The notes under the pieces were generated by a model that was given only the letters and a program-made list of their open reading frames with translations, was not told the origin of the DNA and searched no databases. DNA of 64,000 nt from an uncultured Muribaculaceae bacterium (GTDB lineage: Bacteria; Bacteroidota; Bacteroidia; Bacteroidales; Muribaculaceae), in assembly GCA_944320595.1 (NCBI GenBank), contig CALUIB010000013.1:29480-93479 (forward strand). The letters run 5' to 3'. Shown piece by piece: positions 1 to 64,000 of this stretch (within the stretch, counting starts at the first letter, position 1; every line of letters begins with the position of its first letter). Made by a program: the position numbers and the translations under genes.

Positions 1-31
1 ATGGCCGGCATGATTGCCGGCCATGTTTTTT
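1..31 (+). terminator. Intrinsic terminator of a gene left of the window
   Basis: A perfect 10-bp stem (1-10 with 15-24) closes a four-base loop and is followed by a run of six T at 26-31. It probably ends a plus-strand transcript whose gene lies outside the window. No coding sequence is visible between here and the ilv promoter. Confidence 0.75.
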
Positions 32-121
32 CATTGCCGGGGTGTGATATGACGACTTTTTGCGGCCATGCTGCTTGCTGCTTTTAATTTGTAGGTTCGA
101 TGGCAAATTTTGTATAAAAGA

Positions 122-153
122 TTTGTATTATTGAATATTCTTGCATAACTTTG
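122..153 (+). promoter_or_regulatory. Promoter of the ilv operon
   Basis: A TTTG box at 122-125 is separated by 20 bases from TAACTTTG at 146-153. This matches the Bacteroidetes sigma-ABfr consensus (TTTG, 19-21 bases, TAnnTTTG). Transcription should start near 160, which puts the leader peptide start about 20 bases into the RNA. Confidence 0.8.
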
Positions 154-179
154 TGGCAGTAAAAAAAGAAAATGTGGTT

Positions 180-284
180 ATGAACGCGCTCGTCTCTGTT
201 GTCAACTTGCTATCTGTCGTCATGCTACACGTCGCCTTGTCGATTAGCGTCGTGGCAGTGGTCGTGGATATTATTGCAAGATGA
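180..284 (+). CDS. ilv leader peptide (attenuator)
   Basis: A 34-codon frame starts with ATG at 180 and stops with TGA at 282-284. It encodes a peptide with 11 Val, 5 Leu and 3 Ile, including the runs VAVVV and DII near its end. It begins just downstream of the ilv promoter and is followed by a terminator before ilvD. The layout matches the leader peptides that control ilv and leu operons in enterobacteria by ribosome stalling on branched-chain codons. The peptide is seen directly; the control mechanism is inferred. I do not know of this leader being described in this group. Confidence 0.8.
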   Translation: MNALVSVVNLLSVVMLHVALSISVVAVVVDIIAR

Positions 285-285
285 T

Positions 286-370
286 GGAGGGGGAGCGCGG
301 TACATCGCCAATGCGCACACATAGAAGAAGCACTTAGTTGAAAACACACATACAAAAAAGCCTTTCCTCC
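286..370 (+). promoter_or_regulatory. Possible antiterminator pairing in the ilv leader RNA
   Basis: Bases 286-293 (GGAGGGGG), just after the leader stop codon, can pair with 363-370 (TTTCCTCC) using three G-U pairs. The second segment includes part of the left arm of the terminator at 354-412, so the two structures exclude each other. A ribosome at the leader stop codon would cover 286-293 and let the terminator form, while one stalled further back on Val/Leu/Ile codons would leave it free. A second complementarity exists between 303-310 and 385-392. Read by eye only. Confidence 0.5.
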
Positions 371-412
371 AAGAACAAGCAACATGGCGATGGCGGAAAG
401 GTTTTTCTTTTT
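354..412 (+). terminator. ilv attenuator terminator
   Basis: Bases 356-367 pair with 395-406: a CCTTTCC/GGAAAGG core plus A-T and G-U pairs. The stem can extend inward with 369-370 and 392-393. It is followed by the T-rich run 402-413. It lies between the leader peptide and ilvD, about 65 bases before the ilvD start, so it can only act to reduce transcription into ilvD. Confidence 0.75.
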
Positions 413-477
413 TGGCAATGTGCCTTCACACGCAAGCGCAGCATGGTAAACAAATGAAATAATAGAAAAATTAAGAT

Positions 478-2301
478 ATGAGTATTCCGTTAAGAAGTTC
501 AATATCCACCAGTGGCCGCCGCATGGCCGGGGCACGAGCCTTGTGGATGGCCAACGGCATGAAACCTATGCAGATGGGCAAGCCAATCATTGCCATCGTT
601 AACTCGTTCACGCAATTCGTGCCGGGGCACACGCACCTGCACGAGGTGGGGCAGATGGTGAAGCGCGAGATTGAGCAGATGGGCTGTTTCGCAGCCGAAT
701 TCAATACAATCGCCATCGACGACGGCATTGCTATGGGGCACCAAGGTATGCTGTATTCGTTGCCTTCGCGTGACTTGATTGCCGACAGCGTGGAATATAT
801 GGTCAATGCCCATTGCGCCGACGCGATGGTGTGCATAAGCAATTGCGACAAGATAACGCCGGGAATGCTGATGGCGGCGATGAGGCTGAACATACCCACG
901 ATTTTCGTGTCGGGCGGCCCCATGGAGGCTGGCCGGTTAGGCAACCGTGCGCTCGACCTTATCGATGTGATGGTGGATGCAGCCGACACGAGCATCGACG
1001 ACAGCACCATAGCCGAGGTGGAGGCGTGTGCATGCCCCACGTGCGGTTCTTGCTCGGGAATGTTCACCGCCAACTCGATGAATTGCCTTGTCGAGGCTCT
1101 CGGGTTGGGGTTGCCGGGCAATGGCACCATAGTGGCAACTCATGCCAACCGCCTGGGGCTGTTCAAGCAGGCCGCGCGGCTGATAGTGGAGAATTGCCGG
1201 AAGTATTACGAGGAAGGCGACGAGAGCGTGTTGCCGCGCAGCATAGCGAGCCGGCAAGCGATGCTTAACGCCATGACGCTCGACATTGCCATGGGGGGCA
1301 GCACAAATACTGTGCTGCACCTGCTTGCCGTGGCCAATGAGGCCGGTGCCGACTTCACCATGGCCGACATCGATGCCCTTTCGCGACGCACTCCGGTGCT
1401 GTGCAAGGTTGCGCCCAACTCGAAGTATCACATCGAGGACGTGAACCGCGCCGGTGGCATAATGTCGATAATGGGGATACTTGCCGCCGGGGGGCTTATC
1501 GACACGTCGCTGCGGCGTGTTGACGGGCTGACGCTGGGCGAGGCCATCGACCGCTACGCCATCGGCGGTAGCAAGTTCGACACGGCGACGGCGTGGCTGT
1601 GGAAAAGTGCACCCGCGGGCGTGAGGAGCGTGACGCTGGGCGGACAGGAGAATTACTACAAGGAGCTTGACACCGACCGTGCCACGGGTTGCATACGCGA
1701 TTTCGACCACGCTTATGTGAAAGATGGCGGACTTGCCGTGCTGCGCGGCAACATTGCCCTGCACGGGTGCGTAGTGAAGACTGCCGGTGTCGATGAGAGC
1801 ATTTTCCACTTCCGCGGCACGGCGCGTGTGTTCCAGTCGCAGGAGGAGGCCGTCGATGGAATACTTGGCGGCAAGGTGCAGGCTGGCGACGTTGTGGTCA
1901 TCATTTACGAAGGCCCCAAGGGCGGGCCGGGAATGCAGGAGATGCTTTACCCGACGTCCTACATCAAGTCGCGCCACCTTGGCAAGGAGTGCGCGCTCAT
2001 CACCGACGGGCGTTTCTCGGGAGGCACGTCGGGGCTGTCGATAGGGCACATCTCGCCCGAGGCTGCCCGCGGTGGCAACGTGGGCCTGCTGCGCGATGGC
2101 GACGTCATCGACATCAATATCCCCGAGCGCAGCATCAATGTGATGCTTAGCGACGAGGAGCTTGCCGCACGGCGAGCCGAGGAGGAGGCCAAGGGAGCCG
2201 ATGCCTTCAAGCCCACACGGCGCAACCGAGTGGTGTCGAAGGCACTTCAGGCTTACGCCTCGATGGTGACATCGGCCGACCGTGGCGGTGTGCGCGAGTG
2301 A
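478..2301 (+). CDS. ilvD: Dihydroxy-acid dehydratase
   Basis: A 607-residue protein that removes water from 2,3-dihydroxy acids to give the 2-keto acids leading to valine, leucine and isoleucine, in the cytoplasm. It is collinear with the E. coli-type enzyme over its full length. The iron-sulfur cysteines are seen in CISNCDK (C123) and [11 protein letters not shown] (C189, C192), and the C-terminal EGPKGGPGM and [10 protein letters not shown] signatures are intact. It is the first structural gene of the operon and lies just after the attenuator. ATG at 478 gives the standard start, [14 protein letters not shown] following soon after. Confidence 0.97.
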
Positions 2302-2359
2302 GAGCTATTGACGATAAACGATATTGCAAAAATTTAGATATTAGGAAGAAAGATATATT

Positions 2360-4075
2360 ATGGGTGAAATGATTTCAGGAGCCGAGGCGTTGGTGCGTTC
2401 GCTCGTTGCCGAAGGGGTCGATACCATCTTCGGTTACCCGGGTGGGGCCATTATCCCGGTTTTCGACCGCTTATATGACTACAAAGACCGCCTGCGGCAC
2501 ATACTCGTGCGGCACGAGCAGGGGGCTACCCATGCTGCGCAGGGTTATGCGCGTGTGTCGGGGCGCACCGGCGTGGTGGTGGTGACTTCGGGACCGGCGG
2601 CCACCAATGTAATCACCGGCCTTGGCGATGCCATGATGGACAGCACGCCGCTTGTGGTGATTACCGGCCAGGTGGGAAGCGAGCTGCTTGGCTCTGACGC
2701 TTTTCAGGAGACCGACGTGATAGGCATCACGCAGCCGGTGACGAAATGGAGCTACCAAATTCGCAACGTGGAGGACTTGCGCTGGGCTGTACCCAGGGCC
2801 TTCTATATAGCCTCGAATGGCCGCCCCGGCCCGGTGGTGCTTGACTTTGCCAAGAATGCGCAGAACGACATGATGGAGTGGCGGGGATACAAGAAGTGCC
2901 ACTTCGTGCGCACCTACGAGCCTTGTCCTGAAATCTGCGAGGCCGACGTTGACACGGTGGCCGGTATGATTGATGCGGCGCACCGCCCGTTGATAATAGC
3001 CGGGCACGGCGTGGAGATAGCTGGCGGCGAGCAGGAGCTGCTGAGGCTGGCGCGGAAGGCGCAGGTGCCGGTGGCTACTACGTTGCTGGGGTTGTCAACA
3101 ATCGACACCGACGAACCGCTGTTCAAGGGAATGGTGGGAATGCACGGCAATGTGGCTGCAAACGTGGCGATAGGTGAATGCGACTTGCTTGTGGCCGTGG
3201 GAATGAGGTTCGATGACCGCGTGACCGGCGACCCGGCTCACTTCGCCAAGCAGGCAAGGGTGGTGCACATCGACATCGATTCGTCGGAGTTTGGCAAGAT
3301 TATCGCCCCGGCGGCCACAGTGCATGGCGATGCCAAGGCGGTGCTGGCGATGCTTGCCGACAAGGTGGCCGAGGCAAGGCACGACGAGTGGCTTGCCAGT
3401 TTCGACAAGGCTCGCAAGGTGGAATGGGAGAAGGTGGTAAAGCCCGAGCTTGAAGGTGATGGCAGCCGCATCACTATGGGCAGTGTGGCTCGCAAGGTGG
3501 CCGAGGCCGCCGGGCGCGGAGCAGTGCTTGTGACCGACGTGGGGCAGAACCAAATGCTTTCGGCGCGGTATTTCAAGTACACGGCTCCGCGCAGCATCAT
3601 CACTTCTGGCGGACTTGGAACCATGGGGTTCGGCCTGCCGGCATCGATTGGCGCAAAGATAGGTGCGCCCGAGCGCACGGTGTGCTTCTTCACGGGCGAC
3701 GGTGGCCTGCAGATGACTGTCGAGGAACTTGGCGTGATATTGCAATATGGGATTGACGTGAAAATTGTGTTGCTCAACAACAACTTCCTCGGGATGGTGC
3801 GCCAATGGCAGACGCTGTTCTACGACAGGCGTTTCTCCGAAACCGCGCTTGTGAACCCCAATTTCGTGGCGTTGGCCAATGCATACGGCATCCCGGCCGA
3901 AGATGTCGAGACTCCCGGTCAGCTCGACGGAGCCATTGGGCGTATGCTGGCACACAAGGGCGCTTACCTGCTCAATATCAATATCGACCCCGAGGAGCTT
4001 GTCTATCCCATGACCCCGGCCGGTGCCCCATGCACCACCATCTTGCTGAACAAAGATGAGAAATACGAACATTAA
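2360..4075 (+). CDS. ilvB: Acetolactate synthase, large catalytic subunit
   Basis: A 571-residue thiamine-diphosphate enzyme that condenses two pyruvates, or pyruvate and 2-oxobutyrate, in the first common step to branched-chain amino acids. The N-terminal domain has GYPGGAIIP and the catalytic glutamate E53 in RHEQGATHAAQGYAR. The C-terminal domain carries the diphosphate-binding motif GDGGLQMTVEEL, ending LLNNN. Length and domain order are normal. It follows ilvD after 58 bases and precedes the regulatory subunit by 12 bases. Confidence 0.97.
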   Translation: MGEMISGAEALVRSLVAEGVDTIFGYPGGAIIPVFDRLYDYKDRLRHILVRHEQGATHAAQGYARVSGRTGVVVVTSGPAATNVITGLGDAMMDSTPLVVITGQVGSELLGSDAFQETDVIGITQPVTKWSYQIRNVEDLRWAVPRAFYIASNGRPGPVVLDFAKNAQNDMMEWRGYKKCHFVRTYEPCPEICEADVDTVAGMIDAAHRPLIIAGHGVEIAGGEQELLRLARKAQVPVATTLLGLSTIDTDEPLFKGMVGMHGNVAANVAIGECDLLVAVGMRFDDRVTGDPAHFAKQARVVHIDIDSSEFGKIIAPAATVHGDAKAVLAMLADKVAEARHDEWLASFDKARKVEWEKVVKPELEGDGSRITMGSVARKVAEAAGRGAVLVTDVGQNQMLSARYFKYTAPRSIITSGGLGTMGFGLPASIGAKIGAPERTVCFFTGDGGLQMTVEELGVILQYGIDVKIVLLNNNFLGMVRQWQTLFYDRRFSETALVNPNFVALANAYGIPAEDVETPGQLDGAIGRMLAHKGAYLLNINIDPEELVYPMTPAGAPCTTILLNKDEKYEH

Positions 4076-4087
4076 CCTCGCCACAAA

Positions 4088-4666
4088 ATGGAAGAAGTAA
4101 ACAATAGCAAGGAGCTGTTCACGGTTACGGTTTTCTCTGAGAACCGTGTGGGCTTGCTCAACCAGATATCTATCATTTTCACCCGGCGTAAGCTCAACAT
4201 CGAGTCGCTGTCGGTGTCGCCGTCGTCGATTGCCGGGGTCCACAAGTTCACCATCACCACGCTTACCGACGAGCCTACCATAGCCAAGCTCGTGACGCAG
4301 ATTGAAAAGCGCATCGATGTGCTCAAGTCGTTTTATTACCGCGACAGCGAGATTGTCTATCAGGAGGTGGCACTTTACAAGGTGCCCACGCAGCAGCTGC
4401 TCGACGAGGAGAACCTTGAGAAGATAATACGCCGCCACAATGCCCGCATACTTGAAATCACGCGCGAATACACGGTGATTGAGAAGACGGGCCACGACGA
4501 CGAGACTACGGCCCTGTTTGAGGAACTTAGGCGTTACGATATTCGCCAATTCGTGCGCAGCGGGCGCGTGGCTGTCACCAAGTCGCCCGAGGAGTATGTT
4601 ACCATGTACATTGAGGAACGCGCACGGCGCAAAGAGGAGGTGGAGCGATGCTTGAACGAAGGATAA
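4088..4666 (+). CDS. ilvN: Acetolactate synthase, small regulatory subunit
   Basis: A 192-residue protein that binds the large subunit and gives feedback control by valine. The N-terminal ACT domain is seen at about residues 10-85 (FTVTVFSENRVGLLNQIS, then IESLSVSPS). The rest matches the C-terminal small-subunit domain (ITREYTVIEKTGH). It lies 12 bases after ilvB, and its last 19 bases overlap the start of the thioesterase gene. The symbol ilvH would be equally suitable. Confidence 0.95.
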   Translation: MEEVNNSKELFTVTVFSENRVGLLNQISIIFTRRKLNIESLSVSPSSIAGVHKFTITTLTDEPTIAKLVTQIEKRIDVLKSFYYRDSEIVYQEVALYKVPTQQLLDEENLEKIIRRHNARILEITREYTVIEKTGHDDETTALFEELRRYDIRQFVRSGRVAVTKSPEEYVTMYIEERARRKEEVERCLNEG

Positions 4667-5445
4667 CCGAGGACGGTGGAATATATTCCCACGAGTTCTT
4701 CCTTGCCGCAGGCGAATGCAACGCCGAGTGCCGTATGCCGCTGCCAATGCTTGTGAGCCGCTTGATAAGGGTGGCCACCGAGCACGCCAATGTGATGAAC
4801 CTTGGGTTTTCGCACTTTGCCCCCGAGGGGCGCGGATGGGTGCTCACCAAGCTCGCCGTGGAGATGTCGCGCTACCCGCAGGTCAACGAGAACTACACCA
4901 TAAAGACGTGGATGGAGGAGGCCAACAAGTTGCTGTCGTTCCGCGCGTTTTCAATACATTGCGGCGACGAGACGGTGGGATATGTACGCTCGGAGTGGGC
5001 GATTATAGATATGCGCACGCGCAGGTTGTGCGATATTTCGGCGGTGAAGGAACTCGCCGACAGCGCCAGGCCCGACGTGTCTTGCCCCATAGCCCCGCCG
5101 GTGCGTCTGACGGCAGTCAAGGGTGGGCGGCAGTCCAATTACACATTCGGCTACTGCGACGTTGACTTCAACCGCCACGTCAACACTGTGCGGTACATAG
5201 AGCGGCTTATGGACCAGTGGCCCATAGAGCATTACGACCGCTACCAGGTGTCGCGTTTCGATGTCACATTCATGCGCGAGTGCCATTACGGTGCCACGGT
5301 TGAGATAAAGGTTGACGATGCCGACCCGGCCGACAGTCGTGCCGAGATTGCCGAGGGGGCTGTGGTGCACTGCCGGGCGCGGTTCAGGTTCAGCGAATTT
5401 AATGCGAAGGATATAAAATTAGATATTAACACATTCATAAATTAA
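4648..5445 (+). CDS. Acyl-ACP thioesterase
   Basis: A 265-residue protein of the FatA/FatB type acyl-ACP thioesterase family, which releases free fatty acids from acyl carrier protein. Two hotdog domains are present. The second has the active-site pattern DVDFNRHVNTVRYIE, with D173, N175 and H177 in the places of the catalytic Asp, Asn and His of plant enzymes. Its ATG lies inside ilvN (19-base overlap) and it ends 7 bases before ilvC, so it is cotranscribed with branched-chain amino acid genes. That placement suggests, as inference, a link to branched-chain fatty acid metabolism. Confidence 0.88.
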   Translation: MLERRITEDGGIYSHEFFLAAGECNAECRMPLPMLVSRLIRVATEHANVMNLGFSHFAPEGRGWVLTKLAVEMSRYPQVNENYTIKTWMEEANKLLSFRAFSIHCGDETVGYVRSEWAIIDMRTRRLCDISAVKELADSARPDVSCPIAPPVRLTAVKGGRQSNYTFGYCDVDFNRHVNTVRYIERLMDQWPIEHYDRYQVSRFDVTFMRECHYGATVEIKVDDADPADSRAEIAEGAVVHCRARFRFSEFNAKDIKLDINTFIN

Positions 5446-5452
5446 AATAACT

Positions 5453-6499
5453 ATGGCAATTTTGAATTTTGGCGGTGTTGACGAGAAAGTGGTCACCCGC
5501 GACGAGTTTACACTTGAAAAAGCGAGAGAAGTATTGAAGGACGAGACCATAGCGGTCATCGGATATGGCGTTCAAGGCCCCGGGCAGGCACTCAACCTGC
5601 GCGACAACGGTTTCAAGGTAATCGTGGGTCAGCGCAAGGAGAGCAAGACGTGGGACAAGGCCGTTGCCGACGGCTGGGTTCCCGGCGAGACGCTGTTTGA
5701 GATAGAGGAGGCCGCCAAGCGTGGCACGGTCATCGAATACCTGCTTAGCGATGCAGCCCAGATAGCCCTGTGGCCTACAATCAAGAAACACCTCACGGCA
5801 GGCAAGGCACTATATTTCTCGCACGGTTTTGGCATCACCTACAGCGAGCGCACAGGCATAGTTCCGCCCAAGGATGTTGACGTGATAATGGTTGCTCCCA
5901 AGGGGTCGGGAACGTCGTTGCGCACCATGTTCCTGCAGGGGCGCGGCATCAATTCCAGCTACGCCGTTTATCAGGACGCTACAGGCCATGCGCTTGACCG
6001 CTGCATAGCACTCGGCATAGGCGTGGGTTCGGGCTACCTGTTCGAGACCACATTCAAGCGTGAAGTTTACAGCGACCTCACCGGCGAGCGCGGTTCGCTG
6101 ATGGGTGCAATCCAGGGCTTGCTGCTTGCGCAGTATGAAGTGCTCAGGGAAAACGGCCACACCCCGTCGGAAGCGTTCAATGAGACGGTTGAGGAACTCA
6201 CGCAGTCGCTCATGCCGCTCTTTGCAGCAAAGGGCATGGACTGGATGTATGCCAACTGCTCTACCACCGCCCAACGCGGTGCGCTTGACTGGATGGGGCC
6301 GTTCCACGATGCCATCAAGCCCGTGATGGAGAAACTGTATGAGAGCGTGAAGACCGGCAACGAGGCTCAAATATCAATCGACACCAACAGCCAGCCCGAC
6401 TACCGCGAAAAGCTCAACGCCGAGCTGAAGGCCCTGCGCGAAAGCGAGATGTGGCGCACCGGCGAGACAGTGCGCAAGCTCCGCCCCGAAAACAACTGA
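5453..6499 (+). CDS. ilvC: Ketol-acid reductoisomerase
   Basis: A 348-residue enzyme that isomerises and reduces acetolactate or acetohydroxybutyrate to the dihydroxy acid used by IlvD. A Rossmann nucleotide-binding motif is seen near residues 36-48 (IGYGVQGPGQALNL), followed by the loop GQRKESKTW that decides cofactor preference. The acidic metal-binding region (DLTGERG, then EELTQSLMP) follows in the all-helical domain. It is the last gene of the operon and is followed by a strong terminator. Confidence 0.97.
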   Translation: MAILNFGGVDEKVVTRDEFTLEKAREVLKDETIAVIGYGVQGPGQALNLRDNGFKVIVGQRKESKTWDKAVADGWVPGETLFEIEEAAKRGTVIEYLLSDAAQIALWPTIKKHLTAGKALYFSHGFGITYSERTGIVPPKDVDVIMVAPKGSGTSLRTMFLQGRGINSSYAVYQDATGHALDRCIALGIGVGSGYLFETTFKREVYSDLTGERGSLMGAIQGLLLAQYEVLRENGHTPSEAFNETVEELTQSLMPLFAAKGMDWMYANCSTTAQRGALDWMGPFHDAIKPVMEKLYESVKTGNEAQISIDTNSQPDYREKLNAELKALRESEMWRTGETVRKLRPENN

Positions 6500-6523
6500 T
6501 GCCCCGCTAGGGTCAGTCATCCA

Positions 6524-6583
6524 AACCGAAAAAAAAAGCGGCTCCAGCCACCAAACTATGTGGCTGAAGCCGCTTTTTCGGTT
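6524..6583 (+). terminator. Terminator of the ilv operon
   Basis: A long, nearly perfect stem joins the AACCG/A-rich left arm (6524-6551) to GTGGCTG and GCCGC at 6560-6573, which are followed by TTTTTCGGTT. The A and T runs on the two sides would let it work on both strands. It lies 25 bases after ilvC and isolates the operon from the cassette downstream. Confidence 0.9.
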
Positions 6584-6650
6584 GACATGAATGTCTCCGC
6601 ATTCAACTGTAGTAGAATAGATAAAAGTTGCAAGAAAGTGGAGGAAAAGA

Positions 6651-6682
6651 TTTGGAGGATGCAACAAAACCTTTTATTTTTG
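6651..6682 (+). promoter_or_regulatory. Promoter of the DUF262/ATPase cassette
   Basis: TTTG at 6651-6654, 20 bases, then TATTTTTG at 6675-6682 is an exact match to the Bacteroidetes promoter consensus. Transcription should start near 6690, giving a leader of about 50 bases before the ATG at 6738. It gives the cassette its own transcription unit. Confidence 0.75.
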
Positions 6683-6737
6683 TAAAGGCAAAGTAACAAT
6701 GGTTTCCCATTGCCTAAGAATGTATTAAAATAAGTGT

Positions 6738-8108
6738 ATGTATATCTCGCTTAATCTGAAGAATATCGGTGACACGAAACTGACGCTACTCCCTGCGTCA
6801 GCAGAGGAAAATAACAAAGAGTTTATGTTGGTAAGGAACGAGAAGGACTTGGACAACCCTTTTCTCTCTTTGCGCTTGGAGGAAAATCACTTTGTCGTAA
6901 CCAATCAACATGATATTGAAGTGCCAGAGGAGCAACTTGCTCTGGAACTTGATGAGTTGGCATTGGAGGTAATCGCCGCTATACAACGTGGAGATGACTT
7001 GTCGGACGTGACTTTGGTGGATGTGGATAAGCCATATAATCCCGACAAAATTCGCGTTGAATCAAAAAATTTCTCACTCAGACAAATATACGACATGATA
7101 AACATGGGGGATTTGAACCTGCATCCAGACTTTCAACGTAACCTGGTATGGGATAATTTCCGCAAGTCAAGGCTTATAGAATCTATATTGCTACGCATTC
7201 CGTTACCTATGTTTTACTTCTCACAAGATGATGATGGGGTGTTGTCTGTGGTGGACGGACTGCAACGCCTGTCTGCGATCTATGAGTTCATGGAGAATAA
7301 ATTGGTGCTGAAAGACTTAGAGTATTTGGAAAACTGCAACAACAAGACTTACAGTGGGAAAGGAAACAGGATAGATGACAAATACGTGAGGTGGTTTAAC
7401 ATGACGCAAATAGTGGTAAATGTCATCGACCCGCAATCACCGCCTAAAGTGAAGTTTGACATATTTAGGCGCATCAATACGGGAGGAAGGCCACTTAACG
7501 CACAAGAGTTGCGTAACTGCTTGGCCGGAAATGGACTAAGGGAGACGTTGAAAAAAATGGTTGACCTTAGGAGCTTCAAAGAGGCCACCTCCAAAAGCAT
7601 CAAGGACACACGAATGGACGCACAAGAGTTGGCATTACGTTTTATCTATTTTTATCGACTCATTTACAAAGAAAAGTTGGGTGTCACGGCCTATTCTGGC
7701 AACATGGATGATGAACTGGACAAGTTGGTAGATGAAATCGGTAAGGACGAGGCGAAAGACCTGGAGACCTATGTGGCGGCTTTTGACAAGGCTATGTATA
7801 GCGCAGAATGGCTGTTCGGTAAGCATGCCTTTAGAAAAGTACACAAAGACACGTTGCCAGAAAGCGGTAAATCTGTTATTAACAAAGCGTTATTTGTCAG
7901 TATGTCGGTATTGCTGAGTAGAAAGAAGGCAGAATCCATCCGATGTCTTCCTCGCTATGCCAAAATATCAGTGTTGGGAAAAGAGATGGACGATAATGAT
8001 GAATACCGTTATTATATGTCTTATGGTACAAATGGGAAAAAGAATATTGAATGTGCTTTCAAAGTGGCGGAAAAACTGTTAAAGGATATAGAGAATGACA
8101 AACATTAG
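6738..8108 (+). CDS. DUF262 protein, first gene of a probable defence cassette
   Basis: A 456-residue protein with a DUF262 domain at about residues 115-260. The signature HPDFQRNLVW is followed by VVDGLQRLSAIYEF (D173-R177), the nucleotide-handling motif of this ParB-related fold, and later FRRINTGGRPLNAQELRN. The first 105 residues match nothing I know. There is no DUF1524 HNH nuclease part such as GmrSD type IV restriction proteins carry. It overlaps the next gene by 14 bases. Its DNA is richer in A+T than the ilv genes, which suggests acquisition by transfer. Anti-phage function is inferred from domains and neighbours. Confidence 0.82.
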   Translation: MYISLNLKNIGDTKLTLLPASAEENNKEFMLVRNEKDLDNPFLSLRLEENHFVVTNQHDIEVPEEQLALELDELALEVIAAIQRGDDLSDVTLVDVDKPYNPDKIRVESKNFSLRQIYDMINMGDLNLHPDFQRNLVWDNFRKSRLIESILLRIPLPMFYFSQDDDGVLSVVDGLQRLSAIYEFMENKLVLKDLEYLENCNNKTYSGKGNRIDDKYVRWFNMTQIVVNVIDPQSPPKVKFDIFRRINTGGRPLNAQELRNCLAGNGLRETLKKMVDLRSFKEATSKSIKDTRMDAQELALRFIYFYRLIYKEKLGVTAYSGNMDDELDKLVDEIGKDEAKDLETYVAAFDKAMYSAEWLFGKHAFRKVHKDTLPESGKSVINKALFVSMSVLLSRKKAESIRCLPRYAKISVLGKEMDDNDEYRYYMSYGTNGKKNIECAFKVAEKLLKDIENDKH

Positions 8109-9195
8109 AATTAAAAACTTCAAATGCTTTACTGACGCTGTTATTGAGCTGAACCAACTCTCCTTGTTGGTAGGAGCTAACGGAGTGGGGAAAAGTACGG
8201 TAATACAAGCTATCCTGCTATTAAAAAACACCATTGTAGCTTTTTCAAAAAATGAAAAGAAGGTAGCCCTGAACGATGAGAATATAACGCTTGGCACGGC
8301 AGATGACATATTATGCCAAACGGCAAACGAACAATGCATAACATTGTCTATCGATGACAAACAGTTGGGAAACACAGTAGAGTGCCGCTACAGCGTAGAT
8401 GCGTATGAAAGTCCGTTAGACATACACATTGACGAGGTTTCTCAGCAAGGACATCACTTATTGGCAGGACATCACCTTCATTATCTGAGTGCGGAACGAC
8501 TCGGTCCTCGTATATCACAGCCGCTGCATAGTCTGCCGTATATAGATGTAGGATGCAACGGACAATATACCGCTCAGGTGCTTAGTCATGAGGGAGGTAT
8601 GTTGAAGGTTGAGAAAGATAGGATGTTTGAGGTCACGAAAAACAGGATTTTACAGGCGCAAGTAAATGAATGGTTGTCGAAAATCTTGCCGGGCATACAT
8701 ATATCTGCTAACCAAGACACAAAAAGCCTGCAGGCACAAATAAGAATAGACAATCATAACGGCTTAACGCCTATGTTGGCTCCTAACATAGGGTTTGGCA
8801 TAAGCTATGTGTTGCCAATTATCACGGCTGGACTGACCGTGGAGAAAGAGAGCCTATTTATTGTGGAAAATCCTGAAGCACACCTTCACCCAGCGGCGCA
8901 GTCGGCAATAGGAGAATTCCTGGGAATGGTAGCGCAAAGCGGTGTGAATGTCATCATAGAAACCCATAGTGACCATGTGGTAAACGGAGTGCAACTATAT
9001 GTAGCTGGGCACAAGGAATTTCATGGCAAGGTGAGTGTCTTGAATTTCTCTTCAAGTAAAGAAGACGTGCAGCCCTCCATCGAATCTTTGACTATGAATG
9101 AATATGGAGAACTATCTGACTGGCCGAATGGATTTTTTGACCAAACGCAGATTGACTTCATGAGATTACAGAAACTGCGAAACGCCCATGTTTAA
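8095..9195 (+). CDS. AAA/ABC-type ATPase with DUF3696 C-terminus
   Basis: A 366-residue ATPase of the RecF/OLD-like group. Walker A is GANGVGKST at residues 27-35, the Walker B region is LFIVENPEAHLHP near 255-268, and the switch histidine is in ETHSDH near 289-294. The C-terminal motif GELSDWPNGFFDQ marks DUF3696. Such ATPases often sit in bacterial defence modules beside an effector. It overlaps DUF262 upstream by 14 bases and the next gene downstream by 8, so the three products are probably made together. The product has no signal peptide or membrane segment. Confidence 0.88.
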   Translation: MTNIRIKNFKCFTDAVIELNQLSLLVGANGVGKSTVIQAILLLKNTIVAFSKNEKKVALNDENITLGTADDILCQTANEQCITLSIDDKQLGNTVECRYSVDAYESPLDIHIDEVSQQGHHLLAGHHLHYLSAERLGPRISQPLHSLPYIDVGCNGQYTAQVLSHEGGMLKVEKDRMFEVTKNRILQAQVNEWLSKILPGIHISANQDTKSLQAQIRIDNHNGLTPMLAPNIGFGISYVLPIITAGLTVEKESLFIVENPEAHLHPAAQSAIGEFLGMVAQSGVNVIIETHSDHVVNGVQLYVAGHKEFHGKVSVLNFSSSKEDVQPSIESLTMNEYGELSDWPNGFFDQTQIDFMRLQKLRNAHV

Positions 9196-10000
9196 TTATT
9201 ATCTTTTGGAACAATCCTATCAGCTAATCGGAATAGAGGCATTACAAGGTAACCTCATCCGATTAAACAGCATACTTGTTTTAAATGATGAGCGAGATCT
9301 CTTTTATCGTTCTGAGACACTATGGAACGTGATGATAGACAATAAGTTGGATTTCTCCACTTGTGTGTTTAGCGCATTGTCTAATAAGCAGTTTATGAGA
9401 AATGTGCTCCCAAAAATGTTTATGCAGCAGATCAAGCAATGCGAACCCATTGCAGACAAAGGCGATTTCGACAAGGAATTTCCTAACGACTTGAACGCTT
9501 TTTGGGGAGAAGTGTTTCAGCCTAAAGAGATATTTTGCCTCTCGACAATTGAAGACTATGAAACATTCCGCCATAAGAGCGTATTGGAGAATATCACATA
9601 TCAGAATTTTTGGCAATGGAAAGACTGTTTATTTGAGAAAATAAGATTTTGTGATGGCGTAAAAGGACAAATTGAAAAGATGGGTTCCTCACGTTTCTTC
9701 CAGCAAATGGTGAACAGGCTGATAGACTTGGATAACTATAACAGGAACTGGACGCAAGGGGTATGTACGCCTAACCAAATTAATGAAACTACAAGCTTGA
9801 GAGTCACTAATGAGTCAGACACGATAAGGAATGACAAAACTTTGAAAAGTTACAGGATGTTTCAGCTGCCAAATGGGAAAACAGAATATTTTGAAATGCA
9901 TATAAAAGCAGGAGAACTACGTATTCATTTTTTTCCTTTGGAGGCAGAACACACTATCTACATAGGTTATATAGGCAGCCATTTACCACTGAAAAAGTAA
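9188..10000 (+). CDS. Unknown protein, third gene of the cassette
   Basis: A 270-residue protein that I do not recognise. It is rich in aromatic residues and probably helical over the first 200 residues. The last 60 look like short beta strands (YRMFQLPNGKTEYFEMHI, then LRIHFFPL and IYIGYIGSHLP). That tail faintly resembles small RelE-like folds, but I would not assign it. Its ATG lies inside the end of the ATPase gene (8-base overlap), so it is part of the same unit. It could be the effector or a specificity factor. No nuclease motif is evident. Confidence 0.7.
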   Translation: MFNYYLLEQSYQLIGIEALQGNLIRLNSILVLNDERDLFYRSETLWNVMIDNKLDFSTCVFSALSNKQFMRNVLPKMFMQQIKQCEPIADKGDFDKEFPNDLNAFWGEVFQPKEIFCLSTIEDYETFRHKSVLENITYQNFWQWKDCLFEKIRFCDGVKGQIEKMGSSRFFQQMVNRLIDLDNYNRNWTQGVCTPNQINETTSLRVTNESDTIRNDKTLKSYRMFQLPNGKTEYFEMHIKAGELRIHFFPLEAEHTIYIGYIGSHLPLKK

Positions 10001-10226
10001 TATTAACTGCGTCTCAAATCGTTATAGATATACGATTTTGTATTTGATTATGGTGCAAGCGTCCAAAATGATGATGTTGCCCAAGTAAGTAGCATAAACT
10101 TGACGAAAATTTGTTGTTATTTAAGTGATTGACTGTTTTTCAAATAATCGGCTGTTTAATAGGACTCACGTCATTCAGCTGCGTAGTATGGCGAGCTATG
10201 TGACAAGGCTGATTGGGAATTATCAG

Positions 10227-10383
10227 TGTCCGCTAAAATGTGATACACTGAATGTAGGGACGCACGAGCCGTGCGTCCCTACATTTTTCATAATGGATGA
10301 CGGTAAGCCCTTATTGGATAATATGACCTCAATACATTTGCCAATCAATGCATTAAAGCTGTTCGCTGCATTTTTAGCGGACA
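10227..10383. repeat. 12-bp inverted repeat, possible remnant of a mobile element
   Basis: TGTCCGCTAAAA at 10227-10238 is matched by its exact complement TTTTAGCGGACA at 10372-10383. The 133 bases between them contain the palindrome at 10251-10285. Paired ends of this kind are typical of insertion sequence termini or small non-autonomous elements. No transposase is present and I could not define target duplications. The assignment is tentative. Confidence 0.35.
10251..10285. repeat. Perfect 16-bp stem palindrome (REP/MITE-like)
   Basis: Bases 10251-10266 pair perfectly with 10270-10285 around a three-base loop. The core is TAGGGACGCACG and its complement. T residues follow on the plus strand (10284-10288), so it could also stop transcription of the cassette. 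G+C-rich repeats of this general look occur as multicopy elements in many bacteria, and genome copy number would decide. Confidence 0.65.
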
Positions 10384-10512
10384 TCAATAAATTTCGGCAC
10401 ACCATCTACTATGGGGTAATAGCGCATATTGATAAGCCCCCTACAACGGTAACGGCAGAGGGATAAGTAAACGGTATGCTAATTGCTGTCTGTCATTGTT
10501 GCATGGCCACGG

Positions 10513-11277
10513 TTAGAGGAACAGCTGGGGGGAGCGGCGGGTGGAGCATACTTTCTTCAGGTGGCGGTTGACCATGAATTGCATTATGCGGCCTATTCGG
10601 CGAGCCGAGCGTGGGCATATCGCCACGCAGCGCATGCATGAGATGCAGCGCGAGCGGTCAACGGCCTTAACGTCGCCAGGGTCGATGGCTTGCACGGGGC
10701 ATTGAGCGGCGCAGGTTCCGCATTGGTTGCAGGCGCGTGTGGGGTGCGGTATCATGCCCAGGCGGCCTGTTTCGCCGCTTGGAACATGGCCGGGCACTTT
10801 AGGGCAGGTGTCGTCGCCCGATGCGAGCTTGGCGGCTATTTGCGCTGCGAAACCTTCGAGGGCGGCCTTATCGTCACCGTCGGGGCGGCCGGTGGCATAG
10901 CGGCGTGCCACGGAATGCTCGGCTATGGCAGCCACGGCGGCAATTACCGTGAACCCGGCTTTCTGGGCCACGTCTTGCAGCTGGGCAAGGGAGTCGTCGT
11001 AGGCACGGTTGCCATACACGCACACTATCACGGCTCGTGCGCCGTTGCCATCGAGTTGTGATAGCCTTTCGGCGGCCGGGCCGGGCATTCGTCCGGCGTA
11101 TGCCGGGGCGGCGATGACGGCCACTTCGCCGTCTGAGGGCTGTGGTATGGCGGAGGCATCAAAGTGGGGGTCGGCCAGGTCTATCGTGCGTATGTCGTTG
11201 CCAAGTGCGTGAGCGAGTATGTCGGCCACGCGGCGTGTGCCGCCTGTGGGGCTGAATGTTATTTCAGAAATTGTCAT
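10513..11277 (-). CDS. EFR1 family ferredoxin (flavodoxin-like plus 2[4Fe-4S])
   Basis: A 254-residue cytoplasmic protein. The N-terminal part (about 1-150) is flavodoxin-like, with the FMN phosphate loop FSPTGGTRRVAD at residues 8-19. The C-terminal part has two iron-sulfur motifs, CNQCGTCAAQCP and CISCMRCVAICP. This arrangement is the EFR1 family, thought to move electrons between flavin and ferredoxin partners; the partner here is unknown. It lies downstream of the DJ-1 gene on the same strand, separated by a long hairpin. Confidence 0.88.
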   Translation of the reverse strand: MTISEITFSPTGGTRRVADILAHALGNDIRTIDLADPHFDASAIPQPSDGEVAVIAAPAYAGRMPGPAAERLSQLDGNGARAVIVCVYGNRAYDDSLAQLQDVAQKAGFTVIAAVAAIAEHSVARRYATGRPDGDDKAALEGFAAQIAAKLASGDDTCPKVPGHVPSGETGRLGMIPHPTRACNQCGTCAAQCPVQAIDPGDVKAVDRSRCISCMRCVAICPRSARRIGRIMQFMVNRHLKKVCSTRRSPQLFL

Positions 11278-11316
11278 CGGTTTTTATTTTGATGTAGTAG
11301 TGGTGCAAAACAGTTA

Positions 11317-11368
11317 GCGCAAGCTGTTCCTCCTCCACGATGGTGTGGAGCCGGAACCGTGCTTGCGC
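11317..11368. terminator. Long hairpin between the DJ-1 and EFR1 genes
   Basis: Three stacked stems are seen: 11317-11324 with 11361-11368 (GCGCAAGC/GCTTGCGC), 11326-11330 with 11353-11357, and 11333-11338 with 11345-11350. No strong T run follows on either strand, so it may be a partial terminator or a processing site in the minus-strand transcript. Confidence 0.5.
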
Positions 11369-11403
11369 GATGCATGTGTGGCTTTCCGCCGCCGTGGCGT
11401 GTT

Positions 11404-11979
11404 TCAGAAGTAGTAGCTTTGGCACTTGCGGTTGTATAGCAGTATTCCCTCGGCCACTTCGCGGGCGGTGTCCTCGCCCTTTATCCTTGCGGCTATCGAC
11501 AGGGCGAATTGCACAGCCGATGCCGGGCCGTTGGCGGTGATTATGTTGCCATCCCTCACTACCGGCGTATAGCCTTGCTTTGAGTTCCGCAATTCAAAAC
11601 CCGGGTAGCACGTTGCCTCGCGCCCGTCGAGTATGCCCAATGGGGCGAGTACAAGAGCCGGGGAGGCGCATATTGCAGCGATGAACAAGCCTTCCTTGTT
11701 GTGCTTTATGAGCAGGTCGGCAAGCGGAGAGAATGAGGCAAGGTTGCTTGCGCCAGGCAACCCTCCGGGCAATATCAGCCAGCAGGCATCATTGAAGTCG
11801 GTTTCATTAAATGTAGTGTCGGCGGTGATGGTTACGCCGTGGGTGCTCGTAACTTCTCGAGTGTCGTGGATTGAGACTGTTTTAAGGTTTGCACCAGCCC
11901 TTCGTAGCACGTCGATGACGGCGATGGCCTCGATGTCTTCAAATCCGTTTGCTAAAAACAGGTAGGATGTGTTGTTCAT
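11404..11979 (-). CDS. DJ-1/PfpI family protein
   Basis: A 191-residue protein of the DJ-1/ThiJ/PfpI superfamily (YajL-like), small cytoplasmic proteins linked to protein or glyoxal repair. The conserved Glu is in GFEDIEA near residue 15, and the nucleophilic Cys is in AAICASPALVLAP near residue 104. The oxyanion stretch LPGGLPGASNL also fits. Its own promoter lies upstream, at 12020-12050. Confidence 0.88.
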   Translation of the reverse strand: MNNTSYLFLANGFEDIEAIAVIDVLRRAGANLKTVSIHDTREVTSTHGVTITADTTFNETDFNDACWLILPGGLPGASNLASFSPLADLLIKHNKEGLFIAAICASPALVLAPLGILDGREATCYPGFELRNSKQGYTPVVRDGNIITANGPASAVQFALSIAARIKGEDTAREVAEGILLYNRKCQSYYF

Positions 11980-12019
11980 AATGGTGAAGAGTTTTTGTTA
12001 ATAGAACCGTATGTCGAGA

Positions 12020-12050
12020 CAAATATATTCAATAATTCGGGATAATCAAA
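12020..12050 (-). promoter_or_regulatory. Promoter of the DJ-1/PfpI gene
   Basis: On the minus strand, TTTG (12050-12047) is followed after 19 bases by TATATTTG (12027-12020), matching the Bacteroidetes consensus. The start codon is 40 bases further on, at 11979. Confidence 0.65.
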
Positions 12051-12211
12051 GCGGTTAATCTGTATTTTTTGCGAATTGGGGTTAAAATATGGCTATTTGT
12101 TACATATATAACAAAAAATGTGGAATCTTCGGAATGCCAAGGCTGCATTTCGTTACCTTATTGTAACATGGCCATTCCTGTTTTTGACGGGCAAAGAACT
12201 TCGCAGTTCCA

Positions 12212-12244
12212 TTGGAAGAAATTCAAAACAGTTTCTTAACTTTG
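12212..12244 (+). promoter_or_regulatory. Promoter of the apbE gene, close to the start codon
   Basis: TAACTTTG at 12237-12244 fits the -7 element. A TTG at 12212-12214 is a possible -33 element, with a spacing of 22, slightly long. Only seven bases separate the -7 element from the ATG at 12252. The mRNA may therefore start at or next to the start codon. Confidence 0.55.
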
Positions 12245-12251
12245 TGCCGTT

Positions 12252-13277
12252 ATGAAGAAAATGCGACGGTATATTGCAGTGTGGGTGGCATTGGCGGCTG
12301 CCATTGCAGCCATCCTGTTTTTGGGGGATGGCGAGAAGGAGAAGGCTTACCGTGTGGCATCGGGAGTGGTGTGGCACACGGTGTATAATGTGACTTACGA
12401 GTCGGGGCGAGACCTTGGCGACTCGATTGTGGCGGTGACGAGTGCCATCGACCGCAGCGCGTCGATGTATAATCGGCAGTCGGTGCTGAGTCGCATCAAT
12501 GTTGGTGCCACAGATCAAGCCGATGCCACTGTGGCACGGTTGCTGCGGCGGTCGCAAGAGATAAGCCGCGAGACCAGCGGTGCTTTCGACCCTACTGTGG
12601 CTCCGCTTATGCGCTTGTGGAAAACGCAGACCGACAGCGCGGCACTTCCCACCAAAGCCGACATCGATAGCGTGATGCAGTTTGTGGGCATAGGCAAGGT
12701 GGGTATCGATGCTGCCGGGCGGGTGACGAAGGCCGACAGTCGCCTGAGCCTTGACTTCAGTGCCATAGCCAAGGGGTTGGGGTGCGACGAGGTGGCGCGG
12801 ATGCTTGAGCGCAACGGTGTGGAGAACTACGTGGTGGAGATAGGCGGCGAGGTGGTGGCTCGCGGCGTGAACAAGCGCGGCGAACCGTGGGCGGTGGCCG
12901 TGGATATGCCGGTAGCCAATGCCGACTCGGTGGTTCACACGTCGGCCATGGTGCTGCACATCGACAGCGGTGCCGTGGCGACTTCGGGCAACTACCGCAA
13001 TTACAAAGTGGTTGATGGGCGCAAGATTGCCCACATCATAGACCCCGCCACGGGCTGCACGGCACAGAGCGACCTGCTCAGTGCCACCGTCGTGGCGGCC
13101 AATTGCATGGATGCCGATGCATACGCCACGGCATTGATGGTGATGGGGCTGCAACGGGCGCGGGAGTTTGCCGAGCGACGCGCAGCCGACCTGGCCGTGG
13201 TGCTTATATATGCCGACGAGGCCGACGGCTCGCTGCAAGTGTGGCGCAGCCCCGGCGTGGCTCGCTACGAGCGGTGA
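12252..13277 (+). CDS. apbE: ApbE-family FAD:protein FMN transferase
   Basis: A 341-residue exported protein that attaches FMN from FAD to threonines of target proteins such as Na+-translocating NADH dehydrogenase (Nqr) and Rnf subunits. An N-terminal membrane anchor or signal segment spans about residues 6-24. The family motifs SAIAKGLGCDEVA and GEVVARG are present, with HIIDPATG near 258-265 and DADAYATALMVMG near 280-292. No target gene lies beside it. It converges with the DUF4143 gene across a hairpin. Confidence 0.92.
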   Translation: MKKMRRYIAVWVALAAAIAAILFLGDGEKEKAYRVASGVVWHTVYNVTYESGRDLGDSIVAVTSAIDRSASMYNRQSVLSRINVGATDQADATVARLLRRSQEISRETSGAFDPTVAPLMRLWKTQTDSAALPTKADIDSVMQFVGIGKVGIDAAGRVTKADSRLSLDFSAIAKGLGCDEVARMLERNGVENYVVEIGGEVVARGVNKRGEPWAVAVDMPVANADSVVHTSAMVLHIDSGAVATSGNYRNYKVVDGRKIAHIIDPATGCTAQSDLLSATVVAANCMDADAYATALMVMGLQRAREFAERRAADLAVVLIYADEADGSLQVWRSPGVARYER

Positions 13278-13299
13278 AGTCCCGCCTGCGCGATGAATT

Positions 13300-13334
13300 G
13301 CAACTGCAATGCCTGAACAGGCCATTGCAGTTGC
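13300..13334. terminator. Hairpin between converging apbE and DUF4143 genes
   Basis: A 12-bp perfect stem (13300-13311 with 13323-13334) continues inward with CCTG/CAGG (13312-13315 with 13318-13321), leaving one extra base. It sits between two converging genes, the usual place of a bidirectional terminator. There is no clear T run. Confidence 0.6.
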
Positions 13335-13360
13335 CCGTCGTCCGTAATAGTTTAAATTGC

Positions 13361-14707
13361 TTATAATAGCATGGTCATATACACTGGGATATATTCAACC
13401 CCATTTTCCCGTTTATAATCCTTTGTGTATATAAGGTACTTGTTCATTATGCGGTCTGAAAATTTTGAGCAGAATTCGTCTAATGATTTATGCGTTCTGT
13501 ACCCCGATGACTTTACTTCAATGGGTGAAATCTTATGCTTGTCGGGAATGACAAAATCTACCTCGTAGTATTTTTTGCCTTCGGCGTATGGGATTGTATG
13601 ATAAAACAGTTTTTTCCCTGTGGCTCTAAGCATTTGGGCTATAACGTTCTCATATACATATCCCAAATTGGTGCTTAATTTGTCGTTTAGCAACTTATTG
13701 TAAATGATATTTTCGGTAATATCGCTATCCTTGAATGCGAGAGTTACGAACAATCCGGTGTCGGACGCATACATTTTAAAATATTCCTCGTTTTTTGTCA
13801 AGGCCAAACCTGCATTCGGGTCGTCGGAATGGTAGGCCACATTAACCGTCATAGAGTCCTCCATGTCTTTCACGATATTCATTATTCTATCGACCTTTTC
13901 ATCTTCGACGGCTTTGCCTACTTGATAGCGCATTGCGTTTTTGCTGAGCTGGGCTGGAATTGCATCGTATAAAGCCTTGGCTTTTCCCGAGCTGTCTATT
14001 TTGCCAAAATCTTCTTCATAAAGTGCTATGATATCGCGTTTCGCCAAATCAACTGCGGTAAAATTGTTTGTTTTGATATATGCTGCAACTGCCTGTGGCA
14101 TCCCTCCGACAAGCATATATAGGCGGAAGTCCCTCATGAGTTTGCGATGGACGGCATCGCCTAAAGACATTTTTTTTTCAAATGCAGCCCGTAGCAGTGG
14201 AATAGTAGCCGTATCGCCAAGAGCCCATCTAAATTCTTCATAATCCATGGGATACATATCCACTTTTGTTTCTTCGCTTGGAATGAGAATATTTTGGCTC
14301 TTAGAGCGTACAGATATTAAAGAACCAGTCTCGATGTAGTCATACCGATGGTCTTTAACCAAATGCTTGATGGCCTGCCTTGCAAGAGGTTGCAACTGGA
14401 CTTCATCGAATATAATCACCGATTCTCGTTCATGCAATTGCACTTGATAGATGAATTGTAGCCTTAGAAATAGATAATTCAAGTCGGATATGTCATTGAA
14501 TAGGTCATGTACCTCTTTTGATACTTTTGAAAAATCTATCAAGATATATGATTTATACTCGTGTCGCGCAAAATCTTCTGCTATGGTGGATTTCCCGATG
14601 CGCCTTGCGCCTTGTATCAGCAATGCGGTATTGCCATCGCGCTCTGATTTCCATTTGAGCATCGTGTCATATATCTTTCGTTTAAAGTATATTGTGTTGT
14701 CTTCCAT
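13361..14707 (-). CDS. ATP-binding protein with DUF4143
   Basis: A 448-residue AAA-type ATPase of a family widely duplicated in Bacteroidetes. Walker A is LLIQGARRIGKSTIAEDFA near residues 28-46, Walker B is ESVIIFDEVQL near 93-103, and the C-terminal DUF4143 domain has the PD-(D/E)XK-like segment YYEVDFVIPDKHKISPIEVKS. The cellular role of this family is not settled. The gene is more A+T-rich than its neighbours and has tandem repeats in its upstream region (14751-14828), both consistent with horizontal spread. Confidence 0.85.
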   Translation of the reverse strand: MEDNTIYFKRKIYDTMLKWKSERDGNTALLIQGARRIGKSTIAEDFARHEYKSYILIDFSKVSKEVHDLFNDISDLNYLFLRLQFIYQVQLHERESVIIFDEVQLQPLARQAIKHLVKDHRYDYIETGSLISVRSKSQNILIPSEETKVDMYPMDYEEFRWALGDTATIPLLRAAFEKKMSLGDAVHRKLMRDFRLYMLVGGMPQAVAAYIKTNNFTAVDLAKRDIIALYEEDFGKIDSSGKAKALYDAIPAQLSKNAMRYQVGKAVEDEKVDRIMNIVKDMEDSMTVNVAYHSDDPNAGLALTKNEEYFKMYASDTGLFVTLAFKDSDITENIIYNKLLNDKLSTNLGYVYENVIAQMLRATGKKLFYHTIPYAEGKKYYEVDFVIPDKHKISPIEVKSSGYRTHKSLDEFCSKFSDRIMNKYLIYTKDYKRENGVEYIPVYMTMLL

Positions 14708-14750
14708 AGCTTGTATATTATATGTGCGAATATAGGATTAATAAATAGTT

Positions 14751-14828
14751 CCACCAAATTTTTTTGTCGATTTTGCCGGTATCCACCAAATTTTTTTTGG
14801 CCGATTTGCCGGTATCCACCAAATTTTC
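14751..14828. repeat. Tandem repeats upstream of the DUF4143 gene
   Basis: Two full units of 32 and 33 bases (14751-14782 and 14783-14815) and a partial third (14816-14828) begin with CCACCAAATTTT. The full units end with TTGCCGGTAT. They lie 44-121 bases upstream of the start codon, in the likely leader or promoter region. On the minus strand the repeat could be translated as repeated KIWWIPA, but I see no start signal that would make it a gene. Confidence 0.75.
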
Positions 14829-14896
14829 GCAGTGGGATTAATGTTGAAGGTGATGTACGTGCATCGTAGAATATTGGGAATAAGGCAGTATAAACG

Positions 14897-14930
14897 AAAG
14901 TGCATTCCCAAACTTTGGGAACGCACTTTT
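14897..14930. terminator. Terminator of the S9 peptidase operon
   Basis: A 16-bp stem with one mismatch (14897-14912 with 14914-14929, a one-base loop or slightly open tip) lies 26 bases beyond the stop of the minus-strand S9 peptidase gene. AAAG and CTTT ends give short T runs on both strands. Confidence 0.65.
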
Positions 14931-14955
14931 GTTATGTAGTATGGAGTATGGGGGA

Positions 14956-17052
14956 TTATTCTTCAGGTTTCAGCCACTTGTCGAGCCAGCCGAAGAATTC
15001 GCGCTGCCACAGCAGAGCGTTCTGGGGTTGCAGAATCCAGTGGTTCTCGTCGGGGAAGACGAGCATGCGGGTGGGTACTCCGCGCAGGCGTGCCGCATTG
15101 AATGCCATCATGCCTTGCGAGGCGAGTATGCGGTAGTCTTTTTCGCCCACGGTCACCATGATGGGGGTGTTCCAGTTTTGCACAAACTTGTGGGGCGATG
15201 TGGCAAATGTGGCTTGCGCCGTCTTGTTGTTTTTGTCCCACGGTGCGCCGCCCATGTCCCAGTTGGCAAACCACATTTCTTCGGTCTCAAGGTATTGCGC
15301 CTCCATGTTGAAGATGCCGGCGTGGGCTATGAGCGCGGCAAAGCGGTTGTCGTGGTGTCCTGCGAGCCAGTAAACCGAGAATCCGCCATAGCTTGCGCCC
15401 ACGGCACCGATGTGGCTGCCATCGACGTAGGGTTCCTTCTTCATGTAATCGACCGCGCTCAGGTAGTCTTTCATGTTTTGGCCTCCGTAGTCGCCCGATA
15501 TTTGCGCGTTCCATTCAGTGCCGAAGCCGGGCAGGCCGCGGCGGTTGGGGGCGATGACTATGTAGCCCTGCGATGCCATGAGGCGCAGGTTCCAGCGCGA
15601 TGACCAGAATTGGCTCACGGCCTGTTGCGGGCCGCCCTGGCAGTAAAGTATGGCAGGGTATTTCTTGGCCGGGTCGAAGTCGGGCGGCAGCACCACCCAT
15701 GTGGTCATCAGCTTGCCGTCGGTGGTGGGAACCATGCGTTTTTCCACGGTGACGGGTTTCAGCTGTGCGAGCAAGTCGTCGTTGACGTGCGTGAGCTGGC
15801 TTGTCTCGCCATCTTTCGACACCGAGAATATTTCGTTGGGCGACAGGTAGGAGTGGCGCATGGTTATCACGCCGCCTGCCACGGGGGCGATGCTTGCGTA
15901 GTCGTATTGCCCCGAGGCTACGGTGTCAACCTTGTGCGTTTCCACGTTGATGCTGAAGATGGGTTCGCAGCCTTGGAACGGGGCTGTGAAGTAGAGCGAT
16001 TTCTCGTCGTCGGCCCATGCTATGCCGTCAGCGGTGTAATCCCAGTCGGCGGTGAGGTCGGTCTTCTTGCCGCTTGCCATCTCCATCACGAATATGCGGT
16101 TCTTGTCGCTTTCATATCCGTCGTGTTCCATCGACAGCCATGCAAGGTAGTTGCCCGAGCGCGAGAAGGCCGGTGCCGTGTCATACCCCATCATGCCCTC
16201 GGTGAGGTTGCGGGTGGTTTTTGTCGCAAGGTCGTATTGGTAGAGGTCGGAGTTTGTCGATATTGAATATTCCAGCCCCGTCTTTTTGCGGCTCACGTAA
16301 ACGAGGCTTTTGCCGTCGGGTGCCCATGCAAACGACTCGATGCCGCCAAACGGTTTCATCGGGGACTCGTAAGGCTCGCCTTCCATTATGTCGGTGCCTT
16401 CGCCCACGCGGCCATTGGCAAAGTCGGCAATGAACGGGTGAGGAATGGTCGATACCCATTCGTCCCAATGCTTGTACATAAGGTCATCGACGATGTGGCA
16501 GTTGGCCTTGTCGAGGTCGGGATAGGTGTCGGTAACCGTTTTTGCCCATTTCACTTGCGAGATGTATAGCACCTTGCTGCCGTCGGGCGAGAAAAGGAAG
16601 CCGTCAACACCTTTCTCCACGCTTGACACGCATTGGCGGCCTGTGCCGTCGGCATTCATCACGAAGATTTGCATCTTTCCGTTCTCGGGATAAAGGAATG
16701 CAATCTTGTTTCCGCCGTCAATCCATGCGGCGTTGTATTCCGACTTTGGCGACTGCGTGAGGCGCACGGGGTTGCCGCCGTCGATGTCCATCACCCACAG
16801 CTCGGCGTTCGACTTGTTCTGCTCGATGCTCGTGAATGCCACGCTGTAAAGCACCTTGCTGCCGTCGGGCGAGACTACTGGCGACGACACGCTGCCCAGT
16901 GCCATGAGCACTTCGGGGGTGAGTTTCCCGTCTTGCACCGTCACATCGGGGCGTTCCACGATAACCTCGTCGGCAGCCTTTTCCCCCGTCGTGCAAGCCA
17001 CTGCCGCCGGGAGCAATAGTAATGATGCCATAATAGATTTTGAGATGTTCAT
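14956..17052 (-). CDS. S9 family peptidase (prolyl oligopeptidase type), lipoprotein
   Basis: A 698-residue serine peptidase, probably anchored in the outer membrane. A signal sequence with lipobox AVAC places the lipidated Cys at about residue 20. A WD40-like propeller (about 50-430) with LFSPDGSKVLY-type repeats precedes an alpha/beta-hydrolase domain. The catalytic Ser554 is in GASYGGF and His671 in PDENHW. Such enzymes trim dipeptides or acyl-peptides in the periplasm or at the surface. It is the last gene of a minus-strand run after uvrB and ygiQ. Confidence 0.92.
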   Translation of the reverse strand: MNISKSIMASLLLLPAAVACTTGEKAADEVIVERPDVTVQDGKLTPEVLMALGSVSSPVVSPDGSKVLYSVAFTSIEQNKSNAELWVMDIDGGNPVRLTQSPKSEYNAAWIDGGNKIAFLYPENGKMQIFVMNADGTGRQCVSSVEKGVDGFLFSPDGSKVLYISQVKWAKTVTDTYPDLDKANCHIVDDLMYKHWDEWVSTIPHPFIADFANGRVGEGTDIMEGEPYESPMKPFGGIESFAWAPDGKSLVYVSRKKTGLEYSISTNSDLYQYDLATKTTRNLTEGMMGYDTAPAFSRSGNYLAWLSMEHDGYESDKNRIFVMEMASGKKTDLTADWDYTADGIAWADDEKSLYFTAPFQGCEPIFSINVETHKVDTVASGQYDYASIAPVAGGVITMRHSYLSPNEIFSVSKDGETSQLTHVNDDLLAQLKPVTVEKRMVPTTDGKLMTTWVVLPPDFDPAKKYPAILYCQGGPQQAVSQFWSSRWNLRLMASQGYIVIAPNRRGLPGFGTEWNAQISGDYGGQNMKDYLSAVDYMKKEPYVDGSHIGAVGASYGGFSVYWLAGHHDNRFAALIAHAGIFNMEAQYLETEEMWFANWDMGGAPWDKNNKTAQATFATSPHKFVQNWNTPIMVTVGEKDYRILASQGMMAFNAARLRGVPTRMLVFPDENHWILQPQNALLWQREFFGWLDKWLKPEE

Positions 17053-17090
17053 AAATTTATTTTTTGTCGTGAATGAAAAATATGATTGTT

Positions 17091-18974
17091 TTATTTCTGA
17101 GATTTCTTTCCATCCTTCTTATGTGGGTTCTTTCCGCGTGGCTGCCGGCTTGAAGTTCCGAACAGGGTGGCGGCAAGGTCGCGGCGGCCAAGGCGGCACA
17201 GCGAATTGTAGATGTCGTGGCGGTACTGGGGTTCATACCAGAAGAAGTATTTGCGCTGAGCCAGCTTTTCCTCGCGCGTGGTGGTGGTGAACACGCGTTC
17301 GAGCGTGTAGGGGTTGTAGCCGGTGTAGTACATCTCGGTTGAGACTGTCATGGGGGTGGGCGTGAAATCCTGCACCTGTTCAAGGTGGAAGTGCAGACGC
17401 TTGGTCTTGACGGCCAGCTCGGCCATGTCGGCCTCGTGGCAGCCTGGGTGCGACGAGATGAAATACGGGATGAGTTGCAGGCGCAGCTCTTCACGTTCGC
17501 ACACGGCATCGAAAATGCGCTTGAACTCCTCGAACAGGCTGAACGGCGGTTTGCGCATCAGCCGTAGTACCGCGTCGGAGGTGTGTTCGGGGGCCACTTT
17601 CAGCCTGCCCGAGACGTGGCGTGTGATGAGTTCCTCGATGTAGCGGCGGTTGGCCGCCGTGCCGCCGTGCATGGCAAGGTCGTAGCGCACGCCGCTGCCT
17701 ATGAACGACCGCTTTACGCCCGGCAGGGCATCGACGGCATGGTATATGTCTAAAAGCGGTGCATGGTCGTTGCACAGGTTGGGGCATGGAGCAGGGTGCA
17801 GGCACGACGGGCGCACGCAGCTGCGGCACTTGGCCTGGTCGCGCCCGGCCATACCATACATATTGGCCGAGGGGCCGCCGAGGTCGGAGATGTACCCCTT
17901 GAAGTCGGCCATTTCGGTCACTTGCCGCGCCTCGCGCAATATCGACTGCTTGCTGCGCGAGGCAATGAACTTGCCCTGGTGGGCCGAGATGGTGCAGAAT
18001 GCGCAGCCGCCGAAACAGCCACGGTGCATATTCACCGAGTGGCGTATCATCTCGTAGGCTGGTATGCGCTTGCCGTTGTAGCGAGGGTGCGGTAGCCGGG
18101 TGTATGGCAGGTCGAACGAGGCATCTATTTCCTCGGTGGTCATGGGTGGATTGGTGCGGTTCACCTTCACTGCCACATTGCCTGTGCGCTGCCACACGTC
18201 GCGCCCGTGGTAGCGGTTGGATTCCACCTCTATGTGCTTGAAGTTCTCGGCATGGAGGCGTTTGTCGGCAAGGGCTTCTTCGTAGCTGTGCAGCGTGAAG
18301 TGCGTGTCGCTTTCGCGCCCGGTGGGCATTGCTTCCGTCGGCATCAGGAGGGCAGTTTGCGGAATGCATGTGAGTTCCTTGATGCTTTTCCCGGCGGCGA
18401 GCGCATCGGCAACCTCCACCACGGGCTTTTCGCCCATACCATATATTAGCAAGTCGGCCTTGCAGTCGAGCAGTATCGACGGGCGCAGGCAGTCTTGCCA
18501 ATAGTCGTAGTGGGCGAGCCGGCGCAACGATGCCTCGATGCCGCCTGCTACTATCGGCACATCGGGATAAATGCGGCGCAGAATTTCGGAGTAAACAATG
18601 GTGGGGTAGTCGGGGCGTAGCCCTGCCCGTCCGCCGGGCGAGTAGGCATCGTCGCTGCGACGGCGGCGGTTGGCGGTGTAATGGTTCACCATCGAGTCCA
18701 TGGCTCCGGCCGAGATGCCGAAGAACAGCCGTGGGCGGCCCAGCTTGCGGAAGTCGCGCAAGTCGTCCTGCCAGCCGGGCTGCGGCACTATTGCCACGCG
18801 GTAGCCGTGGGCTTCGAGTACGCGGCCTATGACCGCCGCTCCCATCGACGGGTGGTCGATGTAGGCGTCGCCCGAGAACAGTATCACGTCGATGTAGTCC
18901 CACCCAAGGTGTTCCACCTCCTTCCGGGTGGTGGGCAGCCATTGACCTTGTATTTTGTTGCTTTGGTTTGCCAT
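17091..18974 (-). CDS. YgiQ family radical SAM protein
   Basis: A 627-residue radical SAM enzyme. The cluster motif CFGGCAFCTISAHQG (CxxxCxxC) is in the middle, preceded by a cobalamin-like N-terminal domain and followed by a Cys-rich segment (CRSCVRPSCLHPAPCPN). The function of the YgiQ family is not established. I chose ATG at 18974, 7 bases after the uvrB stop; an upstream in-frame ATG at 19001 would overlap uvrB by 20 bases. It is probably cotranscribed with uvrB. Confidence 0.9.
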   Translation of the reverse strand: MANQSNKIQGQWLPTTRKEVEHLGWDYIDVILFSGDAYIDHPSMGAAVIGRVLEAHGYRVAIVPQPGWQDDLRDFRKLGRPRLFFGISAGAMDSMVNHYTANRRRRSDDAYSPGGRAGLRPDYPTIVYSEILRRIYPDVPIVAGGIEASLRRLAHYDYWQDCLRPSILLDCKADLLIYGMGEKPVVEVADALAAGKSIKELTCIPQTALLMPTEAMPTGRESDTHFTLHSYEEALADKRLHAENFKHIEVESNRYHGRDVWQRTGNVAVKVNRTNPPMTTEEIDASFDLPYTRLPHPRYNGKRIPAYEMIRHSVNMHRGCFGGCAFCTISAHQGKFIASRSKQSILREARQVTEMADFKGYISDLGGPSANMYGMAGRDQAKCRSCVRPSCLHPAPCPNLCNDHAPLLDIYHAVDALPGVKRSFIGSGVRYDLAMHGGTAANRRYIEELITRHVSGRLKVAPEHTSDAVLRLMRKPPFSLFEEFKRIFDAVCEREELRLQLIPYFISSHPGCHEADMAELAVKTKRLHFHLEQVQDFTPTPMTVSTEMYYTGYNPYTLERVFTTTTREEKLAQRKYFFWYEPQYRHDIYNSLCRLGRRDLAATLFGTSSRQPRGKNPHKKDGKKSQK

Positions 18975-18981
18975 TGTGTGG

Positions 18982-21099
18982 TTACTTTTGTGGTTTGCCA
19001 AGGCGGGCTTCTATTTCAAGCAGCTGGTCGCGCAGCTGTGCGGCCTCGATGAAGTCCATGCGCTTTGCCGCAGCCACCATGTCGGCTCGCAGGCGGTCGG
19101 CCGCCTTCTGCAAGTCGTCGCGGCTCATGTATTTCACCACAGGGTCGGCTGCCAGTCCGGCACCGGGCGAAAATTCGGCCTCGCATTGGCGCATTATCTC
19201 GTCGGGCAGCTGCTGCTTGCCGCGCGTGTATTCATATTTCTTGCCCCCCTTGCCGGCCTTGCTGCGGGCGGCGCGGTTGTCGTTGTCGATGTCGGCCTCG
19301 TCAACCTCCTTGCCTATAATCAGGTTCCGGGCCTTGATGATGGCCTGCGGCGTGATTCCGTGCTGCTCGTTGTACTTTAGCTGGGCCGTGCGGCGGCGTT
19401 CGGTCTCGTCGATGGTTCTCCGCATGGAGTCGGTAATCTTGTCGGCATACATGATTACGAGGCCGTTCAAGTTGCGGGCGGCGCGGCCTGCCATCTGCGT
19501 GAGCGAGCGGTGCGAGCGCAAGAAACCCTCCTTGTCGGCATCGATGATAGCCATGAGCGACACTTCGGGCAGGTCGAGCCCCTCGCGCAGCAGGTTCACG
19601 CCAATGAGCACGTCGATGCTGCCTGCACGCAAGTCGTCGAGTATCTTTATGCGGTCCATTGTCTCCACGTCGCTGTGCATGTAGGCGCAATTTATGTCGA
19701 GCTTGGCAAGGTAGGCGGCAAGCTCCTCGGCCATTCGCTTGGTGAGTGTGGAGACGAGTGTGCGCTCGCCAGTCTCGATGCGTTTCTGAATTTCTTCGAT
19801 GAGGTCGTCGATTTGCCCCTTCGACGGGCGCACCGAAATGACCGGGTCGAGCAGCCCAGTGGGGCGTATTATCTGCTCGGTCACCACGCCTTCGGCCTTT
19901 GCCAGCTCGTAATCGTCGGGCGTGGCGCTCACGTATATCGTCTGGTGCGTTAGTGCCTCGAACTCCTCGAACCGCAACGGGCGGTTGTCGGCGGCAGCTT
20001 GCAGGCGGAAACCGTAGTTTATCAAGTTGGCCTTGCGCGACTGGTCGCCGCCATACATGGCGCGGATTTGCGGGATGGTCACATGGCTCTCGTCGATGAT
20101 TGTCAGGAAGTCCTGTGGAAAATAGTCGAGCAGGCAGAATGGGCGGGTACCCGGGCTGCGGCCGTCGAAGTACCGCGAATAGTTCTCGATGCCGCTGCAA
20201 TATCCCATTTCGCGTATCATCTCTATGTCATACGTCACACGTTCCTTCAGCCGCCGGGCCTCGGCAAGGCGGCCCTCCTTGTTGAACATATCCACCTCGG
20301 TGCCAAGGTCGAGCTCGATTTGCGCCAGTGCCTGAGCCATACGGTTCTTCGATGTAACGAATATGTTGGCCGGGTAAATGTTGAACTCCTCCACACTTTC
20401 CTGCGGCAGCTGCGAGATGGGGTCGAGCACTTGTATCGACTCGATTTCGTTCCCCCAAAATATCACGCGTACCATAATCTCTTCGTAGGCCAGCGACACA
20501 TCCACCGTGTCGCCTTTCACGCGGAACGTGCCACGTTCGGGGGTGACCTCGTTGCGCGAATACAGCGTGGCCACCAATGTGCGCAGGAACTCATCGCGCC
20601 CCACGTTCATGCCCCGGGCTATGTGTATCATGTTTTGCCCAAACTCGTCGGGGTTGCCCATGCCGTAAAGGCACGATACCGACGATACCACCACGATGTC
20701 GCGGCGGCCAGAGAGCAACGCAGTTGTCGTAGCCAGCCGCAGGCGGTCGATTTCGTCGTTTATCATCAAGTCCTTTTCGATATACTTGTCCGATGCCGGT
20801 ATGTATGCCTCGGGCTGGTAGTAGTCGTAATATGACACGAAGTAATGTACCGAGTTTTCGGGGAAAAACGCCTTGAACTCCGAGTAAAGCTGTGCGGCGA
20901 GCGTCTTGTTGTGCGACAGCACCAGTGTGGGGCGTTTCACTGCGGCAATCACGTTGGCCATGGTGAACGTCTTTCCCGAGCCGGTCACGCCCAGTAGCAC
21001 TTGGTAGGGGGTGCCGTTATTCACTCCCTCCGAAAGTTCGCGTATGGCATTGGGCTGGTCGCCGGTGGGCTTGTAGTCGGAATGTAGCTTGAAATCCAT
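18982..21099 (-). CDS. uvrB: Excinuclease ABC subunit B
   Basis: A 705-residue DNA repair helicase that loads onto UvrA-marked damage and recruits UvrC. Walker A is LGVTGSGKTFTMAN, the beta-hairpin region is YYDYYQPEAYIP, the helicase motifs include DESHVTIPQ and ATPDDYE, and the C-terminal UVR segment is near LQKAADRLRADM. ATG at 21099 gives MDFKLHSDYKPTGDQ, the usual N-terminus; the 7-residue longer reading is rejected. A TAACTTTG -7 element lies upstream. Confidence 0.96.
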   Translation of the reverse strand: MDFKLHSDYKPTGDQPNAIRELSEGVNNGTPYQVLLGVTGSGKTFTMANVIAAVKRPTLVLSHNKTLAAQLYSEFKAFFPENSVHYFVSYYDYYQPEAYIPASDKYIEKDLMINDEIDRLRLATTTALLSGRRDIVVVSSVSCLYGMGNPDEFGQNMIHIARGMNVGRDEFLRTLVATLYSRNEVTPERGTFRVKGDTVDVSLAYEEIMVRVIFWGNEIESIQVLDPISQLPQESVEEFNIYPANIFVTSKNRMAQALAQIELDLGTEVDMFNKEGRLAEARRLKERVTYDIEMIREMGYCSGIENYSRYFDGRSPGTRPFCLLDYFPQDFLTIIDESHVTIPQIRAMYGGDQSRKANLINYGFRLQAAADNRPLRFEEFEALTHQTIYVSATPDDYELAKAEGVVTEQIIRPTGLLDPVISVRPSKGQIDDLIEEIQKRIETGERTLVSTLTKRMAEELAAYLAKLDINCAYMHSDVETMDRIKILDDLRAGSIDVLIGVNLLREGLDLPEVSLMAIIDADKEGFLRSHRSLTQMAGRAARNLNGLVIMYADKITDSMRRTIDETERRRTAQLKYNEQHGITPQAIIKARNLIIGKEVDEADIDNDNRAARSKAGKGGKKYEYTRGKQQLPDEIMRQCEAEFSPGAGLAADPVVKYMSRDDLQKAADRLRADMVAAAKRMDFIEAAQLRDQLLEIEARLGKPQK

Positions 21100-21128
21100 T
21101 TTCCTGAACAAATTACACATTCAGCCCA

Positions 21129-21136
21129 CAAAGTTA
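21129..21136 (-). promoter_or_regulatory. -7 element upstream of uvrB
   Basis: On the minus strand TAACTTTG (21136-21129) matches the Bacteroidetes -7 consensus, 29 bases before the uvrB ATG. I found no clear TTTG at the expected -33 spacing. Confidence 0.5.
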
Positions 21137-21254
21137 CGAAGATGCTGCTTAAATTTTGTGATATTTGGAATTTTTAAACACCCACTTGTATCTTTCGGCG
21201 TACCTCGTTTTCCCCCTCCCTGCTCAGAAAGCCCGGGTCGATGCGTATGCGTCG

Positions 21255-21917
21255 TCATAAGTTTTTCCCCAGCAGGTAGGCTTGCCGTGGGTAGTCGGTA
21301 TTGCGTACCGAACCGGCCGTCCACACGCCACGAGCCACCACTTCGCCCACGCTGGTCCAGCCCAAGTAGCGGAGCAGGGTGTGGTAGTGCAGCAGCATGG
21401 GCTGTGCCTCGTCGGTCGCAGTGTCGGCGTATGTCATCAGGAAAGCGGCCTTTTTTTGTGCGCCCTTTATTTGCTCGTTGATGGCGTAGAAACGGTTGAT
21501 TACGCATTTCATCTGTGTCGAGATGCCGAAGTAGTACATCGGCGTGGCGAATACCACCATGTCGGCCTCGATGAGCCGCGGTCGCAGTTGCAGGAAGTCG
21601 TCGTTTAATATGCAGTCGCCGTTCATGCCGCAGCGGTTGCACGCGCGGCACGGTTCCACGTGCTTGAAAGCGCAGTCGAAACGGAACACCTCGTGCCCTT
21701 GTTCCTGTGCGCCTTTTATGAACTCGTCGGCAAGGTATGCCGAATTTCCATTTTTGCGGGGGCTGCCCGTCAATACTACTATCTTCATTGCTGTCTTGTT
21801 TCGTTGGTTGTTGTCGTTTTGTTCGCCGCCAGCCAGTGCATGCATTATTCCGCCGCCGGCCAGTGCCGCACCCAGTGTGACGAAGACTGATTTCTTCAAG
21901 AAGTCGCGCCGTTCCAT
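21255..21917 (-). CDS. Exported flavodoxin-family NAD(P)H reductase
   Basis: A 220-residue protein with a flavodoxin-like FMN reductase domain from about residue 44 (KIVVLTGSPRKNGNSAYLAD), then the CRACNRCGMNGDC segment typical of iron-sulfur flavoprotein-like members and TPMYYFGISTQMK. The N-terminus MERRDFLKKSVFVTLGAALAG looks like a twin-arginine (Tat) signal, so the protein may be exported already folded with FMN. It lies 24 bases after a cyclophilin-like gene and is probably cotranscribed with it. Confidence 0.85.
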   Translation of the reverse strand: MERRDFLKKSVFVTLGAALAGGGIMHALAGGEQNDNNQRNKTAMKIVVLTGSPRKNGNSAYLADEFIKGAQEQGHEVFRFDCAFKHVEPCRACNRCGMNGDCILNDDFLQLRPRLIEADMVVFATPMYYFGISTQMKCVINRFYAINEQIKGAQKKAAFLMTYADTATDEAQPMLLHYHTLLRYLGWTSVGEVVARGVWTAGSVRNTDYPRQAYLLGKNL

Positions 21918-21941
21918 GTGGCAGTTGTTTTTGTGAAGAGG

Positions 21942-22424
21942 CTAGAGCGAGATGGTGACGGTGACGTAGCCTTTGCCGAGTGCCGATTTAAGTTCGGCCT
22001 GCGTGGCTCCGTCGATTTTGCCCAGCCGGGTGAGGTCCCAGGAGTTGTTGTCGTAGTAAATCACGAAATACCGTCCTTGATAAAGAATCAAGTCGCCCGG
22101 GCCGGTTGTGGTGGGTTTGTCGTTGCGTGGGAGCGTGCGGCCTATCGGGCCAACCTTTTCCATGTTGGCATAGTCTTCCATGTCGATTGTTACAGGGCCT
22201 TTTTCAAGCAGTTCTATCAGTGCTTGCGTCGATGAATTGTCAACCAGTGTGGCAGTAAATGTCTTTCCGCCATTCACGGTGAGTTTTATTACATTGGTTT
22301 CCATATAGTTGCTTGTTTTGTGTTCAGGGGTCGATGCCTGTGCGACCAGCACCGCCAAGGCAATGAGCAGCGTGGGCAAGATATGTTTATTGCGTCGGCA
22401 GGTATTGTTTCTTGGTGTTTGCAT
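21942..22424 (-). CDS. Cyclophilin-like fold protein, exported
   Basis: A 160-residue protein with a hydrophobic signal segment at about 15-30, then a domain like the small bacterial cyclophilin-like family (IKLTVNGGKTFTATLVDN, GPVTIDMEDYANMEKVG, then PGDLILYQGRYFVIYYD). Substrate and activity are unknown. It is the first gene of a two-gene unit with the flavodoxin-like reductase, which hints at a shared envelope redox role. A second ATG at residue 41 could serve if the signal is not real. Confidence 0.75.
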   Translation of the reverse strand: MQTPRNNTCRRNKHILPTLLIALAVLVAQASTPEHKTSNYMETNVIKLTVNGGKTFTATLVDNSSTQALIELLEKGPVTIDMEDYANMEKVGPIGRTLPRNDKPTTTGPGDLILYQGRYFVIYYDNNSWDLTRLGKIDGATQAELKSALGKGYVTVTISL

Positions 22425-22522
22425 TACGGTTTCGGTGTCGTGTTGAGGAGGGGATTTTCCCGTGTACTGGCGGTTGCGGGCAGTGGATGTTCCCAGTTAC
22501 AAAAGTTGGCAACGCCTACGTC

Positions 22523-22530
22523 CAAAGGTA
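22523..22530 (-). promoter_or_regulatory. -7 element upstream of the cyclophilin-like gene
   Basis: TACCTTTG on the minus strand (22530-22523) fits TAnnTTTG, about 100 bases before the start codon. A TTTG at 22550-22547 is only 16 bases away, closer than usual. Confidence 0.4.
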
Positions 22531-22553
22531 GAACCACGATTACCGCCAAATTA

Positions 22554-22597
22554 CAGGAAAAGAAGCGGCAGGGTTGTTGCGCCTTGCCGCTTTCCTT
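22554..22597 (-). terminator. Terminator after the decarboxylase-cupin gene
   Basis: An AAAGCGGCA/TGCCGCTT-type stem with outer AGGAAA/TTTCCT pairing lies 15 bases beyond the stop codon at 22612 and is followed by a T-rich stretch on the minus strand. Confidence 0.6.
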
Positions 22598-22611
22598 TGC
22601 GTGTATGCGTG

Positions 22612-23451
22612 TTATTTCCCGAGTTGGTTGTATTCTTCGTCGGTGACTGGTTCGAGCCATTCGTTTGAGGCGTTTTCGCCGGGTATTTCAAATGCCAGGT
22701 GGGCAAACCAGCTGTCGGCTGCTGCTCCATGCCAGTGCTTTACGTTGGCCGGTATGTGGATAACGTCGCCCGGGAGCATCTGTACGGCGGGTTTGCCTTC
22801 TTCTTGGTACCAGCCGCGGCCTGCCACGCACACGAGCATCTGGCCGCCGCCACGTGTGGCATGGTGTATGTGCCAGTTGTTGCGGCAGCGCGGTTCAAAG
22901 GTGACGTTGTTGAATGGTATCTGTTCCGAAGATATTGGCGCGAGGTAGCTGTTGCCGATGAAATATTTGGCGTATGCCGTGTTGGGCTGTCCGATGGGGA
23001 AAATCATTTCGCGCTGGAATGCGGCCATGCCGTTGTCGGCGGTGGCGGTGCTGTCGTCGGCCCACACGTCTTTTGCAAGGCGGAATGCGCCCCATGCGTT
23101 AGGCCACCCGGCGTAGAATGCTATATGGGTGAGGATTTCGGAAATTTCGGTGCGCGTAACGCCGTTTTGCTTGGCAAATTGCAAGTGGTGCGAGAGCGAC
23201 GAATCGATGATGCCCTTACCTATGAGCGTGGCAATGGTGACCATGCTGCGGTCGTGCGGGCTGAGGCCCGGGCGGTTCCACACTTCGCCAAAGAGTACAT
23301 CATCGTTGAGTTCGGCGAACTTGGGGGCAAATTCTCCTAACTGCACGTGTCCGGCAGTTTGTGTGATTTTTTCTTGTGCCATAGTTATGAATGGAATATT
23401 GAATGTTAAACTGATTATTGCCAGTAGTGCCAAAGTTGTTTTCATACGCAT
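22612..23451 (-). CDS. Carboxymuconolactone decarboxylase-cupin fusion, exported
   Basis: A protein of about 279 residues with an N-terminal signal (MRMKTTLALLAIISL, cleaved near AQE). A carboxymuconolactone decarboxylase-like domain (NRPGLSPHDRSMVTIA, then HHLQFAKQNGVT) is followed by a cupin (WHIHHATRGGGQMLVCV, MLPGDVIHIPANVKHWHG) whose histidines could bind a metal. Fusions of these two domains are common, but their substrate is usually unknown. I chose the ATG at 23451 (or 23445) over one 26 codons upstream because the signal peptide starts there. Confidence 0.85.
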   Translation of the reverse strand: MRMKTTLALLAIISLTFNIPFITMAQEKITQTAGHVQLGEFAPKFAELNDDVLFGEVWNRPGLSPHDRSMVTIATLIGKGIIDSSLSHHLQFAKQNGVTRTEISEILTHIAFYAGWPNAWGAFRLAKDVWADDSTATADNGMAAFQREMIFPIGQPNTAYAKYFIGNSYLAPISSEQIPFNNVTFEPRCRNNWHIHHATRGGGQMLVCVAGRGWYQEEGKPAVQMLPGDVIHIPANVKHWHGAAADSWFAHLAFEIPGENASNEWLEPVTDEEYNQLGK

Positions 23452-23502
23452 GGTTTGTTTGGTTTGATGGTTATACATATCGGGTTCCGTTTTTTCGTAT
23501 TG

Positions 23503-23510
23503 CAAAAATA
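23503..23510 (-). promoter_or_regulatory. -7 element upstream of the decarboxylase-cupin gene
   Basis: TATTTTTG on the minus strand fits TAnnTTTG and lies 51 bases before the chosen start codon. No good -33 element was found. It lies inside the N-terminal extension of the longer frame, which supports the shorter start. Confidence 0.45.
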
Positions 23511-23672
23511 GCGGCAAGGCGGTTCCCATTGCTTAACCATATTACTGAAAATAATATCAAAATTACAGATGGCTCAAGATTATGATGTATATATTATGGC
23601 GTGCTGTCTTGTTTACGACAGAATGTCTTCATTTTTGAGGAATTGGAACAATCCGATAAAGACAATATCCAT

Positions 23673-23710
23673 ATTCTAAATTTACTGCAAATTTGCAGTA
23701 AATTTAGAAT
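23673..23710. repeat. Perfect 38-bp palindrome
   Basis: Bases 23673-23691 are exactly complementary to 23692-23710, with no loop. The sequence is A+T-rich around a CTGCAAATTTGCAG centre. It sits 9 bases beyond the stop of the GH20 gene. It has no T run and looks more like a protein-binding site or mobile palindrome than a terminator. Confidence 0.75.
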
Positions 23711-23719
23711 AGGCGGCGG

Positions 23720-25759
23720 TCAGTTGATTACTATCTCGTCGGTGAATAGCCATGCGCCGTGGCGGGGATGCTTGATTGCATGGAGGCGCACGTAGCGGGC
23801 GGTGGTGTCGCACAGCGTGGAATATACTTTGTAGCGTATTTCGGCCGAAGTGTCGGGCACGTCGCACCATGCTTGTCCGGCAAGTGTGAAGTGCTCGCCG
23901 TCGTCCGACAGGTAGATGTCAACCCTGCGTGGCATATACACCCATGCGCCCACTGATTGCAGGAACGTGGCTCCGACGTAGCGCACGGGTTTTGCGCTGC
24001 CAAGATCGATGGTGACATCGAGGTCGCGCATGGTACCCTGCCAGCGGTTGTCGCCGTAGGTCCATCCGCCGCACACGCCGTCGGTGAGAGCCGAGTCGCC
24101 TGCTGCGGGATACTGGCGGCTGTAGGGGATATTGTAAATGACTTTGGCACCGCGTGCGAGGTGGCGCAGCGGCTGGTTGCTCTCCTTGCGGTCGCCATAT
24201 TCCTGGGCGAGGTCGAATGTGTTGTAGCCCATCAATCGCAGTTGCTCGATGAGGGCGAGTGCACGGCGGCGGAAGTCGGCATAGTCTTTCTTGTCTGGTT
24301 GCGACCAGCCAGTTTCGGCCAATGCGAATGCCCGTGGGTAATACATGTATTCGGCATGGCTGTCGTCGGTGATGTATTCTGCCCACACGTTGGCCTGCAC
24401 CCCGAGCAGGTTTTGCGCCGTCGTGCCAGTGATGCTGTCGGGGAGCGGTTCAAATGAATATACCTTTTCGAGCGGCAAGTACCCGCCTATCGATACCGGC
24501 TCCTTGAAAGGTGCATCTTGCGTGTAGTCGAGGTAGTAATATGCGTTGGGGTTCAATATCGCTTGGTTGCCCTGTTCCATGGCTTCTATCCCTGGTTCGC
24601 TGCCGCGCCACGACATCACCACTGCTCCCGGGGCGAGTCCGCCCTGCATTATTTCGTCGAATCCCACCACGGTACGGCCTTTCGATTGCACAAACTGCTC
24701 GATGCGGTGTATCATGTAGCTTTGCAGCTCGTCAACGTCGGCCAGCCCCTCTTGCTCCATCCGCAACTTGCACTTCGGGCATTGTGCCCAGCCTTTTTTC
24801 GTGGCTTCGTCGCCGCCAATGTGGATGTATTGCGAGGGGAACAGGTCGATTACTTCCGTAAGGACATTTTCAAGGAACGTGAAAATGCTGTCGTTGCCTA
24901 TGCAGAAGTCGGCATCGACATAAGGCTTGCCGCTGCAAGACAGGCTGGGGTAGGCGGCAAGCACCTCCTCGCTGTGGCCTGGCATTTCTATCTCGGGTAT
25001 GACGGTGATGTTCCTTGTGTGGGCATATTCCACTATTTGGCGTATGTCAGCCTTGGTATAGTACCCTCCGTATGCACCCGGGGCATCTTGGGTGCAATAT
25101 GAGCGGTCGCCGTTCCACCAGTCTTCCCACCGCTTGTAGGGCCGCCATGCGGCCAGCTCGGTCAGCCGCGGATAACGGTCGATTTGTAGCCTCCAGCCTG
25201 CCGCGTCGGTCAGGTGCAGGTGCATTGAATTGAGCTTTAGCAAGGCCATCGCGTCGATTTGTTTCATTAGGAACTCCTTCGAGCGGAAGTGGCGCGACAC
25301 GTCGAAGTGCAGGCCGCGGTATGTGAACCGCGGTGCGTCGGCGATGGTGCAGCATTGCAGTTGCCTGACGCTGCCGCAGCGTGTCATTTGCCGCAATGAC
25401 TGAATGGCATAGAAGGCTCCGGCCTCGCCTGGCGACGTGATGATGATTTTCCCGGGTGTTATCGTGAGAGTGTAGGCTTCGCTGCCGTCATCCTCCGTGA
25501 TGCTTATCAAGATGTCGGCGCGGTTTTCGTCGGTCGCCTCTGACAAGCTGTCGGCCTTTAGGTATTCGGCAAGTGTGCCGTTGCCGCCGTCGATATGGAA
25601 TGTCGCTGTCGGTTCGGGCCACGAGTAAACGCCATCGGCGGTTTCAATGTGTTGCGGCACTGGGATTATGTCGGTCGGGGTGCCGGTGGAAGTCTCGGCC
25701 AATGCAGGTATGTCGGCCAGTATAATCAATGCGATGATGTAAGTAGCTATTCGGTACAT
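23720..25759 (-). CDS. Beta-N-acetylhexosaminidase, GH20
   Basis: A 679-residue secreted enzyme that removes terminal N-acetylglucosamine or N-acetylgalactosamine from glycans. A signal peptide (about 1-21) is followed by the GH20b domain, a GH20 barrel starting at FTYRGLHFDVSRHF, and the catalytic pair D317-E318 in HIGGDEA. The C-terminal 130 residues form a discoidin/CBM32-like domain (SAKPVRYVGATFLQS, RYVRLHAI). It lies downstream of the PorZ-like gene. Host mucin glycans are a likely substrate for a gut species, as inference. Confidence 0.93.
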   Translation of the reverse strand: MYRIATYIIALIILADIPALAETSTGTPTDIIPVPQHIETADGVYSWPEPTATFHIDGGNGTLAEYLKADSLSEATDENRADILISITEDDGSEAYTLTITPGKIIITSPGEAGAFYAIQSLRQMTRCGSVRQLQCCTIADAPRFTYRGLHFDVSRHFRSKEFLMKQIDAMALLKLNSMHLHLTDAAGWRLQIDRYPRLTELAAWRPYKRWEDWWNGDRSYCTQDAPGAYGGYYTKADIRQIVEYAHTRNITVIPEIEMPGHSEEVLAAYPSLSCSGKPYVDADFCIGNDSIFTFLENVLTEVIDLFPSQYIHIGGDEATKKGWAQCPKCKLRMEQEGLADVDELQSYMIHRIEQFVQSKGRTVVGFDEIMQGGLAPGAVVMSWRGSEPGIEAMEQGNQAILNPNAYYYLDYTQDAPFKEPVSIGGYLPLEKVYSFEPLPDSITGTTAQNLLGVQANVWAEYITDDSHAEYMYYPRAFALAETGWSQPDKKDYADFRRRALALIEQLRLMGYNTFDLAQEYGDRKESNQPLRHLARGAKVIYNIPYSRQYPAAGDSALTDGVCGGWTYGDNRWQGTMRDLDVTIDLGSAKPVRYVGATFLQSVGAWVYMPRRVDIYLSDDGEHFTLAGQAWCDVPDTSAEIRYKVYSTLCDTTARYVRLHAIKHPRHGAWLFTDEIVIN

Positions 25760-25837
25760 TGTAGTTCGTTTAAGGCTTTATTTTTTATAGGGAATAGTGC
25801 TGTTATTCCTTGCGTAAATATAGCCTTTTGGCATGGG

Positions 25838-25903
25838 TTGCGCAAACTATTTTGCGATAATCTGCGCAAGTGGGTGTTTTTTTGCGCACTTGCGCAGATT
25901 ATC
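25838..25903. repeat. 17-bp hairpin and repeated TGCGCA motifs
   Basis: Bases 25856-25872 pair perfectly with 25887-25903 around a 14-base loop. The motif TGCGCA occurs in both arms, and the palindrome TTGCGCAA is seen at 25838-25845. The site lies between the PorZ-like gene and GH20, upstream of GH20. It could stop the upstream transcript or serve as an operator. No T run follows. Confidence 0.6.
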
Positions 25904-25946
25904 TGTGGCTTTCTTATCCTTGCACAGTACCCTTGTGTGCGGACGG

Positions 25947-28331
25947 TTAATTGACGAACAGTATTTTTGTGGCTACTTTGCCGCTGCTGCTTGAACCGTC
26001 GCTTTGCGAGACCAGCACGAAATACACGCCGGTCTTTACACGCCGTCCTGCCGCATTGCAGCCGTCCCAAATGGCTGTTCCGCCTATCGACTGCAGCGAA
26101 CGCACCACGTTGCCTGCCGCATCGGCAATCTTTACGAGCGAATTGTCCATTAGTCCTGTTATGGCTATGCTGCCAGTAAAGTCGGGCCTGACGGGGTTGG
26201 GGTAGGCATACACGCCCGAGAAGTCGGCGGCTGGCTGCGAGGCATCGCTGAATAACTCTACTATGCCAGCTGCGGTGGCGGCGAACACCGAGTTGGAATT
26301 GGTGGCGCAGCACACCGAGTAGATGATGTTGCTCGGCAAGTCGCTGTTGTCGGTGGTGTAGTGGCGCAGCACCTGGCTGCCGTCTTCGTTCACAAGGTAC
26401 AGGCCGCTGCCGGTGGTGGCCATCCACTTGCGGTTGTTGCCGTCGATGGCTATCGATGAAACGGGTATGCCGTCGAGCAGGTTGTCGGCATAGTTGGTGC
26501 CGTCGTTGCGCGGTATGCGCGGGCGGGTAATCGAGGCGTTGGAGCCGAATGCGTTTGTGGGGTTGAGGTACATGGGGCCCCTCTCGGTCCCTACCCACAG
26601 GGTGCCGTCCTCTTCCTCGGCAAAGCATAGCACATATCGCCATTCAAATCCGTTGCCGTCTTGGTCGGGCACGCTGCCGGCGGAGATTGTCGCCGTCTGT
26701 ATCGCCGTCGATGCCGGGTTGCCGTTGTCGTTGATGAAGTAGATGCTGCCGTTGTACTCGACATTGGATATTACCTTGATGTCGCCTCGCTTGGTTATGA
26801 GAAAGCACGAGCTGTGGGTTGCGTCTTCTATCGGTGCATTGACTGTTATCCAGTCGGCTTGGGTGACAGTGGAACTTTGCACCTTGTCGCCCGGCAGCAC
26901 CATCAGGGGCGACGGTGTTTCGCCGCCTTGCAGCAGCCACAGGTTGCCTGCCGCGTCGAATTGCATCGCCGTCGCGTTCACGGCATCGTCGGCTTCGCCC
27001 GACTTTGCCGCAATCATCGGGCTGTTGCTGGTGTCGTATTTAACAACTTCACCGTCGGGCCTTACTTGGTATGCCCCTTCATAGAGCGAACCTATCAGGT
27101 AGCCATTGTCATACGGGTTGAATATTGGGTTGTAAATCTGCCGCAGGTATCCGTCCGACTGGGGGTTGGTGACTGGTATGCCATCAGGAAGGGCGTTTCG
27201 CCACTGCCCGTCTTGTAGGAAATTCACTTGTGCCGGTTTGGTAAGATATTGTGCTACTCGCGTGGGGCCGCTGCTGGCCACGAGCAGTGTGCCGGTGCTA
27301 CTGTCGAAGGCCAGACTCACAGGGTGGGCCACCGACGTGGCATTGGGGTGGTAGTAGTCGGACAGCACCGTTACGCCCCCATCGGAGTCGAGGCTTATGT
27401 GCCGCAGGCCGGAGGTGCTAAGTTCCCACATCTGCCCACGCTCCTCCATCGAGGAGACTATCGCCTGGCTGCCTGCCGTCTCGGTCGGCAGCGCATGTGT
27501 ATCGGCGATGTGCCCGTATTGGTCCAAGTAGATTACCCTTGAGTGGTCGCCGCTGGTGGCGATGTAACCCTCTTGCGTGGGCTGTATCTGTGCCATCCCT
27601 TCCGATGCTACAAGGCTTATGCTGTGTGTCCCACTCGGGTCGATATTTATATTGTAAGTCCAGCCTCCTGCAAATATTACTGCATCGCCGGCCGACGAGA
27701 ACGGCAGCAGGCGCGCGCTTTCGTGCAGGGTGGTGGCCGTCATCTCGGCCAGCGTCTGCGGCACTGAGCCGAGGAGGCAGTAGCGCAGGCTGTCGGCGTT
27801 CACCCACAGGTAGCTATTGGTAGCGGCCACCGAGCTGACTTCGGTGTTGAAGATGCGTGAAAACTCCACGTCGAAACTCTCGTCATTGAACACCACGATG
27901 CCGAATGCCGTGGCCACCAGCATACGCCCGTCGGCAAAGGTTATGTCGTTGATCGTGCGGCTGCCTTGCAAGTCGGCATTGTATATGTCGGGCAGGTTGA
28001 TGGTTTCTCCGTCGTCGGTGAGGATGTCGATGTTGCTGTCATCGTAGGCCACGGCTAAGTAGCCGCGGCTGTAGTTGTAGTACACGTTGCGCACGGTGCT
28101 GCCGTTGAGGCGGTTGTTGCGCGAGTAGTAGTCGCTCTCGTCGTTCACCTTGTCGTAGCTGTAGAGGGTGTTGTCCGAGAGGTAATACACCATGTCGCCG
28201 GTGTCGATGAGCCTTGTTATGTCGTTCCCAAAAGTGGGGTGTATCTTTATGCTGCCTATTGCGCCCTGTGCGGCTGCTTGGCCTGCGGCTGCCAGTGCGG
28301 CCATGAGGGCGATGATGATTTTTCGTGTCAT
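25947..28331 (-). CDS. PorZ-like beta-propeller protein with T9SS C-terminal domain
   Basis: A protein of about 794 residues with a signal peptide (MTRKIIIALMAALAAAG, AQG). Two regions of propeller repeats follow (for example WVNADSLRYCLLG and GTLWVGTERGPMYLNP). The C-terminal domain begins at AYPNPVRPDFTGSIAI and continues with a WDGCNAAGRRVKTGVYFV segment, as in the PorZ subunit of the T9SS attachment complex of Porphyromonas. PorZ is thought to supply anionic lipopolysaccharide to the sortase PorU. The symbol is withheld because other propeller proteins share this plan. ATG at 28331 is preferred to one 14 codons upstream. Confidence 0.72.
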   Translation of the reverse strand: MTRKIIIALMAALAAAGQAAAQGAIGSIKIHPTFGNDITRLIDTGDMVYYLSDNTLYSYDKVNDESDYYSRNNRLNGSTVRNVYYNYSRGYLAVAYDDSNIDILTDDGETINLPDIYNADLQGSRTINDITFADGRMLVATAFGIVVFNDESFDVEFSRIFNTEVSSVAATNSYLWVNADSLRYCLLGSVPQTLAEMTATTLHESARLLPFSSAGDAVIFAGGWTYNINIDPSGTHSISLVASEGMAQIQPTQEGYIATSGDHSRVIYLDQYGHIADTHALPTETAGSQAIVSSMEERGQMWELSTSGLRHISLDSDGGVTVLSDYYHPNATSVAHPVSLAFDSSTGTLLVASSGPTRVAQYLTKPAQVNFLQDGQWRNALPDGIPVTNPQSDGYLRQIYNPIFNPYDNGYLIGSLYEGAYQVRPDGEVVKYDTSNSPMIAAKSGEADDAVNATAMQFDAAGNLWLLQGGETPSPLMVLPGDKVQSSTVTQADWITVNAPIEDATHSSCFLITKRGDIKVISNVEYNGSIYFINDNGNPASTAIQTATISAGSVPDQDGNGFEWRYVLCFAEEEDGTLWVGTERGPMYLNPTNAFGSNASITRPRIPRNDGTNYADNLLDGIPVSSIAIDGNNRKWMATTGSGLYLVNEDGSQVLRHYTTDNSDLPSNIIYSVCCATNSNSVFAATAAGIVELFSDASQPAADFSGVYAYPNPVRPDFTGSIAITGLMDNSLVKIADAAGNVVRSLQSIGGTAIWDGCNAAGRRVKTGVYFVLVSQSDGSSSSGKVATKILFVN

Positions 28332-28397
28332 AAAAATCTTGTTTATAATAATAACGTGGCTATGGCGGCGCAAATTGTGTGTGCGCAGGTGTGAGGG

Positions 28398-30116
28398 CTA
28401 CATTCCGAAGTAGCGGCGCAGCACGTCGGCATTGGTTTGCGCCGGTGTGCGCACTGCCAGCAATGCTTGCCTCTGGCAGGCGTAGAAAGCGGGTAATGCC
28501 TGCCTTAGTGCAGCCTCGTCGCCGGCCTCGAAATATTCAAATTCAAAAGCTGCGGCGATGGCTCGTGTGCGGTCGGGGCGAGCCACCTCGAAGTATCGTT
28601 CAAGTTCGGGTAGACTCGAAGTGCCGTTGAGAAAGCGGAATATGTTGCCGCCGCCGTTGCACATCACTATTATTTTCAGTTTTGCCGAATTGTATTGCGA
28701 CGAAATACCGGCAAGGTCGTAGCCGAAGCTCATGTCGCCGGTCACCAGCAAGGCCGTTTCCCCGGCAGGGGCCACAAGCGCGGTGCCGAGCGCGGTGGAA
28801 GTGCTGCCATCGATGCCCGATGTGCCGCGGTTGCAGTAGCACGGTTGCTTGACGGCGGTGCCGAATAGCTGGGCGTAGCGTATGCATGTGCCGTTTGACA
28901 GGTGCAGCGTGTAATGAGCCGGTATCGACGGTATTATTACGGAAAATGCCTTTAGGTCGCACCAGGGGGCGTCGGCCACATACTGCTCGTGCCACCGGGC
29001 GGCTTCGCCTGCGAGTTGCTGCCACCGTCGTGCATAGCCCGGTGCGAGGCTTTGCTCGGGTGGCAGTGCATCGAGCAGTTGGCCGAAGAATAGCTCGGGC
29101 GGTGTGTCGATGCGGCGTGTGAGGTGCTGCATGGTGTCGATGGTGCAAGGGTCGGTACCCACCCTCCATTCTTGGGCGGCCGGGTAGCGGCGCAGGAATT
29201 TCTTTGCCACCTTCGACACTAATGAGCCGCCCATGGTGATAAGCAATTGCGGTGCATATTGCCGAGCCTTGCCCGATGGCATTGCACCGAGTGTGCGGTC
29301 GATGGCTGAAATGAACTGCTCGTCGTGCAGGTTGGAAATGGTTTCGGTGAGTATGGCCACATTGCCGCATTGTCGGGCGATGCCCGACAATGCGGCATTA
29401 AGCTGGTGCGACGGGTGATGGAAACCGGCCACAATCATCACCCGTTCTGTTCCGGCAAGTTCTGTGGCAAGCTGTTGCATTGTCGCCCTGTCAACAGTTG
29501 GAGCCGTTGCCCCGTGCTTGATTATGCGCACAGGACTGGCCACCGGCACGGTTTCGCACAGTGGGTCGGCGAGCGGTACGTTAATGTGCACAGGCCCCAT
29601 GGGCGCTGTGGTTGCCGTGATGGCGGCATCGTTGATTAGGCGGTTGGCATACCAGCGGTCTTGTTCGCCGATGCACGATGTTGGCAGGTCGTAACTTTGT
29701 TTCACGATTGCGGCAAGAGATTTGTCTTGCCTTATCGTTTGGCTGTCGTTTTGGTCAATCCATTCTCGCGGGCGGTCGGCGGATACTGCAATGATGGGGA
29801 TTTGCCTGTAATAAGCCTCGGCGATGGCGGGTGCATAGTCGAGCAATGCCGACCCCGATGTGCACACAATCATCACCGGTTGCAGCAGCCGCTGTGCTAT
29901 GCCTATGGCAGCGAATGCCGCACTGCGCTCGTCGGTAATCACCCACTTGCTTATACGCGGTTCACGGGCAAGAGCTATAAGCAGCGGCGCATTGCGCGAG
30001 CCGGGCGACACCACGGCGTGCCGCACGCCGGCGGCAATCATTATTTCCACTATTTCACGGCATTGCACGTGTGCCGAGGTTGTGCCTGCAATGGCGGTTT
30101 TGTTGTGTTGTTCCAT
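28398..30116 (-). CDS. menD: MenD, succinyl-enolpyruvyl-cyclohexene-carboxylate synthase
   Basis: A 572-residue thiamine-diphosphate enzyme of menaquinone synthesis that joins isochorismate and 2-oxoglutarate. Evidence is the N-terminal HAVVSPGSRNAPLLIALA, SADRPREWIDQNDSQTIRQ and, in the C-terminal domain, VTGDMSFGYDLAGISSQYN in place of the GDG cofactor motif. No other men gene is in the window. It lies 22 bases after the xanthine phosphoribosyltransferase gene and 66 bases before the PorZ-like gene on the same strand. Confidence 0.94.
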   Translation of the reverse strand: MEQHNKTAIAGTTSAHVQCREIVEIMIAAGVRHAVVSPGSRNAPLLIALAREPRISKWVITDERSAAFAAIGIAQRLLQPVMIVCTSGSALLDYAPAIAEAYYRQIPIIAVSADRPREWIDQNDSQTIRQDKSLAAIVKQSYDLPTSCIGEQDRWYANRLINDAAITATTAPMGPVHINVPLADPLCETVPVASPVRIIKHGATAPTVDRATMQQLATELAGTERVMIVAGFHHPSHQLNAALSGIARQCGNVAILTETISNLHDEQFISAIDRTLGAMPSGKARQYAPQLLITMGGSLVSKVAKKFLRRYPAAQEWRVGTDPCTIDTMQHLTRRIDTPPELFFGQLLDALPPEQSLAPGYARRWQQLAGEAARWHEQYVADAPWCDLKAFSVIIPSIPAHYTLHLSNGTCIRYAQLFGTAVKQPCYCNRGTSGIDGSTSTALGTALVAPAGETALLVTGDMSFGYDLAGISSQYNSAKLKIIVMCNGGGNIFRFLNGTSSLPELERYFEVARPDRTRAIAAAFEFEYFEAGDEAALRQALPAFYACQRQALLAVRTPAQTNADVLRRYFGM

Positions 30117-30138
30117 CGTCGTTAAAAACAGTTTTTTG

Positions 30139-30705
30139 TTATATCAGCTTGATTTGGCAATTGTCGAGCGAGGCCACGCTGGCAAGGCTTTCCACTCGGT
30201 AGCCCATCGAGCGCAATCGGTCGCCGCCCCCCTGGAACGCTTTCTCGATGATAAAGCCGAATCCGCAGATGGTGGCACCGGCCTGCCGGGCAAGGTCGAT
30301 GATGCCGAGCGCGGCGTTGCCGTAGGCAAGGAAGTCGTCGATGAACAGTATGCGGTCGGCCCGGGTCAGGAAGTCGGAGCTGATGCACACGGTGTAGTCG
30401 CGGTCCTTGGTGAACGAGTGTATCACAGTAGTAAGCATGTGTTCCATGGTTTTGGGCTGCTTTTTCTTGACAAACACCACTGGCAGGTGCATCGCGGCTC
30501 CCGTCATAATTGCAGGTGCGATGCCGCTTGCCTCGATGGTTACAATTTTGTTCACTCCGCTGTCGGCATACAGCCGTGCAAATTCCTCGCCAATGCGGCA
30601 CATTAGGTCGGGGTCCATTTGGTGATTTATGAAACTATCCACCTTCAGTATCCCGCCCGGGTAGCATTTGCCGTCTTCCAAAATTCGTTGTTTCAGCAAT
30701 TCCAT
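30139..30705 (-). CDS. xpt: Xanthine phosphoribosyltransferase
   Basis: A 188-residue purine salvage enzyme that makes XMP from xanthine and PRPP. The PRPP loop is [15 protein letters not shown] near residues 124-138, and the N-terminus [25 protein letters not shown]... is typical of the Xpt family. I chose ATG at 30705; the 56-residue extension runs through the upstream terminator. Between the ferredoxin gene and this one lie two hairpins with T runs, so read-through may be regulated. Confidence 0.92.
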
Positions 30706-30734
30706 AAGGCAAATTATCGTGGGGTGTAAAAAAT

Positions 30735-30766
30735 CACCATTGCCGCACAGTGCCGGGGCAATGGTG
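30735..30766 (-). terminator. Hairpin with T run just upstream of xpt
   Basis: On the minus strand a 10-bp perfect stem (30766-30757 with 30744-30735) is followed directly by a run of six T. It ends about 28 bases before the xpt start codon. It could be a second terminator for the ferredoxin gene or an attenuator of xpt. Confidence 0.6.
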
Positions 30767-30770
30767 AATG

Positions 30771-30804
30771 AAAAACCTAACCCCCGCGTGGGGGAGTTCT
30801 TTTT
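30771..30804 (-). terminator. Terminator of the ferredoxin gene
   Basis: CCCCC and GGGGG arms (30781-30785 and 30790-30794) with flanking pairs are followed on the minus strand by GGTTTTTC. It lies 9 bases beyond the ferredoxin stop codon. Confidence 0.75.
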
Positions 30805-30812
30805 ACCTTGTA

Positions 30813-30980
30813 TTAACCTTCGGTGATGGCGTCGCTCGGGCAAGATGCTGCGCAGCTGCCGCAGTCGATGCACTTATCGGGGTCAATGTGATAGATGTCG
30901 CCTTCAGAGATAGCGTCAACCGGGCAAACACTCATGCAAGTGCCGCAGGCTACGCAAGCGTCGGTAATAACATGTGCCAT
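30813..30980 (-). CDS. 2[4Fe-4S] ferredoxin
   Basis: A 55-residue ferredoxin with two cluster motifs, [12 protein letters not shown] and [12 protein letters not shown], starting MAHVITDAC. It carries low-potential electrons in the cytoplasm, for example to pyruvate:ferredoxin oxidoreductase. ATG at 30980 gives the standard short form; the longer reading by 17 residues is rejected. It has its own promoter and terminator, so it is probably a single, strongly expressed gene. Confidence 0.93.
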
Positions 30981-31028
30981 TGTAGTAGAAAAATTAAATT
31001 GGTTAAACAGATTAAACAAATATTGCTG

Positions 31029-31058
31029 CAAATGTACTGATTTTTTTCATACCGACAA
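31029..31058 (-). promoter_or_regulatory. Promoter of the ferredoxin gene
   Basis: On the minus strand TTG (31058-31056) is followed after 19 bases by TACATTTG (31036-31029). The ATG is 48 bases downstream. Confidence 0.6.
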
Positions 31059-31194
31059 CTGCTGAACGTGGTTTTTTATGCAATATAACTGTAATTGCTT
31101 GTGTTGTAGGTGATTGTTGTATATGCCAAGTGGCTGGTTCAAGTGAGTGGATTTAGAAAGGTGGGAAATGACTTAAAAATGTGCGAAAAAATAG

Positions 31195-31202
31195 TAAATT
31201 TG
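31195..31202 (+). promoter_or_regulatory. -7 element of the glycosyltransferase gene
   Basis: TAAATTTG at 31195-31202 fits TAnnTTTG. The ATG is at 31226. No TTTG is found at the expected -33 distance. Confidence 0.5.
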
Positions 31203-31225
31203 CAGAATTAAGTGTTGATTAGGCT

Positions 31226-31993
31226 ATGGGACGGCTTTTTAGTATAATAACGGTAACTTACAATGCAGGCAGCGTAATCTCACCCACATTGGAAAGTGTC
31301 GGGCGGCAGTCGCTTGACGACTACGAATATGTGGTGGTGGATGGCGCATCGGGCGATGACACTCTTGCCCGGGTGAAGGCATCGGGGATAAGTGGGCTGC
31401 GCGTCGTAAGCGAACCCGACTGCGGGCTTTATGATGCCATGAACAAGGGGTTGGCAATGGCACGGGGGGAATACTTGATATTCCTTAATGCAGGCGACGC
31501 ATTTGCCGACACTGACGTGCTGGCCCGCCTTGCTCGGAAGGCTCATGAGGGCGATTACGACATATTGTATGGGCAGACGCAGCTTGTCGATGCCGCGCGC
31601 CGTGTTATAGGGCCAAGGCACCTTGTGGCCCCCGCGAGTCTTACCGCCGACAGTTTCAAGCAAGGTATGCTGGTGTGCCACCAGGCTTTCGTGGCTCGCC
31701 GCAGCATGGCACCGCAGTTTGACTTGCGTTACCGTTTCTCGGCCGACTATGACTGGTGCATACGATGCCTGCTGCAAAGCCGTGGAAATGGGTATGTGGG
31801 GGCTCAGCCCATAATAGACTTCTTAGTTGACACGGCTGGCACCACCGAGCGCAACCATAAGGCTTCGCTCAAAGAACGGTTCGACATAATGTGCCGCTAC
31901 TATGGCACCGTGCCGACCATTGCCAGGCATTTGTCGTTTATTCCCCGTTATCTTGGTGAGAAACGGCGTAAAAAAAGGTTGTTGGAAAAATGA
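31226..31993 (+). CDS. Glycosyltransferase family 2
   Basis: A 255-residue GT-A fold glycosyltransferase without membrane segments. The nucleotide-sugar site is seen in ITVTYNAGSVISPTLESV at the N-terminus, YVVVDGASGDDTL near 40, and the DxD-like FLNAGDAFADTD near 90. Its likely role is one step of surface polysaccharide or lipopolysaccharide synthesis. No other glycosyltransferase is next to it, so the polymer is unknown. Confidence 0.88.
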   Translation: MGRLFSIITVTYNAGSVISPTLESVGRQSLDDYEYVVVDGASGDDTLARVKASGISGLRVVSEPDCGLYDAMNKGLAMARGEYLIFLNAGDAFADTDVLARLARKAHEGDYDILYGQTQLVDAARRVIGPRHLVAPASLTADSFKQGMLVCHQAFVARRSMAPQFDLRYRFSADYDWCIRCLLQSRGNGYVGAQPIIDFLVDTAGTTERNHKASLKERFDIMCRYYGTVPTIARHLSFIPRYLGEKRRKKRLLEK

Positions 31994-32106
31994 ATAATTT
32001 GCAACGCTGGCTCAAGCTGCCAGTAAGGCTGTGCTAATCGTCGTGGTGATGACATGGCTTATTTCCGTTTTGTGGCCAGTATAGCTTTTTGTGAGAAAAT
32101 GGATTT

Positions 32107-32532
32107 ATGGAAATTGATACGAAACAAATAACAGTAGTGTTTGATGACGACCATCCTGGGTCGCTTGCCGGTGTCACGGGCATATTGTCGCGCCATGCAG
32201 TCAACATATTGGCCATGACGGCGAGCGGCAATCGGGAAAACGGCAGGGCACACTTTGTGGTTGACCACATAAGGCTCGCATTCGACATATTGCAGAACCA
32301 TGGCTACCATGTGGTGGCCGAGGACGTGCTGTGCTTGCAGGTGAAGAATGTGGCCGGGGCATTGCACAAGTCGTTGCAGCTGCTTGCCGAGCACGACATA
32401 AACATCGACTACATATATGCCTTCGCGCAAGAAACCACCGAGGGAGGTACGGCAGTGATAAAGTGCGACGAGGCATCGCGGGCGAAATCGGTGCTTGTTG
32501 CCCATTTCAAGGGACTGCGTAGCAGCGAGTGA
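32107..32532 (+). CDS. ACT domain protein
   Basis: A 141-residue protein made of two ACT domains: residues about 7-65 (ITVVFDDDHPGSLAGVTGIL) and 73-140 (LCLQVKNVAGALHKSLQLLAE). ACT domains bind amino acids and control linked enzymes. Stand-alone double-ACT proteins are common in Bacteroidetes, often beside phenylacetate-CoA ligase or indolepyruvate oxidoreductase genes, but neither is here. The ligand is not predictable. Confidence 0.85.
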   Translation: MEIDTKQITVVFDDDHPGSLAGVTGILSRHAVNILAMTASGNRENGRAHFVVDHIRLAFDILQNHGYHVVAEDVLCLQVKNVAGALHKSLQLLAEHDINIDYIYAFAQETTEGGTAVIKCDEASRAKSVLVAHFKGLRSSE

Positions 32533-32545
32533 AATGGTTGGGGTT

Positions 32546-33469
32546 TTACCTGTGGCGCGATGAAGCCTTTTGCAGGAACGGGGTGCCGCCTCCGGGGCGT
32601 GGGGCGCGTTTGCCCATGTCGGCAGGGCCGTATTGTTGGCCACCGGTGTAGTCGTGTAGGAGCGAATGTAGCACCTGAAAGAGCAGTCCGCCCACGTCAA
32701 TGCCGAATTTGCTGCCATTGATGTTGATTTGCGGAATTAGTATCGGGATGGTCATCCATTTGTGGCTGTAGGGGTCGTAATATCGTTGCGCCCCCATTTC
32801 CATCGAGAATTTGTCGCTCATCTGCACACCTATTGTTGCCCCGTAGTTCGACCGTGCCATATAAGGCATTGCTGCCATGGAATGGTACAAGCCTCCGCCA
32901 TGTTGGTAGCTCCCGAATGCGTTAAGCGTTAGACGGTCGTTGAGTTGGTATGAGAGTTGTCCCGATACCCCGTAGTTGTTGTACAGACGGTTGTCGAGAT
33001 GGTATTTCGTGCCAGTTATCGAGCCTGTTATGGAAAAGCGGCCAAAATCTTGGAACAATGAGACAGAGCCTGTAGCGATGTTGCCCATCCCGGGGAATGT
33101 GTTCATGGAACTTGATGCAAACACTCCTCCGCCTTGCCAAGAGGCAATTGAGCCTGCGGCATAGTTGCTGCCAAGGCTGAATTGGCGTTGGTGGTAAAAA
33201 TTATAATCACTTGGTTTGGGGGCAAGTCCGTGATATACGTTGATGTTGGCCGCCATATTGTGATGCAATGAGTCGTCGGCCACTGCCGATGGTTGCGCGG
33301 TAATGGGCTGTGGTATGGAAAGCGTGTAGCGGGGAGAGGTGAAGTCGCCGTTATGCAATTTTAGTTGTGGCGGTTGCAATGGCTGCACGTCGGTGATGCG
33401 CAGCGGCGTTTCTTGTGCGTTGGTCGAGAGAGTGAGTAGCAGTAGCAATATTTTCAGGGCAGTCTTCAT
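32546..33469 (-). CDS. Outer membrane protein, unknown function
   Basis: A 307-residue exported protein. It has a signal peptide (MKTALKILLLLLTLSTNAQ) and a C-terminal 220 residues of alternating strands rich in Gly, Ser and aromatic residues (FSITGSITGTKYHLD, YGATIGVQMSDKFSMEMG), which suggest a small beta-barrel. I do not recognise the family. The C-terminal tail (GKRAPRPGGGTPFLQK) is basic and probably unstructured. ATG at 33469 is chosen because it starts the signal peptide. Confidence 0.7.
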   Translation of the reverse strand: MKTALKILLLLLTLSTNAQETPLRITDVQPLQPPQLKLHNGDFTSPRYTLSIPQPITAQPSAVADDSLHHNMAANINVYHGLAPKPSDYNFYHQRQFSLGSNYAAGSIASWQGGGVFASSSMNTFPGMGNIATGSVSLFQDFGRFSITGSITGTKYHLDNRLYNNYGVSGQLSYQLNDRLTLNAFGSYQHGGGLYHSMAAMPYMARSNYGATIGVQMSDKFSMEMGAQRYYDPYSHKWMTIPILIPQININGSKFGIDVGGLLFQVLHSLLHDYTGGQQYGPADMGKRAPRPGGGTPFLQKASSRHR

Positions 33470-33590
33470 AAGTGCCATTTTAGTTTGCAATGATAGCAAT
33501 AAATCTTCTCATTTGGGCGTGATTTAATTCTGTTTAACTATTTAACCTTGCACTATATTTTGATAATATAGACTGTGCGGCTCGGCTAAA

Positions 33591-33642
33591 GCAAATTCAT
33601 ACAAGTATGATTTGCAATTGCGCTCGTCTTGTACTATATTTG
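33591..33642 (+). promoter_or_regulatory. Promoter with overlapping palindrome
   Basis: TTTG (33611-33614), 20 bases, then TATATTTG (33635-33642) matches the consensus exactly. An imperfect palindrome (33591-33602 with 33605-33615, one bulged base) covers the -33 element and could be an operator. The start codon follows at 33661. Confidence 0.7.
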
Positions 33643-33660
33643 TAATAAATTGTGAATGAC

Positions 33661-35247
33661 ATGAAATACCCGATAGGCATACAGAGCTTTGAGAAACTTA
33701 GGGAAGATGGTTATGTTTATGTCGATAAGACGGCATTGATATATAACTTGGTTCATGATGGTACTATATATTTCCTGAGCCGCCCACGGCGGTTCGGGAA
33801 AAGTCTTTTGGTTTCCACCCTGAAGAACTATTTTCTTGGGCGCAAGGAGCTGTTTCGCGGACTTGCCATAGACTCGCTTGAAACGGAATGGGCGGAATAT
33901 CCCGTGTTCCACATTGATTTTAACGGGGAGAATTTCACTGCCCCAGGCACGCTTGAGAGGGCTATTGAGGACGCTGTTGCCGCATGGGAGGAGGTTTACG
34001 GTCGGTCGTCGTTCACGACCATAGGCAAGCGTTTCGCCCATGTGCTTAACCAGGCACATATAAAGCATGACCGCCGGTGTGTGGTGCTTATTGACGAATA
34101 TGACAAGCCAATTCTCGATGTGCTTGACTCTGGTACTGTTACCACTGTCGGTGGGGTGCAGATGCAACTTGAAGATGCCAACCGCGAGATACTGAAGGGT
34201 TTTTACTCGGTGTTCAAGGCCGCCGACAATGACTTGCAGTTCGTGCTACTGACGGGGGTGACCAAGTTCTCGCAGGTGAGCGTGTTCAGCGGCTTCAACC
34301 AGCCGGCCGACATAAGCATGGACCCGCGCTACGAGACGCTGTGCGGCATCACCCAGCAGGAGATGGAAGGTTATTTTGCCGAGGCCATCGAAGAGATGGC
34401 AGGCAGCCAAGGTGTCAGTGGCGATGAAATGAAGGAGTTACTGAAACGGCAATATGACGGCTACCATTTTAGCAAAAACATGACTGATGTATATAACCCG
34501 TTCAGTCTGCTGAATGCTTTTGCTTCACAGGACATACGCGACTACTGGTTCAGCAGCGGAACGCCGAGCTACTTAGTGCGGCTGCTGTCGCACACCGACG
34601 ACAACCTCGACGAGATAACGGGCAAGTATTACGACCCGCAGGAGTTTGTCGATTACAAGGCCACGGTTGAAAAGCCGCTGCCGATGATATACCAGAGCGG
34701 CTACCTCACCATAAAGGACTACAGGCCGCGGCGCGGCACGTTCCTGCTCGACTATCCCAACAACGAGGTTAAGAAGGGTTTCGTGTCGCTCGTTGCCGCC
34801 GATTATTTCAAGCCCCGCACCGAGAGCGTGAACAGCTGGGTGCAGGACCTGCTCGACGCGCTTGAGGATGGCGACACCGACAAGTTGTGCAAGCTGTTCA
34901 CGTCGTTCCTCTCCGACATACCCTACGCCATGCGGCGCAAGGAGAACGAAAGGGAGAGGGAGCGGTACTTCCACTACACGTTCTACCTGATATTCCGCCT
35001 CGTGAGCGTCTATACGGTATATTCCGAAAAGCAGCAGAGCGAGGGGCGCGTGGACTGCATAGTGGAAACTCCCGACTACGTTTACATCTTCGAGTTCAAG
35101 CTCGACGGCTCGGCCGATGATGCGCTGGCACAAATCGAGGAGAAGGGCTACGCACGCCCCTACGCCGCCGACAGCCGCCGACTATATAAAATTGGCGCGG
35201 TGTTCTCCTCGCAGACCGGCACTATAGCCGAGTGGAAAGTGGATTGA
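33661..35247 (+). CDS. AAA-ATPase-like protein with PD-(D/E)XK nuclease domain
   Basis: A 528-residue protein of a family hugely expanded in gut Bacteroidetes and of unknown role. The N-terminal AAA-ATPase-like domain starts MKYPIGIQSFEKLREDGYVY, with Walker A FLSRPRRFGKSLLVSTL and the acidic VVLIDEYDKPILD. The C-terminal nuclease-like domain shows the catalytic core GRVDCIVETPDYVYIFEFKL (D, then ExK). ATG at 33661 is preferred to GTG at 33652. A strong promoter with a palindrome precedes it. Confidence 0.88.
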   Translation: MKYPIGIQSFEKLREDGYVYVDKTALIYNLVHDGTIYFLSRPRRFGKSLLVSTLKNYFLGRKELFRGLAIDSLETEWAEYPVFHIDFNGENFTAPGTLERAIEDAVAAWEEVYGRSSFTTIGKRFAHVLNQAHIKHDRRCVVLIDEYDKPILDVLDSGTVTTVGGVQMQLEDANREILKGFYSVFKAADNDLQFVLLTGVTKFSQVSVFSGFNQPADISMDPRYETLCGITQQEMEGYFAEAIEEMAGSQGVSGDEMKELLKRQYDGYHFSKNMTDVYNPFSLLNAFASQDIRDYWFSSGTPSYLVRLLSHTDDNLDEITGKYYDPQEFVDYKATVEKPLPMIYQSGYLTIKDYRPRRGTFLLDYPNNEVKKGFVSLVAADYFKPRTESVNSWVQDLLDALEDGDTDKLCKLFTSFLSDIPYAMRRKENERERERYFHYTFYLIFRLVSVYTVYSEKQQSEGRVDCIVETPDYVYIFEFKLDGSADDALAQIEEKGYARPYAADSRRLYKIGAVFSSQTGTIAEWKVD

Positions 35248-35301
35248 GTGCGGAAATAAGCGTTTTAACGTAAATTATGCAGGCATTTTTTTGATATTTT
35301 G

Positions 35302-35309
35302 TATTTTTG
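35302..35309 (+). promoter_or_regulatory. Possible -7 element upstream of parC
   Basis: TATTTTTG at 35302-35309 fits TAnnTTTG, with no TTTG at a good distance. If used, the parC leader RNA would be about 170 bases. The interval 35310-35481 shows no other clear feature. Confidence 0.3.
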
Positions 35310-35481
35310 CATAGATAAGAGGTGCTGTGATGAATTGTTTTGAAAAATCAAAGCAGACTCTGTATTCCGGCTTTTTGAAAAATAAGATTTACTTACCGTA
35401 TGGCAGAATTCTGTGATTTTGGCCATAATGTCGGGGTATGTATGCATCAAGCAGGCAGTACAAAAGTTTTTTTTGTAAATT

Positions 35482-38220
35482 ATGAGAGAAGACAACGATA
35501 TACCCGAAGAAGAATTGGAGAATGACGGCAATGATGAATCGTGGCAGGAAACCAATGACGACGATGGCGAGGGAGCTGTGACACAAGCCCACTCGACCTA
35601 TGTGCCCAAGGACAATAGAATGCAATTGTCGGGGATGTTTCGTAACTGGTATCTTGATTATGCATCATACGTGATACTTGAACGTGCCGTACCGCATATT
35701 GAAGACGGATTGAAACCTGTTCAACGCCGCATATTGCACACGATGAAGGAGCTCGACGATGGCCGCTACAACAAGGTTGCCAACATCGTGGGCTTTACGA
35801 TGCAATATCACCCACATGGCGACGCATCGATAAAAGACGCATTGGTGCAGCTCGGACAGAAGAATTTGCTTATCGACACACAAGGGAACTGGGGGAACAT
35901 CCTCACCGGTGACGATGCCGCGGCGGGGCGATATATCGAGGCTCGGTTGTCGGAATTTGCGCTCGATGTGGCGTTCAGCCCCAAGATTACCGATTGGGGG
36001 CGTTCGTATGATGGTCGTAAGCCCGAACCCATAACGCTGCCCGTTAAATTTCCTCTTGTGCTTTTTCACGGTGCCGAAGGCATCGCCGTGGGCTTGTCAA
36101 CAAAAATATTGCCGCATAATTTCAACGAAATAATCGATGCAGCCGTTGCGTACCTGCGTGGCGAGCCGTTCCAGCTATATCCCGATTTCCCCACAGGCGG
36201 ATATGTGGACGTGAGACGTTACAACGATGGTGAGCGTGGTGGGCAGATACGCGCCCGTGCCAAAATAGAGAAACGCGACAGCAAGACGTTGGTTATAAAC
36301 GACCTGCCATACGGTTACACGACACCGAAACTCATTGAGTCGATATTGCTTGCGCAACGCAAGGGAAAGATAAAAATCAAGAAAATTGACGACAACACAT
36401 CATCGACCGCCGAAATCATAGTCACATTGCAGCCGGGTACGTCGAGCGACAAGACCATCGATGCCCTGTACGCATTTACCAATTGCGAGGCAAGCATTTC
36501 GCCAAATTGCTGCGTAATAGAGGACAAGAAACCTAAATTCTTGTCGGTGAGTGATATATTGCGCAACAATGTCGATCACACCAAGGATATGTTGCGTCGA
36601 GAGCTTGAAATACAGCGTGGAGAGACGCTTGAGTCGATACACTTTGCGTCGCTCGAAAAGATTTTCATAGAGGAGCGGATGTACAAAGACAAGGAATTTG
36701 AAGATAGCCGCGACCTCGACGAGGCAATAGCTCACATCGACCGTCGCCTTGAGCCTTGGAAACCGTCGTTTTACCGCGAGGTGACGCGTGACGACATACT
36801 GAAGCTGCTTGAAATAAAGACGCGCCGGTTCACGAAGTTCGACAGCGACAAAGCCGACGAGTACATAGCCATGCTCCGAGACCGTATCACCAAGATTGAT
36901 TACGAGCTTGAGCATATAGTAGATTATACCATAGAGTGGTTCGAGGGCTTGAAGGCCAAGTATGGGGCGATGTATCCGCGCCGCACCATTATACGCAATT
37001 TCGATACTATCGAGGCTACCAAGGTGGCCGAGGCCAATGAAAAGCTTTACATCAACCGCGAAGAAGGGTTCATAGGCACGTCGCTGAAGAAAGATGAGTT
37101 TGTGTGCAACTGCTCTGACATCGACGATGTAATTATCTTCTACAAGGACGGCAAGTATAAAGTGATAAAGGTGGCCGAAAAAATATACGTCGGCAAGAAC
37201 ATATTATACTTGAATGTGTTCAAGCGGAATGATTCGCGCACTATCTACAATGTGGTTTACCAAGACGGCAAGGGCGGAGTAGTGTATATGAAACGGTTTG
37301 CCGTGACAGGCATCACTCGCGACAAGGAATATGACCTTACCCAAGGCAAGCCCGGTTCGAAGGTGCTGTGGTTCACAGCCAACCCCAACGGAGAGGCCGA
37401 GGTGCTCCGCATCACGTTAAAGCCAAAGTTCCGACTGAAGGTGTTGCAGTTCGACGTTGACCTTGCCGACCTTGCAATCAAGGGCAAGCAGTCGCGCGGC
37501 AATGTGGTGACAAAGAACGAGGTGCACCGCATTTCGCTCAAGGAACGCGGCACTTCCACCCTGGGCGGACGTGAAGTGTGGTTCGACCCCGATGTACTCA
37601 GGCTTAACTACGACGGGCGTGGCCGCTCGCTCGGGGAATTTGCCGGCACCGACCAAGTGCTTGTCGTTTGTACCAATGGCGAGTATTACACCACTTCGTT
37701 CGACTCGGGCAACCACTATAGCGACGACATACTACGCATCGAGAAGTTCCGCCCACATGCGGTGTGGACGGCTGTGCTGTTTGATGCTGACCAGGGGTAT
37801 GTTTACGTCAAGCGTTTTGAATTCGAGCCGTCGGTGCGCCGCCAGAATTTTATCGGGGGGAATGCCGATTCGCGCTTGATGCTGCTTACCGACAAGCGTT
37901 ATCCGCGCTTTGACGTGAAATTTGGTGGCGGCGACAGTTTCCGCGAGAATATAGTCATTGACGCCGAGGAATTCATAGGCGTGAAAAGTTTCAAGGCCAA
38001 AGGGAAACGCATCTCTAACTACATGGTAGAGGCGGTTACGGAAATTGAACCGCGAGAAGTCCCCGAGGATGAAGAAGTAGAAACGGCTGATGCGGAAATC
38101 GATGATGGCGGCGATGCGCCCGATGAAAAGCCTATATGCCAGCAAGATGTGCTTGATGAACTCACCGGGCAGAAGAAACTGTTTGACATAGAACCCGATG
38201 ACGGCAGCAGTGTGGAATAG
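35482..38220 (+). CDS. parC: DNA topoisomerase IV subunit A (gyrase A family)
   Basis: A 912-residue type IIA topoisomerase breakage-reunion subunit. After an acidic N-terminal extension of about 45 residues, the core begins SGMFRNWYLDYASYVILERAVPHIEDGLKPVQRRIL. The catalytic tyrosine is Y151 in AAAGRYIEARLSEF. The C-terminal domain holds beta-pinwheel blades (VWFDPDVLRLNYDGRGRSL) and an acidic tail. The divergent core and overall length fit the Bacteroidetes ParC branch better than GyrA. It unlinks daughter chromosomes together with ParE, which is not in the window. Confidence 0.88.
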   Translation: MREDNDIPEEELENDGNDESWQETNDDDGEGAVTQAHSTYVPKDNRMQLSGMFRNWYLDYASYVILERAVPHIEDGLKPVQRRILHTMKELDDGRYNKVANIVGFTMQYHPHGDASIKDALVQLGQKNLLIDTQGNWGNILTGDDAAAGRYIEARLSEFALDVAFSPKITDWGRSYDGRKPEPITLPVKFPLVLFHGAEGIAVGLSTKILPHNFNEIIDAAVAYLRGEPFQLYPDFPTGGYVDVRRYNDGERGGQIRARAKIEKRDSKTLVINDLPYGYTTPKLIESILLAQRKGKIKIKKIDDNTSSTAEIIVTLQPGTSSDKTIDALYAFTNCEASISPNCCVIEDKKPKFLSVSDILRNNVDHTKDMLRRELEIQRGETLESIHFASLEKIFIEERMYKDKEFEDSRDLDEAIAHIDRRLEPWKPSFYREVTRDDILKLLEIKTRRFTKFDSDKADEYIAMLRDRITKIDYELEHIVDYTIEWFEGLKAKYGAMYPRRTIIRNFDTIEATKVAEANEKLYINREEGFIGTSLKKDEFVCNCSDIDDVIIFYKDGKYKVIKVAEKIYVGKNILYLNVFKRNDSRTIYNVVYQDGKGGVVYMKRFAVTGITRDKEYDLTQGKPGSKVLWFTANPNGEAEVLRITLKPKFRLKVLQFDVDLADLAIKGKQSRGNVVTKNEVHRISLKERGTSTLGGREVWFDPDVLRLNYDGRGRSLGEFAGTDQVLVVCTNGEYYTTSFDSGNHYSDDILRIEKFRPHAVWTAVLFDADQGYVYVKRFEFEPSVRRQNFIGGNADSRLMLLTDKRYPRFDVKFGGGDSFRENIVIDAEEFIGVKSFKAKGKRISNYMVEAVTEIEPREVPEDEEVETADAEIDDGGDAPDEKPICQQDVLDELTGQKKLFDIEPDDGSSVE

Positions 38221-39106
38221 GGCTGTGGTGAAGTGCGCGGTTGCCGTGCTAATAGCGTTGTTGCGGCCTGTCGCGGCTCGTGCTGAAGGGGTGTATGCCG
38301 ACAGTGTGCCTGCTGTGGCGGCTGTTGTCGAGCGGCCAGTCAATTCGTCGTTTATGTTCGATGCAGGCGGTGCGCAAATACTCGACACATACCTGACGCC
38401 CATAAAATACTCCGGACTAAACCTTAGGATAGGTTACGAGCGGTTGCAGGCCATGAAGTTTAATCCGCACGGTTGGGTGTCGCAGATAGAGGCTGGAGTT
38501 GAATATCAAAAGGTTCACAATGCGCCCGGCAACCACACCATGCACTCGCTAATGTGCGAATTTCAGTGGGGCATGATGCACAGGTGGCGAATTGATTGCA
38601 TGCCTGGGCTGCAATTGATGGCTGGCGGAGGTACGCGATTCCGAGGCGGTGTGATTTACAATGCCAGCAATTCCAATAATCCAGTGTCGGCCAAGATACA
38701 TTGGAGCGTTAACCTGCAAGGCATGGCCGTGTATAATATGCGCGTGGGGCGGCTGCCGCTGACGTTGCGGTACCAAGTCACCTTGCCAGTGCTTGGAGCG
38801 TTTTTTTCTCCCGAATACGGGCAATCGTTCTATGAAATATACCTCGGCGACCGTGGCGGCATAGTGCATTGCGGCTGGTGGGGCAACAGGTTTGATATGC
38901 GCAATCTGCTGACCGTGGATTTGCACCTTGGGCACACGTCGCTACGCATAGGTTATCGCGGCCAGATAGAGACGAGCTATGTCAATAACCTCAATTACCA
39001 CTTCTTCACCCACAGTGCCATAATAGGCGTGAGCGGCGAATGGCTGTCGTTGAGGCCCGGCAAGGGCGACGTGGAGCGGGCGCGTATCATTTCGGCATTA
39101 TATTAG
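38198..39106 (+). CDS. DUF3316-like exported protein
   Basis: A 302-residue protein with a signal peptide (VVKCAVAVLIALLRPVAARA), then a region starting DTYLTPIKYSGLNLRIGYERLQAMKF that resembles DUF3316, a Bacteroidetes-specific family. Alternating hydrophobic strands and aromatic residues suggest a beta-barrel or an outer-membrane-associated protein. Its ATG overlaps the end of parC by 23 bases, so it is probably cotranscribed. Function is unknown. Confidence 0.7.
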   Translation: MTAAVWNRAVVKCAVAVLIALLRPVAARAEGVYADSVPAVAAVVERPVNSSFMFDAGGAQILDTYLTPIKYSGLNLRIGYERLQAMKFNPHGWVSQIEAGVEYQKVHNAPGNHTMHSLMCEFQWGMMHRWRIDCMPGLQLMAGGGTRFRGGVIYNASNSNNPVSAKIHWSVNLQGMAVYNMRVGRLPLTLRYQVTLPVLGAFFSPEYGQSFYEIYLGDRGGIVHCGWWGNRFDMRNLLTVDLHLGHTSLRIGYRGQIETSYVNNLNYHFFTHSAIIGVSGEWLSLRPGKGDVERARIISALY

Positions 39107-39111
39107 CAATT

Positions 39112-40152
39112 ATGAAAAGATTTATCAAAGGCATTTTGTTGTCGGCTATGGCCAGCATATCGCTCATGTTGGTCTCTTGCCATGATTACGAGGAATTTGC
39201 CAACGACCCTCAGGGCAACTTCGATGCACTGTGGACAATAATAGATGAGCATTATTGCTTTTTCGAGTATAAGGACATCGACTGGAACGAGGTGGGCCAG
39301 CGTTACCGTGCGCAGGTGCGCCCCGAGATGACGAGCGAGGAACTCTTTGACGTGTGCGCCCAGATGCTCAAGGAACTTAAAGACGGGCACACCAACCTTA
39401 TATCGTCATGGGACGTGTCGCGCTACTGGATATGGGAACAGTATCCCGAGAATTACGACGAGCGCATAATCGACCAGTATTACTTGAATTTCAATTACAG
39501 GCAGGCATCGGGCATAAAATACCAGATATTGAGCAACAACATCGGGTATATGCACTATGGAGACTTCGGTTCAAATATAGGCGAGGGAAACCTTGACATG
39601 ATATTGTCTTATCTTGCGGCCTGCGACGGCTTGGTGATTGACGTGCGTGGCAATGGCGGAGGTTTTTTGATGAATGTGGAGACGCTCGTGGGGCGTTTTA
39701 TCACCGAACCCATACACGCCGGGTATATTTCTCACAAGACCGGCCCGGGGCATGACGAGTTTTCTGAACCGTATGCCTATTATTTCGAGCCTGCCGACGA
39801 TTACCGAATCAAGTTTATGAAACCAATTGTTGTCTTGGCCAACAGGGCATCGTTCAGCGCGACGAACAATTTTGTGTCGATTATGAAGATGCTGCCCAAT
39901 GTGCGCGTGGTGGGCGACACCACTGGTGGCGGCAGCGGTATGCCGTTCACGTCGGAATTGCCTAACGGGTGGAATGTGCGTTTTTCGGCCTGTTCCATCC
40001 TCGATGCGACCGGTCGCGAGACTGAATTCGGCACCGAACCGTCAGAGGGCTACAAGGTTGATATGTCGGAGTCCGACATGGCCGCAGGCCGCGACACAAT
40101 CCTTGAAACAGCCTTTGCCGCCATCGAAGATATGACGGCCTCCGGCATCTGA
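39112..40152 (+). CDS. S41 family peptidase, lipoprotein
   Basis: A 346-residue C-terminal-processing-type serine peptidase. The signal sequence ends in the lipobox LVSC, giving a lipidated Cys near residue 24. The core has DGLVIDVRGNGGG near 185 and ANRASFSATNNF, where S249 is the likely catalytic serine. There is no recognisable PDZ domain. It begins 5 bases after the DUF3316-like gene; I chose ATG at 39112 because the frame open upstream overlaps that gene. Substrate unknown. Confidence 0.87.
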   Translation: MKRFIKGILLSAMASISLMLVSCHDYEEFANDPQGNFDALWTIIDEHYCFFEYKDIDWNEVGQRYRAQVRPEMTSEELFDVCAQMLKELKDGHTNLISSWDVSRYWIWEQYPENYDERIIDQYYLNFNYRQASGIKYQILSNNIGYMHYGDFGSNIGEGNLDMILSYLAACDGLVIDVRGNGGGFLMNVETLVGRFITEPIHAGYISHKTGPGHDEFSEPYAYYFEPADDYRIKFMKPIVVLANRASFSATNNFVSIMKMLPNVRVVGDTTGGGSGMPFTSELPNGWNVRFSACSILDATGRETEFGTEPSEGYKVDMSESDMAAGRDTILETAFAAIEDMTASGI

Positions 40153-40218
40153 ACGATGCTTCGGTATCTGTCGCAGACAATTGGCAGGCCAAAGGATGTT
40201 TTTTACAATACTTTTCAG

Positions 40219-40226
40219 TAATTTTG
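40219..40226 (+). promoter_or_regulatory. -7 element upstream of the 40291 gene
   Basis: TAATTTTG at 40219-40226 fits TAnnTTTG. A clear -33 element is missing. The ATG is at 40291. Confidence 0.4.
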
Positions 40227-40290
40227 TCGCACGTGCTTGCCGTCCATATAGGATTGGCAATAATGATGCAACCAACGAAAATAGTAAAAA

Positions 40291-41298
40291 ATGAACAGGA
40301 TATTCGCAATTTGCGCCATTATGGCGGCGGTGGCGGTTGCTGCCACCGGGGAGGCTTATGCCGATGATAAATACGAACGTGTCAACACCGAGTGGCAGGC
40401 TGCCGTGGCGGCTGCCATCGACTCGTTTCCCGAGGGCGGGGGGTATTACACGGGGCGCAACACCAACGCCCAATTCCGCCGCACGGCGTGGAGGCAGATG
40501 AACGAGGCTTTCGGCATGGACCCTACCGACTCGCAACCGCGGCTCAATGTATCGGCGGCAGTGCCGTCGTTCGACGCGATGGCCATTTACTTGGCATTGC
40601 TGAAGTCGATACAGGTGTGGGATGGCGGCGACGGGCGGCAAGATGTTCCCAACCTGTCGTGGTTCAGCATGAAACCGTTTTGCGGCGTTACCGATGTCAT
40701 AAACAACCGTGGCTACACGCAAGCCGACGGCGAGGGGCTGTGGGGCATGGCCAAGGCCAACGGGCCCGGAATTGCCGTTATTGTGAAGGAACTTGGTGCC
40801 GGGTTCAGCTTTATGGGTTATCGTGGAGCCAAGACCGAGGCGTACCGCGAGGACAAGAAGGAGCGTTACCTCTCCGACGAAGAGTGGGTGGCCGCTCCCG
40901 TGTGGCCGCAAGCCCGCAAAGGCGATTTCATGAAAATATTTTGGAACCGAAACGAAAGCGGCAGTGACTGCGGGGCCATAATAGGCGACAATGGCAAGCC
41001 TGGCGAGGAGCAGGAATGCAGCACGGTGGCAATATTCATGGGATATGACGGCGATGGGAACGTGATGTACTGGAGTTCAAACGACAATGCCGAAAATCCC
41101 GTCAATGGAGGTTACGGCGTAGCCGTGTGCCGCCGCACCGACATACAGCGCGTGGTGTTTACCCGCATCATGGAACCCGAGAAATTTGCCGATGCCAAGG
41201 ACTGGCGTGCGAGCAAGGTCCACAAGTGGCTGCGCGAGCTTGGCGGCAAGCGCCACGGCACCGGCAAGGAGCTTAAAAAGCAGTGCGGCATAGATTAG
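40291..41298 (+). CDS. Exported protein, unknown (amidase-like look)
   Basis: A 335-residue protein with a signal peptide (MNRIFAICAIMAAVAVAATG, cut near AYA). Its middle, WPQARKGDFMKIFWNRN and then STVAIFMGYDGDGNVMYWSSN, has the rhythm of NlpC/P60 or CHAP-like amidases near their histidine. The usual cysteine and histidine are not evident at the matching places (PSFDAMAIY; CSTVAIF). It may be an inactive relative or an unrelated family, so I assign no function. It appears to be transcribed on its own. Confidence 0.7.
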   Translation: MNRIFAICAIMAAVAVAATGEAYADDKYERVNTEWQAAVAAAIDSFPEGGGYYTGRNTNAQFRRTAWRQMNEAFGMDPTDSQPRLNVSAAVPSFDAMAIYLALLKSIQVWDGGDGRQDVPNLSWFSMKPFCGVTDVINNRGYTQADGEGLWGMAKANGPGIAVIVKELGAGFSFMGYRGAKTEAYREDKKERYLSDEEWVAAPVWPQARKGDFMKIFWNRNESGSDCGAIIGDNGKPGEEQECSTVAIFMGYDGDGNVMYWSSNDNAENPVNGGYGVAVCRRTDIQRVVFTRIMEPEKFADAKDWRASKVHKWLRELGGKRHGTGKELKKQCGID

Positions 41299-41387
41299 CA
41301 CGCGGCGCAGTAAAGAGATGGAATGCGAAATTTTGTGCGATTCGGAATACGGATTGCGGTTATTAATGTTTTAAGCCCGTTTTTATC

Positions 41388-42422
41388 ATGATTAAAAGAT
41401 TGGCCATTATGTTTTTGGCCGTGTGTGTATGTGGGATAGTGGGCATGCAGGCGCAAAAGAATGAGTCATTCCGTCCCGGCCAAGTGTGGAATGATACTGA
41501 AGGAAATCCAATCAATGCTCACGGAGGCGGATTACTGTATCACCAAGGCACATATTACTGGTATGGGGAATACAAGGTGGGTGAGACCGTTTTGCCGGCC
41601 GATGCCACGTGGGAGCGTTATCGGACTGATGTTACAGGCATCAGCTGCTATTCCAGCAAGGACTTGCTCAACTGGCGGTTCGAGGGGGTGGTGCTAAAGG
41701 CTGTTCCCGACGACCCGGGGAGTGACTTGCACCCGTCGCAGGTGGTTGAGCGCCCGAAAGTTATATATAATGAGGAAACCGGTAAGTTCGTCATGTGGAT
41801 GCACACCGACAGCCCCGATTATGGCAAGGCTGAGGCTGGTGTGGCCATAGCCGATTCCCCGACGGGTGAGTTCAAGTATCTGGGAGGGTTTCGCCCCAAT
41901 GGCACTATGAGCCGCGACCAGGCGCTGTTTGTGGACGATGACGGCACGGCCTATCAGTTCTCGTCTTCTGAAGATAACCAGACAATGCACATTAATCGGC
42001 TGACTGATGACTATACCAAGCCCGATGGCACTTATGTACGCCGTTTTGTGGATATGTCGCGCGAGGCTCCTGCGGTGTTCAAGCATGGCGGCAAGTATTA
42101 TATGCTTTCAAGTGGCTGCACCGGGTGGTCGCCAAACGAGGCCGAGCTGGCAGTGGCCGATTCCATAATGGGCGAATGGACTGTGATAGGAAATCCTTGT
42201 ACAGGCCCCGATTCGGAAAAGACTTTCTGCGGGCAAAGTACATTTGTCATACCCGTTCAGGGCAAGAAGAATGCCTATATAGCTTGTTTCGATATGTGGA
42301 ACAAGACCGATTTGCAGAACAGCAAATACATTTGGCTGCCTATTTTGATTGACGAGCATACAGGCAAACTCAGCATTCCATGGCTTGCCGAGTGGGATAT
42401 GTCGGTGTTCGACAACAAGTAG
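41388..42422 (+). CDS. Glycoside hydrolase family 43
   Basis: A 344-residue secreted enzyme with a signal peptide (about 1-22, ending MQA) and a five-bladed propeller. HGGGLLYHQGTYYWYGE near residue 45 and ERPKVIYNEETGKFVMWMH near 120 resemble exo-beta-1,3-galactanase-like GH43 members. The third acidic residue probably lies in SREAPAVFKHGGKYYML near 230. It would remove galactose or arabinose units from plant side chains. No SusC/SusD pair is adjacent. Confidence 0.85.
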   Translation: MIKRLAIMFLAVCVCGIVGMQAQKNESFRPGQVWNDTEGNPINAHGGGLLYHQGTYYWYGEYKVGETVLPADATWERYRTDVTGISCYSSKDLLNWRFEGVVLKAVPDDPGSDLHPSQVVERPKVIYNEETGKFVMWMHTDSPDYGKAEAGVAIADSPTGEFKYLGGFRPNGTMSRDQALFVDDDGTAYQFSSSEDNQTMHINRLTDDYTKPDGTYVRRFVDMSREAPAVFKHGGKYYMLSSGCTGWSPNEAELAVADSIMGEWTVIGNPCTGPDSEKTFCGQSTFVIPVQGKKNAYIACFDMWNKTDLQNSKYIWLPILIDEHTGKLSIPWLAEWDMSVFDNK

Positions 42423-42490
42423 GTTGCGTGTCCTGCTTATGGCATGCACATAAACAATGGGGGTGTTCCGTAATTAGGAAATGATATTTT

Positions 42491-42726
42491 CCACGGGCGG
42501 CGTAGCCGTCCAATCTTGCTTAACCGCCGGTGAGGCGTAGCCAAAGCGGCGGACAAGCAACCTACTACAAATGTGGCCTCGGAGAGGTAGAATATGCTTG
42601 TCAACAGGCGGTTATTCGACCTCTCCGAGGCCGTTTGCGTATAGGATTTATCTACCTCGGGTTCGCCTCCCAGGGGTTTGGCTCACACCGAGGTTAAGCA
42701 AGGTTGGACGGCTACGCCGCCCGTGG
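42491..42726. repeat. Nested inverted-repeat element (MITE-like)
   Basis: The 35-base ends 42491-42525 and 42692-42726 are complementary with one mismatch. Inside lies a second perfect 14-bp inverted repeat (42575-42588 with 42619-42632). The whole 236-base unit could fold into a large cruciform. It fills most of the 339-base gap between two converging genes and contains no gene. It resembles a non-autonomous mobile element, but I found no clear target duplication. Confidence 0.7.
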
Positions 42727-42761
42727 CGCATAATGCGACGCACACTCTTTATTTTTTGCTT

Positions 42762-44915
42762 TTACTTGTTTTTTGCTTTTGCGCGGAGTTCTTTTGCCCA
42801 GCGGGCTATCTTGTCGTAAAATTTGGTTTCGGCTATGCCGTGTGGGTTGGCAAACGACAGATTTTCAATGGGGTCGCCTTTCTGTTCGGGGTATAGCACC
42901 ATCACGCTGCAATTGCTGAAGTATTTCGAGATTTGCGTGGGCAGCTTGTCAAATGAGTTTTGGTAGGATATGAACCCGCGGCGCGCGTTCACGGCCACAA
43001 ACAGGTGGTCGTAGTTTACGCGGTTCGATAGCATCAGCAAGTCGTCCCAGTCGTCCATCACGAAGAATTGGGCCCGAGTGTTGAGCTTTTTCTTCTGCAT
43101 CACTCCTTTTATGTAGCCAAGTGTCTGTTCCTGGGCGTGGAAGTGCACGCGGCAGCCGAGCTGTGCGCTCATGCGGCATATATGGGTGACCCACTTCACA
43201 AATCCGGCCTCGAACTCGGCCTTTGGCGGCACGGCCACCACTATTCGGCGCAGGGTGTTGACTGGCATCAGCAGGCGGACAACCATTACCTCCAGGTAGG
43301 TGTTCTTGAGCAGGTTCTCGGTCATGTTGCCGAAGAACGAGTCAACTATGCTCGACTTGTAGTGCAGCCCTATGATGATTGCCGTGGCGTTGTTTTCCTT
43401 GGCCGTGTGCAGTATGCCGGTGGTGATGTTTAGGTCGAAACGGCTCACCGTCTTCAGCTCCACTCCGGCCGAGGCAGCTATTTGCGCGGCGCGTTCCAAG
43501 TTGCGCCGGGCTTGTATTTCAAGTTTTATGGTGTCGTTGTTGTCGTTAATCACGCTCAGTGCCACAAGGTTGTCGGTAGCTTTGTGGTCGCGCACCACCA
43601 GGGCGAGGCTCATGAGCGTGTCGATGGTGCTGGGGTTGGCCACGGGAATGAGGAAACGCTCCTGCGGCTGATGCTTGTCCTCGCTTGCCGCCGCGGCCTC
43701 GTCGATGGCCATGTGCTTGGCGGCATGCTCGGTGATGAACGAGCTTACGATGCATGTGACGAGAATGAGCAGTATGGTGCCGTTGAGCACGTCCTCGTTG
43801 AGCAGCCGTTCGCCCGACGGAGTGATGATGTTGTAGCCCACCATCACTGCGGCCAGCGTGGCTGCGGCCTGTGCGGTGCTTAGGCCATACATCATGGAGC
43901 CTTCTATGCTGCTCATGTTGAAAATCTTCTGCGTGAGCCACGATGCAATCCACTTGCCTGCCAGTGCCACCACTATCATCACCCCGGCCACCTTTATCGA
44001 GTCGATGTGGCCGAAAAGCACGTCCACATTGATTAACATACCCACTCCGATGAGGAAATAGGGAATAAAGAGTGCGTTGCCCACAAATTCCAGGTGGTTC
44101 ATGAGCGGCGACACTTGCGGGATGAGGCGGTTAAGCACAAGACCCACGAGGAACGCCCCCAGGATGCCCTCCATGCCCACGTAGGCCATAAGCCCCGCGC
44201 CGAGGAACACCATTGCAAGCACGAATATGAATTGCACCACCCCGTCGCTGTAGCGGCGGAAGAACCATCGCCCGATGCGCGGGAAGGCATACATGATTAT
44301 TGCGCCGAGTACCACGAATTTCACCAGAAGCCACACCCAGTAGAGTTCCGACACCTGCCCCTTGTAAAGCCCGCTTATGATGGCCAGCACGAGCAGCGTG
44401 AGCGTGTCGGTGACGGCGGTGCCGCCCACGGCTATGCCCACCGAGCGTTGCCGCGTCACGCCATAACGCTGGGCTATGGGGTAGGCCACGAGTGTGTGCG
44501 AGGCATACATGCTGGCCAGCAATATCGACGTGAGCAGCCCGTAATTTAGCAGGTTAAGGTTGGTCCAGATGCCTATCACCATTGGCACGATGAAGGCAAG
44601 CAGGCCCAGCGCGATGGCCTTTAGGCGTATGCTCTTGAAGTCTTCCATGTTCATTTCGAGCCCGGCAAGGAACATTATGTAGTATAGCCCCACCTGCCCG
44701 AACAGCTCGAAACTGCTGTCGCGCACCAGTATGTTCAGTCCATGCTCGCCTATCAGCACACCTGCCAGTATCATGCCTATGATGTGTGGAATGCGCAATT
44801 TTTCGAGTATTATAGGCGCAAGCAGTATGATTGCCAGCACTATGAAGAATATCCATGTGGGGTCGGCAATTGGCAAGTCGATGTGTAAGCCTATATATTC
44901 GAGCAGTTTTTCCAT
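42762..44915 (-). CDS. Cation:proton antiporter (CPA2) with stress-protein-like C-terminus
   Basis: A 717-residue inner membrane protein. About 12 membrane helices fill residues 20-400 (for example WIFFIVLAIILLAPIIL, FELFGQVGLYYIMFLAGLEMN), as in Na+/H+ or K+/H+ exchangers of the CPA2/KefB type. The cytoplasmic part from about 430 contains universal-stress-protein-like segments (RFLIPVANPSTIDTLMSLAL, NNATAIIIGLHYKSS). It exchanges cations for protons; the ion is not clear. It starts 13 bases after the M20 gene, so the two are cotranscribed. Confidence 0.9.
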   Translation of the reverse strand: MEKLLEYIGLHIDLPIADPTWIFFIVLAIILLAPIILEKLRIPHIIGMILAGVLIGEHGLNILVRDSSFELFGQVGLYYIMFLAGLEMNMEDFKSIRLKAIALGLLAFIVPMVIGIWTNLNLLNYGLLTSILLASMYASHTLVAYPIAQRYGVTRQRSVGIAVGGTAVTDTLTLLVLAIISGLYKGQVSELYWVWLLVKFVVLGAIIMYAFPRIGRWFFRRYSDGVVQFIFVLAMVFLGAGLMAYVGMEGILGAFLVGLVLNRLIPQVSPLMNHLEFVGNALFIPYFLIGVGMLINVDVLFGHIDSIKVAGVMIVVALAGKWIASWLTQKIFNMSSIEGSMMYGLSTAQAAATLAAVMVGYNIITPSGERLLNEDVLNGTILLILVTCIVSSFITEHAAKHMAIDEAAAASEDKHQPQERFLIPVANPSTIDTLMSLALVVRDHKATDNLVALSVINDNNDTIKLEIQARRNLERAAQIAASAGVELKTVSRFDLNITTGILHTAKENNATAIIIGLHYKSSIVDSFFGNMTENLLKNTYLEVMVVRLLMPVNTLRRIVVAVPPKAEFEAGFVKWVTHICRMSAQLGCRVHFHAQEQTLGYIKGVMQKKKLNTRAQFFVMDDWDDLLMLSNRVNYDHLFVAVNARRGFISYQNSFDKLPTQISKYFSNCSVMVLYPEQKGDPIENLSFANPHGIAETKFYDKIARWAKELRAKAKNK

Positions 44916-44928
44916 TTCGGGGCAGTGG

Positions 44929-45996
44929 TTATATGTGGCAGCCGTCGAGCAGCGTTATGTAAGTCTGTATGGCATCGCGCAGTTCCCATTTTTCGATGTA
45001 TTCGTCGGCGGTGTGCGACCGTGCCGAGTCGCCAGGGCCTATTTTCAACGATGGGAACGGCATCAGGGCCTGGTCGCTGAGCGTAGGCGACCCGAATGGC
45101 TCCTTGCCAAGGATTCCGAGGCGGCGCACAAGCGGGTGGTCGGGCGATATTGCCGACGGGCCCAGTCGCGTGGAGCGTGGCACGAGCGTGCATTTATCGC
45201 CTGCGATGCCGCGCAGCAGCTCCAGCGTCTCCTCGTTGGTGTAAGCGTCGGTGGTACGCACGTCCACCACTATGCGGCACACGTCGGGTACCACGTTGTG
45301 CTGCCGTCCGGCCTCGATTTGCGTCACCGACACCTTCACCGGTCCCAGCAGCGTGGATTGCCGTTCAAGTGCGGCGTGGCGCAGCGCGTTGATTACGTCG
45401 ATGGCATTGTATATGGCGTTCTCACCCTCGTTGCGGGCTGCGTGGCCTGCAATTCCGGTTATGGTCCCGTCGAGCACCATCAGCCCCTTTTCGGCTATTG
45501 CCGGCTGCATGCCGGTGGGTTCCCCCACGATGGCCACGTCGATGCGCGGCAGCAGCGGCAGCACCGCCTCGATGCCCCCCTTGCCGCTCACTTCCTCCTC
45601 GCACGATGCAAGGAATATGAGGTTGTAGGGGCGTTCGCGGTCGGCAAGGTAGCGGAAGGTGGCAAGCAGCGTCACCACCGAAGCTCCCGCATCGTTGCTG
45701 CCAAGGCCGTATATGCGCTCATCGTCGGTCTCGGTCGCTTCGTGCGGGTCGTGCGTCCACCCGTCGGCAGGCCGCACCGTGTCGATGTGGCTGTTGAGCA
45801 GCAGTGTGGGCATCGCCGGGTCGTATCCCGGTGCTGTGCACCACACGTTGTTGCCGTGCCGGGTAGGCGCAAGCCCCCACTGGGCGGTTTGCGATTCGAG
45901 CAAATCGGCCACGGCATGCTCCTCGCGGCTTGGCGAGGGGATGCGTATCATCTTTCGCAGCAGGTCGAGCGAGTCGTAATACAATTCGTCTATCAT
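44929..45996 (-). CDS. argE: M20 metallo-hydrolase, probable N-acyl-ornithine deacetylase
   Basis: A 355-residue zinc-dependent deacylase of the M20 family. Metal ligands are in LLNSHIDTVRP and GSNDAGASVV, the catalytic Glu is in CEEEVSGKGG, and another ligand is in IVGEPTGMQP. The pattern fits Bacteroidetes ArgE-like enzymes, which in this group act on N-succinyl- or N-acetyl-ornithine. argB lies 10 kb away. ATG at 45996 is supported by a promoter ending 5 bases before it, so the mRNA may be leaderless. Other M20 specificities (DapE) are possible. Confidence 0.78.
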   Translation of the reverse strand: MIDELYYDSLDLLRKMIRIPSPSREEHAVADLLESQTAQWGLAPTRHGNNVWCTAPGYDPAMPTLLLNSHIDTVRPADGWTHDPHEATETDDERIYGLGSNDAGASVVTLLATFRYLADRERPYNLIFLASCEEEVSGKGGIEAVLPLLPRIDVAIVGEPTGMQPAIAEKGLMVLDGTITGIAGHAARNEGENAIYNAIDVINALRHAALERQSTLLGPVKVSVTQIEAGRQHNVVPDVCRIVVDVRTTDAYTNEETLELLRGIAGDKCTLVPRSTRLGPSAISPDHPLVRRLGILGKEPFGSPTLSDQALMPFPSLKIGPGDSARSHTADEYIEKWELRDAIQTYITLLDGCHI

Positions 45997-46001
45997 GTTG
46001 A

Positions 46002-46032
46002 CAAAATTAGTGAAAAAAAGCGAGACGAGCAA
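46002..46032 (-). promoter_or_regulatory. Promoter of the argE-antiporter operon
   Basis: On the minus strand TTG (46032-46030), 20 bases, then TAATTTTG (46009-46002). The ATG is at 45996, five bases after the -7 element, so transcription would begin at or very near the start codon. It also shows that the upstream in-frame start at 46032 is not used. Confidence 0.6.
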
Positions 46033-46187
46033 CCAGCACTTGTCCGCCGCTGCACATTATGCTGGTTTTGTGCAAAATGTCGGAGTTTTGTGTAAATTAA
46101 TAGATTTTAATAGTGGCGGGAAAAGGACGTATTGGTAGGCTGTTTTGTAACTTTTTGTCGTAAAATGCGTGATTTTTCATTGTTGTA

Positions 46188-46219
46188 TTTGTGTTTTGCA
46201 TAATAAATACATAACTTTG
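46188..46219 (+). promoter_or_regulatory. Promoter of the secreted-protein cluster
   Basis: TTTG (46188-46191), 20 bases, TAACTTTG (46212-46219). Transcription should start near 46227, giving a leader of about 95 bases before the ATG at 46322. The 325-base gap 45997-46321 holds this promoter and the argE promoter and otherwise shows nothing I can name. Confidence 0.75.
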
Positions 46220-46321
46220 CCCGTGTTATGATGATATTTGTGTTTTATGTGCCACTGATGGCGTTAGGTGACAATTTGTGAGATGACCAAGCATAATTTA
46301 CATCAATTAATATAATCGCTT

Positions 46322-49273
46322 ATGAAAAAGTATTACCGTAATCTTACCGTTTTGGCGGTTATGGCGTTATTCGGAGCATCGCCGGTTTTGGCGCAGGAGT
46401 CCGAGGGCTATGTGACGACCATACCGTTTACCGAGACTTTCGACGACGAGAGCCACTACGCGCTTGGCGGCAGTTTGCCCGACGGGTGGGCCACGACATC
46501 GGAGGCAGAGCCCGCGACGGGCAATTTCGCAAGGACATCCTTTTACGACACAATGGTAGAGCCTTATTCGGGCGACTACTTCGTGACGAGCTACGGGATG
46601 TCGCGCGACCGTCTCGACGTCCTTTACACTCCGCTGCTTGAGATGGAGGCCGGGCGCGAATACACCATCTCGTTCTATGCGTTCAGTAGCGGTCGCAGCA
46701 ATCCTATGTACATACCCACCTGGAAGGTGACAGTCGGCGGCGGCCAGACGGTGGACTTGCAGACGGTGGAAATCAGCGAGGAGACACCGCTTGAATTTTC
46801 GGGATGGACTAAGGTCGAGGCCAAGTACACCCCCGAGGAAAATGGCCAGTACAGTGTGGCCGTCCAAATAGGCTCGGGCGGTTGGTCTATGTCGGGTAGC
46901 GTGAACATCGATGACTTCTCGATTGAGGCAGGCGAGGCGCCCGAACCTCCCGCCGAGGGATATGAAACCACTATCCCGTTCACCGAATCATTCGATGACG
47001 AGACGCACTATGCGCTCGAAGGCTCGCTGCCCGACGGGTGGCTGTCGGAGAGTGCCACTGGGTCGGCATTTGCCAAGTCGGACATGGCGGCTAATTCCGG
47101 CGATAACTGTGTCATGAGCTATGCAATGTCGAGTGGCAGGCAAGATGTGCTTTATACCCCCATGCTCGACATGGAAGGTGGCAAGGAGTATGCAGTATCG
47201 TTCTATGTAATGAACGAGGGCTACAGCACCGGGCGCAACCCGTCGTTTGAAGTGACTGCTGGCACGGGGCAATCGGCTGACGAGCAGTCGGTGTGGCTGC
47301 GGTCGCGCGAAACGATGCTCTTCTCGCAATGGACATTGGTTGAAACCACTTTCACCCCCGAAGAAGACGGGCAGTATTGTATAGCAGTGCAGGTGAGTTG
47401 CGCCATTTCGTCGTCGGGACTCGTTTATATTGATGACTTCACCGTGGAACCGTCCGGCCGGGGCGAGGAGCCTGGCGGCGATGAGTGGGAGCCATCGATA
47501 CCTTACGCCGAGGACTTCGATGATGCCTCGCATTACGACGGGATAAGCAACCTTCCGATAGGGTGGGTATCGACTGGCGAAGACCCATTCTTCACGGCCA
47601 GCTCCGATGCGCGTCCGGCCATCTCGGGCAGCTACTACATGGTGGCGCAGGAAACCATCATAGCAAGCCGCAAGGACATTGCCTATTCGCCGCTACTTGA
47701 GATGGAGGGCGGTGTGGAATATACCGTTTCGTTCTACTTGTGGATGCCTGGCGGCGACGGCGGCGCATCGTCGTTCAAGTTCACCGTGGGTGCAGACCAG
47801 TCGAGCGACATGCATACCCAGGTGCTTGCCGAGGTTTCGGGCGAGCGCATCACCGACTGGCGGCGCATGGAATACACTTTCACCCCCACTGCCACGGGCG
47901 AATATTGCTTTGCCTTCTGGGCATTGAGCGAAAGTGCTTATTGCGGCCACATTGGCATCGAGAACTTCCGCCTTTATCGCACCGATGCAGTGCTGCCGCC
48001 CGATGCCTCATTTGACTTCGGCAACACGCTGACATCGATATTCAGCGGTATGCAGACGGTGTTCCCGGGCCAGTACGTAAGGCTTATCAACAATACCAGC
48101 GACGCGCAAAGCTACCTGTGGAGCGTGAGCGGCACCGGTGCCACTATCACTGACCCCACTGCGGCAGCCCCGATGCTCGTGGTTGAGGAGAGCGGCAGCT
48201 ACACAGTGACGTTGCAGGCCACCAATGCCGGAGGAACGAGCGAGGCTACCGGCACACTGCGTGCCACAGTCCCTGCCACAGGCGACGAGGATGCGGTGCA
48301 GACCACCAAGGATTCTGGCGACCGGATAATGGGCCAGTCGGATACTCCGGCTTTTGCCGAAGATGGCACCGTGATTGAGTCGGGAACTTATGAAACCTAC
48401 TACGACTACGTGTCGGGCGTTAACCCGTATTATCGCGCATTTGCCGAACGGTTCGAGATGCCCGAAGGGTGCGATGTCGAAATATCGTCGATCAACTTCG
48501 GCTCGCAGAACTTCTACCTCTTTGCCGAAACCATAGGGATAGGCAAGGATGAGAACGGCGAGGACATTTACAGCAACTTCGATGCCGACAAGGAGATGAC
48601 CGTGGCCATATATGGCGAAAAGGACGGCAAGCCCGACACTGCCAACCCACTTGGCTCGGTGACAGGCCGCATTGCCGACATGATACAACAGGACTACTAT
48701 GAAAAGCGCATGAATGTGGAATTCGACTCCCCGGTAACGGTGGACGGCACATTCTATGTGGCATTCGAGTTCGACGAGTTGCAAATCACCCCGTGGGATC
48801 CTTCGGCCGAGCAGCAGGCGAACAGGCTTACGCGCTCATACATCGGGTTCCAGACGCGTGTACATGCCAACGGCGAGACCTCGCTGTGGGTACGCCCCGA
48901 GAAGGCTATCGCAGGCAGCGACTTCAAGCCTACGGGCGAATACTGCCGCGCCGACCTGTTCTCGCCGCAATTGCGCGGTTACAGCGTGTGGGTGGTTGCA
49001 TGGCTCACTTACGGCGACATGAATCCCGAGCCGGTCGGTGTTGACGATGTGGCTGCCGATGCGGCTGTAAAGGTATATGTGTCGGCCGACGGTGAAAACT
49101 TCAAGCTCGCAGGCTTGCAAGAGGGCTGCCCGGTAAGGGTTTGCTCGGTGGGCGGTACTGCTTTATTCGCAGGCGAGGCACAGGGTAGCGAAATGGTAAT
49201 CCCGGCATCGGGGTGGAACCGCGGTGTTTATGTGATTTCGGCAGGCAACCAGTCAATCAAGGTCATAAAATAA
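46322..49273 (+). CDS. Secreted multidomain protein with T9SS C-terminal domain
   Basis: A 983-residue surface or secreted protein. After a signal peptide (about 1-24, ending LAQ) there are three similar jelly-roll repeats of about 165-180 residues, each opening with a PFTETFDDESHYALGGSLPD-like motif (residues about 31, 218 and 393) of the choice-of-anchor/MAM type. A PKD-like domain (QSYLWSVSGTGATITDP) follows near 590. The end (about 905-983, VYVSADGENFKLAG to GVYVISAGNQSIKVIK) looks like a T9SS type A sorting domain. It starts a run of three related genes. Ligand unknown. Confidence 0.82.
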   Translation: MKKYYRNLTVLAVMALFGASPVLAQESEGYVTTIPFTETFDDESHYALGGSLPDGWATTSEAEPATGNFARTSFYDTMVEPYSGDYFVTSYGMSRDRLDVLYTPLLEMEAGREYTISFYAFSSGRSNPMYIPTWKVTVGGGQTVDLQTVEISEETPLEFSGWTKVEAKYTPEENGQYSVAVQIGSGGWSMSGSVNIDDFSIEAGEAPEPPAEGYETTIPFTESFDDETHYALEGSLPDGWLSESATGSAFAKSDMAANSGDNCVMSYAMSSGRQDVLYTPMLDMEGGKEYAVSFYVMNEGYSTGRNPSFEVTAGTGQSADEQSVWLRSRETMLFSQWTLVETTFTPEEDGQYCIAVQVSCAISSSGLVYIDDFTVEPSGRGEEPGGDEWEPSIPYAEDFDDASHYDGISNLPIGWVSTGEDPFFTASSDARPAISGSYYMVAQETIIASRKDIAYSPLLEMEGGVEYTVSFYLWMPGGDGGASSFKFTVGADQSSDMHTQVLAEVSGERITDWRRMEYTFTPTATGEYCFAFWALSESAYCGHIGIENFRLYRTDAVLPPDASFDFGNTLTSIFSGMQTVFPGQYVRLINNTSDAQSYLWSVSGTGATITDPTAAAPMLVVEESGSYTVTLQATNAGGTSEATGTLRATVPATGDEDAVQTTKDSGDRIMGQSDTPAFAEDGTVIESGTYETYYDYVSGVNPYYRAFAERFEMPEGCDVEISSINFGSQNFYLFAETIGIGKDENGEDIYSNFDADKEMTVAIYGEKDGKPDTANPLGSVTGRIADMIQQDYYEKRMNVEFDSPVTVDGTFYVAFEFDELQITPWDPSAEQQANRLTRSYIGFQTRVHANGETSLWVRPEKAIAGSDFKPTGEYCRADLFSPQLRGYSVWVVAWLTYGDMNPEPVGVDDVAADAAVKVYVSADGENFKLAGLQEGCPVRVCSVGGTALFAGEAQGSEMVIPASGWNRGVYVISAGNQSIKVIK

Positions 49274-49304
49274 AGACATATAGCATTATACATAATTATA
49301 ACAG

Positions 49305-52157
49305 ATGAATCGACTGATAGTATTGCTGACGGTCATCTGCTGCTCGATTAGTTTCTTCCGGGTGCCGGTACAAGCTGTGCCGGCATTCCCGGGAGAAATT
49401 TCCTACGTGCAGCCCGATGGCTCGGTGGTGAAATACCACTTGCGCGGCGACGAGCGTCGCCACTGGATGGAATCGACCGAGGGATACCTGTTGCGCCGCG
49501 CCGCCGATGGCTACTTGAAGTATGCCATACTCGACGGCGACACGCTTGCGGCATCGCAGCTGCCTTATACGGGCAACGATGCCGCTGCGCGTGGCAAGGC
49601 GCGGCTGTTGCGGCTTGCCGACGTGCCGCAGCGCAGCTTGTGGGGTTTGAAAGCGGTGGGCGACCCGTCGCTCAACAACACAAGCTCGTTTCCCACCAAG
49701 GGGCAGCGCAAGTTGCTGATGCTGCTTGTGAACTTTGCTGATACGCAAACTTCGGTGCCGGTGGCCAATTTCGACGAGATGATGAATGGCAGCGGGTACA
49801 ACGGCACTGGCAGTTTCCGTGATTTCTACCTTGAAAATTCCTACGGGCAGCTCGACGTGGAGACTACCGTAGTGGGGTGGATACAATTGCCCATGAGCAA
49901 GCTCGATTACGGTACCGACGACATGACGGCTCTCATACGCGATGCAATTGGCCTTGTGGACGATGAAATCGACTTTAGGCAATTCGACAATGACGGCGAC
50001 GGCATTCTCGACGGCCTGTCGATTATCCATCAGGGGTATGGACAGGAGGTGACGGGCAGTACGCAGGATATATGGTCGCACAGTGCCGACTTGCTCGCCG
50101 ACGTGCAGGCCGACGGTGTGCGAGTGCGCACCTATACCATACAGCCCGAATTGCTTTACGACGACATACAGATGACCGTAGGTGTGTTTTGTCACGAGTT
50201 TGGTCACAACCTTGGCGCACCCGATTTCTACGACACCGACTATGAAAGCAGCGGAGGCAATTACGAAGGTACGGGCCAATGGGACTTGATGTCGGGCGGC
50301 AGCTGGGGCATGGTAAATGTGTCAGGCGACAGCCCGTCGCACATCAATATGTGGCAGAAGATGCAGTTTGGTTGGGTGGAACCGCGTTACCTCACTGAAG
50401 ACTGCACCGTTGGCAACATTCCTGCTGCGAGCGATGAGCCTGTGGGTTACATAATGAACACGCAGCGCGAGGGCGACTATTTTGTGATAGAAAACCGCGT
50501 GAGGGAGGGCTTTGACCGTTCCCTGCCGGGCTCGGGGCTTGTGATTTACCATGCCGACGAGCAACGCATAGCCTCGTCGGTTTATTCCAATTCGGTGAAC
50601 ATCGATTATCGGCAGGGGCTTTACACTGTGTGTGCATCGGCGACTACCGATCCTGGTACCACGCCCGGCTCATACGGCGACATAAATAGCGGCGGGGCTG
50701 TGTTCCCGGGTACATACGGCATAGCCGAGTTTTCCGATGCCACCACCCCATCGGCGCATTCCAACGACGGCAAGTATTCATACGCCGCACTGCGTAACAT
50801 CGGTTTTGACGGGGCCGAGGCTTCGTTTGACTTCGTAGCTGGCGATGTGCCCGACACGGTGCGCAATTTCACAGCCACCGCCCGGCGCGGCATAGTGACG
50901 CTGACGTGGGATGCACCGCAGGCAGGCTCCGTGGAAACTTACCGCATCTTCCGGGGCGACAACGAGATAGCCCGCACCGGCGAGTTGCAATACATCGATG
51001 AGGGACTGACGGAAACCGTCGCTACCTACAAGGTGGATGTGTTGTATGCCGACGGGCAGTATTCCCCCTTTGTGGAAAGTACCGTCAAGGTGCCCGAGAA
51101 CCGTGTCGATGCCATCAATGCCGAATCTACCGCCGACGGGCTGGCACTCACATTCGAGCTTGACGACAGGCTCACGCGTATCAATAACGATATAGAGGAG
51201 GCAATGAACAATTCGCTCTTAAATAGCATCGACGGCAGCGAAGTGGAAGTGGCGCAATACTTTAGCGCAGCCGACCTTGCCACTTACGTGGGTTATAGCA
51301 TCGAGCGGCTGTCAATCTTCCCGTTCACGAGCCAGCGGCAAGTGACTTACAAGTTGCGAGTTTATCGCATTGGCAGCGACGGTGAGGAATTGATGAGCGA
51401 GCGTAATGTGTCGGAGTACGGGTCGAGCCAGTGGACTACGTTCAAGCTTACAACGCCCGTGACCATCGAGGCCGGTTACGGCTACATGATAGGCTTTGCG
51501 GCGCAAAGCACCTTAGGCTACGTGGCAGTGGCATGCGATGGGTCGGTGTTTGAGGAAGGGCTTGGCAACCTTGTGCGCGTTGACGGCGAGGACGAATGGC
51601 GCATGGATCTGCTGGACGGCAACGTGTTTGTGTATGCCACGCTCGGCTCTTGCGTGCCTGCCGTCGGCGACTTCGTGCCAGGCGAGGAGCCAGTGTTTGA
51701 CCCCGGTTTCGACCCTGTCTTGGACGTGGCTTTCCCCATAGGTTTCAATGTGTACCGCAACGGCGAATTATTGGGTTACACCTCTACTGGCATTTATATC
51801 GACGACGATGCCTCGGTGGGTGATACTTACACCTACGGCGTGGCCTGCCTGTATCAGGGCAACAATGAGTCGCGGCTCTTGGAGCGGCAAGTAAACGTGT
51901 CGCCTGTGGGCATTGCCGATGTCGAGGCTGATGGCGGCGTGCGCGTGTCGGCCTCGGGCAGGGAGATACGTGTGGTGTCGCTTGATGATGCCGGGCAAGT
52001 TGCCGTGTATGCAGCCGACGGCACGGCTGTGGCTGCCGACAAGGATATTGTGGCAGGCAGCACGGCCATCATAGGCGTGGCAGCACCGGGAGTGTATATT
52101 GTGAAATTTACGAATAACGATGATTTAACTACAACCTATAAAATAATAGTAAAATGA
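49305..52157 (+). CDS. M6 family metalloprotease with T9SS C-terminal domain
   Basis: A 950-residue secreted zinc protease. The signal peptide and a short propeptide (PAFPGEISYVQPDGS, EGYLLRR) are followed by the M6 domain with H297-E298-F299-G300-H301 in CHEFGHNLGAPDFYD and MSGGSWG after it. A fibronectin type III domain is seen near 525-600 (TARRGIVTLTWDAP). The end (ISVSPVG-like linker, then QVAVYAADGTAVA and GVYIVKF) is a T9SS sorting domain. It overlaps the next gene by 4 bases and lies 31 bases after the previous one. It may process host proteins or neighbouring surface proteins. Confidence 0.9.
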   Translation: MNRLIVLLTVICCSISFFRVPVQAVPAFPGEISYVQPDGSVVKYHLRGDERRHWMESTEGYLLRRAADGYLKYAILDGDTLAASQLPYTGNDAAARGKARLLRLADVPQRSLWGLKAVGDPSLNNTSSFPTKGQRKLLMLLVNFADTQTSVPVANFDEMMNGSGYNGTGSFRDFYLENSYGQLDVETTVVGWIQLPMSKLDYGTDDMTALIRDAIGLVDDEIDFRQFDNDGDGILDGLSIIHQGYGQEVTGSTQDIWSHSADLLADVQADGVRVRTYTIQPELLYDDIQMTVGVFCHEFGHNLGAPDFYDTDYESSGGNYEGTGQWDLMSGGSWGMVNVSGDSPSHINMWQKMQFGWVEPRYLTEDCTVGNIPAASDEPVGYIMNTQREGDYFVIENRVREGFDRSLPGSGLVIYHADEQRIASSVYSNSVNIDYRQGLYTVCASATTDPGTTPGSYGDINSGGAVFPGTYGIAEFSDATTPSAHSNDGKYSYAALRNIGFDGAEASFDFVAGDVPDTVRNFTATARRGIVTLTWDAPQAGSVETYRIFRGDNEIARTGELQYIDEGLTETVATYKVDVLYADGQYSPFVESTVKVPENRVDAINAESTADGLALTFELDDRLTRINNDIEEAMNNSLLNSIDGSEVEVAQYFSAADLATYVGYSIERLSIFPFTSQRQVTYKLRVYRIGSDGEELMSERNVSEYGSSQWTTFKLTTPVTIEAGYGYMIGFAAQSTLGYVAVACDGSVFEEGLGNLVRVDGEDEWRMDLLDGNVFVYATLGSCVPAVGDFVPGEEPVFDPGFDPVLDVAFPIGFNVYRNGELLGYTSTGIYIDDDASVGDTYTYGVACLYQGNNESRLLERQVNVSPVGIADVEADGGVRVSASGREIRVVSLDDAGQVAVYAADGTAVAADKDIVAGSTAIIGVAAPGVYIVKFTNNDDLTTTYKIIVK

Positions 52158-54184
52158 CGAATTACTTATCAAAGATGATTATCCTTCCGGTCATGGCACT
52201 GTGCGTGGCCGCAGTGGGGCAGGCAGCCGGGCAATACGCATGGAGCAACCGCAGCATGGTGCGCAACGACGTGCATACTGCCGTGCAGCAGCCGGTCGGC
52301 ACGGCAGCGGAGCGTTTTGCATGGAAACCGCTTGGTGAGGCAAAGCCGGCCGGTGTGTCGCCAAAGAGCGAAGCCAAGGCCTCGACAGTGCTTTACGAGG
52401 ACTTCAGACTGATGACCGCCGGCGAGGAGGGAAATCCCGACATGACCAACATACTTGACTCGAACGGGTATATATATTATGACTACGTGCAGACCTACGG
52501 GTGGGCAGGAATCAATGTGTATCAGGCCGGTGGCTGCTGCTACCTGTCCGACGGGTATCAGGCATTGCTGAACACGCCTGTGCTCGACTTGACAGCCGAT
52601 GATGGGCGTTTTACTGTGCGTGTCTCGTTCAGGGCGGCATCGGGCAGTACCACTTTTTACGTTGTGGCAGGCTCGACGAGCGGAATGCTTGGAGGTGGCA
52701 AGACTACTGCCACTGCCGAATGGAAAACTGTGGAAGTGGATATGACGTGTGGCGTGTCGCAAACCATAATACAGTTTGCAGGCGATGCCCCAGTGTATAT
52801 CGACGATGTGGTTATCACGCAGGTGGTGGAAGAGGAGGAGCCGACATCGATTGATGCTCCGGGCAACTTGTCGGCTACCGACATCACTGGCACGTCATTC
52901 ACTGCCAATTGGAGCGCGGTGACTGGGGCAACGGCTTACTTGCTCGACGTGTATTATTACACCACCGGCAACGAGAAGGTATATGCTCTCACCGATGAGG
53001 AGGTGACGGGAACAAGCTATGCTGTCGATGGGCTTGAGGCCGGGCACATATATTTCTTCACTGTGCAATCGACCAATGGCACTCTCACCTCGGCAGAGTC
53101 GCAGCAGGTGCTTGTGAAGGAGGCGTCGGCAAGCGTCGGCACGCCCACGGCGCTCGACGCGACCGAAGTCACCGCCGACGGTTTCCGCGCCAACTGGACT
53201 GAGGCCGAGAATGCGGCATGGTACACGCTCTATGCCTACAGTTACCGCACCATGACCGGGGCTGGCAGTTATGAGCTTGAGAACGAGACTTTCGATTGCT
53301 TTGACCAAGGCACCACGTCCAACCCTCTATATAACGACATAGATGTGATGCTCGACGGTTATACCGAACACCCCAACTGGGAGGCTGTGACCACCTTGGC
53401 GTGCGACGGCATGATAGGGCTGAAGAATTACTATTCGGCCATGGGATATTACTCGGCTCTATACAGCCCCATTTACTATGTCAGCAGCCCCACACCCGGA
53501 AAGGTGACCATAAGGATTACGGCTTACAGCGATGCCGATTGCTCGAACAATACGTTGCTCGGCGTGGGGTGCATCGATGCCGCTTCGGAAGAAGGTGACG
53601 GCGAATGGCAGGACGTGACGCTAAGCCACGAGCCTCAGGTTTACGAGTTCACTTTTGATACATACGAGGCATATTATCTTGGCATCCAGTTCATGGATCA
53701 AAACAATGCCGACTATGGTACGTCGGGCGTTGTGTGGATTGATGGTGTGAAGGTGAGCCAGCAGTTTGCCGCAGGCGACCTGCTTTGCCGTATGTATTCG
53801 AGCGATGACGTGTTTGGCGGAACATCGTTCTACGTCGATACCCGTGACGACGACAGCGACGCTTATTCCTACTTCGTGTATGCGTTCACCAATGGTGCCG
53901 AGGGTACACTTAACTCCGACCCGTCCAACGAGATTATGGTGGGAGAGATTTCGGGCATAGAGGATGTTGAGGCTGCAAAGGCCGATGCCGGCGCGGCTAT
54001 CCGTGGCACCGTGGGCGGCATTGCCGTTGACTTGGCTACAGGTGCGCGTATCGATGTTTACACCTTGCAAGGCTCGATTGCTGCCAGCATCGACGGCCTG
54101 GCGGGCAGCAACAGCATCGCCATGCCGCAAGGCATCTACTTGGTGAAGACCAGAGGCGCGGTGGCCAAGGTGATAGTGAAGTAG
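52154..54184 (+). CDS. Secreted fibronectin-III/anchor-domain protein with T9SS domain
   Basis: A 676-residue secreted protein. After a signal peptide (about 1-26) comes a choice-of-anchor-type domain (VLYEDFRLMTAGEEG, about 75-225). Two fibronectin type III domains follow (GNLSATDITGTSFTANWSAV near 236, ALDATEVTADGFRANWTEAE near 334), the second interrupted by another jelly-roll-like segment. The tail (ARIDVYTLQGSIAAS to GIYLVKTRGAVAKVIVK) matches T9SS sorting domains. It overlaps the protease gene by 4 bases, so translation is probably coupled. It may be a binding partner or substrate of the protease. Confidence 0.82.
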   Translation: MTNYLSKMIILPVMALCVAAVGQAAGQYAWSNRSMVRNDVHTAVQQPVGTAAERFAWKPLGEAKPAGVSPKSEAKASTVLYEDFRLMTAGEEGNPDMTNILDSNGYIYYDYVQTYGWAGINVYQAGGCCYLSDGYQALLNTPVLDLTADDGRFTVRVSFRAASGSTTFYVVAGSTSGMLGGGKTTATAEWKTVEVDMTCGVSQTIIQFAGDAPVYIDDVVITQVVEEEEPTSIDAPGNLSATDITGTSFTANWSAVTGATAYLLDVYYYTTGNEKVYALTDEEVTGTSYAVDGLEAGHIYFFTVQSTNGTLTSAESQQVLVKEASASVGTPTALDATEVTADGFRANWTEAENAAWYTLYAYSYRTMTGAGSYELENETFDCFDQGTTSNPLYNDIDVMLDGYTEHPNWEAVTTLACDGMIGLKNYYSAMGYYSALYSPIYYVSSPTPGKVTIRITAYSDADCSNNTLLGVGCIDAASEEGDGEWQDVTLSHEPQVYEFTFDTYEAYYLGIQFMDQNNADYGTSGVVWIDGVKVSQQFAAGDLLCRMYSSDDVFGGTSFYVDTRDDDSDAYSYFVYAFTNGAEGTLNSDPSNEIMVGEISGIEDVEAAKADAGAAIRGTVGGIAVDLATGARIDVYTLQGSIAASIDGLAGSNSIAMPQGIYLVKTRGAVAKVIVK

Positions 54185-54219
54185 CCATCATTTCCAGTCT
54201 TTTTTGATAAATAACGTGG

Positions 54220-54258
54220 CGCAGCCGCTTTTGCACACCGTTTGCAAAAGTGGCTGCG
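54220..54258 (+). terminator. Terminator of the secreted-protein cluster
   Basis: A 16-bp stem with one G-T pair (54220-54235 with 54243-54258) around a 7-base loop lies 36 bases after the last stop codon. Its right arm contains the -33 element of the prfB promoter. The T run after it is weak. Confidence 0.6.
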
Positions 54259-54272
54259 TTGTCGTAACTTTG
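54241..54272 (+). promoter_or_regulatory. Promoter of prfB-argB
   Basis: TTTG (54241-54244), 20 bases, TAACTTTG (54265-54272): an exact consensus. The prfB ATG follows at 54301. Confidence 0.75.
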
Positions 54273-54300
54273 CACTCCAAAGTAAAAGCAATAATTATAT

Positions 54301-55414
54301 ATGGTAACACAAGAACAAGTAAAAGAGACGCAAGAGCGCAAGGATGCGCTTAGGAGGTATCTTTGACATCGACAGCAAGCGTGTCGAAGTAGAAGAGGAG
54401 GAGTTGCGCACCCATGTTCCCGACTTTTGGGAAGACAAGAAGGCCGCCGAGGCCCAAATGCGCAAAGTGAAGGAATTGCATTACTGGATTGACAGCTACG
54501 ACGAAGTTGCCAAAATGGTCGATGAGCTGTCGCTCGGTTTCGATTTCATAAAGGACGAACTCATCACCGAGGAGGAGCTTGACAGTATTTATGCCAAGAC
54601 TATCGGCATGATTGAAAAGCTTGAACTGCGCAATATGTTGCGGCAGGAAGAAGACAAGCTGGGTGCCGTGTTGAGGATAAACTCGGGTGCCGGTGGCACC
54701 GAGGCCCAGGACTGGGCGCAGATGCTCATGCGCCTGTACTTGCGCTGGTGCGAAAAACATGGCTACAAGGCCACGGTGTCGCAGCTGCTTGAAGGCGATG
54801 ATGCGGGCATAAAGTCGGTGACGATAAAGATAGAGGGCGATTTCGCCTATGGCTACCTTAAAAGCGAGAACGGCGTACACCGTCTGGTGCGCGTGTCGCC
54901 TTACAATGCCCAAGGGAAACGTATGACATCGTTTGCATCGGTTTTCGTCACTCCGCTCGTTGATGATTCCATCGAAATTGTAGTGGAACCTGCACGCCTG
55001 TCGTGGGATACATTCCGCAGCGGCGGTGCGGGCGGTCAGAACGTGAACAAGGTGGAGTCGGGTGTGCGCCTGCGCTACCAGTATAAAGACCCTTATACCG
55101 GCGAGGAGGAGGAGATACTTATCGAAAACACCGAAACTCGCGACCAGCCAAAGAACAAGGAGAATGCCATGCGGCAGCTGAAGTCTATCTTGTATGAAAA
55201 GGAATTGCAGCACCGTCGTGCCGAGCAGCGCAAGGTAGAGGACAGCAAGATGAAGATAGAGTGGGGCTCGCAAATCCGCAGCTACGTCTTCGACGACCGC
55301 CGTGTGAAGGACCATCGCACCGGTTGCCAAACGTCGGACGTTGGCGGCGTGATGGACGGTGAAATCGACGATTTTATCAAGGCATACTTGATGGAATTTG
55401 GAGGAAAAGCATAA
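54301..55414 (+). CDS. prfB: Peptide chain release factor 2, programmed +1 frameshift
   Basis: RF2 ends translation at UGA and UAA. The first frame starts at ATG 54301 and meets TGA at 54364-54366 after 21 codons. A +1 shift at CTT-TGA-C lets reading continue from GAC at 54365 to give a 370-residue protein. The AGGAGG sequence just before the slip codon is the stimulating element also found in E. coli. The shift makes RF2 control its own level. The GGQ motif is at 244-246, and S199-P200-Y201 stands where E. coli has the stop-reading SPF. argB follows 6 bases later. Confidence 0.95.
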
Positions 55415-55420
55415 CGGATT

Positions 55421-56206
55421 ATGGCAGAACGTCTTACTATAATAAAAGTCGGGGGGAAGATTGTTGAATCCTCCGACACTCTTTATCGCCTGCTTGCCGA
55501 CTTCGCGGCTATCGAGGGCAAGAAGTTGCTTGTGCATGGCGGAGGCCGCTCGGCCACGCAGCTTGCAGGGCGATTGGGCATAGAAACACGCATGGTCGAT
55601 GGCCGCCGCATCACCGACGATGCCATGCTCGACGTGGTTACAATGGTGTATGGCGGACTTGTCAACAAGCGCATAGTGGCAGGCTTGCAGGCACTGGGCT
55701 TGCAGGCACTGGGCATGACAGGTGCCGACATGGACATAATTCGCAGCGTTAAGCGTCCGGTTACTGCCGCGGGCATTGATTATGGCTGGGTGGGCGACGT
55801 GAGCCGCGTTGACGGTGCCGCGCTGGCCCGCATCATCGACAGCGGCGTGGTGCCTGTGGTGGCTCCGCTCACGCACGACGGCCACGGCCATATACTCAAC
55901 ACCAATGCCGACACCATGGCCGGTGCCACGGCGTGCGCCCTGGCTCGGCATTACGACGTGAGCCTGGTGTTCTGCTTTGAAAAAGAAGGGGTGCTGCTCG
56001 ACGAGAACGACGACAGCACCGTGATTAAGCACCTCGACGGCAGCCATTATGCCGCGCTCAAGGCCAAGGGGGTGATTTCGGGAGGCATGATACCGAAGTT
56101 GGACAACGCATTTGCCACGCTTGATGCCGGAGTGGTGCGGGTGGTCATAACCAGGGCGGCCAACATTGCCGATGGCAGCCGTGGAACGGTGATTAGCCGG
56201 CAGTAA
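55421..56206 (+). CDS. argB: N-acetylglutamate kinase
   Basis: A 261-residue amino acid kinase that phosphorylates N-acylglutamate in arginine synthesis. In Bacteroides relatives the acyl group may be succinyl. Motifs are IIKVGGKIVESSD at the N-terminus, VHGGGRSATQLAGRLG, NTNADTMAGATACAL near 165 and the C-terminal GGMIPKLDNAF. It is 6 bases after prfB and shares its promoter. Its last 14 bases overlap the end of the M15 peptidase gene on the other strand. Confidence 0.93.
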   Translation: MAERLTIIKVGGKIVESSDTLYRLLADFAAIEGKKLLVHGGGRSATQLAGRLGIETRMVDGRRITDDAMLDVVTMVYGGLVNKRIVAGLQALGLQALGMTGADMDIIRSVKRPVTAAGIDYGWVGDVSRVDGAALARIIDSGVVPVVAPLTHDGHGHILNTNADTMAGATACALARHYDVSLVFCFEKEGVLLDENDDSTVIKHLDGSHYAALKAKGVISGGMIPKLDNAFATLDAGVVRVVITRAANIADGSRGTVISRQ

Positions 56207-56591
56207 AGAAACTGCGGCGGTGGCGCGGCCCGTAGGAAACGTGCAGCCAAGTACAATCTTGCTCGTCGATTACTTGATCGACGGGCAATTTCATTTTCTT
56301 GATAAGCCCCAGCAGGCGGCGGTTTTCGCGGTTGTTGCCTGCTGTAATGTCGGCAGCCTCGCCCGTGAGGTGCTGGCTCGATGGCACACCGCCCACGGCA
56401 CGGTTCAGCGCAGGGCAACGGTAGCCGCTGTTGACGTATATAGGTCGCCCGTATGTTTCCCTCAGTGGGTCGAGTACGTTGGCCACCAATTGCTGCAAGT
56501 TGGCTACCGCCTCGGCGGTGGGAGTGTTGTCGATGTCGAGCCTTTGGGCTGTGGCCGAGGCGGTGAGTTCTTTGATGGTGAAGTGTTTCAT
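56193..56591 (-). CDS. M15 family peptidase (phage-type endolysin-like)
   Basis: A 132-residue D-Ala-D-Ala carboxypeptidase-type protein (Peptidase_M15_3) that cuts peptidoglycan cross-bridges. Zinc ligands are in SSQHLTGEAADI (H, then D) and WLHVSYG (H); YVNSGYRCPALNRAVGG is also typical. It has no signal peptide, as expected if a holin releases it. The ATG at 56591 overlaps the holin stop codon (ATGA). No other phage genes are nearby. Confidence 0.88.
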   Translation of the reverse strand: MKHFTIKELTASATAQRLDIDNTPTAEAVANLQQLVANVLDPLRETYGRPIYVNSGYRCPALNRAVGGVPSSQHLTGEAADITAGNNRENRRLLGLIKKMKLPVDQVIDEQDCTWLHVSYGPRHRRSFFTAG

Positions 56592-57040
56592 GGCTTTAGT
56601 GTTATGTTGTTGTCTTTGAGTATTTTCAAGCATTGGGCAAGGGTGTGTGCGGCATCTTCAATGCCTCGTTGTTCCTTTTCATCGGCTTTTTCGTAAATGC
56701 TTTTCACCTCTATTATGGCTATCCCTATCGAGCCGAACAGCGTCATGGCAGGCAGCAACGGCAGGTCGGCATATCCGCAGGCCACTCGCAGGTATAGCAC
56801 TGCCGCCATCTGCATGGCATCGATGATGGTGAGAGCCACAAGGGCGTTGTAGTAGGTGGCAAGTTTCTCCACGGTGCGCCGCAAGGCTTTGCTGCGCCGT
56901 GCCTCGCCACGGCGGCGAGCCTTTCGCAGCCCGCTTGCCAAGTCGGCAAGCACGGCGCACAGTACCAGCAGGTATTCGCCCACGGTGAAGGCAATGGCGA
57001 GCATAAGCGCAGGCAGCTGTTCGGTGATGTGTTCGGTCAT
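56588..57040 (-). CDS. Phage holin family protein
   Basis: A 150-residue protein with about three membrane helices (LMLAIAFTVGEYLLVLCAVLA, YNALVALTIIDAMQMAAVLYL, LLPAMTLFGSIGIAIIEVKSI) and a basic loop (RKARRRGEARRSKALRR). It resembles holins of Bacteroidetes phages and conjugative elements. It is translated just before the M15 peptidase with a 4-base overlap, so the two form a lysis-type pair. ATG at 57040 is chosen over a TTG 17 codons upstream. It could also serve non-lytic export. Confidence 0.8.
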   Translation of the reverse strand: MTEHITEQLPALMLAIAFTVGEYLLVLCAVLADLASGLRKARRRGEARRSKALRRTVEKLATYYNALVALTIIDAMQMAAVLYLRVACGYADLPLLPAMTLFGSIGIAIIEVKSIYEKADEKEQRGIEDAAHTLAQCLKILKDNNITLKP

Positions 57041-57058
57041 GGTATCTGTTTTTTCAGG

Positions 57059-57066
57059 CAAAGTTA
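57059..57066 (-). promoter_or_regulatory. -7 element of the holin-peptidase pair
   Basis: TAACTTTG on the minus strand (57066-57059) lies 18 bases before the holin ATG. A TTG at 57091-57089 gives a spacing of 22. It shows that the pair can be transcribed by itself. Confidence 0.5.
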
Positions 57067-57137
57067 CTTGTGCCATGCAGCCGGGCGGCAATCAAAAGTG
57101 ACGGTTCCGCCGGTAATGTGTTTTTAACTGCCAGATA

Positions 57138-57169
57138 TTTGCTTTTTTTGCCCGTTAGGACTACCTTTG
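57138..57169 (+). promoter_or_regulatory. Promoter of a non-coding RNA
   Basis: TTTG (57138-57141), 20 bases, TACCTTTG (57162-57169): an exact consensus match on the plus strand. No plus-strand protein gene follows before the terminator at 57364-57397. Confidence 0.7.
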
Positions 57170-57175
57170 CATTCA

Positions 57176-57397
57176 AGCTGCGTGTGTATGGCGTGGCTTG
57201 GCGAAACCTCCTTACCACAGGCTGTGTGCCACGAGTGCGGCAACATGGCATCATAATAAAGCAGGGGTTTCATTGTCATAGTGCTGTATGCGCGAGTGGC
57301 ACTTGGTAATATGGAAGGTGTGCACACACATACTACTTCCAATTATAAATGATTTTTACAAGAAAAAGGGGATAGCTTTCACGGCATATCCCCTTTT
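57176..57397 (+). ncRNA. Candidate structured small RNA (6S-like rod)
   Basis: About 220 bases run from the predicted start near 57176 to a terminator. The RNA can fold into one long interrupted hairpin: 57206-57217 with 57304-57319 (one bulged base and one three-base bulge), 57226-57232 with 57296-57302 (seven perfect pairs), more pairs inward to about 57254/57278, and a GTATG/CATAC closing helix (57186-57190 with 57329-57333). A rod with internal loops and its own promoter is the plan of 6S RNA, which binds RNA polymerase, but I recognise no sequence signature. A 22-codon frame at 57188-57256 is also present and is less convincing. Confidence 0.45.
57364..57397. terminator. Bidirectional terminator
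   Basis: An 11-bp perfect stem, AAAAGGGGATA (57364-57374) with its complement (57387-57397), has A and T runs at both ends. It serves the RNA candidate on the plus strand and the 69-residue membrane protein gene on the minus strand. Confidence 0.85.
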
Positions 57398-57421
57398 GCG
57401 TCTTTAAAGAGTAGCTGATGC

Positions 57422-57631
57422 TCACACAAGCGCAAATTCCAATATGGCAAACGCGGCCACCCATGCCAGTCCCCAAAGTACCTGGCTTGCATGGAAGTGG
57501 TTGTCCATTATGTAGAAGGCCAATTCGTGTTTCGGCAAACGTGCCGGTTTGGCTGTAGCGCAGCGGCTTTCAAGTTCAGCTGCCTGGGCTGCCATATCGT
57601 CGATATAGCTTTGGTTTTCTTCACTTACCAT
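57422..57631 (-). CDS. Small membrane protein, unknown
   Basis: A 69-residue protein with a polar N-terminal half and one membrane helix at the C-terminus (VLWGLAWVAAFAILEFAL). I do not recognise the family. It has a well-formed promoter at 57659-57690 and a terminator just after the stop codon, which supports it as a real, separately expressed gene. Confidence 0.65.
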   Translation of the reverse strand: MVSEENQSYIDDMAAQAAELESRCATAKPARLPKHELAFYIMDNHFHASQVLWGLAWVAAFAILEFALV

Positions 57632-57658
57632 AATATCTACTTTTTTATTTTATTGACG

Positions 57659-57690
57659 CAAAGATAGTGCAAGTTGAGTGTAAAAGCAAA
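57659..57690 (-). promoter_or_regulatory. Promoter of the small membrane protein gene
   Basis: On the minus strand TTTG (57690-57687), 20 bases, TATCTTTG (57666-57659): an exact consensus. The ATG is 28 bases downstream. Confidence 0.7.
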
Positions 57691-57794
57691 AAAACAGCTT
57701 TCTGATTTTTTGCTTTTTGTCGAGGCTGCATGAGAAGGCATACTATGCCGTCTATACGGGTGGGGAGGGTGTGTGGCTCTGTACCAATGTTGCG

Positions 57795-60230
57795 TCAGAA
57801 CCGCAGCATTTTGGTTTTTAGCCCGTTGCCGCCAAGTGTGACGATGAATGAGCCGTTGCCGCCGCGGCGTGGTAGGACAAGTAGCTGTGCGCGGCCTGCG
57901 AACGAGCGTATTGTGAAGTGCTGCTTGTTGCTGCCCGGGGAGGGGCGTTCCTGCCACTTGAATCCCGGGTCGCCGTTGCCATATCCGGCTATGTCGGCTT
58001 CGCCCGATACGGCGATGGTGATTTCCATGTTGGCATCTGGCACACGGCGGTCATTGCCGTCGAGCAGTTCAATGTCGATTATTGCCATGTCGTAACCGTC
58101 GCCTTTGAACGACGTTTTTTGCGCACTGGCTTTTATCGCCACGGCTTTACTGGTGGTTGGCACCACTGTCTCGGCCACTTTTCGGCCATTGCGGTAACCC
58201 ACTGCCTTCAATTCACCAGGCTCGTATGTCGCCACCCATTCAAGGTGGCCGTTTCGCGGCATGATTTTGCGGCCAAGGTTGCGACCGTTTACCCACACTT
58301 CCACCTCGTCGCAATTGCTATAGGCCCACACTTCCACCTCGTCGCCTTCATGCCCGGCCAGGTTCCAGTGGGGCAGCAGGTGCAGCACGGTCTCGTCGGT
58401 CCACCACGACCGCAGGTAGTATGCCTCGTCCTTTGGGTAGCCGCAATAGTCCATCAGCCCGAATTGCGACCCCGTGGCGGGCCATTTCATGGGATTGGGC
58501 TCGCCGCGGTAGTCGAGTCCGGTCCAGTAGAAGAGTCCGCCGAGCCATGGCCGCTCGTCATAGAACTTCCAGCCGCGCTCTATCACGTTTTTCATGCCCA
58601 CTTGTGCGCTTGGGCGGCGGTTGATGGCTGCCATCCACCCTTGCAGCGAGTCGGTGTAATACACGTCGCGAGTGCCGCAGCCCGAAGTCTCCTCGGTGCC
58701 CACGGCGCACCATTCGGGATTGTCGCGGTGCAGGCCGTCAACGTCGTTTTGCACTATGTAATTATACCCCTGCACGTCAAGCCCCTTGATAAGTTCCCGT
58801 CCACCGGCATTCCCGGCTGTGGCAGGCCTGGTGGAGTCGAGCCGGTGTACGTGTGCGCACATTGCACGTGCTATATCTTCACCGCTGCGGGTGCCCTCGA
58901 TAGCCCATTCCTCGTTGCCAATGCTCCACAATATGATGCACGGGTGGTTGCGGTCGCGCACAATCATGCTGCGTAGCTGCCGCAATTGTTCCTCGTTTAT
59001 GCCCATTTGCCGGTTCTCGTCGATTACCAGCATTCCCATCTCGTCGCACAGGTCGAGCATTTCGGGCGATGCCGGGTTGTGCGAGCTGCGAATGGCGTTG
59101 CTGCCCATCCATTTTAGCCGGTTGATGCGGTATCGCCACAATTCGCGCCCCACTGCTGTGCCCACTCCGGCATGGTCGAGGTGCATATTTGTTCCTTTCA
59201 GTTTCACGACCTCGCCGTTGAGCAGGAAACCGTTGTCGGCATCAAATCGTATTGAGCGCACTCCTATGCGTGTGCGGTAGGTGTCGGTTGTTTTGCCGTT
59301 TTCATCGCTAATTTCGGTGACGATGGTATATAGGTATGGGTCGTCGAGCCGCCACAGCCGTGGGTTGTCGAGTTCCATGCTTGCAGGCACGCGGGCGTGG
59401 CTTTTATAGCCCACGTTGCACTCCACGCTGCGCGATTGTGCCACTGTGTGGCCGTCGGCATCGAGCAGTGTGTGCCGCACTGTGGCGGTGCGGTCGGCAA
59501 GTCCGCTGTTTTCCACGGTTGTCGAAATATTGACGGTGGCATGGCTGTGGCCGGTGGCAATGTCGGTAGTAGCTTGTGTGCCGAAGTGAGCCACGTGCAG
59601 CAGACTGGTGGCATACAGCCTCACGTTGCCGGGAATGCCCGCGCCCTCGTAGTACCAACCCTCCTCGGTCGATGCATCGGCGCGTACTGTAAGCACATTG
59701 TCGCTGCCGTAGTTAAGGTATTCGGTGATGTCATATACTTGCGAAGTGTAGCCGCTTGGCTCGTGACCCAAGTAAAACCCGTTGCAAAACACTTGTGCAT
59801 CGCGGAATATGGCATCAAACACCACATATACGTGTTGCCCGTGCATCTCCTCGCCCACGGTGAAATGTTTTCGATACCACCCGACGCTGTTCTCGGGGTA
59901 ACGCCAGCCCACCATCTTGTAGCCGTGGCTGTGGCTCGCCTCGCTGCTATATGGCAGGTCAACCACCCAGTCGTGTGGCAAGTCAACGTCGGCCCATGCG
60001 CTGTCGTTAAATTCGGTCCATATCGGGCTACGAGCCTGCAAGGTGGCCTGCACCTTGGTCAGGTAGGTGAAGTATTCGGTTCCGTGGGTGAAGTCGGCCT
60101 GCATGTCGGCAGCGTTGCCGAGCGCGAATTTCCATCCCGGGTTCATGTCGGTGAAAGGACGCGGAGCCATGCCCCACGCCGACACTATTGCCCACGCCAT
60201 CATGATGGCTGCGAAAGTAAAGCGTATCAT
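57795..60230 (-). CDS. Glycoside hydrolase family 2 (beta-galactosidase-like)
   Basis: An 811-residue exported enzyme with a signal peptide (about 1-20). A sugar-binding domain (PHDWVVDLPYSSEASHSHG) and an immunoglobulin-like domain lead to a GH2 barrel with acid/base E440 in SIGNEEW and nucleophile E513 in GTEETSG. A DUF4982-like domain and a further C-terminal domain follow. It would release galactose, or a related sugar, from oligosaccharides in the periplasm. It is the last gene of the Sus-type locus on this strand. Confidence 0.9.
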   Translation of the reverse strand: MIRFTFAAIMMAWAIVSAWGMAPRPFTDMNPGWKFALGNAADMQADFTHGTEYFTYLTKVQATLQARSPIWTEFNDSAWADVDLPHDWVVDLPYSSEASHSHGYKMVGWRYPENSVGWYRKHFTVGEEMHGQHVYVVFDAIFRDAQVFCNGFYLGHEPSGYTSQVYDITEYLNYGSDNVLTVRADASTEEGWYYEGAGIPGNVRLYATSLLHVAHFGTQATTDIATGHSHATVNISTTVENSGLADRTATVRHTLLDADGHTVAQSRSVECNVGYKSHARVPASMELDNPRLWRLDDPYLYTIVTEISDENGKTTDTYRTRIGVRSIRFDADNGFLLNGEVVKLKGTNMHLDHAGVGTAVGRELWRYRINRLKWMGSNAIRSSHNPASPEMLDLCDEMGMLVIDENRQMGINEEQLRQLRSMIVRDRNHPCIILWSIGNEEWAIEGTRSGEDIARAMCAHVHRLDSTRPATAGNAGGRELIKGLDVQGYNYIVQNDVDGLHRDNPEWCAVGTEETSGCGTRDVYYTDSLQGWMAAINRRPSAQVGMKNVIERGWKFYDERPWLGGLFYWTGLDYRGEPNPMKWPATGSQFGLMDYCGYPKDEAYYLRSWWTDETVLHLLPHWNLAGHEGDEVEVWAYSNCDEVEVWVNGRNLGRKIMPRNGHLEWVATYEPGELKAVGYRNGRKVAETVVPTTSKAVAIKASAQKTSFKGDGYDMAIIDIELLDGNDRRVPDANMEITIAVSGEADIAGYGNGDPGFKWQERPSPGSNKQHFTIRSFAGRAQLLVLPRRGGNGSFIVTLGGNGLKTKMLRF

Positions 60231-60262
60231 TGTATTCGGTTATTTGGGTTTATGTTAATGCA

Positions 60263-60270
60263 CAAAATTA
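60263..60270 (-). promoter_or_regulatory. -7 element upstream of the GH2 gene
   Basis: TAATTTTG on the minus strand fits TAnnTTTG, 32 bases before the GH2 ATG. No good -33 element is seen. Confidence 0.4.
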
Positions 60271-60357
60271 AGCAAATGCGCCGTAATGGCACTTGCGGTG
60301 CAAGAATAGTGTCACAAATTGGCAAATAAATACAAATCCACGTGTGGCACGGATATA

Positions 60358-60450
60358 TTACTTTTCGTTGGTAAGAAGTTGTTCTATTGTCTCAATAAAT
60401 GTCATCGCTTTTGGAATTAATTCATCAACTTCGGCTTTGCAGTTGGAATG
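60358..60450 (-). pseudogene. Remnant of a HEPN-domain toxin gene (C-terminal end)
   Basis: In the frame ending at the TAA (60360-60358) about 30 codons read like the tail of a HEPN protein (AEVDELIPKAMTFIETIEQ, then LLTNEK). No start codon or N-terminal part exists. The fragment runs directly, out of frame, into the end of the nucleotidyltransferase gene. A deletion has probably joined the two genes of a nucleotidyltransferase-HEPN (MNT-HEPN) pair. Confidence 0.55.
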
Positions 60451-60763
60451 GGGTTTTGAATGGTAAGTTCTCCCAAAATTTTTTCAGCATTACGCGGGCA
60501 TTGATAGCTACGCCTGTTTCTATTTCAATATCATATAGTGGTGCTATGATGCGTTCTTCCTCTTTTATCGACAATGAGTCGCCATCAATCAATACTAATA
60601 AATCAATATCGCTGTCTTGACGTGCCTCGCTGCCATATAGCACGGCTTTGGCCGTAGGTGAGACTTGTTTTATGGCATAGCTTATGCGTTTGACAATATT
60701 GGTGCGTTTCAAGTTGGTTCTTATTTTGGTTTCTTTTTGAAAATATAACTCTAAATGGTACAT
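60425..60763 (-). CDS. MNT-type nucleotidyltransferase, end replaced by deletion
   Basis: A 112-residue small nucleotidyltransferase of the kind that acts as antitoxin to HEPN RNases. The active site is AVLYGSEARQDSDIDLLVLID (GSxAR, then DxD), and KKFWENLPFKTPF matches the usual C-terminal region. Family members normally continue for about ten more residues; here the reading ends with QLQSRS, taken from the joined HEPN tail. It may still fold. It lies between the SusE-like and GH2 genes. The start at 60763 is uncertain. Confidence 0.7.
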   Translation of the reverse strand: MYHLELYFQKETKIRTNLKRTNIVKRISYAIKQVSPTAKAVLYGSEARQDSDIDLLVLIDGDSLSIKEEERIIAPLYDIEIETGVAINARVMLKKFWENLPFKTPFQLQSRS

Positions 60764-60810
60764 TGTGCAAAAATGTTTTGCCTGATTTTGAGCTGTGGCG
60801 GGATTGACAA

Positions 60811-60846
60811 AAAAGGGCGGGGAGGTGTTGAGCAAACCTCCCCGCC
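60811..60846 (-). terminator. Terminator after the SusE-like gene
   Basis: An 11-bp G+C-rich stem (60816-60826 with 60836-60846) is followed on the minus strand by a T run (60814-60811 and beyond). It lies 31 bases past the SusE-like stop codon and separates the binding-protein genes from GH2. Confidence 0.85.
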
Positions 60847-60876
60847 GCTTGAATTATTGAAACGGAACCTATTGGA

Positions 60877-62103
60877 TTATTCTGTCAGTTCTATGGTCAT
60901 CATGTTGGTGTTGAAGTCAACCGATATCATGTAAGTGCCACTCGGGATAACGAATGTGCCTTGTCCGTCCTCGACGAGTTCTGATTCGGCATAGCCGTCA
61001 ACGATTTTAAGTATCTCGTTGCCATCTTCATTTGGGTTAGGTGCGCCATACGAGCCGGTGGCCCAGTCGTTGCTCAGCTGTGTGTAGAAACGGAAGTAGG
61101 AATTGCCATCGCCGCTGTCGGGCATTGCGAATGTGCCGGTCCACACGCCCGAGCCTTCCTCGGTCTCGGTCATCTGGCCTTCGGTTGCCGATGCCTCGGT
61201 ACTCCAGTTGTTGATGTTGCCCACCACAAAGCAGCCCGTGGGTACTTCCACTTCGCCGCCTGTGCCGGGATCTTCGGCTGTGTCGCGGTATTCGCCTGCG
61301 TATTCAAACTTCACGGTCATGTTGGTGAGGTCAACGGTGCAGTTGTATGTGCCCTCGGCATCGGTCGGGAAAATCCAGCTGCCCTTGCCGGCCACCAATG
61401 CGCCCTCGTAGTTGCGGTCGGTGAGCGTGATGTTCACGCCAGCGTCGTCAACTTGCGAGCCGTAGGTGTTGGTATCCCAGTTGCCAAGTTCGGTGTAGAA
61501 ACGGAATTGTGCGCCTGCCGGGATGCCAAGCTCGCCAGTGAATACGTTTTCGCCTGTGCGGTCGCGCAAGAAGTAATTCGATGCGCTGATGTTCCACCCT
61601 TGGATAGAACCTACCACATACAGGCGCGGGTATTCGCCCGGATAGGGGGTCACGTTCACTTTGTAGCTTTCGCCCACGGTCATCACCCATGAGGGGTCGT
61701 CGTTGAGCTCGCAGCGCACACGCACATACACATCGATGGGGCTTACGTCCTCGACCGACGGCATGAATTCAAGCACGGCAGTGTTGAGTTCCGATGCGGT
61801 TACGGTGTAGGTGGTGTCGGAAGTGACAGCCACCGATGCAGTAGTGGCGAAATCTTCGGAGTTGGCAACCTCGATGCGGTAAGATTTCACCACGCCCACG
61901 TTAAATTGTGGTGTGGTCCAGGTCAAAGTGAAGGCTTCGGCTGCCGGGTTGTCCTTGTCGAGCACTATCGCCTCGGGTATGTTCTCTTGTGTCACACCGC
62001 CACCCTGGGGTTGCGACAGCACCGGCTCGGTATCGTCGTTGCAGGCGGCAAAGCCCACGGCCACCGCAAGCAACATGAATATATTTAAAATCTTTGTTTT
62101 CAT
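60877..62103 (-). CDS. SusE/SusF-like outer membrane glycan-binding lipoprotein
   Basis: A 408-residue surface lipoprotein. The lipobox GFAAC puts the lipidated Cys near residue 21. An N-terminal SusE-type domain (AFTLTWTTPQFNVGVVKSYR) is followed by two similar carbohydrate-binding domains, LYVVGSIQGWNISASNY near 165 and CFVVGNINNWSTEAS near 290, each followed by an RFYT segment. It helps the SusC/SusD complex catch glycans. It starts 16 bases after SusD. Confidence 0.88.
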   Translation of the reverse strand: MKTKILNIFMLLAVAVGFAACNDDTEPVLSQPQGGGVTQENIPEAIVLDKDNPAAEAFTLTWTTPQFNVGVVKSYRIEVANSEDFATTASVAVTSDTTYTVTASELNTAVLEFMPSVEDVSPIDVYVRVRCELNDDPSWVMTVGESYKVNVTPYPGEYPRLYVVGSIQGWNISASNYFLRDRTGENVFTGELGIPAGAQFRFYTELGNWDTNTYGSQVDDAGVNITLTDRNYEGALVAGKGSWIFPTDAEGTYNCTVDLTNMTVKFEYAGEYRDTAEDPGTGGEVEVPTGCFVVGNINNWSTEASATEGQMTETEEGSGVWTGTFAMPDSGDGNSYFRFYTQLSNDWATGSYGAPNPNEDGNEILKIVDGYAESELVEDGQGTFVIPSGTYMISVDFNTNMMTIELTE

Positions 62104-62119
62104 ATTGGTTCAGAAATTT

Positions 62120-63853
62120 TTAGTATCCGGGATTTTGGTTGAACTCGGGCTGTGCTGCAATCACGTTTTGCGGGATTGGGAACAAGTCCATAGTCTCGGC
62201 AAACGGTGCGCCGTTCACCTCGTTGCTCTTCCACGACCAGTTGTAGGCCGAACCCGAGAACTTGCCGTGGCGCACGAGGTCGCTGCGGCGGGTAAGCTCC
62301 CAGTAAAGCTCGCGGCAACGCTCGTCGAGGATGTTGTCGGCTGTAAGGTCGCTTTGCGTCCATGCTTGCAAGCCAGCGCGTGCGCGCACCAAGTTCACAT
62401 AGTTAAGGGCATCGTTGGCATTGCCTGCGCCACCCATTATGTTAGCCTCGGTGTACATCAGGTAAACGTCGGCAAGGCGCAGCAGCGGCAGGTCGGTGTC
62501 GGGGAAGTTCTGAGCACGTGCAGCCGAACCGCCCACGGGGTCGTAGATGCCGCCATTGGCGGTGCTCCAGTTCTTGGTGTTGTCGGTGGTGTTCCACTGG
62601 CTGGGGTCGGTGACGTTGCCCTTGAGCAGGTTGGTGAACTTGACCACGCCGTAACCGTCGGTGAAGGTCGAGAACCCGGTGTTCTCCTTGCTGAAACCTT
62701 GAGCCTCCTTGCACCACATGCTCCAGCGCAGGTCGCCTGCGGTGAACTTGTCGGCAAATTGCTCGGTGGCGTGCATACAGCCCCATTGAGCCGACATGCC
62801 GTAATCAGATGCGGTCATGATGGCATCATTGTCGGCCCACGTCATGTTGGAGATGCCGGCAGCGCACAGGAACATGGTTCCGCCGTAAGGCTGTATTGCC
62901 TGGCTGTCGTATGGGATGCCCCACAGGATCTCGTTCACGCCGCCGCCGCCGGGCATATACTCGTGGTTGTCGCCGCAGAAGAGGTACATATAGCTCGGAA
63001 CCAAGCCTTGGCTTCTAAAGCCTTCGCCTTGGTGGCGGGCAATGATGTTGGCGCAGTGCTGCGAGCACTTGTCCCATGCCGAAACCTGGCCGTCGGTGTA
63101 AACCTCGGCATTGAGGTAAAGGCGGGCGAGCAGTGCCTCCACGCCGTCCTTGCCCACGCGGCCATAGATTGGGGTGGTGTCGGGGAATGCTGCAACGAGT
63201 GTCTCAAGCTCGCCGGCGAGCCAGTCGTATAGCTGGCGGCGCGAATATTGCACGGGTGCCGTGCCGGCAGGCTGTGTCTCGTCGATAAAGCTGGCGTTGC
63301 CAAAGAGGTCGAGTGCCCAGTAGTAGCTCATGGCACGCAGTGCGCGGGCTTCGAGCTTATACTGTTCAAGCGTGGCTTGCAGCTGTGCATCGGGCGATAT
63401 GCCATAGTCGCCAAGGTTGTTGACAAGGCGCAAGAAATCGTTGCAGATGGCTATGTGCACATACAGGCGGCTGTAAGTACCGAATATGTTCACGTTGCCG
63501 TTGCCCCAGGTGTTGGTTACCAAGTCAACCACGCCTGCATCGGGCCAAATCCACTTGCTCTCGTCGGTGGTGAACTCCTGCAGCATATATAGTGCACGAG
63601 TGTATTGGCTCGTGCCGCCGTCGAGGCCCGAGATGTCGCTTGAGCCGTCGGGACCCGTTTGGCCCGAAATGGCCATGCCCGAGTAGCACTTCATCATAAC
63701 CTGCATGAGGTATTCCGAAGGATTTTCGGCGAATTTATTGGCTGTCAACTGGTTGGGGTCGTTGGGCAGCAAGTCTAAGTCGCCCACGCACGACGACAAG
63801 CCTAATGCCAGTGAAACGCCGAGGACTGAAAATATTTTTGTTATAGATTTCAT
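62120..63853 (-). CDS. SusD/RagB family outer membrane lipoprotein
   Basis: A 577-residue lipoprotein with lipobox GLSSC near residue 22. It has the helix-rich SusD fold with tetratricopeptide-like repeats (LEQYKLEARALRAMSYYWALDLFGN) and the C-terminal LLRLADVYLMYTEANIM and RARAGLQAWTQ region. It forms the lid of the SusC transporter and delivers glycans to it. It follows SusC after 36 bases. Confidence 0.94.
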   Translation of the reverse strand: MKSITKIFSVLGVSLALGLSSCVGDLDLLPNDPNQLTANKFAENPSEYLMQVMMKCYSGMAISGQTGPDGSSDISGLDGGTSQYTRALYMLQEFTTDESKWIWPDAGVVDLVTNTWGNGNVNIFGTYSRLYVHIAICNDFLRLVNNLGDYGISPDAQLQATLEQYKLEARALRAMSYYWALDLFGNASFIDETQPAGTAPVQYSRRQLYDWLAGELETLVAAFPDTTPIYGRVGKDGVEALLARLYLNAEVYTDGQVSAWDKCSQHCANIIARHQGEGFRSQGLVPSYMYLFCGDNHEYMPGGGGVNEILWGIPYDSQAIQPYGGTMFLCAAGISNMTWADNDAIMTASDYGMSAQWGCMHATEQFADKFTAGDLRWSMWCKEAQGFSKENTGFSTFTDGYGVVKFTNLLKGNVTDPSQWNTTDNTKNWSTANGGIYDPVGGSAARAQNFPDTDLPLLRLADVYLMYTEANIMGGAGNANDALNYVNLVRARAGLQAWTQSDLTADNILDERCRELYWELTRRSDLVRHGKFSGSAYNWSWKSNEVNGAPFAETMDLFPIPQNVIAAQPEFNQNPGY

Positions 63854-63889
63854 ACTTAAAGTCTTTTCTTCAAATGTGTTTTATTGTCA

Positions 63890-64000
63890 TTAGAATGTCG
63901 CAACCACGCCAAGGTTGAAAGAAATTGGGCGCGGGTACACGTTGTTGTCGATGCCGCCGAACACTTCGGGGTCGAGGCCCTTGTACTTTGTAATCACGAA
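63890..64000 (-). CDS. SusC/RagA TonB-dependent transporter, C-terminal end
   Basis: Only the last 36 codons are in the window, reading GGIDNNVYPRPISFNLGVVATF before the stop. That is the typical end of SusC-like outer membrane transporters, with a final aromatic residue. The gene continues past the right edge. It imports the glycan bound by SusD and the SusE-like protein using TonB energy. Confidence 0.85.
   Translation of the reverse strand, partial: FVITKYKGLDPEVFGGIDNNVYPRPISFNLGVVATF

Follow-up and report, generated by a model that had tools for sequence, protein, structure and literature searches.

Layout of the locus

Downstream of ilvC, in the 64,000-nt stretch of Muribaculaceae DNA analysed here (hereafter the window), three plus-strand genes of 456, 366 and 270 codons follow one another with overlapping ends (Table 1). 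Their ORFs overlap by 14 and 8 bases, as the first-pass annotation of this DNA had described, and the strong terminator that it placed ahead of them corresponds to a terminator-like hairpin located after ilvC. The same annotation proposed a consensus promoter, and this stands as far as the Bacteroidales type is concerned, whose consensus is TTTG-N19-21-TAnnTTTG: an exact match ends 55 bases 5' of the first ATG, and the window holds 8 matches to the pattern versus 0.43 expected, a count that was reached in 0 of 100 shuffles. Judged on its motif, this promoter probably serves the cassette. A reading as a sigma-70 promoter was rejected, with 11 matches found versus 10.2 expected, i.e., no better than chance.

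Table 1. Features of the cassette and of its immediate surroundings (positions within the window; a dot marks features without strand).
Feature	Position	Strand	Description and basis
Terminator-like hairpin	6533-6578	.	after ilvC, just 5' of the cassette; 19-nt arms, 95% complementary, 8-nt loop, T run
Bacteroidales-type promoter	6651-6682	+	TTTG-N20-TAttTTTG; exact pattern match
nsnA	6738-8108	+	DUF262/GmrSD_N protein, 456 aa, without DUF1524/HNH; PADLOC, Pfam
NsnA N-terminal extension	6738-7007	+	about residues 1-90; largely not covered by the NsnA model (match from residue 74)
DGLQR motif	7254-7268	+	residues 173-177, DUF262 nucleotide pocket; motif found in the NsnA sequence
nsnB	8095-9195	+	AAA_15/AAA_21 ATPase with DUF3696 C-terminus, 366 aa; PADLOC, Pfam
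NsnB Walker A, GANGVGKST	8173-8199	+	
nsnC	9188-10000	+	two-domain predicted effector, 270 aa; PADLOC NsnC, residues 95-268
NsnC N-terminal alpha/beta domain	9188-9592	+	residues 1-135; described as PIN-like in the literature, ambiguous in this analysis
NsnC RelE/YoeB/YafQ-fold domain	9626-9997	+	residues 147-270; predicted model; conserved R223, H238, R245, H247, Y258, Y261, H265
Genomic repeat/palindrome element	10218-10391	.	3' of nsnC; inverted repeats and copies in the same genome

The trio had also been described as A+T-rich and unlike its neighbours, which agrees with the GC content at third codon positions (GC3). This amounts to 0.50, 0.45 and 0.43 for the three genes in order. The window has 31 other non-overlapping ORFs that reach 250 aa, and all but one of them lie at 0.605-0.774; they form a set of mechanical ORFs, among which at least 12153-13325, running antisense to ORF 12252-13277, is probably a spurious one. 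The exception, 13361-14707 on the minus strand (GC3 0.443), is the sole other large ORF of the window to be equally GC-poor; it encodes a 448-aa AAA_14/DUF4143 ATPase and is perhaps another acquired gene.

The segment 3' of nsnC had been taken for a palindrome-rich scar. The palindromes are there, in the form of inverted repeats around the core GGGACGCACG-NNN-CGTGCGTCCC, but the scar gives way to a repeat with copies elsewhere in the genome. The same genome yields twelve further matches (77-100% identity), most of which span just the palindrome core; they include the reverse arm of the element itself, and outside it the longest match covers 142 bases at 85%. The element could be REP- or MITE-like.

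Identity of the trio

In PADLOC (PADLOC-DB 2.0.0), the profile search that the first-pass annotation had called for, the first gene is named NsnA (2.5e-108, residues 74-451), the second NsnB (1.3e-102, residues 1-359) and the third NsnC, the latter by five models at E<=1e-4, of which the best reaches 3.1e-39 over residues 95-268 only. The DUF262 protein and DUF3696-type ATPase recognised early on are confirmed by Pfam: NsnA carries PF03235 (GmrSD_N/DUF262) at 1.3e-25, with no second family at E<=1, and NsnB carries PF13175 (AAA_15), PF13304 (AAA_21) and PF12476 (DUF3696). On these profile matches, the trio is a Menshen (nsnA-nsnB-nsnC) cassette, with the same three protein families in the same A-B-C order. 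Menshen had been put forward as the first system to compare, and gene order in relatives and patchy distribution (see below) agree with this assignment. The system is said to go back to Millman et al. in 2022, and its domain polymorphism is reportedly the subject of a 2025 paper by Li et al.

Distribution and mobility

Among 297 genomes of the family (a sample drawn from a larger group), 3 gave an NsnC match, as did at least 4 of 393 genomes of the order, this genome being included in both counts, and none of 8 congeners. Two observations had been named in advance as speaking against a defence cassette, namely a trio conserved at this locus throughout the family with normal composition, or a third protein with a housekeeping function. 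Neither was found, and the trio is instead patchy and GC-poor. In one congener (G008) and one more distant genome (G012), the DJ-1 gene directly follows ilvC, whereas here the trio and a ferredoxin-type gene stand between the two. The ilvC-DJ-1 spacer holds an insertion sequence in congener G001, with a transposase gene at 1583-2665 of the fetched locus L047, and about 900 bases in G029; as the transposase insert in G001 indicates, insertions into this spacer have occurred in more than one lineage. The stretches fetched from the other six congeners, only 1-3 kb long for G002, G005 and G006, showed no DJ-1 gene, and the genes 3' of ilvC vary among congeners.

Whether the trio occurs as a unit at different sites in other genomes was another check suggested at the outset; in relatives the order A-B-C is kept. 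A complete A-B-C set is present in 12 of the 15 loci fetched through NsnC (11 of 14 distinct loci, since L062 repeats L002), the incomplete ones consisting of B and C only (L007), a C fragment (L010), and a truncated B with C (L055). Flanking ORFs differ among the four loci listed for this comparison (L056, L062, L063, and L064). Widening the alignment for a second protein search brought in two more proteins, one being a near copy of L056. NsnC-like matches were also obtained on three plasmids, and both plasmids that were opened carry the full trio according to PADLOC. One of these plasmids, from Acinetobacter, is mobilizable, and its trio is separated by about 2 kb, including an IS3 gene, from brxL of a BREX system. 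No match was found in 50,697 phage records. The Menshen cassette was probably acquired horizontally.

In the same-order genome represented by L063, a gene for a NERD-domain (nuclease-related) protein lies 5' of the trio (1978-3051). On another contig (C26) of the genome studied here, a second DUF262 protein (L061, 997-2106, minus strand), this one with an HNH domain, adjoins a BRO-N protein, and a third neighbouring ORF may, as judged by eye, be part of a methyltransferase; this set is possibly a separate restriction system.

NsnA and NsnB, and the case for restriction

The DUF262 domain of NsnA, with its DGxQR motif, is shared with GmrSD, BrxU, and SspE, from which NsnA differs by having no DUF1524/HNH domain; a role of this motif in the nucleotide pocket of DUF262 is described in passages of a review (PMC10952713). 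No PDB sequence matches NsnA at E<=1, and NsnB finds by sequence only general OLD/Rad50/PtuA ATPase kin in the PDB. NsnB is of the same broad kind as the ATPases of Septu (PtuA), Gabija (GajA), OLD, and PARIS (AriA); in PADLOC, however, the AriA and GajA models match it at 2.2e-29 and 6.8e-19, versus 1.3e-102 for the NsnB model, and neither of its partners in the window has an HNH domain.

These kinships could suggest a DNA-restriction machine, in which NsnA and NsnB would recognise and cut phage DNA in the manner of type IV or OLD/Gabija/Septu-like systems, with NsnC as an accessory. Further in its favour, an OLD nuclease is predicted in Menshen by the review, where it is paired with a DUF262 gene that is required for defence and where, in the passages concerned, the roles of the parts are left open (PMC10952713). 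An OLD-type ATPase is indeed present in NsnB, and the OLD/TOPRIM nuclease of the review may refer to this ATPase or to another form of NsnC. However, neither DUF1524/HNH nor TOPRIM was detected in any of the three proteins (Pfam, E<=1), and the presence of A and B in 12 of the 15 NsnC loci indicates that NsnC is no casual neighbour. A restriction machine is therefore considered unlikely.

NsnC, a predicted RNase

Sequence searches with NsnC returned nothing significant in Pfam and no family in NCBIfam, and the best PDB match was an AraC-type regulator at E 0.11. According to the predicted model, the C-terminal domain would adopt the RelE/YoeB/YafQ (BECR) fold. This fits the earlier suggestion that the third protein could be the effector, and residues 200-270, which had been singled out for structure prediction, fall inside this domain. 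For the N-terminal domain taken alone, no family stands out, with UDP-GlcNAc 2-epimerases, TRM10/SPOUT-type enzymes and PRORP/HARP/PIN nucleases scoring close together.

Because of the predicted fold and of its conserved histidines, NsnC, the putative Menshen effector, is likely an RNase. It would have in common with the YafQ, RelE, and YoeB mRNA interferases the fold and the positions of two catalytic histidines and of one acidic residue, while differing from them in having no Pfam match, in being fused to an N-terminal domain, and in having no Pfam-recognised antitoxin next to it. The catalytic set of YafQ comprises H50, D61, H63, D67, H87, and F91; in what is a weak alignment, three of these six residues have counterparts in NsnC (E236, H238, and H265) and H50, D67, and F91 have none. 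The YafQ family PF15738 matches none of 18 NsnC proteins, even at a limit of E 10, and nothing in the genome studied here, and hhalign of the NsnC C-termini with E. coli YafQ alone gave nothing.

The C-terminus of NsnC might instead be a gyrase poison like ParE, or some other binder with a RelE fold but no catalysis, and act on DNA topology. This appears improbable: 17-18 of the 18 NsnC proteins retain the histidines, arginine, and tyrosines, and hhalign with a putative ParE set (14 ORFs, chosen by position, from 30 loci with a ParE_toxin hit) aligned only 31 columns at P 0.25, outside the conserved C-terminal strands. At L064 (6499-7416), NsnC has R223, H247, Y258, Y261, and H265 replaced, with nsnA and nsnB present and open; going by these substitutions, it may be a natural case of a non-catalytic or altered effector.

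A Bacteroidales sub-form

NsnA and NsnC vary in length together. The two are both complete in the window, at 11 fetched loci, and on two plasmids, and these 14 loci were compared, starts being taken as the first possible codons. At 4 of them NsnC is short (270-287 aa) and NsnA long (452-483 aa, DGxQR at 173-189); at the other 10 it is NsnC that is long (305-340 aa), and NsnA is short (367-396 aa, DGxQR at 98-121). Compared with Menshen as modelled in PADLOC, NsnA of the window has roughly 75 additional N-terminal residues. PADLOC models match the long-form NsnC proteins (L003, L004, L008, L064, and the two plasmids) nearly full-length, unlike that of the window, which is matched over 95-268 only. 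The NsnC of L063 matches model PDLC03899 nearly full-length (1.5e-13), and the N-terminal variety of NsnC is hence partly known to the PADLOC library. The NsnA extension can be aligned from the N-terminus among the window, L002, and L063, whereas that of L056 is not detectably similar.

A domain swap, with an unrelated N-terminus in the short form of NsnC, was rejected. In a profile comparison of 9 short with 10 long NsnC N-termini, the two were found to be related (probability 25.6%, E 7e-4, 76 columns), none of 100 column shuffles scoring as high; the short form is therefore a shortened version of the same domain. The present analysis adds a Bacteroidales sub-form of Menshen with a longer NsnA and a shorter NsnC. 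The split is confounded with ancestry, although the long form also occurs at L064, which is of the same order. One may speculate that in the Bacteroidales form, where NsnC would have lost about 50 N-terminal residues and NsnA gained a domain of about 75, the restraint on the RNase has passed from one subunit to the other: the gained domain would clamp the RNase directly, the sensor would itself be the antitoxin, and phage binding would free the toxin, but we give this little credence.

A proposed mechanism

The reading that we moderately favour is that of a Menshen cassette whose effector NsnC, with its predicted RelE/YafQ-like RNase domain, would be unleashed on RNA once the DUF262 protein and the ATPase sense phage. 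Observed are the profile matches that identify the genes, their order and operon-like arrangement, the patchy distribution, and the occurrence at different sites and on plasmids; the RelE fold of NsnC and its active-site residues are predicted. NsnA, with a DUF262 domain, a DGLQR pocket, and no HNH, would be a sensor that depends on NTP and perhaps responds to phage DNA or to a modification of it, and NsnB, an OLD/PtuA-type ATPase, would act as scaffold and gate. NsnC would be kept inactive in the complex by its own N-terminal domain and, once released, would cut mRNA, probably on the ribosome, like YafQ and RelE. Translation would then stop in the infected cell and the phage would fail to multiply. 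Going by the predicted model, the mechanism is likely an RNase-based abortive defence.

A cassette with such an effector might also be a stabilising element akin to toxin-antitoxin modules and spreading in its own interest; NsnC would then be the toxin, NsnA/NsnB the antitoxin, and phage defence a secondary effect. The predicted RelE fold, the presence on plasmids, and the patchy distribution would all be in keeping with this. On the other hand, there is no recognisable small antitoxin gene, since overlapping ends leave no room within the trio and neither of the two small ORFs that follow it matches a Pfam family, although an antitoxin of a new type may be present; NsnA and NsnB look like a sensor and an ATPase; and Menshen defence depends on the DUF262 gene, according to the review passages cited above (PMC10952713). 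A selfish element is regarded as very unlikely. As for the favoured release of an RNase, the predicted RelE-type fold comes with named residues (H238 and H265), which makes RNA cleavage by NsnC directly testable.

Menshen and ptuXYZ

A new potential defence operon, ptuXYZ, has been described in parts of a recent paper as encoding a DUF262 protein, an ATPase resembling PtuA and a YoeB-related protein with PIN-like and BECR-fold parts, in a set of 17 operons (Gerdes, 2025; PMC11980606). The PIN-like N-terminal domain of the third protein is presented there as catalytically dead. As far as these parts of the paper go, the make-up is that of the cassette: a DUF262 protein without DUF1524, a PtuA-like ATPase, and a third protein of two domains, the C-terminal one with a RelE/YoeB fold. 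For NsnC, the RelE fold was recognised in the predicted model independently of that paper, whereas the PIN-like reading of the N-terminal domain is that of PMC11980606. The word 'Menshen' has no mention in the main text of PMC11980606, and ptuXYZ appears in no further paper among those searched. Given the shared make-up and the PADLOC result obtained here, ptuXYZ and Menshen are very likely the same system. The two names are brought together here, and, as ptuXYZ has the make-up of Menshen, the two literatures are to be read together.
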